From Marinicella marina (GTDB taxonomy: Bacteria; Pseudomonadota; Gammaproteobacteria; Xanthomonadales; Marinicellaceae), in assembly GCF_030065545.1 (NCBI RefSeq), contig NZ_JASJNC010000007.1, forward strand, positions 310,001 to 374,000: a stretch of DNA of 64,000 bases, given 5' to 3'. Below are positions 1 to 64,000 of this stretch, one piece after another. Numbering within the stretch: position 1 is the first letter of the stretch; each line of letters opens with the position of its first letter. Both the position numbers and the translations under genes were made by a program. The notes below the pieces were generated by a model, which was not told the DNA's origin, did not search any database, and was given only the letters and a program-made list of their open reading frames with translations.

Positions 1-172
1 AGCCAATTTCACGCATTCGAGACCAAATTTTGGACTGCAAAAACATCTTTCGCTCTTTTGGTACAATGATTCCCAGCCGCTCAGCCAAAAGCCCAGACCA
101 ACGCATGTATTCATCGTCGGTCAGCGGTGATATTTGTAATATAGGCTTTTGGTTGCTATACATTTTGTACAT
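1..172 (-). CDS. pilK: PilK-like CheR methyltransferase (N-terminal part, cut by window edge)
   Basis: Only the first 57 codons lie in the window. The reading frame starts MYKMYSNQKPILQ and continues with residues typical of the CheR N-terminal helical domain: LLAERLGIIVP, then KERKMFLQSKIWSRMREIG, matching the family pattern GI.VP..RK.FL...I..R.R.LG. CheR enzymes methylate glutamates of chemoreceptors using S-adenosylmethionine. The gene begins 26 bases after the pilJ stop, where pilK sits in the Pseudomonas Pil-Chp cluster, so the receptor would be PilJ. A second in-frame ATG lies at 163. The catalytic Rossmann domain is outside the window, so the assignment rests on the short N-terminal match and gene order. 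Confidence 0.72.
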   Translation of the reverse strand, partial: MYKMYSNQKPILQISPLTDDEYMRWSGLLAERLGIIVPKERKMFLQSKIWSRMREIG

Positions 173-198
173 TAAATACTGTCAAAAAAACCTAACAA

Positions 199-2217
199 TT
201 AAAAGAACTCATCATCTGGCAGTTTAAAGTCTTCTACCGATTTACGTAATTCTGTCGCCAATTCCACCAAGTTACCAATAGATTCTGCCGTTTGTTGCGT
301 ACCAGCTGAGGTTTGTGTGGTAATTTCTTGAATCACGTTCATCGTTCCTGAAATGTTGGTGGCTGCAACCGATTGTTGACGGGCCGCTTCAGAAATATTC
401 TGAATCAGCTCTGCTAAGTCGTTTGATACCGTCTCAATTTCTGTCAATGCCTCACCTGCATCCTCGGCTTTGCGCGCACCACCCACAACTTCCGAGGTGG
501 TTTGTTCCATCGAACGTACCGCTTCGTTGGTATCGGTTTGAATGGTTTTCACAATGCCTTCAATTTGCCGAGTCGCACTTGAGGCCCTTTCTGCCAGTTG
601 TTGTACCTCATCGGCAACAACCGCGAAACCCCGTCCAGACTCGCCTGAAGAGGCTGCTTGAATCGCCGCATTCAAGGCCAAAATATTTGTCTGTTCGGCA
701 ATGTCGTTAATCAGCTCAACGATGTTACCAATTTCTTGTGAACTTTCACCCAATCGCTTAATACGTTTAGAAGTGTCTTGTATTTGCGAACGAATGTTGT
801 TCATGCCTTTAATCGTGTCACGTACAACTTCAGCACCGTTGTGCGCGATCAATACCGATCGTTGCGCAACGTCAGCTGATTCCAACGAGTTTTTCGATAC
901 CTCATCAATAGAAACAGCAATCTCGTTAATCGCTGCCGAGGCGTTGGTAATTTGCGTAGCCTGATGCTCTGAAGCTTCGGCCAAATGCATTGCAGTCGCT
1001 TGCGCTTCTTGTGCCGCTGATGCCACACCTACCGAAGCGTCGTTAATTGTTTTAACCAACGATCGCAGTGCTTCAATAGCGAAGTTAACCGAGTCAGCAA
1101 TCGCTCCAGTAATGTCCTCCGATACCGTCGCATTTACTGTCAAGTCACCATCTGCCAATGAACCCATTTCATCCAGCAGTCGTAAAATCGCTTGTTGGTT
1201 CCTTTCATTTTGCTCCTGAGCAACTGCAGCACGAACCCGATCATTTTTAGATAACGTGCGAAAAATCCACAACAACCACAAGAATGCCAGCGCTGCAATT
1301 ACCCAACCAATGATGTCTGAAGGGACAGTTTGCTCTCTTTCCGCAAGTTGTGTTTTCAAAGCTTCTGCATCTTCAACAAAAAGCTCTGCGTCAATCTCGA
1401 TGTCATCAGCAGCTGTTTGTGCATCAAATAATTCCATTGCACCCAAAATAGATGAAATATCAGCTTGGATACTATCAAAAGCAGAGTAAACTCTACCCAA
1501 TGATTCAATCGCCTGATCATCTGTAACTGCTTTGATGCGATCATTACCATTGAACATTCCAGTCATTACTTCTTGGAACATCCTGGCATCGCGGTCCAAA
1601 CTGTCCGCCGCTTGAATAGAAGCTGTACCACCACGCAGAATTTCACTCATTCGACGCAGCATCCTGTCTGCCAATACCAATTGTTGTGAAGCGAGATAAA
1701 TCAAGCCACGATCTTCGTTGATGGCAACCAGACGTTTAACCACTGCATCTGAACTGGCTTGAAGGATAGGAATTTCAGAGGCGAATTTGTCGGAGATATC
1801 AGTCAGCTCTTCAATCTTTTCACGTTGATTGATGATGATAAGCGCGTTTTCATTCATGGTCTGCCAACGCTCTTCAATGGCGTCAAATCGAGGCCTGACA
1901 TCTGTCGGTAAGGCAGGATATTGCGCATTACCATTATCTAATGAATTAACCGTGCTCTCAATGATTTGTCGATCTGTTATCAACTCATCAAAGGCAAAAA
2001 CATCACCCGATGATGCTTGTTTTGCATACTGTGCCAATTGCACGGCTTTGATGTTGATTTTATCGGTTTCACTGATGTGTTCGGCCTGGTTGTTTTTTAC
2101 TGTCGCTAACCAAAACGAATGACCAATGAATGATAAAACCAGAATCACCAACACCATCAATTGCCATAAAGGCAACGTTCGTGTGCGTTGATCTAAGTCT
2201 ACAGCTGAACTGCTCAT
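199..2217 (-). CDS. pilJ: PilJ, methyl-accepting chemoreceptor of the Pil-Chp twitching system
   Basis: 672-residue inner-membrane chemoreceptor that signals to the type IV pilus chemosensory kinase. Transmembrane helix 1 is about residues 16-40, followed by a long helical periplasmic region to about 300 and transmembrane helix 2 at about 302-321. A HAMP-like linker and a cytoplasmic methyl-accepting domain follow. The conserved hairpin tip is visible as ELINDIAEQTNILALNAAI followed by GRGFAVVADEVQQLAERA. The periplasmic part has two similar helical units, as expected for PilJ. It follows pilI by 18 bases and precedes pilK, consistent with one operon. Length fits known PilJ proteins (about 680 residues). 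Confidence 0.92.
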   Translation of the reverse strand: MSSSAVDLDQRTRTLPLWQLMVLVILVLSFIGHSFWLATVKNNQAEHISETDKINIKAVQLAQYAKQASSGDVFAFDELITDRQIIESTVNSLDNGNAQYPALPTDVRPRFDAIEERWQTMNENALIIINQREKIEELTDISDKFASEIPILQASSDAVVKRLVAINEDRGLIYLASQQLVLADRMLRRMSEILRGGTASIQAADSLDRDARMFQEVMTGMFNGNDRIKAVTDDQAIESLGRVYSAFDSIQADISSILGAMELFDAQTAADDIEIDAELFVEDAEALKTQLAEREQTVPSDIIGWVIAALAFLWLLWIFRTLSKNDRVRAAVAQEQNERNQQAILRLLDEMGSLADGDLTVNATVSEDITGAIADSVNFAIEALRSLVKTINDASVGVASAAQEAQATAMHLAEASEHQATQITNASAAINEIAVSIDEVSKNSLESADVAQRSVLIAHNGAEVVRDTIKGMNNIRSQIQDTSKRIKRLGESSQEIGNIVELINDIAEQTNILALNAAIQAASSGESGRGFAVVADEVQQLAERASSATRQIEGIVKTIQTDTNEAVRSMEQTTSEVVGGARKAEDAGEALTEIETVSNDLAELIQNISEAARQQSVAATNISGTMNVIQEITTQTSAGTQQTAESIGNLVELATELRKSVEDFKLPDDEFF

Positions 2218-2235
2218 ATATTTCTACCTCGTATT

Positions 2236-2781
2236 TTATTTAATTGATGCATTTTGGAAATTTGCATCTTGTACCAATTGTTCCATAGCAAATACATTCC
2301 AGACCATGTCATCATGGCTGAAATATTTGTCACAATAAGAATATATGCGTGAGTCGTCGTCCCCCTCAACATCTTCCCATTGACTTTGATTAAAGTGTCG
2401 TTGACCAAACACCTCATCTACCACCAAACCGGCCTGACCACCTGGTTGGTTTATTACCAGCATCCGTGAGTGTTTGGTCAGCTTGGATGATTCACCTGTC
2501 AGGTAGGCACGTAAATCAATCGCTGGGATTAAGTTACTTCTGATGTTGACCAGACCTAAAACCCAATTATCAATACCTGGTATTCTCACCAATTCTGGCA
2601 AAATCACCACTTCATTGACATCATCAACAGGTGAAATCAAATGCATTTCACCAATCTTAAAACCAATACCCGACCAATCCCCTAATTCCGCTTCTTCTTT
2701 TGCACTACCCAGCGCATGAGAAACGCTTCTTTTTTCATATTCAAGTAATAACTCGAATGGCTTGATTATTTGTTTGCTCAT
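2236..2781 (-). CDS. pilI: PilI, CheW-like coupling protein of the Pil-Chp system
   Basis: 181-residue single CheW domain. Visible signatures are IGFKIGEMHLISPVDDVNEV, VRIPGIDNWVLGLVNIRS and NLIPAIDLRAYL, which form the CheW beta-barrel core, and a C-terminal VVDEVFGQRHF segment. CheW proteins bridge the chemoreceptor and the CheA-type kinase in the cytoplasm; the partner here would be PilJ and a ChpA kinase lying outside the window. It starts 5 bases after the pilG stop. Pseudomonas has pilH between pilG and pilI; that gene is absent here. Confidence 0.92.
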   Translation of the reverse strand: MSKQIIKPFELLLEYEKRSVSHALGSAKEEAELGDWSGIGFKIGEMHLISPVDDVNEVVILPELVRIPGIDNWVLGLVNIRSNLIPAIDLRAYLTGESSKLTKHSRMLVINQPGGQAGLVVDEVFGQRHFNQSQWEDVEGDDDSRIYSYCDKYFSHDDMVWNVFAMEQLVQDANFQNASIK

Positions 2782-2786
2782 TTGAA

Positions 2787-3167
2787 TTAATCTCTTTTAA
2801 CGTGGGTTTCGATGGCTTCGATCAACTCTTCCTTGGTAAATGGTTTGGTTAGGTATTCTTCCGCACCAACCACACGACCTTTGGCTTTATCAAACAAACC
2901 ATCTTTACTGGATAACATGATTACGGGAGTGGACTTATGCTCACTGTTCATCTTAATCAGCGCACATGTTTTATAACCATCTAAACGAGGCATCATGATA
3001 TCGACAAAGATAATATGTGGTTCTAAATCTGAAATTTGTGACAAGGCTTCGTACCCATTGTCAACTGTAATGACTTCACACCCTTCTTTTTTCAATAAAG
3101 TTTCTGCGGTTCGGCGAATGGTCTTACTGTCATCAATCACCATTACCTTTAAACCTTCTAAATTCAT
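2787..3167 (-). CDS. pilG: PilG, CheY-like response regulator for twitching motility
   Basis: 126-residue stand-alone receiver domain. The acidic pair and phosphoacceptor context are visible (VMVIDDSKTIRRTAETLLKK and IIFVDIMMPRLDGYKTCALI), as are the switch threonine/serine segment PVIMLSSKD and the conserved lysine in LTKPF. The run STPVIMLSSKDGLFDKAKGR is characteristic of PilG rather than PilH. PilG is phosphorylated by the ChpA kinase and promotes pilus extension through PilB. An SD-like GGAGAG lies 4 bases before the ATG. It is the first gene of the leftward pilG-pilI-pilJ-pilK unit. Confidence 0.93.
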   Translation of the reverse strand: MNLEGLKVMVIDDSKTIRRTAETLLKKEGCEVITVDNGYEALSQISDLEPHIIFVDIMMPRLDGYKTCALIKMNSEHKSTPVIMLSSKDGLFDKAKGRVVGAEEYLTKPFTKEELIEAIETHVKRD

Positions 3168-3536
3168 AATCTCTCCAATTTATGCTTTTTCTCTTGCGAA
3201 AAATTTGTATTCACAATATTCATGAAGTTGCCTTTGTAAGTATGTCATTATCAACGAAAATAAACTATTTTGCACTTGAATACAAAACATATTTAACCAA
3301 ACATCGAAATTTTTTCACACACATGCCACCATGCAAAGATAAACCACGCCTCCAACAATTCACATTTTAATGTAACCCTTTGTTAAAAAATCATCAAGTT
3401 TTTCTGCACATAAACAACACATCCCCTTGAGTCAAGAGAAGTTAAAGTTTGAATGATGCAGTAATTAAAATTATTTTGTCTTGTGCTATTTAACCCAACG
3501 CGTTAGCTTATTATAATTCCTAGCAATTCACAATTG
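3168..3536. other. Divergent intergenic region between pilG and gshB
   Basis: An AT-rich 369-base stretch that should carry the divergent promoters for the leftward pil operon and the rightward gshB operon. Short frames inside it start without ribosome sites and have no recognisable protein signature, so I read it as non-coding. The only convincing element is a TATAAT hexamer close to gshB (listed separately). I see no RNA gene. Confidence 0.6.
3489..3517 (+). promoter_or_regulatory. Putative sigma70 promoter of the gshB operon
   Basis: A perfect TATAAT (3512-3517) sits 17 bases after a poor -35 hexamer TTTAAC (3489-3494), about 20 bases before the first gshB ATG. Position and -10 quality support a promoter; the -35 matches only three of six consensus bases. 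Confidence 0.4.
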
Positions 3537-4493
3537 ATGAACCAACTGAGTATGACAAAATTAGCCGTGGTCATGGACCCTATTGAAGCCATCAACCCAA
3601 AAAAAGACTCAAGTTTCGCCATGTTACTTGCAGCCCAAAAAAGGGGTTATGAAACTTTTTACATGACCGCCAATCAGTTGTTTCTGGCAGCAGATCATGC
3701 GCAGGCCAGATGCCGTTCTGTCAGTGTTGTTGACCAAAGTAAAGATTGGTATTCCTTATCTGAACCAGGCATCAAAGCTTTGAACGACTTTGATATTATC
3801 TTGATGCGCAAGGATCCGCCGTTTGATATGGAGTACATCATGGACACCTATATTTTGGAACAAACTGATGCCAACACCCATGTCATCAATAAACCACAAG
3901 CATTGCGTGATGCCAATGAAAAGTTCTTCACTGAATACTTTCCTGAATGCACCCCTGACAATATCATTTCTAGGAACATGGAATTACTCAAATCCTATAT
4001 CCAAGAAATGGGTGATGTGATAGTGAAGCCAATGGATGGCATGGGCGGAAACTCTATTTTCAAAACCAGTAGCAAAGATAAAAATTTAAGTGTGATTTTA
4101 GAGACAGTGACACAAAACGGCACCAAAACGACAATAATTCAAAAATACATCCCCGAAATCAGCCAAGGCGACAAGAGAATATTGATGATAAATGGCCAAG
4201 CTGTCCCTTATGCTTTGGCAAGGATTCCCTCAGACAGTGATTTTAGGGGGAATTTAGCCAAAGGTGGAACTGGCAAAGGTGTGCCACTATCGAAAAACGA
4301 TTGGCGTATAGCCGAAATAGTCGGCCCTAAGTTAAAGCAGATGGGAATCGTTTTTGCTGGCATTGATGTAATCGGAGACTATTTAACTGAGGTCAATGTC
4401 ACCAGCCCCACCTGTATCCGAGAACTGGATGAAATTTACGACCTCGATATTGCCAGTGATTTATTTGACTGCATTGAACAAAACATTTTATGA
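3537..4493 (+). CDS. gshB: Glutathione synthetase
   Basis: ATP-grasp ligase joining gamma-glutamylcysteine and glycine to make glutathione in the cytoplasm. The N-terminal domain begins KLAVVMDPIEAINPKKDSS, the GshB signature. ILMRKDPPFD and VINKPQALRD match the substrate domain, VKPMDGMGG and DKRILMINGQ the ATP-grasp core, and TEVNVTSPTCIRELD the metal/product-binding C-terminus. Two ATGs are possible, at 3537 and 3552; the internal one gives the N-terminus closest to other GshB proteins (MTKLAVVMDP). A TTG at 3534 is also in frame. The stop overlaps the next start (ATGA), implying translational coupling with the TonB-family gene, the same order as in Pseudomonas. Confidence 0.95.
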   Translation: MNQLSMTKLAVVMDPIEAINPKKDSSFAMLLAAQKRGYETFYMTANQLFLAADHAQARCRSVSVVDQSKDWYSLSEPGIKALNDFDIILMRKDPPFDMEYIMDTYILEQTDANTHVINKPQALRDANEKFFTEYFPECTPDNIISRNMELLKSYIQEMGDVIVKPMDGMGGNSIFKTSSKDKNLSVILETVTQNGTKTTIIQKYIPEISQGDKRILMINGQAVPYALARIPSDSDFRGNLAKGGTGKGVPLSKNDWRIAEIVGPKLKQMGIVFAGIDVIGDYLTEVNVTSPTCIRELDEIYDLDIASDLFDCIEQNIL

Positions 4494-5341
4494 AGCCCAA
4501 AATCACCTCAAAAGACAAAAACGTCATGACATTTACCTTGGCGGTGTTGACCTTATCGGTGATAATTTTAGGTGTCTCATTCAGTTACAACGACAATAAA
4601 AATGAAGTGATTCACAGCATGGATGTCATTTTGGCCAAAAAAGCCAGCCTGGACGCACCCGAGGAAGCAGATTTCTTGGCCGCTAACAACCAGCTCGGAG
4701 GTGGTGACCAAAGCAATGATGCCAGGCCCACCAACCCGTTCAGTGCCACATCACCGATTGAAGATGGCCTGGCCAAACAACAAACCCCAGAACAACGCAA
4801 AACCCAAGTCAAACAGAGTAACAACCAAGTTATTACTACCACCGAGGCCTCTGAACAAACCACCTTCACCAAAAAACAGCAAGATGAAAAAAATCAAAAA
4901 GCCGACGATGACAAAATGACCAAAGCACAACGGATTGCCAAAATACAAGATGAAATTGCCAAAAAAATTGAGCGGTATGCGAAAAAACCGCGCAGCAAAT
5001 TTGTTTCTAGTAACACCAAAGCCTATGAGTTTGCCCCTTACATCAATGACTGGATCAAGAAAATCGAACGCACAGGCGACTTGAATTATCCTGAGCAAGC
5101 CAAAAAAGAATCTTTCATCGGCAACGTCATGTTATCTGTGGGCATCAACCGTGATGGCAGCATCCATGAAATCAAAATCTTAAAAGGTTCTGAGCATACT
5201 TTTCTGAATGAAGCAGCCAAACACATCGTGCAATTGGCACAACCATTTGACCCTTTACCTGAGAGTAAAGAAAAAGTCGACATCCTGTACATCACCCGAA
5301 CCTGGCAATTTCTGCCAGGTCATTTGTTGCGACAGAAATAA
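4490..5341 (+). CDS. TonB-family energy transducer protein
   Basis: 283 residues with a short cytoplasmic start, one transmembrane helix (about 12-33), a long polar and charged linker (about 35-190; Q, N, K and T rich) and a C-terminal TonB domain at about 195-278 (NYPEQAKKESFIGNVMLSVG, then NRDGSIHEIKILKGSEH). TonB proteins carry energy from the inner membrane to outer-membrane receptors. No ExbB/ExbD genes are adjacent. The gene sits between gshB and yqgE, exactly where Pseudomonas carries a TonB-like gene of uncertain role, so it may act on a process other than iron uptake. The start overlaps the gshB stop. Confidence 0.85.
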   Translation: MKPKITSKDKNVMTFTLAVLTLSVIILGVSFSYNDNKNEVIHSMDVILAKKASLDAPEEADFLAANNQLGGGDQSNDARPTNPFSATSPIEDGLAKQQTPEQRKTQVKQSNNQVITTTEASEQTTFTKKQQDEKNQKADDDKMTKAQRIAKIQDEIAKKIERYAKKPRSKFVSSNTKAYEFAPYINDWIKKIERTGDLNYPEQAKKESFIGNVMLSVGINRDGSIHEIKILKGSEHTFLNEAAKHIVQLAQPFDPLPESKEKVDILYITRTWQFLPGHLLRQK

Positions 5342-5395
5342 TTTTAGACGTTCTGATTTAACGCAATAACCATTCAAATCGGTTAAAATCAACGC

Positions 5396-5941
5396 ATGAA
5401 TTTAACCAACCAATTACTCATAGCCACACCAGAAATGCAGGATGAGCGCTTTAAGCATGCCGTTATCCTGATTTGTGAACACAATGAACACGGCGCACTG
5501 GGCATCAACCTGAATGATCCAAGCACCGTAAACTTCTCTGAAGTATTAAGCAACTTATCGATCAAAGAAGGCAGTGATCCGCTGGAACAAATGGTCTATG
5601 AAGGCGGCCCGGTTAACACCCAATGTGGCTTCATACTGCATCAATCAAAAAGCCCTTTTGATAGCACCATTGAAGTTGCTAATGAACTTTACCTCACCAC
5701 TTCAAAAGACATTCTGGAGGCCATAGCCAACCATCAAGTATCTGCAGGGTGGTTGTTGGCTTTGGGTTGTGCCACTTGGGACAAAGGCCAATTGGAAGAC
5801 GAGGTGGCCAACCATGATTGGTTATTGATGCCAGCCACCAATGACTTGATTTTCAGTCACGATGCCGATCGTTGGGACATGGCTTTGGCACAGATGGGCA
5901 TCATGCCCCACCAACTCAGTGGCGACATAGGACATGCCTGA
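5396..5941 (+). CDS. yqgE: YqgE/AlgH family protein (UPF0301)
   Basis: 181 residues matching the whole YqgE/AlgH family: LTNQLLIATPEMQDERFKHAV at the start, then VILICEHNEHGALGINLN, YEGGPVNTQCGFILH, and LALGCATWDKGQLEDEVANHDW near the C-terminus. The biochemical role is not established; AlgH was linked to alginate control in Pseudomonas. The stop overlaps the start of ruvX by 8 bases, a conserved pairing across Gammaproteobacteria. Confidence 0.92.
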   Translation: MNLTNQLLIATPEMQDERFKHAVILICEHNEHGALGINLNDPSTVNFSEVLSNLSIKEGSDPLEQMVYEGGPVNTQCGFILHQSKSPFDSTIEVANELYLTTSKDILEAIANHQVSAGWLLALGCATWDKGQLEDEVANHDWLLMPATNDLIFSHDADRWDMALAQMGIMPHQLSGDIGHA

Positions 5942-6368
5942 GTATGTGCTTGGCATCGATTTTGGCCAAAAACGCATCGGCCTGGCTGTTGGCCAAACAC
6001 TCAGTTATGCCGCAAACCCAACCAAGGTCTTGCCGAACAACAAAGATTTTTTCAAACTGCTAAGCGAAGAAATCAAAGAATGGAATATCAGCCAAATCAT
6101 CATAGGCTTGCCTCTGGGCATGGACGGAGAAGAACAAGAAATAACCAGACAGGTCAAAAACTTCAGTCAAAAAGTTCAGCGGCACAGCCAACTACCCGTG
6201 CACCTGGTTGATGAACGGCTGAGTTCGTATGAGGCGGAACGGCGTTTTGCTGAGAGCCGATCGGCGCAAATGAGTAAAGCCAAGGACAAAAAAAACATAG
6301 ATGCCTTTGCCGCACAAATAATTTTGCAATCTTGGTTAGATCAACAACAATTAAAAAGCATGCCATGA
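5934..6368 (+). CDS. ruvX: RuvX/YqgF Holliday junction resolvase-like nuclease
   Basis: 144-residue RNase H-fold protein, the usual YqgF length. Conserved acidic motifs are visible: LGIDFGQKRIGLAVG near the start, IIIGLPLGMDG in the middle, and HLVDERLSSYEAERR plus KKNIDAFAAQIILQSW towards the end. The family is implicated in processing of pre-16S rRNA 5' ends and, in some bacteria, Holliday junction resolution. It overlaps yqgE upstream, and its stop overlaps the pyrB start (ATGA). Confidence 0.93.
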   Translation: MPEYVLGIDFGQKRIGLAVGQTLSYAANPTKVLPNNKDFFKLLSEEIKEWNISQIIIGLPLGMDGEEQEITRQVKNFSQKVQRHSQLPVHLVDERLSSYEAERRFAESRSAQMSKAKDKKNIDAFAAQIILQSWLDQQQLKSMP

Positions 6369-7264
6369 AACATTTAACTGATATCAAGTCACTCTCAAAA
6401 TCAACCATACTGGAGCTGTTTGCGTCCGCTGAAAAAATCTCAGCCAGCGACATCACTGCAACCAAAAAATGGCACCCAGGTAAATCTGCCATTGCCTTAT
6501 TCTTTGAAAACTCGACCCGAACACTGGCTTCATTCCAACTGGCTTGTCAACGCCTGGGAGTTGATGTGACTGCATTGAATGTGGCTCATTCATCGACCCA
6601 AAAAGGCGAGACCATCAAGGACACTGTATTGACCTTGAATGCCATGCAACCTGATTTATTCATTGTCCGCCATCATGAAAATCACATCCAAGATAAGATA
6701 GTTGATTGGATTGGCCAAGAAACCGGTGTCATCAATGCCGGAGATGGCAGCCACCAGCACCCCACGCAAGGCTTACTTGACCTATTCACCATCTGGCAAC
6801 ACAAACAACAATTTGATGATTTAAAGGTCACCATCATCGGTGACATCAAACACTCAAGAGTGGCCAACTCATTGATTGATGGCTTGCAGCTCATGCAAAC
6901 CAAAGAGGTGGTTGTCTATGGGCCTGATGCCCTCATTCCTGAGCAGCTCAATGCGCTAAAAGCAAGCAACATGAAATCGGCCCTATGTGATGCTGATGTG
7001 GTGGTGATGCTGCGCATTCAAAAAGAACGCTTACCCAAAGACACCCATGTTGACTTCAGTCAGTGGCACCAACAATATGGTCTGAACAGTGAAAATTTAA
7101 AAGCAGCCAAAGCCGACGCCATTGTGATGCACCCAGGACCTATGAACCGCGGTATTGAAATCACCGACCGGGTGGCCGATGGCGAACAATCAGTGATACT
7201 GCAGCAAGTCAGAAATGGCGTGTTGATGCGCCAAGCCATCATTCATAGGATGCTAGAACTTTGA
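6365..7264 (+). CDS. pyrB: Aspartate carbamoyltransferase catalytic subunit
   Basis: 299 residues from ATG 6365. The enzyme makes N-carbamoyl-aspartate from carbamoyl phosphate and aspartate, the committed step of pyrimidine synthesis. The carbamoyl-phosphate loop ENSTRT is at residues 48-53, with GDGSHQHPTQGLLDLF, TIIGDIKHSRVANSL and the C-terminal MHPGPMNRGIEI typical of the family. A longer frame upstream is possible but the ATGA overlap with ruvX and the family N-terminus favour 6365. No pyrR or pyrC-like gene follows, unlike Pseudomonas. The 3' end overlaps the convergent MAPEG gene by 12 bases. Confidence 0.95.
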   Translation: MKHLTDIKSLSKSTILELFASAEKISASDITATKKWHPGKSAIALFFENSTRTLASFQLACQRLGVDVTALNVAHSSTQKGETIKDTVLTLNAMQPDLFIVRHHENHIQDKIVDWIGQETGVINAGDGSHQHPTQGLLDLFTIWQHKQQFDDLKVTIIGDIKHSRVANSLIDGLQLMQTKEVVVYGPDALIPEQLNALKASNMKSALCDADVVVMLRIQKERLPKDTHVDFSQWHQQYGLNSENLKAAKADAIVMHPGPMNRGIEITDRVADGEQSVILQQVRNGVLMRQAIIHRMLEL

Positions 7265-7675
7265 GTTCATTTCAAAGAAAAACAACACCCACATCGCCAA
7301 CAACACCAAAGTTGAGAGCACGAACACCGAGAAACGGTGCAGCACATTATTATAGGCAATGTGGATGATGGCATGAATGTACCTCAAACCAACATACACC
7401 CACGACAAAGTCAGCAGTAATTGAGCTTGGGTGTCAGTGACCAAAACCATCAAAGCCAGCACATAAAACAATACCGGCAGTTCCAACTGGTTGTGAAATG
7501 ACCTGCCTATGCGTTGCATCATAACTGGCCATTGATCTTGTCCCACCATCAGTTCATAGTCTTTGGGATTAACCGTTCTCTGACCGACACTGCGAAAGCG
7601 CAAATACCCCACTGTGAACAACAAAATAAAAGTCAATAAAACCTGCAAAAAAACTGGGATAATAATTGTAGTCAT
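7253..7675 (-). CDS. MAPEG-family membrane protein
   Basis: 140 residues with four predicted transmembrane helices (about 5-25, 60-80, 85-105 and 115-135). The segment RIGRSFHNQLELPVLFYVLA corresponds to the conserved MAPEG region (membrane-associated proteins in eicosanoid and glutathione metabolism), followed by YVGLRYIHAIIHIAYNN. Bacterial members are poorly characterised; some are glutathione-dependent. The start overlaps the end of the upstream DUF2238 gene by 4 bases, so the two are likely co-transcribed. Confidence 0.85.
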   Translation of the reverse strand: MTTIIIPVFLQVLLTFILLFTVGYLRFRSVGQRTVNPKDYELMVGQDQWPVMMQRIGRSFHNQLELPVLFYVLALMVLVTDTQAQLLLTLSWVYVGLRYIHAIIHIAYNNVLHRFSVFVLSTLVLLAMWVLFFFEMNSKF

Positions 7676-8280
7676 GAAATCTCCTTAATTTGTTTGTCGT
7701 GCCAATTACTCATTAAAACAAGAGCCATGACACTGCCGATTAAGCATAAAAACATGTCTGATTGTGTATCCCAGACATAACCTTGGGTGCCTAAAAAGGA
7801 TTCTGCATCCTCACCGCTGAGCAAAGCCACCCACCATTCAATCAATTCATAAAAAGCTGAAAAAGCCAAGCAAAAACACACCACAAAAAATCGACGCCAA
7901 GCAGCGGAATTAAAAATACCCTGACGAATCACCAACTCACGGCAGATGATGGCAGGTACAAAACCTTGAACATAATGTCCCAATTTATCGTAATTGTTGC
8001 GCTGTGGCCAAACACCTTGCATGAACTGATCAAAATAGGGCACCAAAGCATAGGTGTAGTGGCTACCAACAATCAAAATCACGCAATGCACCAGCACACA
8101 AATCAGTAAAATCGATGTCAACGGCACCCTTTTGAGGTAAAAGTACAATACCACCAAAGCACCAATCAAAGCTGGCAAGGCTTCCAACACCCAGGTCAAA
8201 CGATCATGTGGATCGAAGGCTGACCAAAAGAAAACCAGCCAAAATATCGCCATCCAAACTAACAAGCCGATTGTATTCAT
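7672..8280 (-). CDS. YjdF-like DUF2238 membrane protein
   Basis: 202 residues with about six transmembrane helices. DUF2238 signatures are visible: ILIVGSHYTYALVP, NNYDKLGHYVQGF, AFYELIEWW and FLGTQGYVWDTQSDM, matching the E. coli YjdF family. No function is established; the conserved His, Asp and Glu residues at the membrane surface suggest a metal or active site. It is the first gene of a two-gene unit with the MAPEG protein. Confidence 0.85.
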   Translation of the reverse strand: MNTIGLLVWMAIFWLVFFWSAFDPHDRLTWVLEALPALIGALVVLYFYLKRVPLTSILLICVLVHCVILIVGSHYTYALVPYFDQFMQGVWPQRNNYDKLGHYVQGFVPAIICRELVIRQGIFNSAAWRRFFVVCFCLAFSAFYELIEWWVALLSGEDAESFLGTQGYVWDTQSDMFLCLIGSVMALVLMSNWHDKQIKEIS

Positions 8281-8411
8281 TCATACCTCTGATTGATTTA
8301 CATTTATTATAACCACCATCGGCCAGCAATTAAACCATGATTAAATGATCAATGAGGAATGCTGCGACATTTTCTGTTAATATTTTCAGTTCTCGTATAT
8401 ATGGCAAATCA

Positions 8412-9329
8412 ATGAGCAAAGGCACACATGAATACATAGAAGATGAACGCAACCGCAACATCATCATTAACGTCAATGGCGAGTTACTGCCACGTGATCA
8501 AGCGGTGGTTTCAGTTTTTGATGCCGGTTTCATACTGGGCGACGGTGTTTGGGAGGGGCTGCGACTGCATGATGGCGTGGTGGTGTTCTTACAAGACCAT
8601 TTAAGAAGGCTCTATCAAGGCGCCAAGTCATTGGATTTGGACATCGGTTTAAGCCCATCAGAGCTGACAACTAGGTTGCTTGAAACACTCAAAGCCAACG
8701 ACATGCACGATGGCGTCCATATTCGGTTAATGGTAACTCGTGGGGTGAAAATAACACCCTATCAAGACCCCAGATGCACCATTCCAGGCAGCACCATAGT
8801 CATCATTGCTGAATACAAGGAACCTTCACCACGCAAAATTGCTGGCGGCATCAAGCTGTTCACCACCCACGTGAGGCGCGGTTACCCTGATGTTCAAGAC
8901 CAGAAGATGAACTCACATTCCAAAATCAACTGCATCCAAGGTTGTATCCAAGCCGCCAAAGCCGGTGCTGATGAAGCTTTGATGTTGGATCCACATGGTT
9001 TTGTTGCCACTTGTAATTCAACCCATTTCTTCATAGTAACTCAAGGTGAAGTTTGGACCTCAACTGGCGATTTCTGTTTGGGTGGCATCACCCGTTCTAA
9101 AATCATCCATTTGTGTGAAAAGAACGGCATCCCCATCAAACAAAAGAATTTTTCATTGTTTGATGTTTATGGCGCAGATGAATGCTTTGTCACCGGCACT
9201 TTCGCTGGCATTACCCCAGTGAATGAAGTAGATGGGCGCATCATCGGTGACGGCCAGCAGCGCGAGGTCATTAAACGACTGCAAGATTTGTACATTGAAC
9301 TGATTCATGCAGAGGTTAACCATGAGTGA
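8412..9329 (+). CDS. Class IV aminotransferase (BCAT/D-amino-acid aminotransferase-like)
   Basis: 305-residue PLP enzyme from ATG 8412. Family motifs are VSVFDAGFILGDGVWEGLRL near the start, HIRLMVTRG in the middle, and GADEALMLDPHGFVATC plus GGITRSKIIHL in the PLP-phosphate region. The Schiff-base lysine should lie in the QKMNSHSK segment. Candidate substrates are branched-chain or D-amino acids, or aminodeoxychorismate; the sequence does not decide. The frame extends upstream to 8352, but the extension lacks family resemblance. It overlaps the next gene by 8 bases. Plants have a class IV aminotransferase fused to a sulfotransferase-like domain that looks like a joined version of this pair. 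Confidence 0.85.
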   Translation: MSKGTHEYIEDERNRNIIINVNGELLPRDQAVVSVFDAGFILGDGVWEGLRLHDGVVVFLQDHLRRLYQGAKSLDLDIGLSPSELTTRLLETLKANDMHDGVHIRLMVTRGVKITPYQDPRCTIPGSTIVIIAEYKEPSPRKIAGGIKLFTTHVRRGYPDVQDQKMNSHSKINCIQGCIQAAKAGADEALMLDPHGFVATCNSTHFFIVTQGEVWTSTGDFCLGGITRSKIIHLCEKNGIPIKQKNFSLFDVYGADECFVTGTFAGITPVNEVDGRIIGDGQQREVIKRLQDLYIELIHAEVNHE

Positions 9330-10161
9330 CGGTATCATCCGCATTGCCATGTGGTCAGGCCCACGTAATATCTCAACCGCCATGATGCGCGCTTGGGAGA
9401 ACCGCAACGACACGGTGGTGGTTGATGAACCTTTGTATGGCCCCTACTTGGCTACAACCAACAAGCAGCATGCCATGTACCAAGAAATCATCAAACACCA
9501 AGGCAGTGACTGGCGCCCTATAGTCAAGTATTTAACTGAACACATACCAATGATGAGCCGAGTACCAACACCATCATCTGACTTGGAAGTGACACTGAAC
9601 ACCAGCCAAAACATATTTGACAGCCATGCCAATCGAGTCAATACAAGTCAGCACATGCCAGTACATATATTTTACCAAAAACACATGAGTCATCACATCA
9701 CGGAGGATGTATCTCTGGATTTTGTTGACCACCTGCGCAATGCTTTTTTAATCAGACACCCCAATGACGTACTGTCCTCCTATTTGCGCAAGCACCCCAG
9801 AGCCACACCCAGCGATCTCGGCTATCCACAACAATTAGAATTGTTCAATCGAGTCAAACAAAATAGCGGCCAGGTTCCGCCTGTTTTTGAGTCAAAGGAT
9901 ATACTGATGAAGCCTCAAGACATGCTGACCAAGATGTGTAAAGCACTGGGCGTTGCTTTTGATGAAAACATGCTCAACTGGCCCAAAGGCTACCGCGACT
10001 CTGATGGTATTTGGGCACCCCATTGGTACAACCGCGTAATTGAATCCACTGGCTTTGCAGCATATAAGCCCAAAGAAAATAAGCTCAGTAAAGCAGAGCA
10101 GGAGATAGCAGATGCATGTATGCCTTATTATGAGGCATTAATGACTCATAAAATAAGCTGA
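9322..10161 (+). CDS. Sulfotransferase-like P-loop protein paired with class IV aminotransferase
   Basis: 279 residues. The N-terminal IRIAMWSGPRNISTAMMRAW resembles the 5'-phosphosulfate-binding loop of sulfotransferases, and NAFLIRHPNDVLSSYLRKHP resembles their 3'-phosphate-binding segment. The true activity is unknown; a P-loop kinase-like role is possible. The start at 9322 (ATGAGTGA) overlaps the aminotransferase stop, so translation is probably coupled and the proteins likely act in one pathway. The 3' end overlaps the convergent homoserine dehydrogenase gene by 16 bases. Confidence 0.75.
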   Translation: MSDGIIRIAMWSGPRNISTAMMRAWENRNDTVVVDEPLYGPYLATTNKQHAMYQEIIKHQGSDWRPIVKYLTEHIPMMSRVPTPSSDLEVTLNTSQNIFDSHANRVNTSQHMPVHIFYQKHMSHHITEDVSLDFVDHLRNAFLIRHPNDVLSSYLRKHPRATPSDLGYPQQLELFNRVKQNSGQVPPVFESKDILMKPQDMLTKMCKALGVAFDENMLNWPKGYRDSDGIWAPHWYNRVIESTGFAAYKPKENKLSKAEQEIADACMPYYEALMTHKIS

Positions 10162-11252
10162 TGCTGTAGCAACTCATTCAAGTCACTCATCACGCCTGCT
10201 GCGGTAACTGCTTTACCGGCACCCGGGCCCAGTATCACCATGGGGTTGGTGTTGTAATGGTTTGATTCAATAATGAATATATTATCGCTCGGCTTTAGAT
10301 TGACCGCCACATGTTGCTGCGGTAGGGCTTTCAACGCAATGGTTATTTTGTGTTCATTCACAGTGGCTATATACTGCAATTGTTGTTTGTTTTTATCGGC
10401 ATTGCGCCAAAGCGTTCTCATGTGTTGATTGATGTTGTCTGCTTGCTGCCAAAAATTTTCCAAAGAACCACTGAGCCAATGTGGTGGCAGCACTGGATTA
10501 AAGTCAATTTGCTGCGGATTGAAACCACATTCTCGCGCTAAAATCAAAGCCTTGCGATGCACATCCAGGCCTGACAAATCAGCACGTGGGTCTGGTTCAG
10601 TTAAGGCGTTTTTATGGGCCTGCTTGACCCAATCCATGAATCCTTGCTCGCCATTAAAATGAGCCAGCAACCATGAAATCGAACCAGAAAAGACACCGCT
10701 GACTTGGTGTATTTCATCGCCACTTTCAATGATCTTTTTGATAGCCGCCTGCACCGGTAAGGCAGCGCCCACTGTGGTGTTTTTAAGCCACTTCAGGTGC
10801 TTTTTATTCAATGCCGCATCAATTACGGCGGCATAGTCATGATTGGCCGCAGCTGTCTTGTTAGCAGATATGATGTGCCAACCATTCTGGGCAAAACGCA
10901 GGTACTGATCGGCCACAGATTCACTGGCTGTGAGGTCAATCACCACCACGTTCAATCCAATCAAACGCTCTAACTGCTGGTATATTTGTCCCGATGAATT
11001 GTCGTGACGCTGAAATTTGCTTTTGGCTGCGTCAAATTCATCAAATCCCTCCAGATGGTATTGAAAATAACGGCTGTTCGCCACCGCCACCAGTTTGGCC
11101 TTTTGCTGCAGTAGTTCATGTCTGTTTTGTTCGAACACATTAAGAAATTGTTTGCCTATGTTCCCTGTCCCCAATACCACCACATGCAAGGGTGATCTCG
11201 TCGCGCCATGCTCCTCGTTCAAGGCTTTACTGTTGGCACTTTCATTTAACAT
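10146..11252 (-). CDS. Homoserine dehydrogenase, stand-alone
   Basis: 368 residues. NADP-dependent reduction of aspartate semialdehyde to homoserine. The Rossmann motif is HVVVLGTGNIGKQFLNVF; downstream are VVVIDLTASESVADQY, WHIISANKTAAA, VGAALPVQAAIKK, SGVFSGSISWLLAHF and the catalytic region TEPDPRADLSGLDVHRKALI. It resembles the C-terminal half of bifunctional ThrA/MetL but has no aspartokinase domain. The ATG at 11252 follows an AGGA site by 9 bases and overlaps the metB stop by 11 bases; a TTG at 11267 is also in frame. Clustering with metX and metB shows it supplies homoserine for methionine synthesis. Confidence 0.9.
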   Translation of the reverse strand: MLNESANSKALNEEHGATRSPLHVVVLGTGNIGKQFLNVFEQNRHELLQQKAKLVAVANSRYFQYHLEGFDEFDAAKSKFQRHDNSSGQIYQQLERLIGLNVVVIDLTASESVADQYLRFAQNGWHIISANKTAAANHDYAAVIDAALNKKHLKWLKNTTVGAALPVQAAIKKIIESGDEIHQVSGVFSGSISWLLAHFNGEQGFMDWVKQAHKNALTEPDPRADLSGLDVHRKALILARECGFNPQQIDFNPVLPPHWLSGSLENFWQQADNINQHMRTLWRNADKNKQQLQYIATVNEHKITIALKALPQQHVAVNLKPSDNIFIIESNHYNTNPMVILGPGAGKAVTAAGVMSDLNELLQHQLIL

Positions 11253-12423
11253 GACACTTTTCCTCAACCGGTTTTAGCAAAGTCCTTGATAAGCCATACT
11301 CTAAATCAGCAATCAAGTCATCTGCAGCCTCTATACCAACAGACAAACGAATCAAACTGGCATTGATCCCTGCCTTTAATTGCGCTTCCGGCGCCATCGC
11401 TGCATGGGTCATGGTAGCTGGGTGACAAATCAAAGACTCCACACCACCCAGTGATTCAGCCAAAGTAAAATAATTTAAATTATTCACCAGTTGCCCGACT
11501 TCTTCATAGCCACCACGTAATTCAAACGACAGCATGGCACCGAAATGCGCTTGTTGCTTTTGCGCAATCTCATGGCCAGGATGATCAGTAAGCCCAGGAT
11601 AGTGAATTTTTTTAATGGCGGGGTGCTGTTCTAAAAATTGCACAATTTTTTCAGTATTTTCAAGGTGCTGCTGCATGCGCACATTGAGCGTGCGCAGCCC
11701 GCGAGTGGTTAATAAACAGTCAAATGGCGATGCCGTGATGCCAATACAGTTGGCCCACCACGTTACCTGCTCTGCCAGCGCTTCAGTTTTTGCCAAAACC
11801 GCTCCACCCACCACATCACTGTGGCCATTGATGTATTTAGTGGTTGAGTGCACCACCAAATCGGCACCCAATGTGATGGGTTGTTGTAAGGCCGGTGATA
11901 AAAAAGTGTTGTCCACCACCTTCAAAACATCAGGACCGGCTGCTTCACATAATTTGCGGATATCAACCACCCGCAAAAGTGGATTACTGGGCGTCTCAAT
12001 CCATAATAAATCAGGCTTTTTATCAATGGCTTGGTGTATTTGTGACCAATCATTTTGATCGACAAAATCCACCTTGATTGCGCCTTTGTCATGCAAAGTG
12101 GTCAACAACCGATAAGTGCCGCCATAACAATCGTGTGGTGCCACCACCAAAGCGCCTTGTGGCAATAATTGCAACACCAAGTTGACTGCACCCATACCGG
12201 TGGCTGTGACCACGCCACCAGCTGCATGCTCAAGCTCAGCCAACGCTGCAGCTAAAATATCCCTGGTGGGATTACCAGAACGAGAATAGTCATACTTCCG
12301 CGGTTGATTTAAATCTTCAAACGCGTAATTGCTTGATAAATACAAGGGTGGCGTGACGGCTCCATATTGGGTGTCACAGTCAATGCCCGCTCGCACAGCG
12401 GTTGTTTGGTTCAGTAATGTCAT
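11242..12423 (-). CDS. metB: Cystathionine gamma-synthase
   Basis: 393-residue Cys/Met-metabolism PLP enzyme joining an O-acyl-homoserine with cysteine to make cystathionine. Conserved pieces include QYGAVTPPLYLSSNYAF, YDYSRSGNPTRD, VAPHDCYGGTYRLL, IETPSNPLLRVVDI, VVDNTFLSPALQQP, the PLP lysine in HSTTKYINGHSDVVGG, and FTLAESLGGVESLICHPATMTH. These match E. coli MetB more closely than O-acetylhomoserine sulfhydrylases. I chose ATG 12423 (MTLLNQTTAVRAG); the frame opens further upstream within metX. It overlaps the metX 3' end by 44 bases. Confidence 0.92.
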   Translation of the reverse strand: MTLLNQTTAVRAGIDCDTQYGAVTPPLYLSSNYAFEDLNQPRKYDYSRSGNPTRDILAAALAELEHAAGGVVTATGMGAVNLVLQLLPQGALVVAPHDCYGGTYRLLTTLHDKGAIKVDFVDQNDWSQIHQAIDKKPDLLWIETPSNPLLRVVDIRKLCEAAGPDVLKVVDNTFLSPALQQPITLGADLVVHSTTKYINGHSDVVGGAVLAKTEALAEQVTWWANCIGITASPFDCLLTTRGLRTLNVRMQQHLENTEKIVQFLEQHPAIKKIHYPGLTDHPGHEIAQKQQAHFGAMLSFELRGGYEEVGQLVNNLNYFTLAESLGGVESLICHPATMTHAAMAPEAQLKAGINASLIRLSVGIEAADDLIADLEYGLSRTLLKPVEEKCHVK

Positions 12424-13390
12424 GAGATTCCTCAAATTTGAATGAATTAAATATTGCTTTGAATTGTTGATTGAGTTGTTCGCTCTCCAGTAAGAAGCCA
12501 TCATGGCCATACTGGGAGTCAATGGTATTAAGTGTGTTGGGGCACTTCAGTTTATGTTGCAGCGCTCGCATGCTCCAAAGCGGCACCAGCTGGTCGGAAC
12601 TGATGGCAATCAATTCTGTGGGTGCTTTTATGCTTGACACATCAACCTGATGCACATCAATTGAATAGGACAACTGCAGGTATCGCAGTGGATTTTGCGT
12701 TCTGAATTTACTGCCTTGGTGGTCTACATAACTGGCCACATTCCGTAGTGAATCTTCTGCTGACTGGGCCTGAAAGCGTTGCTCAAATTCAGCTTCACCG
12801 CGGTAACCAATGACCGCCAATGCCCGCGCCAGAGCCAAATGCTCGTTGTTTTTTTCGGGATGACTTGAAGACATACCTAATTTAATGATGGCTCGTTGGA
12901 TGTGACGAATTGCTTGGTTTTTAACCGAGCTTCTGTCTGCCGCTGCTATACAGACCAACCGCTGCAATGCATTGGGGTATTCAGCTGCAAAAGCCAAAGC
13001 GACCATACCGCCATAAGAAGCACCAATCACCGCATGAAATACTGGTAAATGCAACTGCTCTTGAGCGGCTCTGATCACTCGTGCTTGGTCCAATGTGGTG
13101 ACTGTATTCGAACCATCGTTCTCATCAGTGAAGACACAATAGTCTATACTCAGAAAAGAATAGTCATCAGGATTTAAGACAGCACTGTGGTTGATCACTT
13201 GCTGCCACCAGCCACTGCCATTTTTACTTTGAATGGCCCAACGGTTGGCAGAGACACCACCGAGAACAACCACCAATGGTTTGGTTCGGTTACCCCAAAG
13301 ACAGCAAGATACTGTGGCCTCCTCTCCTGTTCCATCAAACGATTGCTCATTGCGATTGACGATGATTTTGTATTCTTGGCAACTTATCAT
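12380..13390 (-). CDS. metX: Homoserine O-acyltransferase (MetX-type alpha/beta hydrolase)
   Basis: 336 residues, alpha/beta-hydrolase fold. Activates homoserine by O-acylation, the first committed step to methionine. Visible catalytic triad candidates are the nucleophile elbow IGASYGGMVAL, the aspartate in ISSDQLVPL and the histidine in YGHDGFLLE. LGGVSANRWA forms the oxyanion region. MetX-type enzymes use acetyl-CoA or succinyl-CoA, and the Xanthomonas form near metB is succinyl-specific; the donor cannot be settled here. It is the first gene of a three-gene operon whose promoter is flanked by MetJ-type boxes. Confidence 0.88.
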   Translation of the reverse strand: MISCQEYKIIVNRNEQSFDGTGEEATVSCCLWGNRTKPLVVVLGGVSANRWAIQSKNGSGWWQQVINHSAVLNPDDYSFLSIDYCVFTDENDGSNTVTTLDQARVIRAAQEQLHLPVFHAVIGASYGGMVALAFAAEYPNALQRLVCIAAADRSSVKNQAIRHIQRAIIKLGMSSSHPEKNNEHLALARALAVIGYRGEAEFEQRFQAQSAEDSLRNVASYVDHQGSKFRTQNPLRYLQLSYSIDVHQVDVSSIKAPTELIAISSDQLVPLWSMRALQHKLKCPNTLNTIDSQYGHDGFLLESEQLNQQFKAIFNSFKFEESHDITEPNNRCASGH

Positions 13391-13393
13391 AAT

Positions 13394-13409
13394 AGCCGTT
13401 TAGACGTCT
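13394..13409 (-). promoter_or_regulatory. MetJ-type operator, two tandem met boxes (proximal)
   Basis: Two adjacent 8-base units, AGCCGTTT (6 of 8 to consensus) and AGACGTCT (8 of 8), lying just downstream of the predicted metX transcription start. The MetJ consensus is AGACGTCT in tandem. Confidence 0.75.
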
Positions 13410-13418
13410 AAAATGCCA

Positions 13419-13446
13419 ATGATAGCTAAACATTTATAGATGTCAA
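13419..13446 (-). promoter_or_regulatory. Predicted sigma70 promoter of the metX-metB-hom operon
   Basis: On the minus strand, a perfect TTGACA (13446-13441) is followed after 16 bases by TATCAT (13424-13419). The start site would be near 13412, giving a leader of about 22 bases before the metX ATG at 13390. The -35 is overlapped by the distal met boxes. Confidence 0.7.
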
Positions 13447-13461
13447 GACATTTAGACGTCT
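13438..13461 (-). promoter_or_regulatory. MetJ-type operator, three tandem met boxes (distal)
   Basis: Three contiguous 8-base units: AGATGTCA (6 of 8), AGACATTT (6 of 8) and AGACGTCT (8 of 8). They overlap the predicted -35 element of the metX promoter. MetJ with its corepressor S-adenosylmethionine binds such tandem boxes cooperatively, so the operon should be repressed when methionine is ample. metJ itself is not in this window. Confidence 0.8.
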
Positions 13462-13596
13462 ATTTGATTTAAACTAACTGACTGCCTATATCCTCTAATG
13501 AGCAGGGAAATGAACATGTATTGATTGAAAATGCGCAGAAGTTATTCGACCACATTGCTTTGAGGTATTTAAAGAATGAATTTAATTTGAGTTCAT

Positions 13597-13626
13597 AGGA
13601 TGTGACCGGAGAGACACTCACATCCT
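13597..13626. repeat. 9-base inverted repeat (hairpin) 3' of the paralog cluster
   Basis: AGGATGTGA (13597-13605) and its exact complement TCACATCCT (13618-13626) flank a 12-base loop. It lies 74 bases past the stop of the leftward gene ending at 13700. No T tract follows on either strand, so a terminator role is uncertain. Confidence 0.4.
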
Positions 13627-13699
13627 TATTGGCTAGATTAAATGCACTGAAAATTCAATTCGATGCTCTGAGCTCTTCAACCCAACGGCATAAAGGCTC

Positions 13700-15166
13700 T
13701 CATTCACACACAGGTATCTGGGTATTGCTCGTGCCAACTTCTGGTATGACATCACCCATAACAATGCTGAATCTGGAACTGGACTCATGGGCGCCACCGT
13801 ATTGAGCCAACAGGCCCTCTACCGCCCCGGCATTGGTGAATTTAATCAGAGAAAAACCCATCACAGGTAAACCATTGATTTGCACAGACTCAGTCGTCTC
13901 TGCATCCAGCCCTACCAGTGGTAATGTATTATTAAAGCGGGTTTGTACAAAACCATTTTCAAAAGTGCCATCACCACCGGCATACAAAAAGTCCCAGTTA
14001 TTCGAAGCGGTAACTCTTGGACTTTCGAAAGCACTCTCAAGACCCAAAGATTGGACAAAGACAGAACCACAAATAGCCGGTATGGACTGTCCTGTACAAA
14101 TCAAACCCGTTCCAAAACCTCTAGACTCTCGGTTAAATACAACAGAATTTAATATCGTACCACCATAATTTTCTTCATTACAAAACAGGCGTGGAGCTGG
14201 TGTGGTATAGGGTGCCGTTGGATTTTGACCCAGTTCGCTGATGTAAAAACGACGCGTTGGCTGGGTAAATATGATATCTGTCTGTCCTGCCACAATGTAA
14301 TCCAAACCATACACTGAAACCAGCTCGTCAGACATCAACAAAGCACTCACTGCATCATAGCCATTATCATATGTAATTGAGCGAAGTGCGCCATTGGCAT
14401 TAATTTGAGCAATGGGTTGGGCTGCGTCCAAAGACAAGTCAGCATCCATGGGTGGTTCGTGTGCAACCTGATCATCGGCAAAAAAATCACCCAATGCTTT
14501 GTAAGGTATAGAATAATTGATCCCATCGGTCACATTGATTAAATCAAGCTGGGCCACCAAACCGCCCGTTGCGGGCCCAAGTCCTGTATTTGGATCACCG
14601 CCACTTTCCTCATGCCAAATACCACCGGCTTCCCACCGTTGTTGCAGCCGATTACAAGCCGTCAAATCACCCCTGAAAGCACCATCAGTAATGTCACGCT
14701 TGATGTCGTCTTGTTCAACCACACCCATCTCTATGACTTCAATAAAGCCCTCTCTGGCCCGTTGCATGTCTTGCGGACCATCTACCAGATAATCTGCAAC
14801 AAACAATTCACTGGTGGACTTACTGACAAAAGGCGCGCAGGAATTATCCGAAGTAAACTGTTGTGCAGTAGCAAGTTCGGTTGATTCACCTGAAACTTCA
14901 GCCAAAGCAAATGCCCATGAGTCATTGCCATCTAAGTACACGTTGTAACTCAGCACCACATAGCCATTGAGTCCTTCACGGATGTTAATTTTAACGGCTT
15001 TGGGTAGAATGGTGGTGTTGCTGATACTGACCAATGTATTCAGACCGTTGTTAACTGTGTAATAAGGCAGCAACAAAACTTCACCCAGGTCATTGTTATT
15101 CAGTTTAACGGCACCGACTTGAAAACTCATCAACAACAAAAACCAATTGAAATAATTCTTCATCAT
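13700..15166 (-). CDS. Secreted protein of unknown function, tandem paralog 3
   Basis: 488 residues, last of three consecutive homologues. A signal peptide occupies about residues 1-18 (NYFNWFLLLMSFQVGAV). The shared N-terminal block reads LGEVLLLPYYTVNNGLNTLV, SISNTT, AVKINIREGLNGY and LSYNVYLDGNDSW. Midway are SLDAAQPIA, a DAVSALLMSDE stretch and IIFTQPTRRFYIS; near the C-terminus are VMGFSLIKFTNAGAVEGLLAQYGG. An SD-like AAGGAG precedes the start; the second ATG at 15163 is better spaced. It begins 8 bases after paralog 2 ends. Cysteines are conserved in part. Function unknown; probably exported to the periplasm or surface. Confidence 0.85.
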   Translation of the reverse strand: MMKNYFNWFLLLMSFQVGAVKLNNNDLGEVLLLPYYTVNNGLNTLVSISNTTILPKAVKINIREGLNGYVVLSYNVYLDGNDSWAFALAEVSGESTELATAQQFTSDNSCAPFVSKSTSELFVADYLVDGPQDMQRAREGFIEVIEMGVVEQDDIKRDITDGAFRGDLTACNRLQQRWEAGGIWHEESGGDPNTGLGPATGGLVAQLDLINVTDGINYSIPYKALGDFFADDQVAHEPPMDADLSLDAAQPIAQINANGALRSITYDNGYDAVSALLMSDELVSVYGLDYIVAGQTDIIFTQPTRRFYISELGQNPTAPYTTPAPRLFCNEENYGGTILNSVVFNRESRGFGTGLICTGQSIPAICGSVFVQSLGLESAFESPRVTASNNWDFLYAGGDGTFENGFVQTRFNNTLPLVGLDAETTESVQINGLPVMGFSLIKFTNAGAVEGLLAQYGGAHESSSRFSIVMGDVIPEVGTSNTQIPVCE

Positions 15167-15173
15167 GTTCTCC

Positions 15174-16574
15174 TTATCTCAAGCCTGGTTGGCTGATGGA
15201 TTTAACCGCTTTGAGTCGACCGGAAGCGCCATATTGGGCCAATAAACCAGGCTCGGCATTGCTGTTGGTGAATCTGAAAAAGCTCACACCCATCACAGGC
15301 AATCCAGCCAGTTCAACGGTGCCTCCTTGGCTACTCTCTGCCAACAACATTCTGGTATCTAAAAAACTGATTGAGCGATAACCATTTTCAGTTGTGTCCT
15401 GAAAGAAAGAGCGATTCAAGATTTGGTGATTGTTTGAAGCAGTTATTGCCGGTGGTTGATCATTTTGATTTGGCTGTTGCCAAGAGTGAACGAAAACCGT
15501 ACCACACAGCACAGGACCTGGTCCGGCGAAGGGAGATGAGATGTTAGCACGTGACTCTCGGTCAATGTCCAAACCGCTGGCCGCTGTGCCACCATAGCTG
15601 TTACCATCACAGCCATTGACATCAAGGTTTTCGTTATAAGGTGCCACGGAAACCCTAGAAGTAATATAAAAACGGCGGGTGGGCTGGGTAAAAATCACAT
15701 CGGTTTCAGCAGCTAAAATGGTATCCAATGAAAAATGGCCGATCAATGTCTTTGCCATCAGCACTGCACTCACTGCATCCACACCACGATCAAATGTTAA
15801 GTCATACATTTTACTGGGCGTTTCCACCAGCGCTGAAGGTGCCGCCGCATCCAAAGACAAATCAATGTCACCAGGGCCGGTGTGATTGGTGGTGTTTGCG
15901 GGGAAAAAATTCACCAACGAAGTGGTTGGTATTGAATAAATCATGCCTTCGGCAACGTTGATCAAATCAGCAGTGACCATTAAACCGCCTGTGGCTGGGC
16001 TTATTTGACTTTGTGGGTTGATGTCCCACTCTTCACCCTCTAACCAAGCTTGCTCAATCAATTCACAATTTGCCGGCACGTCTGAAAAGTCGGTTTGGAC
16101 AGCAGCAGCATAATCACCGGTAAGCTCACCCATCTCTATAACCTCAATAAAGCCCTCACGCAACCTGGATAGATCTTGCGGCCCATCAATCAACGCAAAA
16201 GGGAAAAACTGTTGACCAAATTTTTGTAAAAATGGTGCACAAGAGGCATCATTTGATAGTTGCTGAACCGAAGGCTGACCAACAAAGTTTTCCACCGTTG
16301 AGGAGCCAGCAGCCAATACAAAAGTCCAAGTATCATATCCATTGAGGTAAACATTGTACGAAAGCCCAGCATAACCATTGAGCCCCTCGCGAAACGTCAC
16401 TTTAATGGCTTTGGGTCGGTCAGTGGTGTTGGTCACTGAGACATAGGTATTGAGGTTATTATTGACTGAATAATAGGGTATCAGGGAAACTTCACCCAAA
16501 CCCCTGTCATTGATTGCGACTGCAGTCACTTGCCAAGCCCAAAATAAGAGTAGCGTGGTGATGGTTGTTTTCAA
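15174..16574 (-). CDS. Secreted protein of unknown function, tandem paralog 2
   Basis: 466 residues with a signal peptide at about 1-19 (TTLLLFWAWQVTAVA). Same architecture as its neighbours: GLGEVSLIPYYSVNNNLNTY, VSVTNTT, AIKVTFREGLNGYAGLSYNV, SLDAAAPSALV, DAVSAVLMAKTLIGHFSLD, TDVIFTQPTRRFYI, then GLPVMGVSFFRFTNSNAEPG and LLAQYGASGRLKA at the end. The repeated pair QPTRRFY and LLAQYG is the most constant feature of the set. A 96-base gap separates it from paralog 1, so it may have its own promoter. No known domain recognised. Confidence 0.85.
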   Translation of the reverse strand: MKTTITTLLLFWAWQVTAVAINDRGLGEVSLIPYYSVNNNLNTYVSVTNTTDRPKAIKVTFREGLNGYAGLSYNVYLNGYDTWTFVLAAGSSTVENFVGQPSVQQLSNDASCAPFLQKFGQQFFPFALIDGPQDLSRLREGFIEVIEMGELTGDYAAAVQTDFSDVPANCELIEQAWLEGEEWDINPQSQISPATGGLMVTADLINVAEGMIYSIPTTSLVNFFPANTTNHTGPGDIDLSLDAAAPSALVETPSKMYDLTFDRGVDAVSAVLMAKTLIGHFSLDTILAAETDVIFTQPTRRFYITSRVSVAPYNENLDVNGCDGNSYGGTAASGLDIDRESRANISSPFAGPGPVLCGTVFVHSWQQPNQNDQPPAITASNNHQILNRSFFQDTTENGYRSISFLDTRMLLAESSQGGTVELAGLPVMGVSFFRFTNSNAEPGLLAQYGASGRLKAVKSISQPGLR

Positions 16575-16670
16575 TTGAAGCTCCTTGCTTAAATGTATTG
16601 TTAGCTTAACAAGCGCAAAATTAAAATAAAGTTAACTCCGTGGTTTAATGTCACCTTCTTCATAAAAACA

Positions 16671-18110
16671 TCAGTTAACTGTGGTTTTGGTTTTTAAAGG
16701 GTAAGCCCCACCATACTGAGCCAATAGACCCGCTCCAGCGCCCGCATTGGTAAACCTAAAGAAAGTGACACCAGTGATAGGAATGCCTTGCACTTGGTGT
16801 GCTTCGTCATTGACATCTCGACCGCTGATAGGCCTTGAATCAAGAAATTCGATACTCATATAGCCATTCTCTGTGGCTTGAGGTTCCACCACTGAATAAA
16901 TCGTTCTGAAATTCTCTGAACCGGTGATCCCAGCCATCACTTGGGTGGGTTGCCCCGGATATGGCCGTATGATTGAATGCACAAAGACACTGCCACAAAT
17001 CGAAAGATTAGGCTGCGGAGGTATTGGACCAGCAATACCACCAGCAGGAACATCTTCTGTAGACTCCCTATCATAAATTTCAGTTAATATCTCAATGCCA
17101 CCGTAAAAACTGGAGGGTAAGTCATCTGTCTGACAGTTTTCAACCTCAATGGCATTCACATTGTAAGGCGCTAAAAAGTAAGGAAAAGGGTCGACCGTAG
17201 CTGTCCAATAAAATCTTCGGGTGGGTTGGGTATAAACCACATCTGTTTTTCCTGCAACAATAGCGTCCAAGACATAAGTACTGATTACTTTGTCGCTCAT
17301 CAACACTGCGCTGACCGCATCGATGCCGCTGTTAAATTCCAAACTGTATTGATCATTACCATCAATCACAACTGCTTCATTCTTGGCCGAATCAAGAGAA
17401 AACACATGATCTGACGGCTCAACATGGAAAGTTTGATCTTCGGCATAAAAGTCTGACAAAGCCATGACAGGCACCGAATAATTGATACCCTCAGCAACAT
17501 CAATGAGATCAGCAGCAGCCATCAAACCGCCAGAAGGGGGTTCAAGACCACTTTGTGGATTTGTTGACCAGACACCACCCTCATCCCAAGCAGCCTCAAA
17601 TAAAGCGCAATCTGCAGGTACTCCAACTCCCCCATGATCAGCCGCTGCGAAAAAAGAGGTATCCTCGGGAATTGAAGCCATTTCTAGTATTTCAATGTAT
17701 CCCTCTCTTGTTCTAGAAACCCCCAGTGGCCCTGTTCTTACGTTGGACAGTGTTACCTCTTGTTCGCTACTGGTTATGCCGGTACTACACGATGAATCAT
17801 AGGCAGAATGATACACCGATGGATTATCGGCACTTGAGGTATAGCGACCCAACACAAATGACCAGGTATCATGGGCACCTAAATAAACATTGTATGAAAG
17901 CACAGAATAGCCGTTTAAGCCTTCTCTGAGGTGAATTTTTATGGCTTTCCCCTGAGCGGTGGTGTTGGTTACAGTCACCAATGTATTGAGGTTGTTGTTA
18001 ATGGTGTAGTAAGGAATTAACAACACCTCTCCAAAGCCTTTGTGATTGACAAAAACAGCGGATGCATGACAAGTCATGATTAACAAAACAATTGTTAGGT
18101 ATTTTTTCAT
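16671..18110 (-). CDS. Secreted protein of unknown function, tandem paralog 1
   Basis: 479 residues from ATG 18110 (MKKYLTIVLLIMTCHASAV, a clear signal peptide); a TTG 30 bases upstream would add a lysine-rich extension. Conserved blocks are GFGEVLLIPYYTINNNLNTL, VTVTNTT, AIKIHLREGLNGYSVLSYNV, TDVVYTQPTRRFYW and VTFFRFTNAGAGAGLLAQYG. It shares full-length collinearity with the next two genes, so the set arose by tandem duplication. No catalytic motif is apparent. Beta-rich composition fits a secreted or surface structural protein. Confidence 0.83.
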   Translation of the reverse strand: MKKYLTIVLLIMTCHASAVFVNHKGFGEVLLIPYYTINNNLNTLVTVTNTTAQGKAIKIHLREGLNGYSVLSYNVYLGAHDTWSFVLGRYTSSADNPSVYHSAYDSSCSTGITSSEQEVTLSNVRTGPLGVSRTREGYIEILEMASIPEDTSFFAAADHGGVGVPADCALFEAAWDEGGVWSTNPQSGLEPPSGGLMAAADLIDVAEGINYSVPVMALSDFYAEDQTFHVEPSDHVFSLDSAKNEAVVIDGNDQYSLEFNSGIDAVSAVLMSDKVISTYVLDAIVAGKTDVVYTQPTRRFYWTATVDPFPYFLAPYNVNAIEVENCQTDDLPSSFYGGIEILTEIYDRESTEDVPAGGIAGPIPPQPNLSICGSVFVHSIIRPYPGQPTQVMAGITGSENFRTIYSVVEPQATENGYMSIEFLDSRPISGRDVNDEAHQVQGIPITGVTFFRFTNAGAGAGLLAQYGGAYPLKTKTTVN

Positions 18111-18196
18111 GGATTTTTTCTTTTTCCTGCTGTGACCCAATAATCACTGCTCTAAATTAGAGGTGCTAGACTTTCATTCCCTGTTGGCGGTTCAAG

Positions 18197-18856
18197 CTAT
18201 TTGACATTCAATGAGATGTTGGAAATGTCAATTTCAGGTTCTGGGATGGATTTCTTCTCGACAATTTTTTTACCCGCTTCATCCAAACTCAATGCATCGG
18301 TAGGAATGTCAGGCGTTTCGATTTTTTTGTGATGCACAATGATGGAACCCGGTTCATCCACTGTTAATTGACTGAGATCTATATCTGGTATTTCCACTTC
18401 CTTAGTCATGACGATGGGTTCCTCTGTGTCATCAATGGCAATGTGGTCAACATCAACTTCAGGAGGGTCAGGCTGCGGTTTGTCTTCCAACTTATCGAAA
18501 TCAACGTCGACTTTGATGTGAGAGGTCTCAATGTGACGCTCGGGTTGTTTGACTGGCCTCAAGATAACCGTACCTGGATCATTCAATTCCCAATCATCCA
18601 CGCCCAGTGGTTTTTCTTCTACCACATTTTTAACCAGTGAAACCCGGATGCCGGCTTTTTTCAATACCGCCCTGAGCTGACTGGCCTTTTCCATGGGTAG
18701 TTCTTTTTTTAGCGTCCGTTCCTTGCCATCAAACATGACTTCCACCTTGTTAGGTGGCAATTTGAACAGCTTAGAAAAATTACTTTTAGCGCGCGCCACA
18801 TCCACTCCCCTGATGGTTTTGCCCTTAAAAGTTATTTTAAATGTCGGTTCGCTCAT
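18197..18856 (-). CDS. Protein with small N-terminal domain and tandem acidic repeats, function unknown
   Basis: 219 residues. Residues 1-78 form a compact basic domain (FKITFKGKTIRGVDVARAK, LFKLPPNKVEVMFDGKERTL, LRAVLKKAGIRVSLV) that resembles an N-terminal module seen in several uncharacterised gammaproteobacterial proteins. The rest is acidic and repetitive: about 24-residue units near 90-110, 139-162, 163-186 and 187-211, each with a core like D(E/D)(P/A)G..I(V/I)..K followed by E.PDI or E.PEI. No signal peptide or transmembrane helix, so probably cytoplasmic. It overlaps the start region of the upstream acyltransferase 3' end by 20 bases, suggesting co-expression. Confidence 0.75.
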   Translation of the reverse strand: MSEPTFKITFKGKTIRGVDVARAKSNFSKLFKLPPNKVEVMFDGKERTLKKELPMEKASQLRAVLKKAGIRVSLVKNVVEEKPLGVDDWELNDPGTVILRPVKQPERHIETSHIKVDVDFDKLEDKPQPDPPEVDVDHIAIDDTEEPIVMTKEVEIPDIDLSQLTVDEPGSIIVHHKKIETPDIPTDALSLDEAGKKIVEKKSIPEPEIDISNISLNVK

Positions 18857-19724
18857 AAAAATCCTTTATTTTCTTATCTTGTTTATACCACAAATTTTCG
18901 CTCCATTTAAAGAGTTCTGTCTTGAAATTCTCATCAACTTGGTAGTTTTTGCTCAAAAGCGATTCAGGAATAACAATTTTTTCACAAAACACCACAGCTT
19001 CTTTGAAATCTCCACACAGATACTGCCAGACAGTCGGTGGCTTGGGTCGATAAATCACACTGACCAACAACATTTGTTTGATTTGCTCTCCCATCGAGCC
19101 CATGACGTAACCAATGCCACCTGCTTTGGGTTTTAACAAATATTGATACGGAGATGCTTGTTTGGCATGTTTGGCCAGTGTAAAGCGGGTGCCCTCAACA
19201 AAATTAATCACTGATGTTGGAAAATGTTTGAACTTTTCACAAGACTTTTTGGTGCGCTCCATGTCTTTACCGCGCAGCTGAGGATTTTTTTGTAAAAACC
19301 CCCTGCTGTAACGTTTCATGAAAGGAAAATCCAAAGCCCACCAGGCCAAGCCTAGAAACGGCACCCATATGAGTTGTTGTTTCAGAAAAAATTTTAAAAA
19401 AGGTATTTGTTTATTAAACACGGCTTGGATAATGGGTATGTCCGCGGTGGCTTGATGGTTGGCAACCACCAGGTACCATTGCTGTTTTGACAAGTCTGGA
19501 AAATCAATGGCTTTGATGGTGTTGCCATGTAACAAGCGGTGAAAGTGGGTATTGATGGCGATCCAAGACTCTGCAATCAAAATCAACAACCTAGATAAGA
19601 TTACTCGAACAGCAGTGATGGGGATGATGAGTTTCAACAGCGCAAATACCATCAACAAAGTCACCATGATCACCGTGTTGGCGATAAACACTACGGCAGC
19701 AATCACTCCTTTTAAATGCTTCAT
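18837..19724 (-). CDS. 1-acylglycerol-3-phosphate acyltransferase-like membrane protein (YihG type)
   Basis: 295 residues with a hydrophobic N-terminus (about 5-55) and an LPLAT/PlsC domain. The HX4D motif is VANHQATADI, the glycerol-phosphate loop is near FPFMKRYSRGFL, and the VEGTR motif follows at FVEGTRFT. KPKAGGIGYVMGSMG matches the C-terminal PlsC region. The order and spacing resemble E. coli YihG, which acts as a lysophosphatidate acyltransferase paralog. It likely modifies phospholipid acyl chains at the inner membrane. First of a two-gene leftward unit. Confidence 0.83.
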   Translation of the reverse strand: MKHLKGVIAAVVFIANTVIMVTLLMVFALLKLIIPITAVRVILSRLLILIAESWIAINTHFHRLLHGNTIKAIDFPDLSKQQWYLVVANHQATADIPIIQAVFNKQIPFLKFFLKQQLIWVPFLGLAWWALDFPFMKRYSRGFLQKNPQLRGKDMERTKKSCEKFKHFPTSVINFVEGTRFTLAKHAKQASPYQYLLKPKAGGIGYVMGSMGEQIKQMLLVSVIYRPKPPTVWQYLCGDFKEAVVFCEKIVIPESLLSKNYQVDENFKTELFKWSENLWYKQDKKIKDFYERTDI

Positions 19725-19837
19725 AGCTGGGTCCCAATTCTCATCATGTCAGCATCATACGAGCTGAAAGCTTAATTTCAAGTAAAAAAGGGCAATAATA
19801 TCGATTTTCGGTGGACTTTTAGCGAAAAAAATAGATA

Positions 19838-19869
19838 ATATATCTCTTTATCCGTATTGAGAGATATAT
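19838..19869 (+). promoter_or_regulatory. 10-base inverted repeat in the metK leader (putative operator)
   Basis: ATATATCTCT (19838-19847) and its exact complement AGAGATATAT (19860-19869) flank a 12-base spacer, ending 6 bases before the metK ATG. The left arm overlaps a plausible -10 (TAATAT, 19836-19841, 18 bases after TGGACT), and the right arm covers the SD-like GAGAG. It could be a repressor operator (for example of the ArsR-type SahR/SamR regulators of the SAM cycle) or an RNA hairpin hiding the ribosome site. Confidence 0.5.
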
Positions 19870-19875
19870 ATAATC

Positions 19876-21033
19876 ATGAGCAACTACTTATTCACCTCTG
19901 AATCTGTATCAGAAGGTCATCCAGACAAAGTCGCTGACCAAATTTCTGATGCGGTATTAGACGCCATCATCAAAGATGACCCCAAAGCCCGTGTGGCCTG
20001 TGAGACCATGGTCAAAACTGGCACCGCCATTGTTTCTGGTGAAATCACCACCAACACTTGGATTGACTTAGATGATTTGGTCAGGAAAGTCATCATTGAC
20101 ATCGGTTATGACAATTCAGATGTCGGCTTTGATGGTAACAGTTGTGCTGTCATGTCTCTCATTGGTAAACAATCACACGACATCAACATGGGTGTTGATC
20201 GCCAAAGCCCTGAAGAACAAGGCGCTGGCGACCAAGGTTTGATGTTTGGTTATGCCTCAAACGAAACCGACGTGTTGATGCCAGCACCCATCACTTATTC
20301 TCACTTGTTGGTGCAAAAACAGGCCGAAGTCAGAAAGAATGGTGGCCTGAGCTGGTTGCGTCCAGATGCCAAATCACAACTGACTTTCCGTTATGAAAAC
20401 AACAAACCAGTGGCCATTGATGCGGTGGTGTTATCCACCCAACACAACCCTGAAGTTTCTTTGGCTGATTTGCGCGAAGGTGTGATGGAAGAAATCATCA
20501 AACCTGTTCTACCAGCTGATTGGATTGATAACAACACCAAGTTTCACATCAACCCAACTGGCAATTTTGTTATCGGTGGCCCAGTGGGTGACTGTGGCTT
20601 AACCGGACGTAAAATCATTGTTGATACATATGGCGGTATGGCTCGACATGGCGGTGGTGCATTTTCTGGCAAAGACCCATCGAAAGTTGATCGCTCTGCG
20701 GCTTATGCTTGTCGTTATGTGGCAAAAAACATTGTCGCAGCTGGTTTGGCTGAACGCTGTGAAATTCAAGTATCTTACGCCATTGGCGTGGCTGAACCCA
20801 CTTCTATCAGCGTCACCACTTTCGGCACAAATAAAGTTGCTGAAGAAAAAATTGAACAATTGGTCCGAGAACATTTTGACCTGAGACCATATGGCATCAT
20901 CACCAGCTTAGATTTGTTGCGCCCCATTTACCAAAAAACTGCAGCTTACGGCCACATGGGTCGTGAAGATGCAGATTTCACATGGGAACGCACCGATAAA
21001 GCAGAGTTGCTGCGCTCAGAAGCCGGACTTTAA
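19876..21033 (+). CDS. metK: S-adenosylmethionine synthetase
   Basis: 385 residues, the standard length. Makes S-adenosylmethionine from methionine and ATP. Signatures are [33 protein letters not shown] (ATP binding), [20 protein letters not shown] and [20 protein letters not shown] (phosphate binding). It is the first gene of metK-ahcY-metF, which together run the activated methyl cycle. The leader carries a perfect inverted repeat rather than a recognisable riboswitch. Confidence 0.97.
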
Positions 21034-21075
21034 CCTTTAATCTTAACCACACAAAACAAACATACGAGAAATATT

Positions 21076-22497
21076 ATGACAACAGAAACAGTAAAGAACA
21101 TTCAACCAGACTATGTAATCGCCGATATTGGCTTGGCAGAATTTGGTCACAAAGAAATCAGAATTGCCGAAACTGAAATGCCAGGTTTGGTACAAATTCG
21201 TGAAGAATACAAAGGCAAGCAGCCCCTCAAGGGTGCGCGTATTGCAGGTTCATTGCACATGACCATTCAGACCGCTGTATTGATTGAATCTCTGCGTGCT
21301 TTAGGTGCAGAAGTGAGATGGGCATCTTGCAACATCTATTCAACCCAAGACCATGCAGCAGCTGCTATGGCTGACCAAGACATTCCAGTTTTCGCGGTCA
21401 AAGGCGAAACTTTAGAAGAATATTGGGAATACACCCACCGCATCATGGAATGGCATGATGGCGGCGCTCCCAACATGATTTTGGACGATGGCGGTGATGC
21501 CACCATGTTATTAATCCTCGGCAGCAAAGCGGAAAAAGATGCCAGCATCTTGGATAACCCAGGTTCAGAAGAAGAAACTTTCCTGTTTGCTTCAATCAAA
21601 AAACGATTAGCCACCAACCCAGGTTGGTACACAAAAACTTTGGCCTCAATCCAGGGTGTAACTGAAGAAACCACCACTGGTGTTAAACGTTTGTATGACA
21701 TGGCAAAATCAGGTGACTTACCATTCCCAGCGATTAACGTGAACGATTCTGTTACCAAATCAAAATTTGATAACTTGTATGGTTGTCGCGAGTCATTGGT
21801 TGACGCCATCAAACGCGCCACAGACGTCATGATTGCTGGTAAAAAAGCAGTGGTTTGTGGTTTTGGTGATGTGGGTAAAGGTTCAGCTGCTTCTTTGCGT
21901 GCGCTGGGCGCCATTGTGTCTGTCACCGAAGTCGATCCAATTTGTGCCCTTCAGGCATCAATGGAAGGTTACCCGGTTGTTACATTGGAAGATGTGGTAG
22001 CTGACGCTGATATTTTTGTTACTGCAACAGGTAACTACCAAATCATCACATTTGACCACATGAAAGCCATGAAAGATGAGGCCATCGTATGTAACATTGG
22101 ACACTTCGACAACGAAATTGACGTGGCTTCAATCGAAAAACATTGCAAGTGGGACTCAATCAAAGACCAAGTTGATCACGTGGAATTTGATGACGGCAAG
22201 AAAATCATTCTTTTGGCCAGAGGTCGTTTGGTTAACTTGGGTTGTGGCACAGGTCACCCAAGCTTTGTTATGTCCAACTCTTTCACCAACCAAGTATTGG
22301 CTCAGATCGAGTTGTACCAAGACGGTGATAAATACCAAAATGACGTCTATGTATTACCTAAACACTTGGATGAGAAAGTGGCTAAATTACACTTGGAGCG
22401 AGTCGGTGCCAAACTGACCACCTTGAGCGATAACCAAGCCAAGTACATTGGTGTTGAAGTTGAAGGCCCATACAAGCCTGAACACTACAGATACTGA
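21076..22497 (+). CDS. ahcY: Adenosylhomocysteinase
   Basis: 473 residues. NAD-dependent hydrolysis of S-adenosylhomocysteine to homocysteine and adenosine. Visible are the substrate residues in [16 protein letters not shown] and [14 protein letters not shown], the NAD Rossmann loop [20 protein letters not shown], and GHFDNEID plus the C-terminal [10 protein letters not shown]. The roughly 40-residue insertion around residues 155-190 is typical of the longer bacterial form. It starts 42 bases after metK; a strong terminator lies 33 bases after its stop. Confidence 0.97.
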
Positions 22498-22530
22498 TGT
22501 CAGCTCAACACATCAATTGAGTTTGAAATT

Positions 22531-22558
22531 AAAAGCCAGGCTTCAGTCTGGCTTTTTT
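22531..22558 (+). terminator. Rho-independent terminator between ahcY and metF
   Basis: AAAGCCAG (22532-22539) pairs with CTGGCTTT (22548-22555) around an 8-base loop and runs into a T6 tract. It stands only 28 bases before the metF start on the same strand, so metF is expressed by read-through or from a promoter inside the region. Confidence 0.85.
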
Positions 22559-22585
22559 ATTACCTGAAAAGCATAGGAATAAAAA

Positions 22586-23425
22586 ATGAATAAGAAAAAC
22601 CATTTTGGACTGAGCTTTGAGTTCTTTCCGCCAAAAAGCAAAGAGCAAAAAGTCGTGCTGTTAGACACCCAAGCCAAATTACGTCAGCTCAACCCTGACT
22701 TCTTTTCAGTGACTTTTGGTGCTGGCGGCTCAACCATCAGTGCCACGGCCGACACCGTGATTGAGTTGAACAAACACGAAACACCCAAAGTGATTCCCCA
22801 CCTTTCATGCATGGGGGGCACACCCAAGGAAATTCAAGATTTATTGCAAATGTACCTGGACAACGGCATCACAGATATTTTGGCTCTGCGCGGTGATGTG
22901 CACTCAGGCATGGGCTCAGTGGGCTATTTCCGGTATGCCAATGAATTGATTGAGTTCATCCATGAAAAATATCCCGATACATTCAATATCACCGTGGGCT
23001 GTTATCCTGAGGTGCATCCAGAGACTGAAAGCTTTGAGTCTGAGATCAAGTATTTCAAACAAAAAGTCGATGCTGGGGTAGATCGGGCTATCACCCAGTT
23101 TTTCTTTAACCCTGATGCTTATTTTAATTTTGTTGACCACTGTGAAAAAGCCGGCGTTGACACTTCCATTACACCCGGTATCATGCCAATCACCAATTAC
23201 AGCAACATCAAGAGATTTTGTGGCTTCTGTGGCACAGACATGCCGCGGTGGTTACAGTACAAGCTAGAAAGCTATGGTGATGACCGCAAGTCAATTCAAC
23301 AATTTGGCACCGAATTCACCATCAAACTCTGTCAACAATTATTAGACCAAGGCGTTCCAGGCATTCACTTTTACACCCTCAATAGAGCCAAAGCGACCTT
23401 GGACGTGGTTAAGGCGCTGTCATAA
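22586..23425 (+). CDS. metF: 5,10-methylenetetrahydrofolate reductase
   Basis: 279-residue FAD enzyme that makes 5-methyltetrahydrofolate, the methyl donor for methionine synthase. Motifs are LSFEFFPPKS at the start, FFSVTFGAGGST, PHLSCMGG, DILALRGD, VGCYPEVHPE, and ITQFFFNPDAYFNFV, with GIMPITNYSNIKRF near the C-terminus. It completes the methyl-cycle group with metK and ahcY. A terminator just upstream allows separate control. Confidence 0.95.
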   Translation: MNKKNHFGLSFEFFPPKSKEQKVVLLDTQAKLRQLNPDFFSVTFGAGGSTISATADTVIELNKHETPKVIPHLSCMGGTPKEIQDLLQMYLDNGITDILALRGDVHSGMGSVGYFRYANELIEFIHEKYPDTFNITVGCYPEVHPETESFESEIKYFKQKVDAGVDRAITQFFFNPDAYFNFVDHCEKAGVDTSITPGIMPITNYSNIKRFCGFCGTDMPRWLQYKLESYGDDRKSIQQFGTEFTIKLCQQLLDQGVPGIHFYTLNRAKATLDVVKALS

Positions 23426-23513
23426 TAAAGCATTTAAGAATAAGCTAATATTGGCTGTAATTAATCACCAAAATAACCTAAAATTTGTCGCTTAAAATTA
23501 GCTGAAAAAAGTC

Positions 23514-25193
23514 ATGAGTATTGCCAACAATTTAAGACCTGATACATTACGACAAGCCATCATTGGTGTGGATGCACCGTTTTGTACGCCATTCGGTCAA
23601 CGACTGATGACTTACTGCGACTACACAGCTTCAGGCCGTACCTTAAACTTCATTGAAAAGTATTTGATGAAGTTACAGCGACACTACGCCAACACCCATA
23701 CCGAAGATGACATGACCGGGCGTTCAATGACTCGCTTGTTACATGACGCAGAAGAATGCATCAAGGCGGCTGTTGGTGCTGATGAAAATGACCGCATCAT
23801 TTGTGTCGGTACAGGGGCCACAGGGGCCATCAATAAGATCCAACAAATTCTGGGAACTTACTTGCCACCTGCCACGCGGGCACAGATAGAACACTCTGCT
23901 GATTGTGATTTGGATAAAATCAAAGCACAATCTCCGGTGATTTTTGTTGGACCTTACGAACACCACAGCAATGAAATATCATGGCGCGATGGTTTGTGTG
24001 AGGTGGTGGAACTTGATTTGGATGAAGCCGGTCATGCAGACTTGAGTCAACTGGCAGCGTATTTGAGTAAACCAGAATACCAAAATCGGGTAAAAATTGG
24101 CTCATTTTCAGCAGCCTCAAACGTCACTGGTTTGATCTCACACAACCGAAAAATAGCCCGGTTGTTACACCAACACGGCGCCTTGGCCTTTTTTGATTAT
24201 GCGGCCAGCGCACCTTATGTAGACATTAACATGCACCCTGAGGACGACCCAGAGGGTTACTACGATGCGGTGTTTATCTCACCACATAAATTTTTGGGTG
24301 GACCCGGCTCGACCGGTGTTTTGGTCTTCAATAAAAACCTATACCAATCGAACTTACAGCCCACGGTATCTGGTGGTGGTACAGTGAGTTACGTGGCCAG
24401 ACATGAACATGATTTTTTTGATGACATCGAAGAACGTGAAAAGGCTGGCACCCCGGGTGTGTTACAGATCATGCGTGCTGCACTGTGTTTTGAAGTCAAA
24501 GAAAAATTCGGCGTTGAGCAAATTCACAGCATCGAACAACAATGGCTAAAACAGGCGTTTGATGTATGGAAGGCTCACCCCAGGATTGAAATTTTGGGGG
24601 ATCAAAACCCAGAGAATCGAGTGGGCATTGTTTCTTTCAACATCAAGACCGCCTCAGGTAAATACCTGCACCCAAAATTCATCACCGTTTTGTTGAATGA
24701 CTTGTTTGGCATTCAATCCAGAGCAGGCTGTTCATGCGCAGGACCCTATGGCCATCAATTACTCGATATAGATGAGGAAACATCAGAGCAATACCGTGCA
24801 TTGATTAAACAAGGGTATCACGGCATCAAACCAGGCTGGTGCCGCATTGGCTTTCATTACATCATGGATGAACCTGAGGTGCAGTACATCATAGATTGTG
24901 TGAATTTCATCGCCGATAATGGGGCTGAGTTTTTACCGTGGTATAAATTCTGCCTCAAACAAGCCTGTTGGCAGCACATCAATGACGATGGCAGCTGTCC
25001 TGAACTGTCTTTAGAAGAAGCTTTTAAACAAGACACCGATAACCCACAACCACTCTCAGCTATGCTGAGGAAATCACTGTATCAACAATTTCTACAAGAG
25101 GCTGAACGGTTGAAAACTGAAGCCAAGTCGCTGCCAGTGAGGGCCACTCAATCGATACCTGAAATTGAACATTTGAATCAATTTATTGTCTGA
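23514..25193 (+). CDS. Class V aminotransferase-fold PLP enzyme (cysteine desulfurase-like)
   Basis: 559 residues, longer than IscS/SufS-type enzymes (about 400) because of C-terminal extension. The NifS-like core shows CDYTASGRTLNFIEKYLM at the start, CVGTGATGAINKI, GPYEHHSNEISWRDG, FDYAASAPYVDI and the PLP lysine in FISPHKFLGGPGSTG. SRAGCSCAGPYGHQLL contains the conserved cysteine loop used for sulfur transfer in group II desulfurases. The last 100 residues have no recognised domain. The substrate is not known; it follows metF by 88 bases, so a sulfur amino acid role is an inference. Confidence 0.8.
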   Translation: MSIANNLRPDTLRQAIIGVDAPFCTPFGQRLMTYCDYTASGRTLNFIEKYLMKLQRHYANTHTEDDMTGRSMTRLLHDAEECIKAAVGADENDRIICVGTGATGAINKIQQILGTYLPPATRAQIEHSADCDLDKIKAQSPVIFVGPYEHHSNEISWRDGLCEVVELDLDEAGHADLSQLAAYLSKPEYQNRVKIGSFSAASNVTGLISHNRKIARLLHQHGALAFFDYAASAPYVDINMHPEDDPEGYYDAVFISPHKFLGGPGSTGVLVFNKNLYQSNLQPTVSGGGTVSYVARHEHDFFDDIEEREKAGTPGVLQIMRAALCFEVKEKFGVEQIHSIEQQWLKQAFDVWKAHPRIEILGDQNPENRVGIVSFNIKTASGKYLHPKFITVLLNDLFGIQSRAGCSCAGPYGHQLLDIDEETSEQYRALIKQGYHGIKPGWCRIGFHYIMDEPEVQYIIDCVNFIADNGAEFLPWYKFCLKQACWQHINDDGSCPELSLEEAFKQDTDNPQPLSAMLRKSLYQQFLQEAERLKTEAKSLPVRATQSIPEIEHLNQFIV

Positions 25194-25299
25194 CACAGAC
25201 GGTATACCTGAAAGTTAAAAATATACCTCATTGCATGTTTTTCATGTTTTGTTGATACCATAACTGTCAAGCTTATGGCATTAACAATTGATTTGAAAA

Positions 25300-26775
25300 T
25301 TGAGTGCACAAAATCCAAAGAAACCTGCCATCAATGTGCTCTGGCTCAAACGTGATTTAAGACTGGTTGATCATGAACCCCTACTGTGCGCCAGCCAGCA
25401 TGATTTACCGTTATTGGTCATTTATGTCTTTGAACCCGAACTTATTAATGACAAGCATTACAGCACCAGGCATTGGCGTTTCATCTGGCAATCCCTACAA
25501 GCGTTAAATGCTCAGTTAAGTAAATACCAAACCAGTATTCACATCAGTACACACGCTGTAATTAATACACTTGAATACATCCATAAACATCATGCTATCA
25601 GCAACCTATTCAGCCATGAAGAAGTGGGCATTGATCTAACCTTTCAACGCGATAAAGTCGTCAAAAGCTGGTGTGATGCACACCAGATCAAATGGCAGGA
25701 GTTTCAAAACGGCTCAGTCATCCGAGGTTTAAAAAGTCGCCAGCATTGGGACAAAGCCTGGAATCAATACATGCGCTCTGAAATCAAGCCAATTGATTTG
25801 GCGGGTATCCGATGGGTGCAACTGGCAGACCGTTTGGATCCCGAGTATCCCAAACGGTGGCAACACAATGACCCTGAGTTTCAAACCGGTGGTTCAACCC
25901 ATGCCCAAGACACACTTAATTCATTTTTTACTGAGCGTGGCCAAAAATACCACATGCTGATATCAAAACCAGAGGCCTCTCGCCACAGCTGTTCCAGGAT
26001 GTCGCCTTATTTGGCCTGGGGCAATATCAGTCTGCGTAGCATGTACCAACAACTCTTAGGACACTGGAACAAACCTTATTGGCGTCGAGCCCTGGCTGGC
26101 TTGTCATCGAGACTGCATTGGCACTGCCATTTCATACAAAAATTTGAATCTGAATCACGCATGGAGTTTGAGGCATTGAATCGTGGCTACAAAGCAATAA
26201 CCTACCGTGATGGGCCCGCAGCCAAAGCCGACTTAGACAGGTGGAAACAAGGCCAAACAGGCTTCCCTCTGGTTGATGCCTGTATGCGCTGCTTACACCA
26301 AACTGGGTATATCAATTTTCGCATGCGCGCCATGTTGGTGAGTTTTCTGTGTCACAACTTGCGACTTGATTGGCGTGATGGTGTGGAACATTTGGCATCG
26401 TTGTTTCTGGATTTCGAACCGGGTATTCATTATGCTCAGTTTCAGATGCAAGCTGGCTTAATGGGGGTCAACACAGTGCGCATCTATAATGTCGTCAAAC
26501 AATCCAAAGACCATGACCCAGAAGGCACATTCATCAAAAAATGGCTGCCAGAATTAAGTAACATTCCAGCCGTTCAAATTCATGAACCTTGGTTGCTGAC
26601 AGCTATGGAACAACAGTTTTATGCTTTCGACCTCAAACGCGATTACCACGAGCCTTGCGTGGATATTCAAGCCAGTGCCAAAGAATCAAGGACCTTACTT
26701 TATGGTTGGCGAAAAAAAGCGCCAGTTCAGGCTGAAATTAAACGCATCCTTGCAACCCATGTGAGACCCAGATAA
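25300..26775 (+). CDS. Cryptochrome/photolyase family flavoprotein
   Basis: 491 residues with an N-terminal alpha/beta photolyase domain (VLWLKRDLRLVDHEPLL, VIYVFEPELI) and a C-terminal FAD-binding helical domain (SRMSPYLAWGNISLRSMYQ, GQTGFPLVDACMRCLHQTGY, FRMRAMLVSFLCHNLRLDWR, HYAQFQMQAGLMGVNTVRIYN). Such proteins repair UV-induced pyrimidine lesions with blue light or act as light sensors; the sequence does not separate the two. The only start upstream of the conserved region is a TTG at 25300, preceded by an in-frame stop; a GTG within NVLWLK would be too late. Confidence 0.85.
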   Translation: MSAQNPKKPAINVLWLKRDLRLVDHEPLLCASQHDLPLLVIYVFEPELINDKHYSTRHWRFIWQSLQALNAQLSKYQTSIHISTHAVINTLEYIHKHHAISNLFSHEEVGIDLTFQRDKVVKSWCDAHQIKWQEFQNGSVIRGLKSRQHWDKAWNQYMRSEIKPIDLAGIRWVQLADRLDPEYPKRWQHNDPEFQTGGSTHAQDTLNSFFTERGQKYHMLISKPEASRHSCSRMSPYLAWGNISLRSMYQQLLGHWNKPYWRRALAGLSSRLHWHCHFIQKFESESRMEFEALNRGYKAITYRDGPAAKADLDRWKQGQTGFPLVDACMRCLHQTGYINFRMRAMLVSFLCHNLRLDWRDGVEHLASLFLDFEPGIHYAQFQMQAGLMGVNTVRIYNVVKQSKDHDPEGTFIKKWLPELSNIPAVQIHEPWLLTAMEQQFYAFDLKRDYHEPCVDIQASAKESRTLLYGWRKKAPVQAEIKRILATHVRPR

Positions 26776-26790
26776 CGCTTCAATCAGTTA

Positions 26791-27699
26791 TCAGCGTGTC
26801 ACAACAGTATTGTCCCCATACTGCGCTTTTTCTAATGCGGCAATGCGATCTTCCAGTGGCGGATGGGTAGAGAATAGTTTAGCCAATGTGGCTTTGCTGC
26901 CGCTACTGATACCAAAAGCTGCAAACTCACCTTCCAAGGGTTCAGTTCTTGAACTTCTTTGTAAGGCTTTCAAAGCATCTATCATTTTTTGATTACCGGC
27001 TAATTTTGCACCGCCTTGATCGGCATGGAATTCACGCCAGCGCGAGAACCAATTGATGATGATTGCAGCCACAAAGCCCAAAACAATCTGCGCGATCATA
27101 GTACCAATGAATGAACCCATGGTGTAACCACCGCCCCTGCTGTCGCGGGAAGCCGCCGCTATGGCATAACCTATGATGCGAGAGAAGAAAATGACAAAAG
27201 CATTGAGTACACCCTGAATCAAAGCCATGGTGACCATGTCACCATTGGCAACATGCGCCACTTCATGACCCAGAACAGCCTCAACTTCATCCTTATTCAT
27301 GGTTTGTAATAGACCAGTACTCACCGCCACCAATGCATCGTTTTTCTTCATACCAGTAGCAAAAGCATTCGGACTGGATGACTGGAACACGCCCACTTCT
27401 GGCATACCAATACCCGCAGCCTCAGCTTGCCTTTTTACGGTCTCAACCAGCCACTGTTCATCGGCGGTGCGCGGACTGTCAATGATTTGCACACCCATAG
27501 ACTTCTTGGCCATCCATTTAGAGGCAGCCAGTGATATGAATGAACCAACAGAACCCCACAGTAAGGAGAAAACCGCCAAAGCGCGGTAATCAAGGCCGTT
27601 TTTAGTCATATAATGATCAAAACCTAACAATCGCATGACCACTGAAATCACTGCCAACACAGCGATGTTGGTAGCTACAAATAAAAATACTCTTTTCAT
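26791..27699 (-). CDS. htpX: HtpX, inner-membrane zinc metalloprotease
   Basis: 302 residues from ATG 27699 (MKRVFLFVATNIAVLAVISV); a longer frame opens at 27777 but family members start here. Two N-terminal transmembrane helices (about 5-22, 33-55), the HEXXH zinc site in AVLGHEVAHVANGDMV, two further helices (about 150-175, 185-210) and the third zinc ligand region SRWREFHADQGGAKLAG. It degrades damaged inner-membrane proteins with FtsH. The upstream region is shared with the divergent typA gene, 198 bases away. Confidence 0.95.
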   Translation of the reverse strand: MKRVFLFVATNIAVLAVISVVMRLLGFDHYMTKNGLDYRALAVFSLLWGSVGSFISLAASKWMAKKSMGVQIIDSPRTADEQWLVETVKRQAEAAGIGMPEVGVFQSSSPNAFATGMKKNDALVAVSTGLLQTMNKDEVEAVLGHEVAHVANGDMVTMALIQGVLNAFVIFFSRIIGYAIAAASRDSRGGGYTMGSFIGTMIAQIVLGFVAAIIINWFSRWREFHADQGGAKLAGNQKMIDALKALQRSSRTEPLEGEFAAFGISSGSKATLAKLFSTHPPLEDRIAALEKAQYGDNTVVTR

Positions 27700-27897
27700 C
27701 TTCTTAAATCCAATATAAATAGTGGCTGAAAAACACAGCCTATAACGCAACAATAGGTACAAATTAACAAAGCACAAGCAAAACAGGGTGAATATCCTCT
27801 GATTTCACCATATATTTTACTTTTCAGGGGCTAATTTAATCCAGAGTGGGTTACGATTAAGCTATAATGCGCGGCTTTTAAAGCACCAGCCAGAAAC

Positions 27898-29715
27898 ATG
27901 TCTACAGAAAAAATCAGAAACATCGCGATCATCGCGCACGTTGATCACGGTAAAACCACCCTGGTTGATGAATTATTGAAACAGTCAGGCACCTTAGGTG
28001 AACGCGCTGATGATCCCAACCGTTTGATGGATTCAAACGACCTAGAAAAAGAACGAGGCATCACCATTTTGTCGAAAAACACTTCGATTGAATGGGAAGG
28101 TTATAAAATCAATATCGTTGATACCCCAGGTCACGCCGACTTTGGTGGTGAGGTTGAACGCGTATTGAGCATGGTTGACTCCGTTTTGTTACTGGTTGAT
28201 GCAGTTGATGGTCCCATGCCACAAACCCGTTTTGTTACCCAGAAAGCCTTTGAAATGGGCTTCACACCAGTGGTTGTGGTCAACAAAGTTGACCGTGATG
28301 GTGCCCGCATTCAATGGGTGATTGACCAGACCTTTGATTTGTTTGATTCATTGGGTGCCACCGACGAGCAATTGGATTTCCCTATCATTTACGCCTCAGC
28401 AATTAATGGTTATGCCTCTGAGGAAGATGACGTCCGTGATGGCGACATGCGTCCATTATTTGAAACCATCACCAACAAAGTATCTCCACCAGACGTGGAT
28501 GTGGATGCACCTTTTCAAATGCAAGTCTCTACCCTCGACTACAACAGCTTTTTGGGTTTGATTGGTATTGGACGCATCAAAAAAGGTACAGTAAAAACCA
28601 ACACACCAGTTTCAGTGGTGGATTCTGAAGGCAAAACCCGCAATGGCAGGATCCTAAAAATATTTGGCTTTAAGGGCTTAGAACGTGTCGAGGTCAATAC
28701 AGCCTCAGCCGGTGACATTGTGGCCATTTCAGGCATTGATAACATCGGTATTTCCGACACCTTATGTGATCGCGATCATGTCGAAGCTTTACCACCATTG
28801 ACGGTTGATGAGCCCACCATTTCGATGCTGTTCTGCGTCAATGATTCACCATTTGCTGGTAAAAGCGGTAAATTTTTAACCTCACGCCAAATCAGAGACC
28901 GCCTGGAAAGAGAAACCACTTATAACGTAGCCCTGCGAGTGGAAGAAACTGAAAACTCTGACCAATTCAAAGTATCTGGCCGCGGCGAATTACATTTATC
29001 GGTATTAATTGAAACCATGCGTCGAGAAGGTTTCGAGTTGGCCATATCTAGACCACAAGTTATTTACCGTGAAATTGATGGTGAACTGTGCGAACCTTAT
29101 GAGGACCTGGTGGTTGATATTGAACAAGAGCACCAAGGCTCGGTGATGGAACAACTGTTGGGTCGTCGCGCAGAAGTCAAAGACATTGTACCTGATGCCA
29201 CTGGACGTGTTCGTTTGACTTTCATCATCCCTGCACGTGGTTTGATTGGTTACCAATCTGAATTCAAAACCACCACCTCTGGTTCAGGCATCCTGACCCA
29301 TGTGTTTGATCATTACGGCCGCAAATTGAACACCATTGAACGTTCACGCAAAAACGGCGTGTTGATTTCCAATGGCACTGGCAAAGCACTGGGCTTTGCA
29401 CTGTTTAACTTACAAGAGCGTGGTCGCATGTTAATCAATGCCAATGTAGAGGTTTACGAAGGTCAAGTGGTTGGCATTCACTCACGGGACAATGACTTAA
29501 CAGTGAATCCATTGAAAGGCAAACAACTGACCAACGTCCGCGCCTCAGGTAAAGACGATGCAATCAATTTGGTGACTCCCATTAAAATGACTTTAGAGCA
29601 GTCAATGGAGTTTATCGAAGACGATGAGTTGGTAGAAGTGACTCCTGAAGAAATCCGCATCCGCAAACGCTTCTTACTGGAACACGAAAGAAAACGCGCC
29701 AGTCGCGAAGCTTAA
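27898..29715 (+). CDS. typA: TypA/BipA ribosome-associated GTPase
   Basis: 605 residues, the usual length. Translation-factor GTPase: G1 [15 protein letters not shown], effector region [13 protein letters not shown]3 [19 protein letters not shown]4 NKVDRDGA, with EF-G-like domains after ([19 protein letters not shown]) and the BipA-specific C-terminal part ([23 protein letters not shown]). It assists ribosome assembly and growth under stress, including cold. A TATAAT at 27863-27868 may be its -10. A 12-base inverted repeat follows the stop. Confidence 0.97.
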
Positions 29716-29725
29716 ATAATCCAGA

Positions 29726-29767
29726 TTGAATCGACCTGCATTCTTTTTTTTGTGTAGGTCGATTCAA
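29726..29767 (+). repeat. 12-base perfect inverted repeat after typA with T-rich loop
   Basis: TTGAATCGACCT (29726-29737) and AGGTCGATTCAA (29756-29767) are exact complements separated by an 18-base loop that contains T8. A terminator would normally have the T tract after the stem; here it is in the loop, so termination is possible but atypical. Confidence 0.45.
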
Positions 29768-29885
29768 ATCCTTCAAACCCAGCTCTGTTGCCCGTCCAAA
29801 TGTTCACGGGCTGAAAAAACACTGCCATCATGGCTCATCATCTGCTATTCTAAAAGTTGATTTAAACGCCCCATGATCGTATTAG

Positions 29886-32804
29886 GTGACTCAAAACAAT
29901 AACAATCACAACGTCCTCAATATCAAGAGCATAGCAAACAAACTGCTTTGTTTAATGATGTTCATCAGCTGCAGTCCGTTAGTAATGGCTGAAATTGTTG
30001 GTCGCCCACCAATCGTTGAAATTGAGATACCAAGTGAGCCTTATGTCAGTTATTTTGACATGACACAAGACCACAATAATGTTATTTATATTTCATATGA
30101 AAAAGGCATCAAAATTTTTGACGGCAGTCGTTGGACCACCCTACTTATTCCCAATACCTACCTCACCAGAATTTTGTATTTTGATCAGAAAGACCGTGTT
30201 TATGTTGGTGGTTTTGACTTTTTTGGCTACATCAACAGGAATCAGTTCGGTCAATATGAATTCATTGATTTAACACCAAAATCCAATCCCATCCAATTTG
30301 CCAGTATATGGAGCATAGCTGGTTGTCAAGGACGTATATTTTTTCGAGCCCTGAACCATGTTTTTGCCTATGAACCCAACAGTGGCGACATCATTTCTTG
30401 GAGTTTCAATGGACGATTGGGCGACATTGCCTGTGATGATCAACGAATTTGGTTACAAGACCGATCAGCGGGTATGAAGGAACTCTCAGGAGACCAGTGG
30501 GTAAACAGCCCGATTGAGCTTGAAGATAACAGCCTTATTTATGAACTCGAAATTCTCAATGACAGCCAGATTTTTATTCATTCATTGAGTGACAATTGGC
30601 GCCTGATTGAAAACGATCAAATCAAACCCATCTCGTTTGCAAGTCAATTGCCTGAACTGGGAAGTTTTGCCAGCTCATTGAACTTAGGTGAAAACCAAGT
30701 TGTGATGGGCGGCAAACTCGGTTCACTGACTTTTTTGGATTTCAATAACTTCACAACGGAGTCATTTAAATTATCCAATGGGCGTATTTCGGCCATCATC
30801 CCAGCCAATGATGGCGGTTTGTGGGTCTTGACCGACCTGAAAATTTTTCATGTGACCTGGCCCAGTCCATGGCGCATACAAGACAGTGAGTCAGGCTTAA
30901 CCAGTGATATTTTTGATATCACCACGTGGAATGATCAACTCTATGCCACATCAAGAGCCGGCGTTTTTGTTGAAGATTCAAATCAATCGGCGCAACAACA
31001 AAGCTTCAAACAACTGCCATGGACCAACCAAGAAGCTTGGAATCTACTGCCTTTGAATACTGAGGAAATTTTATTGGCTGATTCGCATTATGCCTACTTG
31101 ATCAAAGGCGATGAAAGACTGGCATTGACCGATGTGATTTACCCGAGGGTTTTCCAAAGATCTAAATTTAATCCGAACCATATCTATATGTATACCGAAT
31201 TGGATACTCGGCTGTTGATTAAAAATGGCGATGATTGGTCGGACTGGGTGGTGGCTGAGGGCAAACCAAGCAGTGTGGTGGAAACTGAAGCCGATACGTT
31301 ATTAATTACCACGGTAGATGGCCGTTTTTTTAAGGTTTTATTGAACCAACAATATGATGGCACGGAGGCCATCATTGACATGAGCAACCAGGCTGAAATG
31401 TCAGCCAAAGAAATGACCGAACTGAAATTATTCGAAGGCCCGGATAAAAATTTATTTGCTGCCACAACTGAAAGTTACTACACTTATGAGAATAATCAAT
31501 TCATACCATCGTCCCTGATGGGATTAGACCAGGTATTACCGCCAGCACAATTCACAGCCATGGGTGCATCAAATGAATCTTTTTGGGCCATCAGTGCGAC
31601 CCAAGTATTTACCAGAAACCAACAAAATCAATGGCAAACGGTGGATGCCTCAGCGCATATCAGGGGTGGGATTTTTGACATCGAATTTCAACCTGACCAA
31701 ATCAAGTTATCAGGAAATGGTGTAATTCTCAGCTATTTGCTTGATACCGGCATGAGTCCAGCTGACCCCAACGGGAAATTGATAATCACTTCAGCCGAAC
31801 TGAATACCAATCAAATCAACGACGAGAGTCCGCGCTCAACCATGATCCCTATCATGCGCAATGAACCTTTTGCTGTTAGCTCATCAGACGGCACATTGAC
31901 GATTCAATACACTTTCACTGACATCAAAAATACAGGTGACACACAGTATCAATACCGCTTAAAAGGCCACAATAACCTTTGGTCTCCTATGAGCAGTAAC
32001 ACCCAAGCAAGCTTTTTAGAGTTGCCTGCAGGCGATTATCAATTCGAGGTCAGAGCAGCTGACATCAAAGGTCAAATACACACCAGTCAGCTATTACCGT
32101 TCACCGTTGAGCCAGTTTGGTACTTAACCCAATGGGCTAAGTTAATTTGGTCGTTATTAGCAGTCATCACACTGTTTATTTGTATGAAACTGATCTTGAA
32201 ATGGCGAGAGAGAAAACATGAGTCACAGAAACAAGCACTGAAGGAAATCATCAACGAAAAAACCAGTGCTTTGAAGTTGGCCAATGAAGCATTACAAGAT
32301 TTGGCTCACAAAGACCCCTTAACCGGCCTTTCGAATCGATTGTATCTGGATCAATTCATTAAACAGTTGATTGAAAACAAAGTGAGCAGTATATCTGTCA
32401 TTATGATGGACATGGATCATTTTAAGAAATACAACGACACTTATGGCCACTTGGCGGGCGATCAGTTGCTGGAAAAATTCGCTGATTCATTGATGACTTG
32501 TATCAAAAGGCCTCAAGACTTGGCTGCTCGCTATGGCGGCGAGGAATTTTTAGCCATCATGCCAGGAACTGATGAGGATTACACCCTCGAAGCGGCAGAA
32601 AAAATTCGCAGCCACACCGAACAACAAGCTGAAAAAACCACCATTTCAATTGGTGTTGCCTTCAGCCAAACGGGTCAAATCATCAATTCAAGCAAACAAA
32701 TCTTTGAACTGATCGACCAAGCTGACAAAGCCCTGTATGAAGCCAAAACAACCGGCAGGAACCAAGTTGTGGTTTATTCTGAATCACTCGAAACCACTGA
32801 TTGA
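29886..32804 (+). CDS. Membrane diguanylate cyclase with periplasmic beta-propeller sensor
   Basis: 972 residues. Signal-like hydrophobic N-terminus, then a periplasmic two-component-regulator propeller of about 680 residues, a Y_Y_Y domain (about 680-745), one transmembrane helix (about 755-775), a short coiled coil, and a GGDEF domain at the end. The active site is RYGGEEFLAIMPG; the inhibitory RxxD site RPQD lies 5 residues before it, so product feedback is likely. MMDMDHFKKYNDTYGHLAGD is intact. It should make cyclic di-GMP in response to an extracytoplasmic signal. Start is a GTG at 29886 with no strong SD. The neighbours downstream are surface proteins. Confidence 0.88.
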   Translation: MTQNNNNHNVLNIKSIANKLLCLMMFISCSPLVMAEIVGRPPIVEIEIPSEPYVSYFDMTQDHNNVIYISYEKGIKIFDGSRWTTLLIPNTYLTRILYFDQKDRVYVGGFDFFGYINRNQFGQYEFIDLTPKSNPIQFASIWSIAGCQGRIFFRALNHVFAYEPNSGDIISWSFNGRLGDIACDDQRIWLQDRSAGMKELSGDQWVNSPIELEDNSLIYELEILNDSQIFIHSLSDNWRLIENDQIKPISFASQLPELGSFASSLNLGENQVVMGGKLGSLTFLDFNNFTTESFKLSNGRISAIIPANDGGLWVLTDLKIFHVTWPSPWRIQDSESGLTSDIFDITTWNDQLYATSRAGVFVEDSNQSAQQQSFKQLPWTNQEAWNLLPLNTEEILLADSHYAYLIKGDERLALTDVIYPRVFQRSKFNPNHIYMYTELDTRLLIKNGDDWSDWVVAEGKPSSVVETEADTLLITTVDGRFFKVLLNQQYDGTEAIIDMSNQAEMSAKEMTELKLFEGPDKNLFAATTESYYTYENNQFIPSSLMGLDQVLPPAQFTAMGASNESFWAISATQVFTRNQQNQWQTVDASAHIRGGIFDIEFQPDQIKLSGNGVILSYLLDTGMSPADPNGKLIITSAELNTNQINDESPRSTMIPIMRNEPFAVSSSDGTLTIQYTFTDIKNTGDTQYQYRLKGHNNLWSPMSSNTQASFLELPAGDYQFEVRAADIKGQIHTSQLLPFTVEPVWYLTQWAKLIWSLLAVITLFICMKLILKWRERKHESQKQALKEIINEKTSALKLANEALQDLAHKDPLTGLSNRLYLDQFIKQLIENKVSSISVIMMDMDHFKKYNDTYGHLAGDQLLEKFADSLMTCIKRPQDLAARYGGEEFLAIMPGTDEDYTLEAAEKIRSHTEQQAEKTTISIGVAFSQTGQIINSSKQIFELIDQADKALYEAKTTGRNQVVVYSESLETTD

Positions 32805-33127
32805 TACCCTATCAAAAGCTTAATAGCCGCCGGTGGCTTCACGTTACAAAAGCCTGTCTAAAGCGATATGAACGTGACTGCATCGGCAATGTTTGTGTTA
32901 AGCATGAGGATGCCTGAGGGCAGGATCAATCAAATCACAAATAGATCACGCCATAAATCCATACATCTTAAAATTGATGAAACCCAAAAAGAACCTTTCT
33001 AATGAAGTGAATTTCCAGTGAAATTGAAAGCATCTAAAATTCACTGAATTTATACCTCAGTTACACGATTATCATTCTGTTCAATTTAAGAACACACATT
33101 CTTATCCACAACTAAGAGAGGTTAATC
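32805..33127. other. Intergenic region before the DUF4397 gene
   Basis: Non-coding as far as I can tell. It contains a 9-base inverted repeat, AGTGAATTT (33006-33014) and AAATTCACT (33037-33045), with a 22-base loop. An SD-like AGAGAGG lies before the next start. No RNA gene or promoter recognised with confidence. Confidence 0.5.
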
Positions 33128-35770
33128 ATGAAGAATCACACCAAGTTGCTCACAACCTTGGCCTTATTGGCTGGCACCGTGACAGCGCAAGCACAAACAG
33201 ATGTCAATGTGCTCCATTTGGCGCCGTTTGCTGATAACGAAGTTGGCACAGCAGTATCTGTTGATGTTAATGACAGCGAAGTCCTAAACCCAGTCACTTA
33301 TAATCAAGTTTCAGGGTACTTAGAATTGGCTGGACCAGGGGTGGCACCGGGTAACACTTTACTTGAGGTATTTGCGCCTCCAGGATCAGGCGACCCAGCC
33401 GCAATCACTGCCAATGTCGATTTGGCCGCTGATACCCAATACACAGTTGCTGCTGTTGGCAACATCAGTAACCAAGGCCTCACTTTGTTGCCTTTGGTTG
33501 ACGACAATTCAGCACCTGCTGTCGGCAACGCCAAGTTACGTATTGTGCACGCATCTCCGTTCGCAGCAGATTTAGCCGATACAGCCGTCTCTATCAGAGA
33601 CAACAACGGCAACCTCATCAATGGCTTGACAGGCGTTCAGTTTGGACAATCATCCGACTATTTCGAGGTACCGGCTACCACTTATGATCTACAAGTAGCC
33701 ACACCAGATGGCACAGTAACTTTAATTGATATCGCGCCAGTGACGCTCAATGACGGTGACATTGTGACGGTATTTGCTGTCGGCGATGGCAGCAACCAAC
33801 CTTTAGGCGCCACTGCGGTGTTTGGTGATGGCAGCGCTGCACCACTGGCTTTACAAGGAGATGACATTCAAGAAACCAGAGCTTTGGTGGCACATTTTGC
33901 CCCGTTTGCACCTGCACTGTCTGACACCGCTGTCTCAGTTGAGGTTAACAGTGCTGAAGTCTTATCGGGCGTGTTGTTTAACCAAAACTCCAATTACCTA
34001 CCATTGGGTCCTGCCGGCGTAGCACCAGGCATTACTGCTTTGGATGTTTTTGCACCACCAGGGGCTGCCAGTCCAGCAATTTCCGCGATACCAGAATTAG
34101 CAGCTAACACCGATTACACGGTCGCTGCCATTGGTAATGTGGTTAATCAACCCCTTCAGTTATTACCATTGATCGATGACTTGTCTGCTCCTGCCAGCGG
34201 TTTTGCCAAAATCAGAATTGTACATGCTGCACCTTTTGCTGACACCCTACCAGCAACAGAAGTTTCTGTCAGAGACGATGCGGGCAATGTCATTGCTGGA
34301 TTAACCAACGTGCCTTTTGGTGCTGAGTCAGGTTTTATTCAAGTACCAGCAGCCACTTATGACTTACAAATTGCCACACCTGATGGCAGTACCACTTTGA
34401 TTGATATCGCACCAGTAGCATTGAATGATGGCGATGTACTCACCGTGTTTGCTGTGGGTGACGTAATCAATCAACCATTGGGTGTAACCGCCATATTCGC
34501 TGATGGCAGCAGCGCCGCTTTACCTTTGGAGCAACCCACCAGAGCTTTAGTGGCACACTTGGCACCTTTTTCTGCTGACAGTGCAGCCACTGCCGTATCA
34601 GTAGAAGTTAATAGCACGGAGGTATTGAGTGGGGTTGAATTTAACCAATCTTCAGGATACTTAAACCTCAGCGCTTCAGGTGAAGCTCCTGGTGTAACAC
34701 AGCTAGATGTTTTCGCTCCTCCCGGCGCTGCCAGCCCAGCCATTTCTGCAGCACCTGATTTGGCAGCAAACACTGACTACACTGTGGCGGCCATTGGTAA
34801 TGTTGTCGGTCAACCTCTTTCACTGCTGTTATTAGAAGATGATAATTCCCAACCCGCTGCAGGCAACATTAAAATTCGAGTTGTGCACGCTGCACCATTT
34901 TCTGATGAGTTAGCAGAAACCGCCGTCTCAATCAGGACCGATGCCGGTAACATTGTCGGCGGACTTGCCAACGTTGAATTTGGTGCTAGTTCTGGTTACT
35001 TGGAAATTCCAGCTGGTGAATACGATCTGCAAGTATCTACACCTGACGGTACCATGAGTTTGATTAACTTGGCACCAGTGGACTTAGCTGAAGGCACCAT
35101 TGTGACTGTATTCGCAGTCGGTGATGGTGTCAGGCAAGATTTAGGTATCACTGCTATTTTTGCTGACGGCACCCAAGCTTCTTTACCTTTAGAGACAGCT
35201 TTCAAAGCCGAAGACTTTGCTGACATCGCCGCTTTAACTGATTGGATCTTTGACAATCAATCGGATGCCCCTGACACTGTTTGGACACAAGGCGCTGTTG
35301 ATACCTTTCCTGCCAATGCTGGTGCTCCAGATAGTTACATATTCAGTAACTTCCGTGCAACCTCAGGCTCTCGAATCTGTAATTTCGCCATCCTACCGGA
35401 GGAAACTTTGATTAATGGCTTAGACTTCTGGACTCGCAAACCACTAGAGGAAGGTATTGCTTTTCCAGACCGCCTCAGGGTGGTTTACAGTCCCACAGGT
35501 GGCACCAATACGGGTAATTGCGTCAGTGGTTTTGGTGACTTTACTGAAACCTTGTTAACCATCAACGAAGATTTGAATACCGGTGGTTATCCAACAGATT
35601 GGACTGAATTCAATGTCAAAGTGCCTGAAGGTAGTGGTCGCGTTGCATTCGTTTATGATGTAACAGATGCCGGACCCGCCGGCAATAACTCCAATTACAT
35701 TGGTATTGACTCTGTCAATATATTGATTGGTGAAGACTTGGATACCATCTTTAAAAACGGATTTGATTAA
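33128..35770 (+). CDS. Secreted DUF4397-repeat surface protein with IFKNGFD tail
   Basis: 880 residues. Signal peptide 1-23 (LLTTLALLAGTVTAQA). Three consecutive units of about 220 residues (about 24-248, 249-470, 471-690), each made of two DUF4397 beta-sandwich domains; recurring pieces are VLHLAPFA or LVAHFAPFA, LDVFAPPGAASPAISA, NTDYTVAAIGNV and YDLQVATPDGT. A different domain follows (about 692-867), with KPLEEGIAFPDRLRVVYS resembling choice-of-anchor J domains. The last seven residues IFKNGFD match the next gene. Probably exported and cell-surface. Function unknown; binding or structural. Followed by a strong terminator. Confidence 0.85.
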   Translation: MKNHTKLLTTLALLAGTVTAQAQTDVNVLHLAPFADNEVGTAVSVDVNDSEVLNPVTYNQVSGYLELAGPGVAPGNTLLEVFAPPGSGDPAAITANVDLAADTQYTVAAVGNISNQGLTLLPLVDDNSAPAVGNAKLRIVHASPFAADLADTAVSIRDNNGNLINGLTGVQFGQSSDYFEVPATTYDLQVATPDGTVTLIDIAPVTLNDGDIVTVFAVGDGSNQPLGATAVFGDGSAAPLALQGDDIQETRALVAHFAPFAPALSDTAVSVEVNSAEVLSGVLFNQNSNYLPLGPAGVAPGITALDVFAPPGAASPAISAIPELAANTDYTVAAIGNVVNQPLQLLPLIDDLSAPASGFAKIRIVHAAPFADTLPATEVSVRDDAGNVIAGLTNVPFGAESGFIQVPAATYDLQIATPDGSTTLIDIAPVALNDGDVLTVFAVGDVINQPLGVTAIFADGSSAALPLEQPTRALVAHLAPFSADSAATAVSVEVNSTEVLSGVEFNQSSGYLNLSASGEAPGVTQLDVFAPPGAASPAISAAPDLAANTDYTVAAIGNVVGQPLSLLLLEDDNSQPAAGNIKIRVVHAAPFSDELAETAVSIRTDAGNIVGGLANVEFGASSGYLEIPAGEYDLQVSTPDGTMSLINLAPVDLAEGTIVTVFAVGDGVRQDLGITAIFADGTQASLPLETAFKAEDFADIAALTDWIFDNQSDAPDTVWTQGAVDTFPANAGAPDSYIFSNFRATSGSRICNFAILPEETLINGLDFWTRKPLEEGIAFPDRLRVVYSPTGGTNTGNCVSGFGDFTETLLTINEDLNTGGYPTDWTEFNVKVPEGSGRVAFVYDVTDAGPAGNNSNYIGIDSVNILIGEDLDTIFKNGFD

Positions 35771-35791
35771 ACCTCACTGAATGTGAAACTG

Positions 35792-35818
35792 AAAGGAGCT
35801 CAAACGAGCTCCTTTTTT
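35792..35818 (+). terminator. Rho-independent terminator after the DUF4397 gene
   Basis: AAAGGAGCTC (35792-35801) pairs perfectly with GAGCTCCTTT (35806-35815) over an AAAC loop and continues as a T6 tract. Stem and tract are strong. Confidence 0.9.
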
Positions 35819-35925
35819 ATATGAACACACCCTGAACTATAGCTCTCATAAAACATTTAAACCCTAACAGAAATAATTTCAGAAATTGGTAGAATATCAA
35901 GCTGTTTATTAATTGAGGTTAATAT

Positions 35926-37665
35926 ATGAAATACCTATACACAATCATTTTATTCAATTTTACGACGGTACTTTTGGCTGTGAATGATTTGCCGCAACAA
36001 GGTGTGAATTTTGCATCAGTTGGTCTGGTCAGCGATCAAAACTGCGATTACAACACCATCAATGATGCCATTCTTGGCGGTCATGATGAAATCAGGCTGG
36101 TTAACATCACTTTTAATGAGCGGATTGATATCGTAAACAATGGCATTGAAATCAAAGGTGGCTATGCCAATTGTACGGCTGCCAATGCCGATAATCCAAT
36201 TCGGCTTACCACCACCATTGAACCAATCAAAGACAGTGGCATCAACATCACCAATGGTAATGACAACTATACAGTCAAACTATCGAACCTATGGATTACT
36301 GGTGCTTCAGGCAATATGTTCTCATCGACTGCAGGTATCAATGCCACCGGAGAAAACACCACCCTAATGATGGAAAACGTAGCCATTGTAAACAATCAAG
36401 CAACTGGGTTAAATTTGATTAACTTGGCAGCTGCAAGCTTAAAAAATATCTTAATCAGTGGCAATTCATTACAAGGCAATGGCGGCGGCATCAGTTGTGA
36501 TTCATCGACAGTGGTAGTTTATGGCGCCTCATCTATCAACAGTAACTCAGTCACACAAGATACCCGGCGCAACGGAATCACCAATGAAGGCAATGGTGGT
36601 GGCGTCTATGCCACCAATGGTTGTGATTTCACTTATTACTCTGGCCCGCCACAACAAAACAGTGGGCTGAACGGGATTTTGAGTAATAATGCAGCTGGAA
36701 ATGGCGGTGGTATATTCGCCAACTTAGGCGCAACAATCAGCTTAATTGGTACAGAAGTGAACACCAAAAATGAAACTTTCGGCGACAGTACAGTTCCAGT
36801 TCTGTTGTTAAATAATACTGCTGGTGGTGTCGGCGGCGGGGTCTACCTGGACGATGAAAACACAGCATTAACCGCCAGTGGTATTAGAGTCATCCAGAAC
36901 ACTGCAAACGCCGACGGTGGTGGGCTGTATATTGAATCTGACGCCACTGCAACCATTACCCGCTTACCAGGTGGCTGCTGGAGCAACAACAAGTGCAACC
37001 TATTTCAATCTAATGATGCAGGCACCAACAGCAGCTTTGGTGGTGCGATTTTTGTTGGAGGGGCTCAATTGGCTGTCGGCAATGCTTGGTTCCAAGATAA
37101 CCTGGCAGATGATGGCGCAGCCATAGCCGTTGCTGTTGGCAGTGCCACATTGGAGGGTAATGTGTTTTACCGCAATGATGCATCGACAGATTATGATGCC
37201 AACTCAGCAGTTCTTCTGGTATTTAACAGTGTCGGAACACTGGCATACAACACCTTCGTGGACAACAATTCTGTAGTGGCAAACATCCAAGTTGCAGCCA
37301 CCAGCAACATCACACAAGTGGGTAACATCATTTATGACTTAGCAACCACCTCGTTCGATATTTCTGGAAATAGCTCAGCAGAAAACTACTGCATTTACAC
37401 CAATGAAAGCAGTCAAATAGTTGGCACCAACATCATCACTGATACTACTGATCCTTTCATAGACCGCATCAATGGTGATTTTCACATATCTTACTTTCAA
37501 TTAAGGGATGCCTGTGATGCTGTCTTGTACACACCATCACTGCGAGATTTCGATAATCAAACAAGAGGCTTTGATGATCCGATTGCAGACTTGGACGGTC
37601 CTTTTGATATTGGTGCGGATGAGGATTACAGCTCAGACGTGATTTTTAAAAATGGATTTGATTAA
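35926..37665 (+). CDS. Secreted parallel beta-helix protein with IFKNGFD tail
   Basis: 579 residues with a signal peptide (about 1-19). The body is rich in Gly, Asn and Asp and shows right-handed beta-helix features: repeated GGG-containing turns such as NGGGISCDSS, GNGGGVYATNGC, GNGGGIFANLGA, VGGGVYLDDEN and DGGGLYIES, as in polymorphic outer-membrane-type proteins. Near the end are DLDGPFDIGADEDYSSD and the tail VIFKNGFD, identical over seven residues to the preceding gene. Probably a surface or extracellular adhesin-like or glycan-active protein; no catalytic residues recognised. A terminator follows the gene. Confidence 0.82.
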   Translation: MKYLYTIILFNFTTVLLAVNDLPQQGVNFASVGLVSDQNCDYNTINDAILGGHDEIRLVNITFNERIDIVNNGIEIKGGYANCTAANADNPIRLTTTIEPIKDSGINITNGNDNYTVKLSNLWITGASGNMFSSTAGINATGENTTLMMENVAIVNNQATGLNLINLAAASLKNILISGNSLQGNGGGISCDSSTVVVYGASSINSNSVTQDTRRNGITNEGNGGGVYATNGCDFTYYSGPPQQNSGLNGILSNNAAGNGGGIFANLGATISLIGTEVNTKNETFGDSTVPVLLLNNTAGGVGGGVYLDDENTALTASGIRVIQNTANADGGGLYIESDATATITRLPGGCWSNNKCNLFQSNDAGTNSSFGGAIFVGGAQLAVGNAWFQDNLADDGAAIAVAVGSATLEGNVFYRNDASTDYDANSAVLLVFNSVGTLAYNTFVDNNSVVANIQVAATSNITQVGNIIYDLATTSFDISGNSSAENYCIYTNESSQIVGTNIITDTTDPFIDRINGDFHISYFQLRDACDAVLYTPSLRDFDNQTRGFDDPIADLDGPFDIGADEDYSSDVIFKNGFD

Positions 37666-37686
37666 ACAAAATCGGATAAAAAATAA

Positions 37687-37714
37687 AAAGGAGCACTAGT
37701 TAGCTCCTTTATTT
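37687..37714 (+). terminator. Rho-independent terminator after the beta-helix gene
   Basis: AAAGGAGC (37687-37694) pairs with GCTCCTTT (37703-37710) with an 8-base loop and is followed by ATTTG. It resembles the terminator after the preceding gene. On the minus strand an A-rich/T-rich flank could also stop the convergent gene ending at 37736. Confidence 0.75.
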
Positions 37715-37735
37715 GTTTGAAACAATCTGCTTTGG

Positions 37736-38656
37736 CTAAAAAATCTCACCAATCATACAGCGCAAACTGCCACCGGCCTTTTCCAGCTCAGACACGTCAA
37801 CGCCATGGATGTCGAGACCCCAGTTGTTCAAAATTTTTCGCGATGACACCGACAACGTATCAAAGGCCGTTTGACTGAATAAGACATCACGATCGGTGAT
37901 AGAAATACAATTGCCACAAAAAGCCATTTTTTCTTCATCAGAAAGGTACAGAATTCTTCCCTCATAAAAATCATCGATGGCCTGAACCACATCGGGATCT
38001 GCAAAAGAGTCTTTATGTATCACGCAGCCGACACTGGCCAGACAAGCCATGACCACGTTGGTGTGGTATTCACCTTCAGCCAAATCAAATTGAAAAGTTA
38101 AATCCAGCTGAAAACCCTCATCCAGCTCGACAGCACCAGCTTCATCGACCCTTTCGGTCATACCAACAAAACCCACGTTGCGACCACGGTCAGGAACCAT
38201 GACTCCAGTTAATTCGGCTATGGCACGGTGGTTTTCAATCTCATATTCTTCATAACCCAAGACACCACCAAAAAACTTTCTGATATCGCGCCGTTGGGTT
38301 TCTAGTTGTCGGTTGGGATATTTCATTGAACCGACGATATAACGGCGGTTGTGGTTGGTCGCAAAAGCATTGTTTGGAAAGACCGCATCAGGGGTGTCTT
38401 CAGAACCAGGAAAGGTAACTACAGGTATACCAAAATCAGTCAATGTTCTGGCCAGTTGCATTTGTTGAAACACCGCCAATTTCTCATCCACTGACTCATC
38501 CATCTGCATGTAATCATTGTCTTGTGCGGTTTGTTCATTCAAAGAAAAACCCACTGGACTGACCATAAATGCGGCCTTCATCGCCACTTCTTGTTTGATG
38601 TTGAACTGCTTCAGTTCTTGTACTTTTTTAAAATCCGCTATGTTTTTAACTAACAT
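37736..38656 (-). CDS. Amidinotransferase/arginine deiminase-fold hydrolase (CtlX-like)
   Basis: 306 residues in the longest form. Guanidino-group modifying fold: DAVFPNNAFATNH, the catalytic HisxxN region GEYHTNVVMACL, FCGNCISI, and the C-terminal nucleophile cysteine in GGSLRCMIGEIF. Related proteins hydrolyse citrulline, arginine or agmatine-type compounds; the exact substrate is not known. The frame starts at 38656, overlapping dusA by 11 bases, but conserved sequence begins at MKAAFMVSPVGF, so ATG 38581 (281 residues) may be the true start. Neither has a strong SD. Confidence 0.8.
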   Translation of the reverse strand: MLVKNIADFKKVQELKQFNIKQEVAMKAAFMVSPVGFSLNEQTAQDNDYMQMDESVDEKLAVFQQMQLARTLTDFGIPVVTFPGSEDTPDAVFPNNAFATNHNRRYIVGSMKYPNRQLETQRRDIRKFFGGVLGYEEYEIENHRAIAELTGVMVPDRGRNVGFVGMTERVDEAGAVELDEGFQLDLTFQFDLAEGEYHTNVVMACLASVGCVIHKDSFADPDVVQAIDDFYEGRILYLSDEEKMAFCGNCISITDRDVLFSQTAFDTLSVSSRKILNNWGLDIHGVDVSELEKAGGSLRCMIGEIF

Positions 38657-39623
38657 CTTTCACCCACTCTTTGGCTTCTTGAATCACCCTAACATCCGCT
38701 TTGCGTCTTGGTGCTTCTGTGACTAAATATGACTTCCACTTCTTGTTTCCTGGCAGTCCGTGGTACAACCCCAATATGGGTCTGATTAACCAATGTAAAC
38801 TCAAGCCTTGATCAATCATGGCTTGGCAATATTCGGCGTATGATAACAGCACTTCATCTCTGGTTAAAAGCTGTTTTTTAAGGCCCATGGCATCATGCAT
38901 TTCTCGGATCAGCCACGGCGCATTCCAAAACGCTCGGCCAACCATCACGCCATCAACATGATTCAATTGTTCAGTTGCCAGTTCAACGGTATCGATGCCC
39001 CCATTGATGATCACTTCAAGATCAGGGTGCATAGCTTTGAGCCGGTATGGGAAGTCGTATTTCAACGGTGGTACCGTGCGATTTTGTTTGGGGCTCAACC
39101 CTTTTAACAACGCTTTTCTGGCATGAATGATGAACGTTTGGCAGCCTGCGCTGCGCACCGCATCAATGAAACCGATGAAGTGTTCAAACGAGTCCTCATC
39201 ATCAACACCAATTCTGGATTTGATGGTCACTGGGATGTCAACTGCCTCATGCATGGCTGCAAAACATTCGGCCACCAACTCAGGTTCTCGCATCAAACAA
39301 GCGCCGAAACGACCCTTTTGCACCCGGTCGCTGGGACATCCAACGTTCAGATTAATTTCAGCATAGCCCATATCCTCAGCAATCTTGGCACACAATGCCA
39401 AATCTTTGACATCGCTGCCACCCAACTGCAAAGCCACTGGGCTCTCAGCTGCTGAAAAACCCAAATACTTATCCTTTTCTCCACGCAAAATCGCTGGACA
39501 AGTAACCATCTCGGTGTACAACATCACCTCACTAGATATGAGGCGGTGAAAATAACGGCAATGTCGATCTGTCCAATCAAGCATGGGTGCCACGCACAAT
39601 TGTCGATTGATGCTGTGCTTCAT
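38646..39623 (-). CDS. dusA: tRNA-dihydrouridine synthase A
   Basis: 325 residues. FMN enzyme reducing uridine 20/20a in tRNA. Signatures are LCVAPMLDWTDRHCRYFHRL, SPVALQLGGSD, the catalytic cysteine region EINLNVGCPSDRVQKGRFGA, TIKSRIGVDD, INGGIDT and DGVMVGRAFWNAPW. It matches the DusA subgroup, not DusB/C. Its start overlaps the dapE stop by 4 bases and its 3' end overlaps the hydrolase gene. Confidence 0.95.
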   Translation of the reverse strand: MKHSINRQLCVAPMLDWTDRHCRYFHRLISSEVMLYTEMVTCPAILRGEKDKYLGFSAAESPVALQLGGSDVKDLALCAKIAEDMGYAEINLNVGCPSDRVQKGRFGACLMREPELVAECFAAMHEAVDIPVTIKSRIGVDDEDSFEHFIGFIDAVRSAGCQTFIIHARKALLKGLSPKQNRTVPPLKYDFPYRLKAMHPDLEVIINGGIDTVELATEQLNHVDGVMVGRAFWNAPWLIREMHDAMGLKKQLLTRDEVLLSYAEYCQAMIDQGLSLHWLIRPILGLYHGLPGNKKWKSYLVTEAPRRKADVRVIQEAKEWVKDVS

Positions 39624-40753
39624 GGCAGTAACAAGCGATGAATCAAGTCCAAATAAATATTCTCCAACTGCACCAAATGGCTGACTTTTTCACATTCGTT
39701 GACCTGATGGATGGTTTTATTGATGGGACCCAATTCCATGGTAGCCACTCCATGTGGCGCCACGAAACGGCCATCTGAAGTGCCACCAGCGGTATTGAAA
39801 GTGGCATCGAGACCTGTGATTTGTTTGATAGAAGCGGCCAACTTTTCTTTGTATTGTTCATCTTGGCAATGAAATGGCTCTCCTGAAAGCTGCCAATCAA
39901 TGCTGTAATCCAACTGGTATTGATCCAGAATGGCGTGTAATTGTTTTGACAAAGTTTCTTGGCTTGAACAAGGTGCATATCGAAAATTAGCCGTTATCAC
40001 CATTTCACCCGGTATGATATTGGGCACGCCGGTTCCTGCATGAATGTTTGAAATTTGAAAACTGGTTGGCGGAAAGTCAGCATTGCCCGCATCCCACTCG
40101 AAGCGACTTAATTCGTCAATCGCAGCGGCTGCTTTAAATACTGGATTATCAGCATTCTGCGGATAAGCCACGTGACCTTGTTTTCCGCGCACAGTGATGA
40201 TTGCATGCAAAGACCCCCTTCTGCCTACCCTGACTGTATCACCCAATTGGCTAGAACTGCTGGGCTCGCCCACCAGACAATAATCAAAATGGTGTTTGGC
40301 AACCATCAAAGGCATGAATTTTCTGACCCCATCTAAGGCTACACCCTCTTCATCACTGGTCAGCATCATGGCTACTTTACCGGGGTGATTGGGGTTTTGT
40401 GCAACAAATTTTTCCATTGCCAGTACCATCGCCGCAATCGAACCTTTCATGTCAGCCACACCACGACCATACAGCACCCCGGCCTCAACATGGGCGGACA
40501 GCGGATCATGTGTCCAAGCAGCAACATCACCCGGTGGCACCACATCGGTGTGTCCCAGAAACATCAAAGCTGGCCCTGGTGAATCACCATGCCAAATCAA
40601 CACATTATCCACCTCACCAAAACGATGATGCTCACCTTGAAAGCCTTGTGGGCCTAAGCGATTCATCAACAAGGGCTGGCAACCCGCATCATCGGGCGTA
40701 TAGGATGGTTTTTGGATTAATTGTTTGGCCAAGCCAATGACTTCTGGTTCCAT
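39620..40753 (-). CDS. dapE: Succinyl-diaminopimelate desuccinylase
   Basis: 377-residue dinuclear zinc M20 peptidase-fold enzyme of lysine/diaminopimelate synthesis. Metal ligands are seen in LMFLGHTDVVPPGD, GRGVADMKGSIAAM, TSDEEGVALDG and the C-terminal GPINKTIHQVNECEKV. GVPNIIPGEM and TNANFR-like TANFRYAP mark the dimerisation domain. Adjacent to yffB and dapD, as expected for the succinylase route. Confidence 0.95.
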   Translation of the reverse strand: MEPEVIGLAKQLIQKPSYTPDDAGCQPLLMNRLGPQGFQGEHHRFGEVDNVLIWHGDSPGPALMFLGHTDVVPPGDVAAWTHDPLSAHVEAGVLYGRGVADMKGSIAAMVLAMEKFVAQNPNHPGKVAMMLTSDEEGVALDGVRKFMPLMVAKHHFDYCLVGEPSSSSQLGDTVRVGRRGSLHAIITVRGKQGHVAYPQNADNPVFKAAAAIDELSRFEWDAGNADFPPTSFQISNIHAGTGVPNIIPGEMVITANFRYAPCSSQETLSKQLHAILDQYQLDYSIDWQLSGEPFHCQDEQYKEKLAASIKQITGLDATFNTAGGTSDGRFVAPHGVATMELGPINKTIHQVNECEKVSHLVQLENIYLDLIHRLLLP

Positions 40754-40755
40754 GA

Positions 40756-41055
40756 TCAGAGTCCTATGCGGTATTGCCCATCAACAAAAACAACAGGTCT
40801 TTTGATGAGCGTGGGATGAGACACCAAAGTTTGGCTATCCGCTGCCACTTGTTCTGACGCTGAAAGTTGCTTCCAAGTGGTGCTTCTTTTGTTCAGCAAG
40901 TGTTTGAATTCGATGTCTTGCAACATGGCTTTCACCAAATCAGCATCAATGCCGTTGACTCTGAAATCATGTAACCTAACTTCATTGTCATCGGTTTGCG
41001 CTTGTTTCATGGCTGCCCTGACTTTGTCACAGTTTTTGATGCCGTAAATAATCAT
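40756..41055 (-). CDS. yffB: ArsC/Spx-family thioredoxin-fold protein (YffB)
   Basis: 99 residues. The ArsC-like fold is clear: [18 protein letters not shown] holds the single active-site-position cysteine, followed by [24 protein letters not shown] and [17 protein letters not shown]. coli has yffB beside dapE in the same order. YffB can act as a glutathione-dependent reductase-like protein; its physiological role is unclear. The start overlaps the dapD stop by 4 bases. Confidence 0.9.
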
Positions 41056-41867
41056 GACCTGAGCAACTCATTGATGGAAGTTTTCGCACGGGTTTTTTCA
41101 TCAACTTTTTTCACGATGACCGCGCAATTAAGTGCATATTTACCATTCTCAGCAGGCAGGGTTCCCGCCACCACCACCGAGCCGGGTGGTACATAACCGT
41201 ACGTCACTTCATCGGTTTCACGGTCATAAATTTTGGTACTTTGACCCAGGAATACGCCCATGGATATGACACTGCCTTTGCCTACCCGAACACCCTCAAC
41301 CACTTCACTGCGTGCACCAATGAAACAGCCATCCTCAATGATGGTTGGGGACGCCTGTAATGGTTCTAAAACACCACCTATACCAACACCACCAGATAAA
41401 TGAACGTTCTCACCAATTTGGGCACAACTGCCCACAGTGGCCCAAGTATCTACCATGGTTCCAGCGCCGACATATGCGCCAATGTTGACATAAGAAGGCA
41501 TACAGACCACGCCTCGGCCCAAGAATGCGCCTTTGCGGATGGTTGCAGGTGGTACCACGCGTGCTCCTGTCTGTTTGAATGTTTCCTCGTCGGCTTGGTT
41601 GAAACGACAAGGCACCTTATCCCAGTAATTATGAGTGGTGCCTGGCATCACTTGATTTTCAGATATGGTGAAGTACAACAATACCGCTTTTTTGAGCCAT
41701 TCATTGACCTGCCATGTGTCGCCAACAGGTTCAGAGACTCGCAGGCTTCCAGATTCTAGGCCCTCAAGGGCAGTTTCGATGACTTGACCGTATTCGGCCT
41801 TGAGCTGTGCTGCTGACAATTCGGATCTGGCTTGCCACGCTGCATTGATTTCATTTTCTGTGTTCAT
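41052..41867 (-). CDS. dapD: Tetrahydrodipicolinate N-succinyltransferase
   Basis: 271 residues, left-handed beta-helix acyltransferase. Catalyses succinylation of tetrahydrodipicolinate in lysine/diaminopimelate synthesis. Characteristic hexapeptide region: [80 protein letters not shown] and [10 protein letters not shown]. It leads the dapD-yffB-dapE-dusA unit, all joined by overlaps or very short gaps. Confidence 0.97.
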
Positions 41868-41895
41868 GGTGGGTTATTTGTTAAAGAAATGGGGC

Positions 41896-41924
41896 ATTAT
41901 AAACTGCCCTTATCGGCAAGTCAG
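41896..41924 (-). promoter_or_regulatory. Putative sigma70 promoter of the dapD operon
   Basis: On the minus strand, TATAAT (41901-41896) stands 17 bases after CTGACT (41924-41919; four of six consensus bases). The start site would be about 20-25 bases before the dapD ATG. Confidence 0.55.
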
Positions 41925-41966
41925 CCTAAACAGGCGGATAAAAGGTACACTTGCACATAACGGCAA

Positions 41967-42275
41967 CTACTCGGATAAATCAACTTTTAACAGCAGTTTC
42001 TTCACAGATATTTTGAATTCCTTCTGCATAATATGTAGAATGCTGCGGCTGTACATGCGAATTTTACTGGCTTCCATTTGCGTACGACACATCAAAACTG
42101 CCGTATCGCCCCTGATATTAGCCAAGTGGCACATGCCTTTGACTTGCTCCGGCAAGCGCAATTGCAGAGTATCATCCAGCTTTTTAAGCTGATTGGCACG
42201 TTTGATCAACCCAGATAAACTTTTATCTTGAGCTAAACTGTCAGAAATGGACTGGAACCCACGGGATTTTCGCAT
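41967..42275 (-). CDS. DUF721/DciA-like protein
   Basis: 102 residues. The middle is the DUF721 core (LDDTLQLRLPEQVKGMCHLA, TAVLMCRTQMEASKIRMYS). DUF721 includes DciA, which helps load or control the DnaB replicative helicase in many bacteria that lack DnaC. Divergent to the M23 peptidase and near secA, the same context as in Pseudomonas. The protein is short and lacks the basic C-terminal extension of some DciA proteins. Confidence 0.8.
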   Translation of the reverse strand: MRKSRGFQSISDSLAQDKSLSGLIKRANQLKKLDDTLQLRLPEQVKGMCHLANIRGDTAVLMCRTQMEASKIRMYSRSILHIMQKEFKISVKKLLLKVDLSE

Positions 42276-42319
42276 GGGTATATTTGAATATTAATAAATA
42301 ATGTAAGCAAGTTTTTTTT

Positions 42320-43249
42320 ATGAATAATTTAACAATAATAAAGCACAAAAAAACGGGCATGGTTCAATACTCTTTGAGCGATAAAGCGGTCAAAACCAAA
42401 TTATTCGTTCTGACAGGCCTGTTCACTGTGACCTTGTTAACTGTTGGTGGTTTGTTTGGCGCTTGGTTCTTCGGTTCTGATGGTAGCAAGCAAGCCAAAA
42501 TTAAAGAATTACAGTCTTTGGTCGACTCCAGCCAACAAGAATTAATTGAACATAAAAAATCCATTCAGAACGACATCGATTCAATGACCTTACAAATTGG
42601 TAAATTGATGGCTCATTCAACTCGACTGAATGCACTGGGCAGTCGCTTAACGGAAGTGGCAGACATCAACCAAGAAGAATTCAACCTTGATGCTGAACCT
42701 GGCGTTGGTGGTGCCGCACTGGAGCTGACTGGCGAAACCAATACGCCTCAGTCTTTGTATGAAAACCTGTTCAATTTAGAGGACAGCTTCAGTAAACAAC
42801 AGGAAAATTTTAACATCCTGGCTAAGCTGTTGAACGAACAAGACATCGAACAAAGCTCAACACCCCACGTACTACCACTGGAAAAAGGCTGGATCTCATC
42901 TTATTATGGCAAACGCATAGACCCATTCACTGGCCAGCAAGCCACCCACCCTGGTATGGATTATTCCGGGGCTTACAAATCAAGCATTGTGGCTGCCGCT
43001 GACGGTGTGGTTGTGTGGGCGGGTAAACGCAGCTCTTACGGCAAAATGGTTGAAATTGATCATGGTAACGGCTTCATGACACGCTATGCTCATGCCGAAA
43101 GTATTGATGTTGAATTAGGACAAAAAGTCACAGCTGGAGAAAAAATAGCAGTTATGGGTAAAACCGGCAGAGCCACTTCCGAGCACCTGCATTTTGAAAT
43201 CCTCAAAAATGGACGCAAGGTCAACCCATTACCGTTTGTGAATTCATAA
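42320..43249 (+). CDS. M23-family peptidoglycan metallopeptidase
   Basis: 309 residues. A transmembrane or signal-anchor helix lies at about 27-50, a coiled-coil region about 55-110, then a LytM/M23 domain at about 185-305. Zinc ligands are in THPGMDYSG (HxxxD) and HLHFEI (HxH). WISSYYGKRIDPFTG and AADGVVVWAGKRSSYGKMVE are standard. It likely cuts peptide cross-links in the periplasm or activates amidases. It precedes secA as in Pseudomonas, with a terminator between. Confidence 0.93.
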   Translation: MNNLTIIKHKKTGMVQYSLSDKAVKTKLFVLTGLFTVTLLTVGGLFGAWFFGSDGSKQAKIKELQSLVDSSQQELIEHKKSIQNDIDSMTLQIGKLMAHSTRLNALGSRLTEVADINQEEFNLDAEPGVGGAALELTGETNTPQSLYENLFNLEDSFSKQQENFNILAKLLNEQDIEQSSTPHVLPLEKGWISSYYGKRIDPFTGQQATHPGMDYSGAYKSSIVAAADGVVVWAGKRSSYGKMVEIDHGNGFMTRYAHAESIDVELGQKVTAGEKIAVMGKTGRATSEHLHFEILKNGRKVNPLPFVNS

Positions 43250-43276
43250 GCATCAGAAAAAACAAAATAACCGTAG

Positions 43277-43310
43277 AAGGGCAGATAAATTCATTTTTAT
43301 TTGCCCTTTT
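43277..43310 (+). terminator. Hairpin terminator between the M23 gene and secA
   Basis: AAGGGCA (43277-43283) pairs with TGCCCTT (43302-43308); the inner AT-rich bases also pair, giving a long stem, with T4 at the end. It ends 67 bases before the secA start. Confidence 0.6.
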
Positions 43311-43376
43311 ACTTGAATAATAACTGTTTGAAACCACATTGTTTCTCTCAGTTGAGCAATCTTAAAACAGACAATT

Positions 43377-46112
43377 ATGGCTAAAAACTCACTTTTCACA
43401 AAAATATTTGGCTCAAGGAACCAACGTTTCATTCGCCAACTGGACAAACTGGCCGACAAGATAGAAGCATTGGAGCCACAATACCAAGCGCTGAAGGATG
43501 ATGAATTTCCAGCTCAAACTCAAGCATTAAAAGACCGCATCAACCAAGGTGAGGCATTAGACAGTTTATTACCTGAAGCATTTGCATTGGTTCGTGAGGC
43601 CTCAGTGAGAACATTGGGCATGAGACACTACCACGTACAATTAATTGGTGGTATCGTCATCCACCAAGGTAAGATTTCAGAAATGAGAACCGGTGAAGGT
43701 AAAACCTTGATGTGTACTTTGCCCGCTTATTTGAATGCCTTGGCCGGTGAAGGTGTTCACGTGGTTACAGTCAATGACTACCTAGCGAGTCGAGATGCCA
43801 AATGGATGGAACCGCTGTATAACTTTCTAGGAATGACTGTGGGCATCGTAATACCCAGCATGACCCATGAAGCCAAACGTGCTGCTTATGCCTGTGACAT
43901 CACTTACGCCACCAACAATGAACTGGGATTTGATTATTTACGTGATAACATGGCCTTCAGCTTGGATGCCAAAGTTCAACGCGAACCCTTTTATGCCATC
44001 ATTGATGAGGTTGACTCAATTTTAATTGATGAAGCACGCACACCATTGATCATTTCAGGTCAAGTTGATGAGTCACCTGACGTCTACAACCGCGTCAATA
44101 AAATTGTGCCTTTCTTAGAACGCTCAACCGTTGAACCAGATCAGAAAGAGATTTCAAAAGCCATCATGAACAAACAGAGTTTGCCAGAACCTGATGGTGA
44201 TTTTTCAGTAGATGAAAAGTCCAAACAAGTCTTTCTCACAGAACAAGGCATGCAGCATGCTGAAGACCTGTTAAAGAAGAATGGCCTGATGGCAGAAGAT
44301 GATTCTCTGTATGACTCTCAACATATTTCACTCATGCACCATGTCAGTGCTGCATTGAAAGCGCATCACTTGTTTGAAAAAGACGTTGATTATATTGTCA
44401 AAGAAGGTGAAATTGTTATTGTTGATGAATTCACTGGCAGAACCATGGAAGGGCGTCGATGGTCCGATGGACTGCACCAAGCAGTAGAAGCCAAAGAGAA
44501 CGTCCCGATTCAGAAAGAAAACCAAACCCTGGCCTCAATCACCTTCCAGAACTACTTCCGATTGTATCCTAAATTATCGGGTATGACTGGTACGGCCGAT
44601 ACCGAAGCTTACGAATTTCAATCCATCTATAACCTAGAAGTTATTGTGATTCCTACCCACAAACCAATGATCAGAGATGATCAAGGTGATTTGGTTTATT
44701 TCAGCCAAAAAGCAAAGTTTGAAGCCATCATTGAGGACATTGTTGATTGTCACGAAAAACAACAACCCGTATTGGTTGGTACCGCTTCCATTGAAGTCTC
44801 GGAGTTTCTGTCACACCAACTTAAGCAACGTAAAATCAAACACAATGTACTGAATGCCAAACAGCACGAACGTGAGGCATTGATTGTTGCTGAAGCTGGT
44901 TTACCAGGCGCAGTCACCATTGCAACCAATATGGCTGGACGGGGAACCGATATTGTATTGGGTGGTAATTTATCGGTCGAAATTGAAAACAAAGGCGATA
45001 TCAGTGAAGCAGAAAAAGAACAACTCACTGCAGACTGGAAAGTCCGTCATCAACAAGTGTTAGATAATGGTGGTCTGCGCATCATTGGCACAGAGCGACA
45101 CGAGTCACGCCGTATCGACAATCAATTGCGAGGTCGAGCAGGTCGACAGGGCGACCCAGGTTCATCACGTTTTTATATTTCGTTGGAAGATAACTTGATG
45201 CGAGTGTTTGGCCAAAGCCGCATGATGGATAACATGAAACGTTTTGGCATGAAAGAAGATGAGTACATCGAGCACAAATGGATCACCAGAATCATTGAAA
45301 ACGCCCAACGAAAAGTAGAGTCTCATAACTTTGACATCCGAAAACAGCTTTTGGAATATGATGATGTCGCCAATGATCAAAGAATGGTGATTTACCAACA
45401 ACGGGCTGATTTACTGGAATCAGACGAAATTGGTGATTACATCTTAGACACCCGTGAAGAAGTATTTGATAACGTGATTCGCCAACACATTCCATTAGAG
45501 AGTGTTGAGGAACAATGGCAGATCCCACAACTAGAACGAGTTTTGGCTACTGAGTTCGGCATTGAAATCAACATCACCCGCATACTTGAACGCGATGATG
45601 AGTTAGACGATGATGGTTTGACCGACAAAATTCACGCTCAGATCGAGCGTTTTTTCAAAGAAAAAGAAGCCATGACAGGCTCTGAGGTGATGCGTAATTT
45701 TGAGAAAGCCGCTTACTTAAACACCCTGGATCAACTGTGGAAAGAACATTTGGCTCAAATGGACCATTTACGACAAGGTGTTGGGCTGCGCTCTCACGCC
45801 CAGAAACAACCGATTCAAGAGTACAAGCGAGAGTCTTTCGAATTGTTTAAAGACTTACTCGATAAAATCAAATACGAAACCAGCAGAATCATTGCCAGGG
45901 TCAAGGTTCGTGAGGAAGATGATGTGGCAGCCATGGAACACAAAGAAGAACAAAATGTGACGTTCCAGCATCAATCCCCTAATCAACCCGCCCAAAAAGA
46001 AGCAGAAAAAGTTGAGACTTTCGTACGTGATGGCCAAAAAGTAGGTCGCAACGACCCTTGTCCATGCGGCTCTGGTAAAAAGTACAAACAATGCCACGGT
46101 CGCTTGACCTGA
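43377..46112 (+). CDS. secA: SecA preprotein translocase ATPase
   Basis: 911 residues, the full length. Drives export through SecYEG. Walker A is [15 protein letters not shown], Walker B is [17 protein letters not shown], with [13 protein letters not shown] and [17 protein letters not shown] from motor domain 2. The C-terminus carries the SecB-binding zinc motif [15 protein letters not shown] (CxCx8CH). The stop overlaps the next gene (mutT) by 22 bases. Confidence 0.98.
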
Positions 46113-46534
46113 GCAAAGGCCCCGTCATTGAAGTCGTCGTCTTGGTTTTGGAAAATCACCAAGGCGACGTCTTAATTACCCAAAGAAAAGCCGACGCACA
46201 CCTCGCCAATTACTGGGAGTTTCCAGGCGGCAAAGTTGAATCTGGTGAAAACCTTTCACAAGCATTAAAACGCGAATGCATTGAGGAAATCGACCACGCA
46301 CCAAACCGTGTGGAACACATCCTGACCCTCAACCATGAGTACCCATCGAGAACAGTTCGCATCCAAGTTTTCCACGAAATTAGCACCCATCCAAAAGTCA
46401 AACCAATCGAAAGCCAGTCCATGAAATGGGTCCCTTTTGATGAACTGCAGCACCACCAGCTTCCTCCAGCCAATACCCCCATTCTAGAGTACTTGCATAA
46501 GCGCAACAAAAACCAAAATCACCAGACCAACTGA
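46091..46534 (+). CDS. mutT: MutT-type NUDIX hydrolase (8-oxo-dGTP diphosphatase)
   Basis: 147 residues. The NUDIX box is intact: [22 protein letters not shown], with WEFPGGK before it, and [16 protein letters not shown] typical of MutT. It removes oxidised dGTP from the nucleotide pool and prevents A:T to C:G transversions. The ATG at 46091 lies inside the secA C-terminus, so translation is likely coupled. It ends the conserved secA block; the AT-rich accessory operon starts about 240 bases later. Confidence 0.9.
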
Positions 46535-46769
46535 ACACTGGCTTCCATAGTAATCAGCCTGTTTATCCAAATTCATGCCTCCAGCTCAATAGACTCGCCC
46601 AAAAAATTAAGTAATCAGAAGCACCTAACTCAAACCATTAACCACAATGCCCTAAGAATTTATTGTCTTTAAGACCATATGCAGGGACTTTAGCATGCTC
46701 AACAATACCCTTCCATGTACCGATCCGTATATGTTTTCTAATAATTTTTAAATAAATAATAGATATCTG

Positions 46770-46799
46770 TTTACACCATCAGATTATTGGGTTTATAAT
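46770..46799 (+). promoter_or_regulatory. Predicted sigma70 promoter of the EAL-DUF6502-DEGTG operon
   Basis: TTTACA (46770-46775; five of six) and TATAAT (46794-46799; six of six) separated by 18 bases. The start site would fall about 14-20 bases before the EAL gene start, giving a very short leader. Confidence 0.7.
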
Positions 46800-46819
46800 A
46801 AACCTGTTCAATTTTGACC

Positions 46820-47512
46820 ATGTTTATGAATTTAATTGCATTTCAACAAAACACCCAGACTGACTTGAGGTTCGCCCTTCAAGAAATCATGGGTGCTGAT
46901 ATGCAAAGCCAAAACTGGTTAGAGATGCTGTATCGCCCCACCAACTTACTAGGTAACACTGATGTTGAGCGTTACTTCAAATCCCTGAACACCCAACAAA
47001 AAATAGAATTGGATATTCAAATATTCAATCAAATCCCTCGAATCCTCGAACAAGAACAACCGTCGAGGTTGAGTGTCAATCTGACTCCGATCAGCCTATT
47101 GAGTGATGCATTCAAAGAAAATCTAATGCGCCTGATCGACAACCGCTTGATTGCACCAGAGAACATGTGTATTGAAATCATTGAAATACATTCCATGCCG
47201 ACTCTTTCTAACAGCTCCATCGATCTGTTGAAATATTTCCGTAGCTTGGGTGGCTGGATTGCTTTAGACGACTTTGGTTCAGGCTTTGCTCACTGGGATT
47301 TGTTACAAATAGGTCTGATTGACGTCATCAAAGTGGCCAATCAAAACCTGTCTTACCGAAGAGAAACACCCACATTTACCGAAGGATTGGCTAAATTTGC
47401 CGATGCCATGAAGATCAACACCGTGTTAGAAGGTGTTGAGACCAAACAGGACTTTATCAAAGGCAGAAACCAAGGTTTCAAGAACTTTCAAGGGTGGTAT
47501 TTCAATGAGTAA
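46820..47512 (+). CDS. Small EAL-domain protein (putative cyclic di-GMP phosphodiesterase)
   Basis: 230 residues from ATG 46820 (a further ATG at 46826 and a TTG at 46814 are possible). It is essentially a lone EAL domain with no transmembrane helix. The EAL site reads WLEMLYRP (EML in place of EAL), followed by SVNLTPISL, the metal-site glutamate in CIEIIEIHSM, ALDDFGSGFAHWDLL with the DDFG motif, DVIKVA, and VLEGVETKQDF. The main catalytic acids and the lysine seem present, so activity is plausible though the motif is divergent. Its stop overlaps the DUF6502 start (ATGAGTAA), so both are probably translated together. First gene of an accessory operon. Confidence 0.8.
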   Translation: MFMNLIAFQQNTQTDLRFALQEIMGADMQSQNWLEMLYRPTNLLGNTDVERYFKSLNTQQKIELDIQIFNQIPRILEQEQPSRLSVNLTPISLLSDAFKENLMRLIDNRLIAPENMCIEIIEIHSMPTLSNSSIDLLKYFRSLGGWIALDDFGSGFAHWDLLQIGLIDVIKVANQNLSYRRETPTFTEGLAKFADAMKINTVLEGVETKQDFIKGRNQGFKNFQGWYFNE

Positions 47513-48374
47513 ACATAATACACAAAACAAACAAAACTTATCATTCAATAGTTATTGGCTTGATTTTATTGGAACCTGCATCAGACCAATGGTAAAAATA
47601 TTAGTAAAGAACAAGGTTGAATTTAAATCATTCAGTAACTTATTGCGGGAAATCTACGTTGAAGAAGGCGAGAATCACATCAATAAAGTAAGTAGTAATT
47701 CACGCGGGAAAATATCTTCGATAGCACATCAAACAGGACTAGATCGAAGAGAGGTTTCTGCCATACTCAAAGCCAAAGATTTAGTAACTCATACCAATGC
47801 TGCAAGATCAAGAGAAGGAAATATTCTCGATCATTGGGTATCAAATCCCCCTTTCTGTGATGATAAAGGCAACCCAACCCCCTTGAAACGAAGCGGTTCA
47901 GGATTATCATTCGAAGTACTTACACAAAGATTTGGGAAAAACATCAGTCATGGTCCTATTCTCGAATCGTTAATCGAAGCTGGTTGTGTTGAAATCAAAG
48001 ACAACAAGGTTCATTTGATTAAAAAATCATTCGTGCCTAAAGAAGCGGTCAGTGTGGCAAAAATTGAAATAGCAGCCAATTCAATCAAACGATTAACTAA
48101 TACCATCGCACACAATTTTGATCATGAAAATGACACCAATTTCCAAAGAAACTTATTTTCTATTCAAATTCCCGAAGAACATATTCCCGCTTTTCGTCAT
48201 GAAGTAACTGAAATGATGAAAGCACTGTATGAAGACACCATAACCACCAAGTTTGAAGCAATAGAAGATAAATACGCCAGCATCACGGTTCCAAAAAACC
48301 AAAACAGAATTGGCCTAGGATTCTTTTATTTCGACGAAAACCAAACACTTCACAAAACATTTAAGAGAAACTGA
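47505..48374 (+). CDS. DUF6502 family protein (putative regulator)
   Basis: 289 residues from ATG 47505; the frame opens upstream at 47433 inside the EAL gene. Family features are CIRPMVKILVKNKVEFKSFS near the start, VYVEEGE-like IYVEEGENHI, the helix-turn-helix-like ISSIAHQTGLDRREVSAILK, then ILDHWVSNPPFCDDKGNPTPL and GLSFEVLTQRFGKNISHGPI. DUF6502 has no established function; the winged-helix-like segment suggests DNA binding or a scaffold for it. The C-terminal 100 residues differ. It overlaps the EAL gene and ends 1 base before the repeat protein, so the three genes likely form one functional unit. DNA here is AT-rich relative to flanking genes. Confidence 0.75.
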   Translation: MSKHNTQNKQNLSFNSYWLDFIGTCIRPMVKILVKNKVEFKSFSNLLREIYVEEGENHINKVSSNSRGKISSIAHQTGLDRREVSAILKAKDLVTHTNAARSREGNILDHWVSNPPFCDDKGNPTPLKRSGSGLSFEVLTQRFGKNISHGPILESLIEAGCVEIKDNKVHLIKKSFVPKEAVSVAKIEIAANSIKRLTNTIAHNFDHENDTNFQRNLFSIQIPEEHIPAFRHEVTEMMKALYEDTITTKFEAIEDKYASITVPKNQNRIGLGFFYFDENQTLHKTFKRN

Positions 48375-48375
48375 T

Positions 48376-49017
48376 ATGAAAAGAGCAGAAACTGAAGGTA
48401 CAGACATTAAATTCTTCGCAGAAACAGAAGGAACAGACATCAATCAAGAAACTGTATTTGATAAAAAAGAGCAAAGATTTTTGAATAAAAGCAATGCCAT
48501 TTTGTATAAACATTTCATGTTAGTTACCTTAGCGCTGTTCATTTCTCAGCCTATATTTGCTGCTGATATTAATTTATTCACCACTGATGGCGAGAGCTTC
48601 AAGGGGGTTTTAAATACTGATTCTAAGGTTGAGTTTATTGAAGGAATTTTAGAAGGAAAAACAGGCTCATTCATTCTCAACAACACAATAAGTGGCATCA
48701 AAGCAACTGATGAGGGTACTGGCAATAAAGCTGCAAACAATGGTTTTGTTTTCCAGGCCACAGATGAAGGCACCGGAACACCAGCAACAGATGAAGGAAC
48801 TGGAGGATTACTTGCAACAGATGAGGGTACCGGCAGTCCTGCAAATTCGATAGAACTTGATAACCGCGTATTAACAGTCAATTTATCATGTGAAGAGAAT
48901 TCAGCCAATTCCAATGCAGAGATTGAATCAAACAAGGGCATAGAGTTTATGGATATTGGAAAAATTAGTATTAACGGAAATTCAGTAAATGTATGCAAAT
49001 ATTTAAGTAAGTTATAA
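48376..49017 (+). CDS. Secreted protein with ATDEGTG repeats, function unknown
   Basis: 213 residues. Four copies of ATDEGTG lie at about 110-116, 128-134, 137-143 and 147-153, and two related AETEGTDI copies lie at 4-11 and 15-22. A hydrophobic stretch at about 46-63 (HFMLVTLALFISQPIFA, then AD) looks like a signal peptide, so the first repeats lie ahead of it. Two cysteines (172 and 207) are near the C-terminus. A TTG at 48481 would give a standard-looking signal peptide (LNKSNAILYKHFMLVTLALF) and exclude the first repeats. No known domain recognised. One base separates it from the DUF6502 stop; expression is probably linked to the EAL and DUF6502 genes. Confidence 0.7.
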   Translation: MKRAETEGTDIKFFAETEGTDINQETVFDKKEQRFLNKSNAILYKHFMLVTLALFISQPIFAADINLFTTDGESFKGVLNTDSKVEFIEGILEGKTGSFILNNTISGIKATDEGTGNKAANNGFVFQATDEGTGTPATDEGTGGLLATDEGTGSPANSIELDNRVLTVNLSCEENSANSNAEIESNKGIEFMDIGKISINGNSVNVCKYLSKL

Positions 49018-49325
49018 ATATATTTATAGCAAAATACCTTTATTGATATAGCTATAACCCTAAGAAAAGAGGACAAACAAGTAAAGTTAAAAGGATAACA
49101 ATTTTGTTGGCAAAGTAAAAAGACTGACATCAGGATTAGGGGCAGTTTTTATAAAGAATTTGATGGCAGGTGATTTGTTTAGTGACACCTGAAATCAATA
49201 AAGAGGGAGTAATAATAAAGAAACAGAGCCACGATATTTTAAGTGCTCATTAGAACATGACTTTTTTGAAACAGCTCATCTGTTTCACACACGCACACAC
49301 ACACTACCGGTGGGTTGCTTTCAAA
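49018..49325. other. Intergenic region between two convergent genes
   Basis: 308 AT-rich bases between the repeat gene and the leftward mazG. It contains a weak hairpin (CAGGTG at 49167-49172 with CACCTG at 49186-49191) and a 19-base CA-rich tract at 49286-49304. No gene, RNA or promoter recognised. Confidence 0.5.
49286..49304. repeat. Short (CA)n dinucleotide tract
   Basis: Nine CA/CG units, with one C-to-G interruption, just past the mazG stop. A simple low-complexity tract in non-coding DNA. It is too short and regular to be a CRISPR and too far from a start to be a phase-variation tract. Confidence 0.6.
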
Positions 49326-50102
49326 TCAGTCATTATTATGTTCAACTTTGACCTGATTCCATAACTCGTCCAGAGTTTTCAGGTCAAAGTTTTGTTTTTT
49401 AGGCTCATTCAATCGAGCAAGTTCTTCAACCTTGCGAAATCTTTTTTCAAACTTATGATTGGCTTTTCTAAGAGCAGCAGAAGGATCAATGGATAAATGG
49501 CGCCCAATATTGGCTACCACAAACAACAAATCACCCAATTCTTCCTCCATGTGCTCTTTATCACCCGACTCAATGGCTTCTTTCAACTCATCACGCTCTT
49601 CATCCAGTTTCGCAAAAACTGGTGCCACATCCGGCCAATCAAAACCTGTAACAGCTGCATATTTAGTTAATTTAACTGCTTTTAAAAGTTCAGGTAAATT
49701 TTTAGCGATGCCATCAAGCACGCTGTCCTTGTTTTTACTTTTGGCCTGCTCCCAAGCTTGTGTTTGTTCCTCAGCTGTTAGCTTGGGGGCATCAGGCTGG
49801 AACACATGTGGGTGTCTGACTGTCATCTTTTCACAGACCGCCTCCACCACATCATTGAAATCAAAATGACTGGCTTCTGCAGCCATTTGGGCATGGAACA
49901 CCACTTGAAATAACAAATCACCCAACTCTGATCTCAGTGCTGACATGTCATTTTCTTCAATGGCATCTGCCACTTCGTAAGCTTCTTCGATGGTATAAGG
50001 TGCAATTGATGAGAAATCTTGTTTGATGTCCCACGGACAACCGTTTTCAGGGTCCCGCAGTTGCCTCATGATTTCAAGAAGTTGGTTGATGTTCGATTTC
50101 AT
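49326..50102 (-). CDS. mazG: MazG nucleoside triphosphate pyrophosphohydrolase
   Basis: 258 residues from ATG 50102; the frame extends to 50126 but the overlap with the sensor kinase stop (ATGA) supports 50102. Two MazG domains are visible: MRQLRDPENGCPWDIKQDFS and YTIEEAYEVADAIEE in the first, DEERDELKEAIESGDKEHME and ELGDLLFVVANIGR in the second. It hydrolyses nucleoside triphosphates and may lower ppGpp-related stress signals. Transcribed with the two-component system. Confidence 0.95.
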   Translation of the reverse strand: MKSNINQLLEIMRQLRDPENGCPWDIKQDFSSIAPYTIEEAYEVADAIEENDMSALRSELGDLLFQVVFHAQMAAEASHFDFNDVVEAVCEKMTVRHPHVFQPDAPKLTAEEQTQAWEQAKSKNKDSVLDGIAKNLPELLKAVKLTKYAAVTGFDWPDVAPVFAKLDEERDELKEAIESGDKEHMEEELGDLLFVVANIGRHLSIDPSAALRKANHKFEKRFRKVEELARLNEPKKQNFDLKTLDELWNQVKVEHNND

Positions 50103-51457
50103 GGTGGCAAAATGACTTTGAAACAAGCACCTTTAAGTGTCTTGTGGGACTTGATCTTCAGTTCACCTTGGTAGGATTCAACTATATCAGTCACAATTGA
50201 GAGCCCGATGCCATGACCTTTGACTTTTTCATCACCCCTGACACCACGTTTCAGTAGCTCGGCACTTTTGTCAACCGGAATGCCAGGACCATCATCAGCA
50301 ATTTCTATAATTAAACCAGTTCTGCGACGTCCCTCCATGTATAAAGTCTTGACCAACACATCAATGTTACCTTCACACCACTTAAATGCATTCTCTAACA
50401 AATTACCCAGCACCTCCATCAAATCGCCTTTCTCGCCATAAAACTCCGCACCTGGCGCTATCTGTGTACTGACTGAAATATTTTTCTCAGGATGTATTTT
50501 CTTTAACGTATTGATGATTTTATCCAACACATCAATCACAGGTACACCAGTGACAAATGTTCGATGACCAGCTACCGCAGCCCGTTTCAGTTGATAAGCC
50601 ACGATTTCATTCATGTTGAGGATTTGTTGCTGCATCAAATCTTTATCAATTTTTTCACCTTCAAGCTCTGCATGAATCACTGCCAATGGGGTTTTGAGTG
50701 AATGAGCCAGATCTCCCAATGTACGTCTTTGTCTTGAGAAATTGCTGCGTTCATTTTCAATCAAACGATTCAAACTGGTGGTCAATCCGCGCAATTCACT
50801 GGGGTAGTTTTCGGAAAAAATCAATTCATCGCCTTTTTCAAGCTTCAATAAATCTGCAGTCAGGCGTTTAAGCGGTTTGGTCGCCCAGTACATGATGATC
50901 CATTGAACACAGACTAATACCGAGCTAATCACCACCAACCACGTAAGCAAGTTTTCTTCAAATTCTGCCAACTCGGCATAGAAATTACCGGCATCCTCAG
51001 TCACGGAAACGGTCAGTTCTATCGAACCATTGGCATCAGTCAGCACAAAACCTTGTCGCATCCGAAACAAACGTTCACCATTGAACTCAATCGGTGCATC
51101 AAACACCCGCTCGTTCACTGCCACCTCAAGTACCTCTGGCAAGTCTTGACCCAATACAGAGGGGGATTGCCAACCTTGATCACCGACAATGATTTGAGCA
51201 TACATACCAGAGCCTGGTCGCTCCATTCTGGGCGTCGGTAAATATTCTGGGAAAATCAGATTATCGCCATCTACTTCGGTGTTAGAAATGATGCCCAACA
51301 CATAACTTTCAAGGCGCTCTTTGACCAAATGCAGGGTTTTTTCTTTGAACGCTTGGTCCATAACAATACCAATGGCAGCCAATGCCACCAACAAAGCAAT
51401 ACTGGAGGTGACCAAAACCCTTTTCGTCAGTGACACCCTTTGAGTCACATGCACCAT
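50099..51457 (-). CDS. phoQ: PhoQ-like sensor histidine kinase
   Basis: 452 residues. Two transmembrane helices (about 13-32 and 168-190) enclose a periplasmic sensor of about 135 residues. HAMP follows, then the dimerisation/phosphoacceptor helix with H in LGDLAHSLKTPLAVIHAE, and an ATPase domain (LLENAFKWCEGNIDV, IADDGPGIPVDK, GHGIGLSIVTDIV). Organisation matches PhoQ-type kinases. It starts 4 bases after the phoP-like gene. Signals could be divalent cations or envelope stress, as in PhoQ, but that is inferred from similarity. Confidence 0.85.
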   Translation of the reverse strand: MVHVTQRVSLTKRVLVTSSIALLVALAAIGIVMDQAFKEKTLHLVKERLESYVLGIISNTEVDGDNLIFPEYLPTPRMERPGSGMYAQIIVGDQGWQSPSVLGQDLPEVLEVAVNERVFDAPIEFNGERLFRMRQGFVLTDANGSIELTVSVTEDAGNFYAELAEFEENLLTWLVVISSVLVCVQWIIMYWATKPLKRLTADLLKLEKGDELIFSENYPSELRGLTTSLNRLIENERSNFSRQRRTLGDLAHSLKTPLAVIHAELEGEKIDKDLMQQQILNMNEIVAYQLKRAAVAGHRTFVTGVPVIDVLDKIINTLKKIHPEKNISVSTQIAPGAEFYGEKGDLMEVLGNLLENAFKWCEGNIDVLVKTLYMEGRRRTGLIIEIADDGPGIPVDKSAELLKRGVRGDEKVKGHGIGLSIVTDIVESYQGELKIKSHKTLKGACFKVILPP

Positions 51458-51460
51458 GTT

Positions 51461-52138
51461 TTAGTCTTTAGAACGCATGCGGTACCCACGTCCGCGCAAA
51501 GTTTCAATGTATTTGCTTTCAGGATCTATGGCTGCCATTTTTTTTCTTAAGCGGCCGACAAAAACCTCTATGACATTGCTGTCACGATCGTAATCTTGGT
51601 GATAAATGTGTTCGGTCAATATGGTTTTAGAAATCACTTCATTTTGGTGATGCAATAAATACTCTAAAACCTTATATTCATAAGAGGTCAAGTCCAGAGC
51701 TGTGCCTTGTACCGTTACTTCTTGGGTGCTCATATTCATCGACAAACCACCACAACTGATTTCGGGCGTGGTATTACCACTTGATCGACGCACCAAAGCA
51801 TTGACTCTGGCAAGCAGTTCAGGAAAGTGGAATGGTTTGACCAGATAATCATCTGCCCCAGCATCTAACCCCATGACTTTGTCTTGCCATGAGCCACGCG
51901 CTGTAAGCACAATAATTGGAAATTCAATGCCATCCTTGCGCAATGTTTGGATCACTTCCATGCCAGATATTCGTGGTAAACCCAAATCAACCACAGCCAC
52001 ATCAGCGGGGTATTCTTGGCCTTTGTAGAGGCCATCCTCACCGTTGTCAGCAGCATCAACTACATAGCCCACCTCCTCAAACCTTTTGATCAGGGTGTTA
52101 CGGAGGTTGTCATCATCTTCAATTAACAATACGCGCAT
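51461..52138 (-). CDS. phoP: PhoP-like OmpR-family response regulator
   Basis: 225 residues. Receiver domain first (MRVLLIEDDDNLRNTLIKRF, VAVVDLGLPRISG with the phosphoacceptor aspartate, LTARGSWQDKVMGLDAGADD, KPFHFPELLARVNAL), then a winged-helix DNA-binding domain (LTSYEYKVLEYLLHHQNEVI, IEVFVGRLRKKM, ETLRGRGYRM). The TAR.SWQDKV..L.AGADDY signature is typical of PhoP. It is followed by its kinase and preceded by a secreted PepSY-like protein gene that may modulate the pathway. Confidence 0.88.
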   Translation of the reverse strand: MRVLLIEDDDNLRNTLIKRFEEVGYVVDAADNGEDGLYKGQEYPADVAVVDLGLPRISGMEVIQTLRKDGIEFPIIVLTARGSWQDKVMGLDAGADDYLVKPFHFPELLARVNALVRRSSGNTTPEISCGGLSMNMSTQEVTVQGTALDLTSYEYKVLEYLLHHQNEVISKTILTEHIYHQDYDRDSNVIEVFVGRLRKKMAAIDPESKYIETLRGRGYRMRSKD

Positions 52139-52144
52139 GATCTT

Positions 52145-52600
52145 CTAATTATCTTTGTCTTTTCCTTTGGATGAGCTTTTACCACGGTTTTTTGCCCTTA
52201 CGTTGTCTCTGGAAATCGAGCGCCTTTTAGAGTATTGGCTGGTGTTTTTGGCTGTCCTGCTGTTTCTTTGGTCCAACTTCATCACATTTCTGGAGTTACC
52301 TGTTTGGCGATTGTTGGGCGAATCATTTCGAAACTGATTGTGCCAAGTCTGCGGGCTGGAATGATCTAAATTGTTTTGCGCAAAATTAGAACTTCTGCTG
52401 GCCTTCTTATTGATGGTTTTTACCGTGCCATTTTTAGTCAGAACTTTGATTTCGTGGTTACCAAGAATGGTGCGCGCTGATAGCACACGACCTTCAGATT
52501 TGGCTTGGTTCACCGCTTCATTCAAAGTCACGCCACGATCTTTGGCATCTACTTGAGATACGCACAAAATCATTAAAACTATGACAACTGCTCTTTTCAT
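52145..52600 (-). CDS. Small secreted PepSY-like protein upstream of phoP
   Basis: 151 residues with a signal peptide at 1-19 (VVIVLMILCVSQVDA). Residues about 24-65 (TLNEAVNQAKSEGRVLSART, then GNHEIKVLTKNGTVKTI) resemble a half PepSY domain seen beside PhoPQ-type systems in related bacteria. The remainder is a long polar tail rich in Ser, Asn, Arg and Lys, likely unstructured. It heads the leftward unit ending in mazG, with 6 bases before phoP. A periplasmic modulator of the sensor kinase is a plausible role. Confidence 0.72.
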   Translation of the reverse strand: MKRAVVIVLMILCVSQVDAKDRGVTLNEAVNQAKSEGRVLSARTILGNHEIKVLTKNGTVKTINKKASRSSNFAQNNLDHSSPQTWHNQFRNDSPNNRQTGNSRNVMKLDQRNSRTAKNTSQYSKRRSISRDNVRAKNRGKSSSKGKDKDN

Positions 52601-52627
52601 GGGTTTATTTTAGCGTACTTGACTGAA

Positions 52628-53293
52628 TTACTGCTGAACCATTTGACGCATTTTTGTGATAGTTTCCGCATAATCGGGCGAATTGAAGATGGCAGAGCCC
52701 GCTACAAAGGTGTCGGCACCAGCAGCAGCGATGTCAGCAATGTTATCCACCTTAACACCACCATCCACTTCCAATCTGATGTTAAAACCACTCTCATCAA
52801 TCATTTTTCTTACAGTTTTAAGCTTATCTAATGTACTAGCAATGAATGATTGACCACCAAACCCAGGATTCACGCTCATCAATAAAATCACATCTAACTT
52901 GTCCATCACATGCTCAAGCACATGCACTGGTGTGGCTGGATTCAGTACCAAACCAGCTTGACAGCCATGTTCTTTGATTAATGCCAATGAACGGTCGATG
53001 TGTTCCGATGCCTCTGGGTGAAAAGTGATGATGCTGGCACCGGCTTCAGCAAAATCACCAATGATGCGATCAACTGGTTTCACCATTAAATGTACGTCAA
53101 TCGGCGCTTCGATGCCATAATCACGTAAAGCCTTGAGTACCAAGGGCCCAATAGTTAAATTCGGCACATAGTGATTGTCCATCACGTCAAAATGCACCCA
53201 ATCAGCGCCAGCCGCTAAAACGGCTTCTGTGTCTTGGCCTAAACGGGCAAAATCAGCGGATAAAATCGATGGTGCGATGATAATTTCAGTCAT
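52628..53293 (-). CDS. rpe: Ribulose-phosphate 3-epimerase
   Basis: 221-residue TIM barrel that interconverts ribulose 5-phosphate and xylulose 5-phosphate in the pentose phosphate pathway. Visible signatures are [65 protein letters not shown] and [11 protein letters not shown], with [11 protein letters not shown] near the end. Metal-binding histidines and aspartates (HFDVMD, DVHLM, DGG) are present. Lies 27 bases past the start of the PepSY-like gene, in the same direction. Confidence 0.96.
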
Positions 53294-53350
53294 AGGGAAT
53301 TTCAGTAGTTAAATTGATGGTTGAGAATAATTGACATTATACTACGCTGA

Positions 53351-54160
53351 CTACCAACCTTTCAGGTCTTTGACCTTTTCCCAGGCCAGTTGTACCTGCT
53401 TGGCCTTTTCCTCGGCCACTTTCATCATTTCAGGTGGTAAACCTTTGGCCACCAGTTTATCCGGGTGGTGTTGACTCATCAGGCGTTTGTAGGCTTTACG
53501 GATAGTCGCTTTGTTGTCAGATTGATCAACCCCCAGCACTTGGTAGGGATTGAATGGCGCTGCTGGGTTGGTTCTCCTTTGCTGATGTTCTCGGCCAGCA
53601 TGGCCACCCTGTCGTCCTTGATAATTATCACTCTGACCAGCAAAACCACGCATTTTCATCATCGCATACAATAATTGAACCGGGTACCTGATCAGCTCAC
53701 AAGCGCGCTCAATAAGTTGCTGTTCTGCTCGTGAAATCATGCCATCGGCCTCTGCCACATCCACCAACATCTCTAAAAATATTTGCTTCAAGGAAAGCGA
53801 GCGACGTGCCAAATTACCAAACTGTCGCAGCGAACGCTCGATGTCATAATTACTGTCTTTACCTTGATTGAACAAGTCAATGGCCCGCTGGCGCAACTCG
53901 CTGTTCAGGTTCATGTGCTGCATGATGCTTTCGGCCCGCTTGATTTCAGAGCTAGAAACCTGCCCATCCACTTTGGCCAAACGGCCCATGGTCAAGAATA
54001 ATGCGTTGAAAAAGCTCTCTTGGGTTTGTTTTTTAGTGGAGCTGGTGATTTTTGGGCCAACCAGTTGTCGCTCAATGGTATGGCCCAGCCAAGCACCAAA
54101 CAGCATGCCAAAATAGCTGCCAAACTTAAAACCCAATATACCGCCTATGATAATACCCAT
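53351..54160 (-). CDS. djlA: DjlA, membrane-anchored DnaJ-like cochaperone
   Basis: 269 residues. N-terminal membrane segment with glycines (IGGILGFKFGSYFGMLFGAWLG), a TerB-like central domain (about 50-150; FNALFLTMGRLAKVDGQVSS and EMLVDVAEADGMISRAEQQL), a glycine- and glutamine-rich linker, and a C-terminal J domain with the HPD motif in YKRLMSQHHPDKLVAKGLP. DjlA activates DnaK and is linked to capsule/RcsC signalling in E. coli. Divergent to purC. Confidence 0.93.
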   Translation of the reverse strand: MGIIIGGILGFKFGSYFGMLFGAWLGHTIERQLVGPKITSSTKKQTQESFFNALFLTMGRLAKVDGQVSSSEIKRAESIMQHMNLNSELRQRAIDLFNQGKDSNYDIERSLRQFGNLARRSLSLKQIFLEMLVDVAEADGMISRAEQQLIERACELIRYPVQLLYAMMKMRGFAGQSDNYQGRQGGHAGREHQQRRTNPAAPFNPYQVLGVDQSDNKATIRKAYKRLMSQHHPDKLVAKGLPPEMMKVAEEKAKQVQLAWEKVKDLKGW

Positions 54161-54225
54161 ACTAATTAATTGCTTCGTTTGTTGTCACTGGCTAAAATAC
54201 TCGCTTTGCATGGTTAGCCGGCAAC

Positions 54226-55128
54226 ATGAATTCAAATTCGTCTAATGAAAATCCAGTCCAAATAAACCTGCCTTTACTGCATCGAGGTAAAGTCAGAGAT
54301 GTCTACGAGGTAGATGACCAGCACTTGTTGATGGTTGCCAGTGACCGCCTTAGTGCATTTGATGTGGTTTTACCCGATACCATTCCACACAAAGGGGCAT
54401 TGTTAACCCAGATTTCAAATTACTGGTTTGCCATGATGGCGCCTATTATAAAGAATCACCTCACTGAAATACCAGTGACACAAGTCATTCCACGTGCAGA
54501 TAAAGACTTACAGCAACGTGCTGTGGTGGTGAAAAAACTGCGTGCCTTGCCTTGTGAGGCCATTGTCAGGGGCTATATCATTGGTTCAGGCTGGAAAGAC
54601 TACCTGGCCAGCGGTCAAGTTTGTGGTATTAAACTACCCGAAGGACTGAAACAAGCCGAACAATTGCACGAAACGCTGTTCACCCCTTCATCTAAAGCAG
54701 CAGTCGGTGATCACGATGAGAACATCACTTTCGGTCAATTGGTCAATCTTATTGGCCAAGACAGGGCCACACAATTAAAAGACGTTTCATTAACCATCTA
54801 TGAGCAAGCCCGCCAACACGCAGAAAAAAATGGTATCATAATAGCTGATACTAAATTTGAATTTGGCATCGATGAGCATGATGAGTTGGTTTTGATGGAT
54901 GAGGTATTAACACCCGATTCATCGCGGTTTTGGAATCAAGACAACTACCAAGTAGACAGCAGTCCAGAAAGCTACGACAAACAATTCATCCGAGATTATT
55001 TGGAAACCCTTGACTGGGACAAACAACCACCAGGACCCCATGTGCCTGATGAGCTGATCGAAAAGACAGCACAAAAATACCACGAAGCTTATCGCCGCAT
55101 CACAGGGAAAGAATTCCTCAACGAATAA
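54226..55128 (+). CDS. purC: Phosphoribosylaminoimidazole-succinocarboxamide synthase
   Basis: 300 residues, the longer PurC form. Step in purine synthesis that joins aspartate to CAIR. Motifs are LLHRGKVRDVYEVDDQHLLM, VASDRLSAFDVVLPD, VVVKKLRALPCEAIVRGYII, GDHDENITFGQ, IIADTKFEFGID and LMDEVLTPDSSRFW. Two starts are near each other (54226 ATG). It is followed by a DUF962 gene 17 bases later. Confidence 0.97.
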   Translation: MNSNSSNENPVQINLPLLHRGKVRDVYEVDDQHLLMVASDRLSAFDVVLPDTIPHKGALLTQISNYWFAMMAPIIKNHLTEIPVTQVIPRADKDLQQRAVVVKKLRALPCEAIVRGYIIGSGWKDYLASGQVCGIKLPEGLKQAEQLHETLFTPSSKAAVGDHDENITFGQLVNLIGQDRATQLKDVSLTIYEQARQHAEKNGIIIADTKFEFGIDEHDELVLMDEVLTPDSSRFWNQDNYQVDSSPESYDKQFIRDYLETLDWDKQPPGPHVPDELIEKTAQKYHEAYRRITGKEFLNE

Positions 55129-55145
55129 ACCACAGAGACAGCGCC

Positions 55146-55589
55146 ATGAATGACACCTCGATGAAATACCTGATGACCGAGTACCACAAGTCTCACATCA
55201 ACCGCACCAACCAAATCATCCACTACTTTTGCGTGCCACTGATTTTTTGGTCTATCACGGCGGCTTTGTGGACAGTGAAAATCCCCATAGCATTGAATTT
55301 AGCGGTGGTTACCGCGGTATTATTGATGCTTTATTACTTGGTAAAAAGCGCAAAAGTTTTTCTTACCATGTCAGTATTTACCGCTGCTTGCTTGGCGCTG
55401 AATTTCTGGCTTGAATCAATCGGCACCCCTTTGTTAACCACAGCGATTGTGGTTTTTGTTGCTGCCTGGGTGGGTCAATTCATCGGCCACCACATAGAAG
55501 GCAAAAGACCCTCTTTTTATAAAGACTTACAGTTTTTGTTGATTGGCCCGGCTTGGGTGGTGTTTAAATTTTTTAATATCAAGCTTTAG
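55146..55589 (+). CDS. DUF962/Mpo1-like membrane protein
   Basis: 147 residues. Several hydrophobic helices (about 25-45, 48-66, 70-90, 92-115) and the family signatures YHKSHINRTNQIIHYFCVPL and WVGQFIGHHIEGKRPSFYKD, with LLIGPAWVVFK at the end. The yeast homologue Mpo1 is a dioxygenase acting on 2-hydroxy fatty acids, with histidines in these motifs; bacterial members are probably lipid oxidation enzymes but this is inferred from the family. Likely co-expressed with purC. Confidence 0.85.
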   Translation: MNDTSMKYLMTEYHKSHINRTNQIIHYFCVPLIFWSITAALWTVKIPIALNLAVVTAVLLMLYYLVKSAKVFLTMSVFTAACLALNFWLESIGTPLLTTAIVVFVAAWVGQFIGHHIEGKRPSFYKDLQFLLIGPAWVVFKFFNIKL

Positions 55590-55690
55590 CTTACTGACTG
55601 AAAAAGCCCGCTGACTTTACATTCACTTAACGACCCAATCCTATAATAAGCTGAATCCTTCATTAAGCCCTTAATGGCCCTCAGCTCGCA

Positions 55691-56395
55691 TTGCAAACAG
55701 CAAACTCACATCTTAACTGGCGACCGCATGACCACACACATTGGTTCAAGCACATGCTGCTGCCGTTGTGTCTGATTGTAGTGATTTTAGCCTTACCCAG
55801 ACCATGGGAAACACAGCGATATGAGGCACCTGTCCTGGTCATCGATTTAAGCCAAGAGCCGGTGAATGAACCCGTTGCGTTAGAGCCGGTTGAACCCAAG
55901 CTGGATGAGCCTTCACCCCTTGAACCGTTGCCTGATAAACCTTTGGCCCAGGGACCTCCAGCCACCGAGCCACTGACTGTAACATCCACTGACATGCCAC
56001 CTGCAAAAGCGACTGAAACAAACCAAGACCCGCCTCAGACCAAAACAGACACAACACAAGTAACCACAACAGTCAAAGCCACCGATGTGCTGCGCATGCT
56101 ACAAAATCGACCGACCATGGAACTCACTCCTGAATTCCAAGCCCGCACTGCCCCAAGTAAGGATTTTTATATCCCAGAACAACAAATAATGGACTGGTAT
56201 GCCGATATCCCATTGCTCGATGAATCCATCGACAAACCAAAGTTACAGATGCGTTTTTATGCCGAAGGCTTTGAGGGTTCTATAGAGAAGTTCTTCGATA
56301 AAGTTACCTACCGCAAAACATTCACCACCAAATACGGCACCAAAATCCATTGCGCCCTGATTGCTGGGGTAATGGCCGCTTGTGGCTGGAAGTAA
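55691..56395 (+). CDS. Single-pass membrane protein with proline-rich linker, function unknown
   Basis: 234 residues. A membrane helix at about 20-36 (HMLLPLCLIVVILALPRPW) is followed by a Pro/Glu/Asp-rich stretch (about 55-120; repeats such as EPVNEPVALEPVEPKLDEP) and a C-terminal folded region (about 128-234), including ELTPEFQARTAPSKDFYIPE, DWYADIPLLDESIDKPK and FTTKYGTKIHCALIAGVMAA. The architecture is TonB/TolA-like but the end is not a TonB domain. The start is a TTG at 55691, with an in-frame stop just upstream; ATG 55754 is the alternative. A TATAAT occurs at 55642-55647. No family recognised. Confidence 0.65.
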   Translation: MQTANSHLNWRPHDHTHWFKHMLLPLCLIVVILALPRPWETQRYEAPVLVIDLSQEPVNEPVALEPVEPKLDEPSPLEPLPDKPLAQGPPATEPLTVTSTDMPPAKATETNQDPPQTKTDTTQVTTTVKATDVLRMLQNRPTMELTPEFQARTAPSKDFYIPEQQIMDWYADIPLLDESIDKPKLQMRFYAEGFEGSIEKFFDKVTYRKTFTTKYGTKIHCALIAGVMAACGWK

Positions 56396-56500
56396 AGCAA
56401 CACTGGCTCAGCTGCGTTGTGATTGGTTAAAATTAAGCGAACAACAAAGCAGAAGCCAGTGGTTGCCAGATTGTTTTTGGAGCCGTAATCGAAAATTTCT

Positions 56501-56564
56501 GTGGGGTGGGCTGCGCCCATCATTGATTCCTCACCTAATCTTGGTGGGCAAAGCGCATCCTACT
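56501..56564. repeat. REP-like palindromic element
   Basis: Two imperfect GGTGGGC...GC(C/A)C(A/T) units, one reading TGGGCTGCGCCCA, the other GGTGGGCAAAGCGCATCC with TAC after it. This resembles dispersed palindromic elements frequent in gammaproteobacterial intergenic DNA. Only this copy is visible, so dispersion cannot be shown here. It lies in the gap between convergent genes. Confidence 0.4.
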
Positions 56565-56616
56565 CAGCCTGTTTTTTTTGGCCATGCATGAACACACCAG
56601 AGCGTAAAAACGAGTT

Positions 56617-57030
56617 TCAACTTATCTTAGGTGACTGCTTGTTGCGCCAACCCAACACAAAAACATAAGCAAAGAACAACATGAAGATCAGGTCGTTCAA
56701 ACCATATATGCTGTAGAAGATACCGGCCAGTAAATCCTGCTCATACAGCGGTGCCAATTCATTATTTCTTTGCCAGTTAATCCAAACCCAGACATAAATC
56801 AGCTTTTCAATGGCAAAGACTGCCGCCAGCCATTTGAGTTTATAGCTCATTTGTGACGCAGCTAAATAGGCCAATCCCCAAAGCACAATCATCAACAAGC
56901 CAAAATTTGACATCACCACCGGATCGGCCAGGTTGATGGTGGTGTTGGTGAAGCCCTTGGAGAATAACAGCACACTGAAGTTCATTGCTGCTGCCAGTAC
57001 AAAACCTGTTTTGATGTGTTTCTGTTGCAT
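56617..57030 (-). CDS. Four-helix membrane protein of unknown function
   Basis: 137 residues from ATG 57030 (a GTG 6 bases upstream is also in frame; AGAGG lies 6 bases before the ATG). Four predicted transmembrane helices: about 10-24, 40-57, 67-83 and 105-130. No known family signature. It follows the LpxL-like gene by 17 bases and is the last gene of the LPS unit, so a role at the envelope is likely but unproven. Confidence 0.7.
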   Translation of the reverse strand: MQQKHIKTGFVLAAAMNFSVLLFSKGFTNTTINLADPVVMSNFGLLMIVLWGLAYLAASQMSYKLKWLAAVFAIEKLIYVWVWINWQRNNELAPLYEQDLLAGIFYSIYGLNDLIFMLFFAYVFVLGWRNKQSPKIS

Positions 57031-57047
57031 AACCACCTCTTAATGTT

Positions 57048-57944
57048 TCAATGGTAAGGATTTTCAAACCCTTCTGGTTGGTTTTTAAACCGCCGGTGAA
57101 CCCACAGGTATTGTTCGGGGTATTGTTTGATCTGTGTTTCGAACAACTGATTGATGGTTGTGGTGGCGTCTATTTCGGACAATTCGCTGAGCTGTTTCAT
57201 TTCCGGCAACACCTCCACACGCCATTGACAGGGGCCGGTTCTGAAACAAAACCAAGGGATGACCTTGACCCCTTTTTTGGCCAATTTATAGGTACCTATG
57301 GTAGTCGCCGCTGGCCGGTCAAAAAACGGCGCAAATTCAACTTGGTAGGAAAAATTCTGATCAGGGGCATAATAAACTGGATGCCCTGATTTAACTGATG
57401 CCAGTAAGCTGCGGATGTTTTTCTTATCAATCAACTTTTCCACAAAGGATAAACGCGCTGCTTCTAAGTGTGCCTCAAGCAGTTTGTTGTTGTGTTGGCG
57501 GGCCAGCATATGACCAACAGGTATTTGTTGAGCTTTGAGCAGTTGGTTCAGTCCTCGGATACCCCACTCAATGGAAGTGGTGTGACAACTCAACAACAAA
57601 CAACCCTGACCTATTTTTATCGCTTGATTAAGGTGTTCTAAACCCACCACCTCAAAATGATCAACCACCTGATCATCTTCGGCCCACAGCGCTGCCAACA
57701 TTTCCATCACACCTTGGCCGGTAGAAAGCATGTTGGCTTTGAGCAGACTTTTGGCTTGTTGGGTTGTGAGCTGGGGAAAACAAATGCCAATGTTAGTGCG
57801 GGCGATGCGTTTGCGCGAATTAGGTAGGTAATAAAACAAGCGACCTAAAACTCGACCCATGCGCATTTGTGTGGCCAAGCGGCGCCTGGCCAGCCATTTG
57901 GCCAAGGCCACTTGGAGGTCAGTCTTTGTTTTGTTGAAGCTCAT
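57048..57944 (-). CDS. LpxL/HtrB-like lipid A late acyltransferase
   Basis: 298 residues with the LPLAT domain typical of lipid A acyltransferases. The HX4E motif lies in LLSCHTTSIEWG, followed by LARQHNNKLLEAHLEAAR, YYAPDQNFSYQVEFAPFFDR, AATTIGTYKLAKKG and YLWVHRRFKNQPEGFEN. This adds a secondary acyl chain to Kdo2-lipid IVA. The overlap with the GT2 gene and clustering with other LPS genes support an envelope function. Which acyl position is modified cannot be told. Confidence 0.88.
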   Translation of the reverse strand: MSFNKTKTDLQVALAKWLARRRLATQMRMGRVLGRLFYYLPNSRKRIARTNIGICFPQLTTQQAKSLLKANMLSTGQGVMEMLAALWAEDDQVVDHFEVVGLEHLNQAIKIGQGCLLLSCHTTSIEWGIRGLNQLLKAQQIPVGHMLARQHNNKLLEAHLEAARLSFVEKLIDKKNIRSLLASVKSGHPVYYAPDQNFSYQVEFAPFFDRPAATTIGTYKLAKKGVKVIPWFCFRTGPCQWRVEVLPEMKQLSELSEIDATTTINQLFETQIKQYPEQYLWVHRRFKNQPEGFENPYH

Positions 57945-58680
57945 ATAACTTGGCGTATTTTAAATAGGCATAATAACTGTTCAAGGTCGCATTAATGACC
58001 CCGGCCACACCATTGAATATCTGCCGTTTGATGATGAACTGGCGGAAAAAATAAAACGGTGGATACAGAAACAAACGCAAAGGACTGCAGCGTTTACCTC
58101 GATTGAATTTCTGTTGTGCAGCAAGCGCCGAATAGCGATTGATTTTATCCAGTTTGACTTGGATTGAGGTTTCACCATAATGTTTAAAAGGGGCATATAT
58201 TTTTTTCACTACACCATCGACTTTGATGGACTCATGCACCAGATCTTGGCTCATGTGAGATTTTTTGCGGTTGAACAAACGGATGAACTCATTGCGCTTG
58301 ACCCAGGGGTGAGCCCAATGCCAAAAAACCCATTCTATGCGCGGCAGGTTATAACCATCGGCTTTGGCTGGTTTATTTTGCCACTTTCCTAGTTGGGTGA
58401 TGGCTTTGGGTGTTAAGCATTCATCGGCGTCCAACAACATCACCCAATCATGCACCGCCATGTCGATAACGTCCTGTTTTTGTTGTGAAAAGCCCTTAAA
58501 AGCTTGTTGTTCCAGACGCACTTGTGGAAATTTTTCGATGATATTCAGAGTCTCATCTTCACTGTATGAGTCTAAAACAATGATTTCATCGGCCCATGAC
58601 AAGCTGGCCAAACATTTTTCAATGGTTTTTTCAGAATTAAATGAAGTCACTACTGCACTGACTGAATTAATCTTTGGCAT
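57919..58680 (-). CDS. Family 2 glycosyltransferase (WaaE/KdtX-like LPS core enzyme)
   Basis: 253 residues with the GT-A fold. AVVTSFNSEKTIEKCLASLS is the nucleotide-sugar entry, DEIIVLDSYSEDETL follows, and the metal-site LLDADECLTP is the DXD-like motif. It continues with a WaaE-like C-terminal region (FIRLFNRKKSHMSQDLVHES, YRYSA-like INRYSALAAQQ). WaaE-type enzymes add glucose or a related sugar to inner core heptose. It overlaps the O-antigen ligase and the LpxL-like gene, so co-translation is likely. Confidence 0.85.
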   Translation of the reverse strand: MPKINSVSAVVTSFNSEKTIEKCLASLSWADEIIVLDSYSEDETLNIIEKFPQVRLEQQAFKGFSQQKQDVIDMAVHDWVMLLDADECLTPKAITQLGKWQNKPAKADGYNLPRIEWVFWHWAHPWVKRNEFIRLFNRKKSHMSQDLVHESIKVDGVVKKIYAPFKHYGETSIQVKLDKINRYSALAAQQKFNRGKRCSPLRLFLYPPFYFFRQFIIKRQIFNGVAGVINATLNSYYAYLKYAKLYELQQNKD

Positions 58681-59917
58681 GTTTAACTCCGATAAAAAGC
58701 ACCACTAACATCCACCACAAACAAATTGACCAAAAGGATGAGAACAAAGAATACAACGAAACCACTGGCAGCATGGCCGCCAACAAGCCCACCGCAAATG
58801 GCCACACTTGATTTTGGCGAAAAACAGGCCGCACATATTTGATCAGTGCCCACAACAACATTGCCATCAAAATCAGGCCCAAGGTACCTGTTTCAGCCAA
58901 CACCTCTAACAACCAGTGGTGTGCATGCAGCGCACTGCCTTGTGTCGCCAGCCAAACATCATCAGCACCAGCATGATCAGCATAGGCCACCCTGAAGGCC
59001 CGTGCGCCAACACCATTGATGGGATGGCTCTTGTACATATCTATTGCCGTGTGCCATATGGGTAGCCGATCAGCCAAGGCAAAATCAATCGCCGACACAT
59101 CACCTTCAAACAGCGCCATACTGCGTTCCACCCGCTGTTGAAAAGCATTCGAACTGAACCACAAAACCGTCGCAGTCACCAGCATCAAACCACAGGCCTT
59201 TACCAACAACAACCAGCGCCGCCCTTTGGTGTGGTGCCACCAAAACAGCAACAAAACAAACAGCATCATCAACCAGGCTGAGCGGGTGCCACTGAGCAAA
59301 ACAGCAACGACGACCAAAGCAGTAAGCAACCAACGCCACTGCACTTTGGTTTGACACAGCTGAATCAATAACAGCGGTAAAAACAGCGCCAACACCGGTC
59401 CTAGTTTAACATTGTCACCAAACACACCGGTTAGACGACCTGGATAAGATGGCAGCCCCAATAAATTATGACCCAGCATGTTTTGTAGGCCTGCATCCAA
59501 CACCCAAACTACCACAATAACTGAAAGCCAAAAAATCAAGCGAGGCACAGTCTTTTCGTCACTGAAAAACAAAACCAGTACCCCCAGCAGATAAAAGCGC
59601 CAAGCTGAGGCAGTAATCAACCAACTTTTCTCAGGCCAATAGGAGTCCAGCGACGAGATTGCTGTCATCAAAAAGTAAGCGAAAAAAACCAAGGTGAACG
59701 GCTTGAACCATGGCTGCTGTCTGATGGTTTGATGATGTTGAATCAAACACCACAGCCCCCCAAAGGCCATCAGCAAGATTGGTAACTCAGACAAACGACC
59801 AAATGGCAACAACCACACAACAGCCAACAACAAAGCGACCAGCATGGTTTGTTTGCCATGGCCGACATTCTTATTGGTGCTCTTATCAGCACTGATGTGA
59901 TTATCAGTTGGGTACAT
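58667..59917 (-). CDS. O-antigen ligase/polymerase-like membrane protein
   Basis: 416 residues from ATG 59917 (a longer frame opens upstream within the GT4 gene; the preceding sequence lacks family resemblance). About ten to twelve transmembrane helices. The Wzy_C region is visible: LLSGTRSAWLMMLFVLLLFW, the large periplasmic loop with GVGARAFRVAYADHAGADDV and HAHHWLLEVLAETGTLGLIL, typical of WaaL-type ligases. It attaches O-antigen (or a similar polymer) to lipid A-core. It overlaps both neighbours by 14 bases. Confidence 0.87.
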   Translation of the reverse strand: MYPTDNHISADKSTNKNVGHGKQTMLVALLLAVVWLLPFGRLSELPILLMAFGGLWCLIQHHQTIRQQPWFKPFTLVFFAYFLMTAISSLDSYWPEKSWLITASAWRFYLLGVLVLFFSDEKTVPRLIFWLSVIVVVWVLDAGLQNMLGHNLLGLPSYPGRLTGVFGDNVKLGPVLALFLPLLLIQLCQTKVQWRWLLTALVVVAVLLSGTRSAWLMMLFVLLLFWWHHTKGRRWLLLVKACGLMLVTATVLWFSSNAFQQRVERSMALFEGDVSAIDFALADRLPIWHTAIDMYKSHPINGVGARAFRVAYADHAGADDVWLATQGSALHAHHWLLEVLAETGTLGLILMAMLLWALIKYVRPVFRQNQVWPFAVGLLAAMLPVVSLYSLFSSFWSICLWWMLVVLFIGVKHAKD

Positions 59918-61031
59918 TGATGAGCTCGTTATAAACAGCCAAAGTTTGATCGAACATGCTTTGATTTGCATAACTCTGGTGGGCTGGGACCACCGGGGAC
60001 TGTTGCAGAAAAGCCTCAATTCGCTGTGCCATGGCTTGAGAGTCCCCTGCTTGAATGGCACCTTGAGGAAATATGTCTTGTAGAATGTCTTTCACACCGC
60101 CAATGGCAAACCCCACCACCGGTGTACCAATGGTCAAGGCCTCAAGTACTGTCCGCCCAAAACTCTCTGGCTTGTTATTGGTTGAGACAACGACATCAAC
60201 TGCGGCATATAAATCAGGCATTTGACGTTGCACACCCAGCCAAATCACTTTATCTGAAACTTGATGTTTGGCCAATAAATCTGTGACTCGTTGACTGTAC
60301 TTCGATTCATCTGGCGCTGCGGTTAATAACAAGTAATGATCTGCAGCACCCTGCTGCAACCAGGGGATCATGTTTTCAATGCCTTTAACTCGTGTTAATC
60401 GGCCAGGTAACAAAACCTTCTTACTGGTGCTCAGTTGGGGGTGGCGTTTAAATAAAGCTTGTAAAAAGTCATTTTGTGCTTGGTAACCATGCTGAAATTG
60501 CGGGTCAATACCACGATTGATGACCACCGGCTGGTGCTTCAATTCGCTGTCAAAGTACTTTAATAAATATGCTTTAGCTGCAGCGGACACAGCAATAACC
60601 CGGTCACCCTTGGCCATAATGGCCGAATATTTTGATACCGAATGTAAACCATGCAAAGTGGTCACAAAATGTGGTTTATTAACAGTCATTTTTTTTAACG
60701 CAAAAAAACACAACCACGCAGGTATCCGCGATCGAGCATGCACCAAATCGATTTCTAACTTAAGCATCAAAGCCCGTAGTTTTTTCACTGACAACAAACT
60801 GGAGAGTGACTTTCTGTTGACGTTCAAAGTGATGTGCTGGACCCCATTGGAGGTTAATTCTTTGACCATTTCACCACCTGCGGAGACCACCACCGGTTGG
60901 TGACCCATGTTTTTCAGATAAATCGCAAACTCAACCGTACCACGCTCAACGCCACCTACTTCGAGGGCCGGCACAACTTGCATGATTTTCAGAGATTTCA
61001 ATGAAAAAGTGGGGTCATTTTTGAACAACAT
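59904..61031 (-). CDS. Family 4 glycosyltransferase (LPS core/envelope)
   Basis: 375 residues, GT-B fold. MQVVPALEVGGVERGTVEFA at the start and LLPGRLTRVKGIENMIPWLQ, then the E-x7-E-like motif PESFGRTVLEALTIGTPVVG, mark a GT4 retaining transferase. IDLVHARSRIPAWL is the acceptor-side domain. It is the first gene of the leftward LPS set (GT4, ligase, GT2, LpxL-like, membrane protein). The donor sugar is not indicated. Confidence 0.88.
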   Translation of the reverse strand: MLFKNDPTFSLKSLKIMQVVPALEVGGVERGTVEFAIYLKNMGHQPVVVSAGGEMVKELTSNGVQHITLNVNRKSLSSLLSVKKLRALMLKLEIDLVHARSRIPAWLCFFALKKMTVNKPHFVTTLHGLHSVSKYSAIMAKGDRVIAVSAAAKAYLLKYFDSELKHQPVVINRGIDPQFQHGYQAQNDFLQALFKRHPQLSTSKKVLLPGRLTRVKGIENMIPWLQQGAADHYLLLTAAPDESKYSQRVTDLLAKHQVSDKVIWLGVQRQMPDLYAAVDVVVSTNNKPESFGRTVLEALTIGTPVVGFAIGGVKDILQDIFPQGAIQAGDSQAMAQRIEAFLQQSPVVPAHQSYANQSMFDQTLAVYNELINVPN

Positions 61032-61080
61032 GGTTGTTTGAACACAACAGGTATGATTTGTTAGTCATACCCAACAGCAT

Positions 61081-61266
61081 TCAATCAACTTTTAGAATGT
61101 ATTTGGCACCACAATACTCACACACTGCTTCACCCGTTTTTTCCAAAGGCAGGAAAACTTTGGGATGAGAATTCCAAACAGCCATGTCTTTGCCTGGACA
61201 AGAAACGGGCAAATCGCTTGGTTTGACGTAATAAACTTTTTCAGTGTTGGCAGCATTCTGACTCAT
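61081..61266 (-). CDS. Zinc-finger (zf-CHCC) domain small protein
   Basis: 61 residues from ATG 61266. Conserved metal-site residues are in LPVSCPGKDMAVWNSHPKVF and VCEYCGAKYIL, with Cys/His/Cys/Cys spaced as in the NDUFS6-like zf-CHCC family. The same short protein is often encoded near LPS or sulfur/iron genes in Gammaproteobacteria. A longer frame upstream to 61314 lacks the motif context. It lies upstream of the GT4 gene by 49 bases. Confidence 0.85.
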   Translation of the reverse strand: MSQNAANTEKVYYVKPSDLPVSCPGKDMAVWNSHPKVFLPLEKTGEAVCEYCGAKYILKVD

Positions 61267-61339
61267 GATTAATCCTGATATTGTAATTGTAAAAAAAGAC
61301 ATCAAACTCAACATCTTTAATGCTAACAGTGGCGTAAGA

Positions 61340-61369
61340 TTGCATCCAGATCTGATTGGCCACTATAAT
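61340..61369 (+). promoter_or_regulatory. Putative promoter for the ELM1-family gene
   Basis: TATAAT (61364-61369) stands 18 bases after TTGCAT (61340-61345, three of six consensus). The gene start TTG is 29 bases past the hexamer. The -35 is weak. Confidence 0.4.
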
Positions 61370-61398
61370 GGATACGACATTATAAACTGTGAGCGCAT

Positions 61399-62364
61399 TT
61401 GAATAAAGTAAATCTGTGTTGGGTCATATCAGATGGCAGAAAAGGGCATGAAATTCAGTCTCAATCGTTGGCTGAACGAATCTCAAACAGCAGCACCACT
61501 TACACTTTTGATTTAAAACAGCCGTGGAAGTTATTTGCGCCAAAATTACTGCCGGTCTTTGATCATGCCACGCTTTGGGCTGAAGCCAAACAACCCGATC
61601 TCAGCCATCGACCAGATTTGATTGTCACTGCCGGTCGCCAGGCTGCGGCGGTGGGCAAACATTTGCGGAAAAAACTCAAGCACAAAGGCGTGAAAACCAA
61701 ACACATTCACATAATGAACCCCAAAGACAATCCAGACAATTATGACTTGTTGCTGTTACCGGCGCATGATGGCAAAAATGGTGACAAGGTGGTTACTTTT
61801 TTTGGTAGCCTCCACCCATTTGACTCAACATGGTATCGATCAGCACCTGCCCGACCAGCAAAGTTTCCAACTATTGCATTGGTAATTGGCAACCCATCTG
61901 GCAATTATTTCGACCAAGACTTCTGTGATGAGTTGGAAAAGATAAGACGACAGCATCCTGATACAGGCTTGCTTGTGTGTGGTTCACCGAGACTGCAAGA
62001 AAGCAGCATTCAAAGAATCAAAAAACAATTGAAAGGTGATGATCAATACTGGCTCAACCCACAAGATGGTGACAACCCCTATCAAGACATTCTGAGGTAT
62101 GCCCAACACATCTATGTGACTGCTGACAGCATCAATATGATCAATGAATGCGCTTCCAGTGAAGCGCAATTGAGCATCCTGGCCAAAACCCATGTCACCA
62201 GCAAAAAGCACCTCAAATTCATACAATCGATCAATGACAGATTGACTGACTTCTCAACCAGCCAAGCAAGTCAGCCAACTCCCATCAGAGGCATTGATGA
62301 AGTGATCGCCGATGACAAACTTCAAAAACTCTTGAATTCACCAACCTCATCAAGTTCTGGGTAA
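61399..62364 (+). CDS. ELM1-family glycosyltransferase-like protein
   Basis: 321 residues. Matches the ELM1 (COG3660) family: NLCWVISDGRKGHEIQSQSL, DLIVTAGRQAAAVGKHLRKK, TIALVIGNPSGNYFD, RLQESSIQRIKKQL and VTADSINMINECASSEAQLS. The fold is GT-B-like; plant ELM1 is linked to mitochondrial division while bacterial copies sit in LPS loci and are likely glycosyltransferases for core sugars. The start is TTG at 61399; the GTG 10 bases upstream is out of frame. It ends within the convergent trmH gene by 43 bases. Confidence 0.82.
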   Translation: MNKVNLCWVISDGRKGHEIQSQSLAERISNSSTTYTFDLKQPWKLFAPKLLPVFDHATLWAEAKQPDLSHRPDLIVTAGRQAAAVGKHLRKKLKHKGVKTKHIHIMNPKDNPDNYDLLLLPAHDGKNGDKVVTFFGSLHPFDSTWYRSAPARPAKFPTIALVIGNPSGNYFDQDFCDELEKIRRQHPDTGLLVCGSPRLQESSIQRIKKQLKGDDQYWLNPQDGDNPYQDILRYAQHIYVTADSINMINECASSEAQLSILAKTHVTSKKHLKFIQSINDRLTDFSTSQASQPTPIRGIDEVIADDKLQKLLNSPTSSSSG

Positions 62365-62972
62365 GGCTTGCCATTTTTCTGGCACAAATCAGCAATTTTG
62401 GGCCAACACCACTCAAACAATGTTCTGTTATAAGTCTCTGGATCCAATGAACATTTATCATACATTCCCGCCGCAGCCCTTTGTCGTTGTGCTTCATACA
62501 AAATCAAAGCACACGCCACAGACACATTCAATGATGCCACCATGCCCACCATCGGCACAATGATGTGTTGATCAACCATCGCAGCGGTTGTTGGCTGTAC
62601 GCCCTCTAACTCAGCCCCCATGACGATGGCTGTTGGTTGGGTGTAATCAACCTGACGAAAATCCACTGCCTCATCCGACAAATGTGCCGCCAGTAGCTGA
62701 TGTCCACTGGATTTCAGCTGTTTTGCAATGCTGGTGAATTCATCATGCTGATTCGCAACCACATATTTTTGTGAGCCCTTAGCGGTGTTGGTCAATGGCC
62801 TATAGCCCTCTTCAACTGGGATGTAGTGCGTTTCAAATACACCCACTGCATCACAAGAACGAATGATGGCGTTGAAATTGTGCGGTTTGTGCACCCAGTC
62901 CATAACCACCGTTAAGTCAGTCTGTCTGGCTTGTAATACCTGTTTCAGTCGTTCAAAGCGTTGGGGTGTCAT
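62322..62972 (-). CDS. trmH: tRNA (guanosine-18-2'-O)-methyltransferase
   Basis: 216 residues. SPOUT-fold enzyme methylating G18 of tRNA. Closely matches E. coli TrmH: LTVVMDWVHKPHNFNAIIRS, LLAAHLSDEAVDFRQVDYTQ, TAIVMGAELEGV and the knot region IIVPMVGMVASLNVSVACAL, then ILYEAQRQRAAAGMYD. It lies downstream of a terminator that belongs to the upstream gene. Confidence 0.95.
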   Translation of the reverse strand: MTPQRFERLKQVLQARQTDLTVVMDWVHKPHNFNAIIRSCDAVGVFETHYIPVEEGYRPLTNTAKGSQKYVVANQHDEFTSIAKQLKSSGHQLLAAHLSDEAVDFRQVDYTQPTAIVMGAELEGVQPTTAAMVDQHIIVPMVGMVASLNVSVACALILYEAQRQRAAAGMYDKCSLDPETYNRTLFEWCWPKIADLCQKNGKPYPELDEVGEFKSF

Positions 62973-62993
62973 GGCATTAAAGGTATTTTCAGT

Positions 62994-63020
62994 AAAAAAA
63001 AGAGCAGCCTAACTGGCTGC
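62994..63020 (-). terminator. Rho-independent terminator after the exported protein gene
   Basis: On the minus strand GCAGCC (63020-63015) pairs with GGCTGC (63009-63004) with a five-base loop and runs into T8 (63001-62994). It stops transcription of the gene ending at 63055 before trmH. Confidence 0.85.
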
Positions 63021-63054
63021 CCTTGGTTGATCAGTTTGTACTATTTCCTGACAA

Positions 63055-63981
63055 TTAATTGGGGCTGACTATAGGCAAATCAATGGTGGTCATCTCAAAG
63101 CCAGAAAATGACTTGTTGCCGGTAAAACGATCAACCACACCAGTTGAGTCAATGGTATTAACTTTGGTGAAAATTGCTGCCATTAATTGAATATTCTCGC
63201 CGACTGCAGCATTCACACTGATAGGTCTACGGACCGACAGTTTTATACTGTAATTAGAAGTCAAGAGAATGTCTTTGACCACACCATTGTTACTGGTGCA
63301 ATCACCAACATCTGCTCCTTGGTCATCTAAAATATCACAAGATAACAAACTCACTGACTGACCCTCAAAATAAGCCAAACTGTTTTTGTTGTATGGGAAG
63401 TATTCAATTAAATCCAATTCTTGATCAGCAGCTGTGTTATTTACATACGTTATATCATACCTGACGCTTTCACCTGGGACAAAACCACCCAGTGGTGCCC
63501 CAATGATTTCAAAGTTGATGGCAGTTGGCGCTGGAATAGTAGGTTCATCCCATGTGTCTTCGAAGATGACGTCATACTTTCCATCGGTTAAACATATTGA
63601 TTTGCTGCGGTTTTCAGTGGTGATATCAAAAGACTTTCTTTTGATGTTGTAATTGATATTAGAATCAACACCCATCAATGATAACTCACCTAAGCCGTCA
63701 CCTTTATTATCTCCATTGGGATCTGTGATGCGCAAATTAACGTTGGCCACAGGGGTGTATTCGTCCACGCGGTTACAAATAACCGGGTGGGTGCTGCGCG
63801 AACTCAATTGACTGGTTCCAATCTGGTATTGCGTGTTTCCTTTCAACACAATTGTTGGAATTAAGGACACACCACCATTCACCAGATTTTTATCTAATTT
63901 AAGAGTGACCGCTGTGGATGCGGCTGACACTCCCAAAGTGGTTAGCAAAACAATCATTTTGCTGGTTTTAATCTTCTTCAT
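63055..63981 (-). CDS. Exported protein of unknown function
   Basis: 308 residues with a signal peptide at about 1-24 (SKMIVLLTTLGVSAASTAV). The N-terminal half is beta-rich with VICNRVDEYTPVANVNLRIT and SICLTDGKYDVIFED; the C-terminal part contains VPGESVRYDITYVNNTAADQ and LDLIEYFPYNKNSLAYF, similar to DUF11-type beta-sandwich domains found in surface proteins. Four cysteines are spread through it. An SD-like AAGGT lies before the ATG; a strong terminator follows the stop. Likely periplasmic or surface exposed. No family match is certain. Confidence 0.75.
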   Translation of the reverse strand: MKKIKTSKMIVLLTTLGVSAASTAVTLKLDKNLVNGGVSLIPTIVLKGNTQYQIGTSQLSSRSTHPVICNRVDEYTPVANVNLRITDPNGDNKGDGLGELSLMGVDSNINYNIKRKSFDITTENRSKSICLTDGKYDVIFEDTWDEPTIPAPTAINFEIIGAPLGGFVPGESVRYDITYVNNTAADQELDLIEYFPYNKNSLAYFEGQSVSLLSCDILDDQGADVGDCTSNNGVVKDILLTSNYSIKLSVRRPISVNAAVGENIQLMAAIFTKVNTIDSTGVVDRFTGNKSFSGFEMTTIDLPIVSPN

Positions 63982-64000
63982 TTCTTTTTTTACCTTTGCA

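Follow-up and report, generated by a model that had tools for sequence, protein, structure and literature searches.

An accessory operon of Marinicella that pairs a DUF6502 protein with a predicted exported GTG-motif protein, and a candidate operator at its promoter

What does a protein of the uncharacterised DUF6502 family do between a lone EAL-domain gene and a gene for a secreted-looking protein with ATDEGTG repeats? These three genes lie in the 64,000-nucleotide stretch of Marinicella marina DNA that we analysed (the window). We consider it fairly probable, from comparison of the locus with its relatives, that they form an autoregulated operon, in which a DUF6502 dimer would bind a dyad at its own promoter and control the exported partner.

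A three-gene accessory operon of Marinicella

As read in the sequence, a promoter, the EAL gene, the DUF6502 gene and the repeat-protein gene (REP) follow one another on the forward strand, between secA-mutT and an oppositely oriented mazG (Table 1). The sequence-only reading had described the three open reading frames and the promoter with their coordinates and overlaps, and all of these could be read directly in the sequence. The AT-rich composition that it reported was also found, with a GC fraction of about 0.34-0.42 in the block and about 0.40-0.48 in the flanks, and the secA-mutT and mazG neighbours that it named adjoin the operon wherever the contigs of relatives extend far enough. TTTACA and the ATAA of the -10 element are kept across nine aligned genomes (alignment A3). 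The EAL gene has an alternative TTG start at 46814. A search for known anti-phage defence with PADLOC matched 0 families to the three operon proteins (E up to 0.001).

Table 1. Features of the operon (window positions).
Feature	Position	Strand	Basis or remark
Sigma-70-type promoter: TTTACA, 18-base spacer, TATAAT	46770..46799	+	-35 at 46770-46775, -10 at 46794-46799; read in sequence
Putative operator, imperfect dyad AAACCTGTTCAA-TT-TTGACCATGTTT	46800..46825	+	10/12 pairs by eye; covers predicted transcription start, runs into EAL start
Lone EAL-domain gene, 230 aa	46820..47512	+	Pfam EAL PF00563, E 3.2e-23
DUF6502 gene, 289 aa	47505..48374	+	Start overlaps EAL stop; Pfam PF20112, E 2e-28
Predicted exported repeat-protein gene REP, 213 aa	48376..49017	+	Begins 1 base past DUF6502 stop
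Two pre-signal motif copies AETEGTDI	48385..48408 and 48418..48441	+	Sequence reading; upstream of REP signal peptide
REP hydrophobic signal-peptide segment, AxA-like end (IFA/AD)	48496..48561	+	By eye, alignment A8; model helix 31-55
REP array, four ATDEGTG motifs	48703..48834	+	Predicted disordered, a beta region on either side

An ortholog of the DUF6502 gene (at least 52% identity) was found in 12 of 18 genomes of the genus, the window genome included. All 12 carry the EAL gene before it and REP after it, at the site between mutT and mazG, with contig ends cutting the EAL gene in L050 and REP in L047. In a 13th genome, G014, REP and the end of the DUF6502 gene lie beside mazG at a contig end. 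The site is empty in G001, G004 and G017, where mutT adjoins mazG and the operon is absent. In all, 13 of the 18 genomes carry all or part of the operon and three have an empty site, with G007 and G010 left unassigned. Because the order is kept in 12 genomes and three others have an empty site, we call the operon a stable accessory unit of Marinicella. The term accessory in the sequence-only reading was therefore apt, and so was its description of a self-contained unit: gene order is kept, promoter and dyad are kept in front, and the site in relatives is cleanly empty. Relatives of the window DUF6502 gene (10 loci) are from Marinicella sediminis, M. litoralis, M. meishanensis, uncultured Marinicella and unclassified Gammaproteobacteria/Lysobacterales. 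A phage origin was considered and dropped; viral contigs held no relative.

Partners of DUF6502 genes in other bacteria

We surveyed 185 genomes of the class, the window genome among them, and found DUF6502 in 51. The other 50 held 69 DUF6502 places once split pieces were joined; after setting aside five weaker places and four pieces at contig edges we used 60 loci, which come from 48 of the 50 genomes. A downstream ORF was called exported by a hydrophobicity filter, and 275 control ORFs were taken from the same crude ORF caller. The DUF6502 gene was followed by a predicted exported ORF in 51 of the 60 loci, and in 21 of these 51 the two genes overlap by 4 bases. The nine others, in which no exported ORF was detected (L085, L094, L100, L109, L121, L130, L141, L142 and L143), are filter misses, mis-called frames or real exceptions.

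G[TS]G occurred within the first 170 residues of 49 of the 51 exported partners (49/60 loci, L114 being counted through a GSG that is probably chance), compared with 35 of the 275 other ORFs. For GTG itself the figures were 44/51 in partners, 14/275 in other ORFs and 8/100 in signal-like ORFs. Two exported ORFs without the motif make up, with the nine above, the remaining 11 loci. An alignment of the 51 partners has five columns conserved in more than 90% of rows, namely the Met at the start, all three Gly of GxxGxG and a single Gly further on. The general motif is GxxG[TS]G; outside the genus it is mostly GGIGGTG and usually goes with DUF5666 domains. A DUF5666 (PF18914) match was found in 41 of the 51 partners and was lacking in 10, so the feature shared by DUF6502-coupled partners is, at the level of sequence, the motif and not the fold. 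Among DUF5666-type proteins from the 60 loci plus further loci, recognised by a sequence signature and not by the Pfam model, 27/28 coupled to DUF6502 have the motif and 0/14 uncoupled ones do, after five rows (L112, L120, L125, L134 and L138) had been moved by hand to the adjacent class because other readings of these loci place them directly after DUF6502; before the move the counts were 22/23 and 5/19. The strict pattern misses DISGSG in coupled L096 and LSGTG in uncoupled L121.

The usual partner of DUF6502 is thus a DUF5666 protein that resembles REP in being exported by prediction, in being encoded directly after DUF6502 and in having a GTG motif near the mature N terminus. REP differs from these partners in that it lacks a DUF5666 match, has an array of motifs and carries copies before the signal peptide. 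The window genome also contains two further DUF6502 genes, each directly before a DUF5666 gene (G000:C18:18742-19521, L012, and G000:C21:175555-176337, L013); each exported partner has two QGGTG after the signal, and the translations of these loci contain no EAL ORF beside the DUF6502 genes. Some class partners are unusual in other ways. Those of L118, L124, L131 and L133 are very small (93-134 residues), with one or two GTG motifs past a signal-like segment. L128 (G184:C60:2500-12600) has two tandem DUF6502 genes, and its partner (ORF 6264-6854) has an array of GISVGD, not GTG. Arrays of 3-6 GIGGTG-type motifs were seen in the N-terminal part of the partners of L123, L126, L129, L139, L159 and L165, so the motif has been multiplied outside Marinicella too.

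The sequence-only reading had proposed scoring how often DUF6502 genes lie close to an EAL gene and a gene with DEGTG-type repeats. In a broadened form the second half of this pairing is general, with an exported G[TS]G protein after DUF6502 in 49 of the 60 loci, but the literal DEGTG array is the form of the genus. The coupling of a DNA-binding-type protein to an exported repeat protein, which that reading had also suggested, is upheld by the gene order in the genus and by the motif partner in the class. The EAL half of the proposal failed: a search of the 60 DUF6502 loci from the 48 other genomes of the class with a genus-EAL profile (E up to 1e-4) found a same-strand EAL gene in none (0/60) and an opposite-strand EAL ORF in two. 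The EAL gene is therefore a genus addition, and these loci do not support a general system that includes a cyclic di-GMP enzyme.

The EAL protein has most of the catalytic residues of such an enzyme. It matches the Pfam EAL profile at 82.8 bits (cut-off 31.3), and E35, N87, E119, E122, D150, D151, K171, E204, E207 and Q224 are invariant in 11 orthologs; the catalytic residues are those listed in work on RocR and BlrP1. A profile match at 3.7e-18 to the lone EAL phosphodiesterase domain of BlrP1 (3gfx) covers residues 14-228 and aligns the EAL Glu. Differing from BlrP1-type domains, the window protein and its orthologs have EML or ELL in place of EAL and an Ala for the Asp after the active-site Lys (Ala173, two residues past that Lys; Ala in all aligned orthologs). 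We dropped the notion of a degenerate domain lacking the EAL motif, as the profile aligns E35 with the EAL Glu. In Marinicella the first gene of the operon encodes an EAL protein with most catalytic residues, so it is probable that the operon also acts to lower cyclic di-GMP, or reacts to it; the EAL protein may couple the operon to this messenger. It seems to us rather unlikely that the EAL protein plays the leading part, with the exported protein as an adhesion or matrix factor under cyclic di-GMP control. The place of the EAL gene as the first in 12/12 genomes and the invariant catalytic residues of its product agree with such a role, whereas the lack of same-strand EAL genes at other DUF6502 loci and the substitution of one Asp in the active-site region argue against it.

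Candidate operators at DUF6502 promoters

The window DUF6502 protein is a near full-length, divergent member of its family. It matches PF20112 at 99.5 bits (cut-off 27) over model positions 12-265 of 268 and protein residues 26-280, and among 398 genomes of the phylum its best match beyond the genus scores 104 bits, compared with 484 against itself. No paper in the literature searched contains the name DUF6502. A putative helix-turn-helix-like segment lies near residues 68-89 (GKISSIAHQTGLDRREVSAIL), and all helix-turn-helix matches of the protein are weak. The AlphaFold2 model is weak as a whole (pLDDT 52, pTM 0.28), with helices at 69-77 and 81-89 at a local pLDDT of about 75. No significant match in the PDB was obtained by sequence or by a fold search, in which this low-confidence model was the query. 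Compared with other DUF6502 proteins, that of the window belongs to a subfamily of its own, with a different dyad and an EAL gene in front.

The window dyad is near-invariant in nine genomes, and the whole block of -35, -10 and a 26-base dyad directly after the -10 is conserved among relatives, with 32 of the 35 positions 261-295 of alignment A3 (window-row numbering) invariant in nine sequences. The dyad is also kept in two divergent genomes, L051 and L052, whose EAL gene begins in a different frame, suggesting that it is conserved as DNA. Allowing up to 3 mismatches, it is the single such site in the genome (0.02 expected in the window). As a palindrome it is not exceptional, with a score of 8 compared with 6.0 +/- 1.1 in shuffles, so the case for it rests on its conservation. 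A paralog group of six genomes has a conserved near-palindrome of its own, whose best copy is ATTTGCAATATATATTGCAAAT; this site occurs once in the window genome (1 mismatch), at its own DUF6502 operon. Of the other paralog groups of the genus, one of six has no clear dyad and one of three has none conserved.

When the DUF6502 upstream regions of 59 class loci were scanned for palindromes, z averaged 1.5 and exceeded 2 in 17 loci, and a TGGGA...TCCCA core recurred. The 482 kb of the 60 loci contain 39 exact TGGGA-N5/6-TCCCA sites, where about 0.9 would be expected from uniform bases, and six control patterns in the same 482 kb gave 0, 0, 1, 0, 1 and 3. Of the 39 sites, 21 lie near the DUF6502 start (20/60 loci), and at least 9 of the remaining 18 precede DUF5666-type genes of the same loci. 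When the spacing was relaxed, exact matches occurred in 19/60 DUF6502 upstream regions compared with 14/336 regions upstream of the other genes at these loci; tolerating one mismatch as well raised the counts to 30/60 and, in controls, 30/336. Among held-out loci from the phylum, which played no part in discovery, 11 of 14 have the exact family site. Over all 74 loci it is present in the searched upstream stretch of 31 and absent from that of 43.

The spacing of the site varies with the residue that precedes the Arg in the putative recognition helix. Where that residue is not His the spacer is N6 (14/14), and where it is His the spacer is N5 (12/12), these 26 cases being those with both readable; since both features may track a split into two clades, the cases are not independent of one another. 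By eye, a T at -8 and a G at -7 from the dyad centre are common to the N6 family sites, the paralog site and the window site.

These observations bear on whether DUF6502 itself binds the dyads. They could be bound by another, global regulator, with DUF6502 serving as, for example, a chaperone for the exported protein, and the want of a confident structural match between DUF6502 and a DNA-binding fold fits such a role. We regard it as quite improbable, since the sites are few per genome (scan of 10 genomes), differ between DUF6502 paralogs of one genome and vary with the DUF6502 helix type. Seven sites unlinked to DUF6502 were also examined: two lie 45 and 82 bases before DUF5666-type genes and five have no such neighbour. 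In L186 (G097) and L195 (G201), an unlinked TTGGGA-N6-TCCCA stands directly before a DUF5666-type gene far from DUF6502, which suggests a small DUF6502 regulon.

Taken together, these comparisons support well the operon and its conservation, the pairing of motif and regulator and the existence of conserved dyads. From them we infer that DUF6502 is a dimeric helix-turn-helix protein that binds the dyad at its own promoter, and that it probably autoregulates. Binding at 46800-46825 would cover the predicted transcription start (about 46806), so repression would be its simplest role, and DUF6502 would in this way control the gene for the exported protein that directly follows its own.

The predicted exported protein and its motif

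REP was found in 12 further genomes of the genus. It has no match in Pfam (up to E 10, DUF5666 included), NCBIfam or PADLOC. An exact degenerate DNA pattern finds ATDEGTG four times in REP and nowhere else in the 3.46-Mb genome. The codons of the motif vary from copy to copy, a hint that selection acts on the protein. Copies are spaced mostly by 9, 10, 11 or 12 residues, varying by ortholog, and the fixed period expected of solenoid or RTX-like repeats was not found; with spacing that changes between species, the array resembles a short linear motif more than it does a solenoid. The AlphaFold2 model (10 sequences, pLDDT 58.5, pTM 0.42) has a disordered N terminus, a helix at 31-55, strands at 63-102 and 164-204 and, between them, a disordered stretch at 105-160 (pLDDT about 30) that holds the array. 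With modest confidence, REP is modelled as a small beta domain that displays a tag-bearing loop. The protein would take the Sec route, fold as such a domain and present a short xGTG motif several times over in the loop.

The motif also stands ahead of the signal peptide, in the window as the two AETEGTDI copies, which the sequence-only reading had left unmentioned. [AS]E[TS][ED]GT[GD] occurs there in 1-4 copies in 13/13 REPs, and copies of [AS]x[DES][DEN]G[TS]G follow the signal in 12/12 uncut REPs (in that of G014, a single good copy plus a second that is degenerate). In 8 of 12 cases, which do not include the window, a ribosome site resembling GGAG or GAGG lies just upstream of the long REP start, and translation of the pre-signal stretch is therefore probable. 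The first residue of the motif, Ala or Ser, agrees before and after the signal in 12/12 REPs. This state has switched independently only about two times on the tree, so the support from this agreement is modest.

What, then, is the motif for? One answer is a role in the envelope only, as a ligand- or metal-binding site, a site of modification or processing or a surface for a partner, with DUF6502 regulating the gene and never touching the motif. We give this nearly an even chance. Most motif copies lie past the signal peptide, as it would have them. We also looked for coevolution of DUF6502 with the Ala/Ser state and rejected the signal because the 10 columns that segregate with it (2 of 462 splits reach 10) compare with a mean of 9.7 in a tree simulation; this, too, is what the envelope role would give. 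It sits less well with the pre-signal copies in every REP of the genus and with their matching first residue, few as the switches are, or with a motif that, subject to the five moved rows, tracks coupling to DUF6502 and not the DUF5666 fold.

Signalling by peptides seems to us very improbable. In the RRNPP-type pairs of Gram-positive bacteria, the gene of a cytosolic regulator adjoins the gene of an exported protein with a short motif, a layout shared with the window operon. By analogy, REP would be a multi-copy precursor whose processed peptides re-enter the cell and bind DUF6502. The adjacency of regulator and exported motif protein, often with the 4-base overlap, the near-identical short motifs with variable linkers and the few partners of just 93-134 residues are consistent with this. 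But neither a protease nor an importer is encoded in the three-gene unit, most partners have 240-520 residues and 41 of 51 match DUF5666, and the REP array is predicted to lie inside a beta domain. DUF6502 systems differ from RRNPP-type pairs also in regulator family and host group.

More speculatively, within the autoregulation that we favour, the motif may tie the exported protein to DUF6502 and unexported protein may feed back on the regulator. DUF6502 would then read the xGTG tag on partner that has yet to be exported and adjust transcription, a circuit gauging export in several classes of one phylum. In Marinicella the tag would have been multiplied and would flank the signal peptide, which would let the cytosolic part of the pre-protein be read apart from the exported array. 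We regard this extension as doubtful.

These results would give the uncharacterised DUF6502 family a concrete job, that of an autoregulator acting through a named DNA site, the spacing of which varies with helix type, and would point to genes of DUF5666, likewise an uncharacterised family, as its likely targets. If it is true that the regulator reads the motif, this would be a new way of coupling gene expression to protein export.
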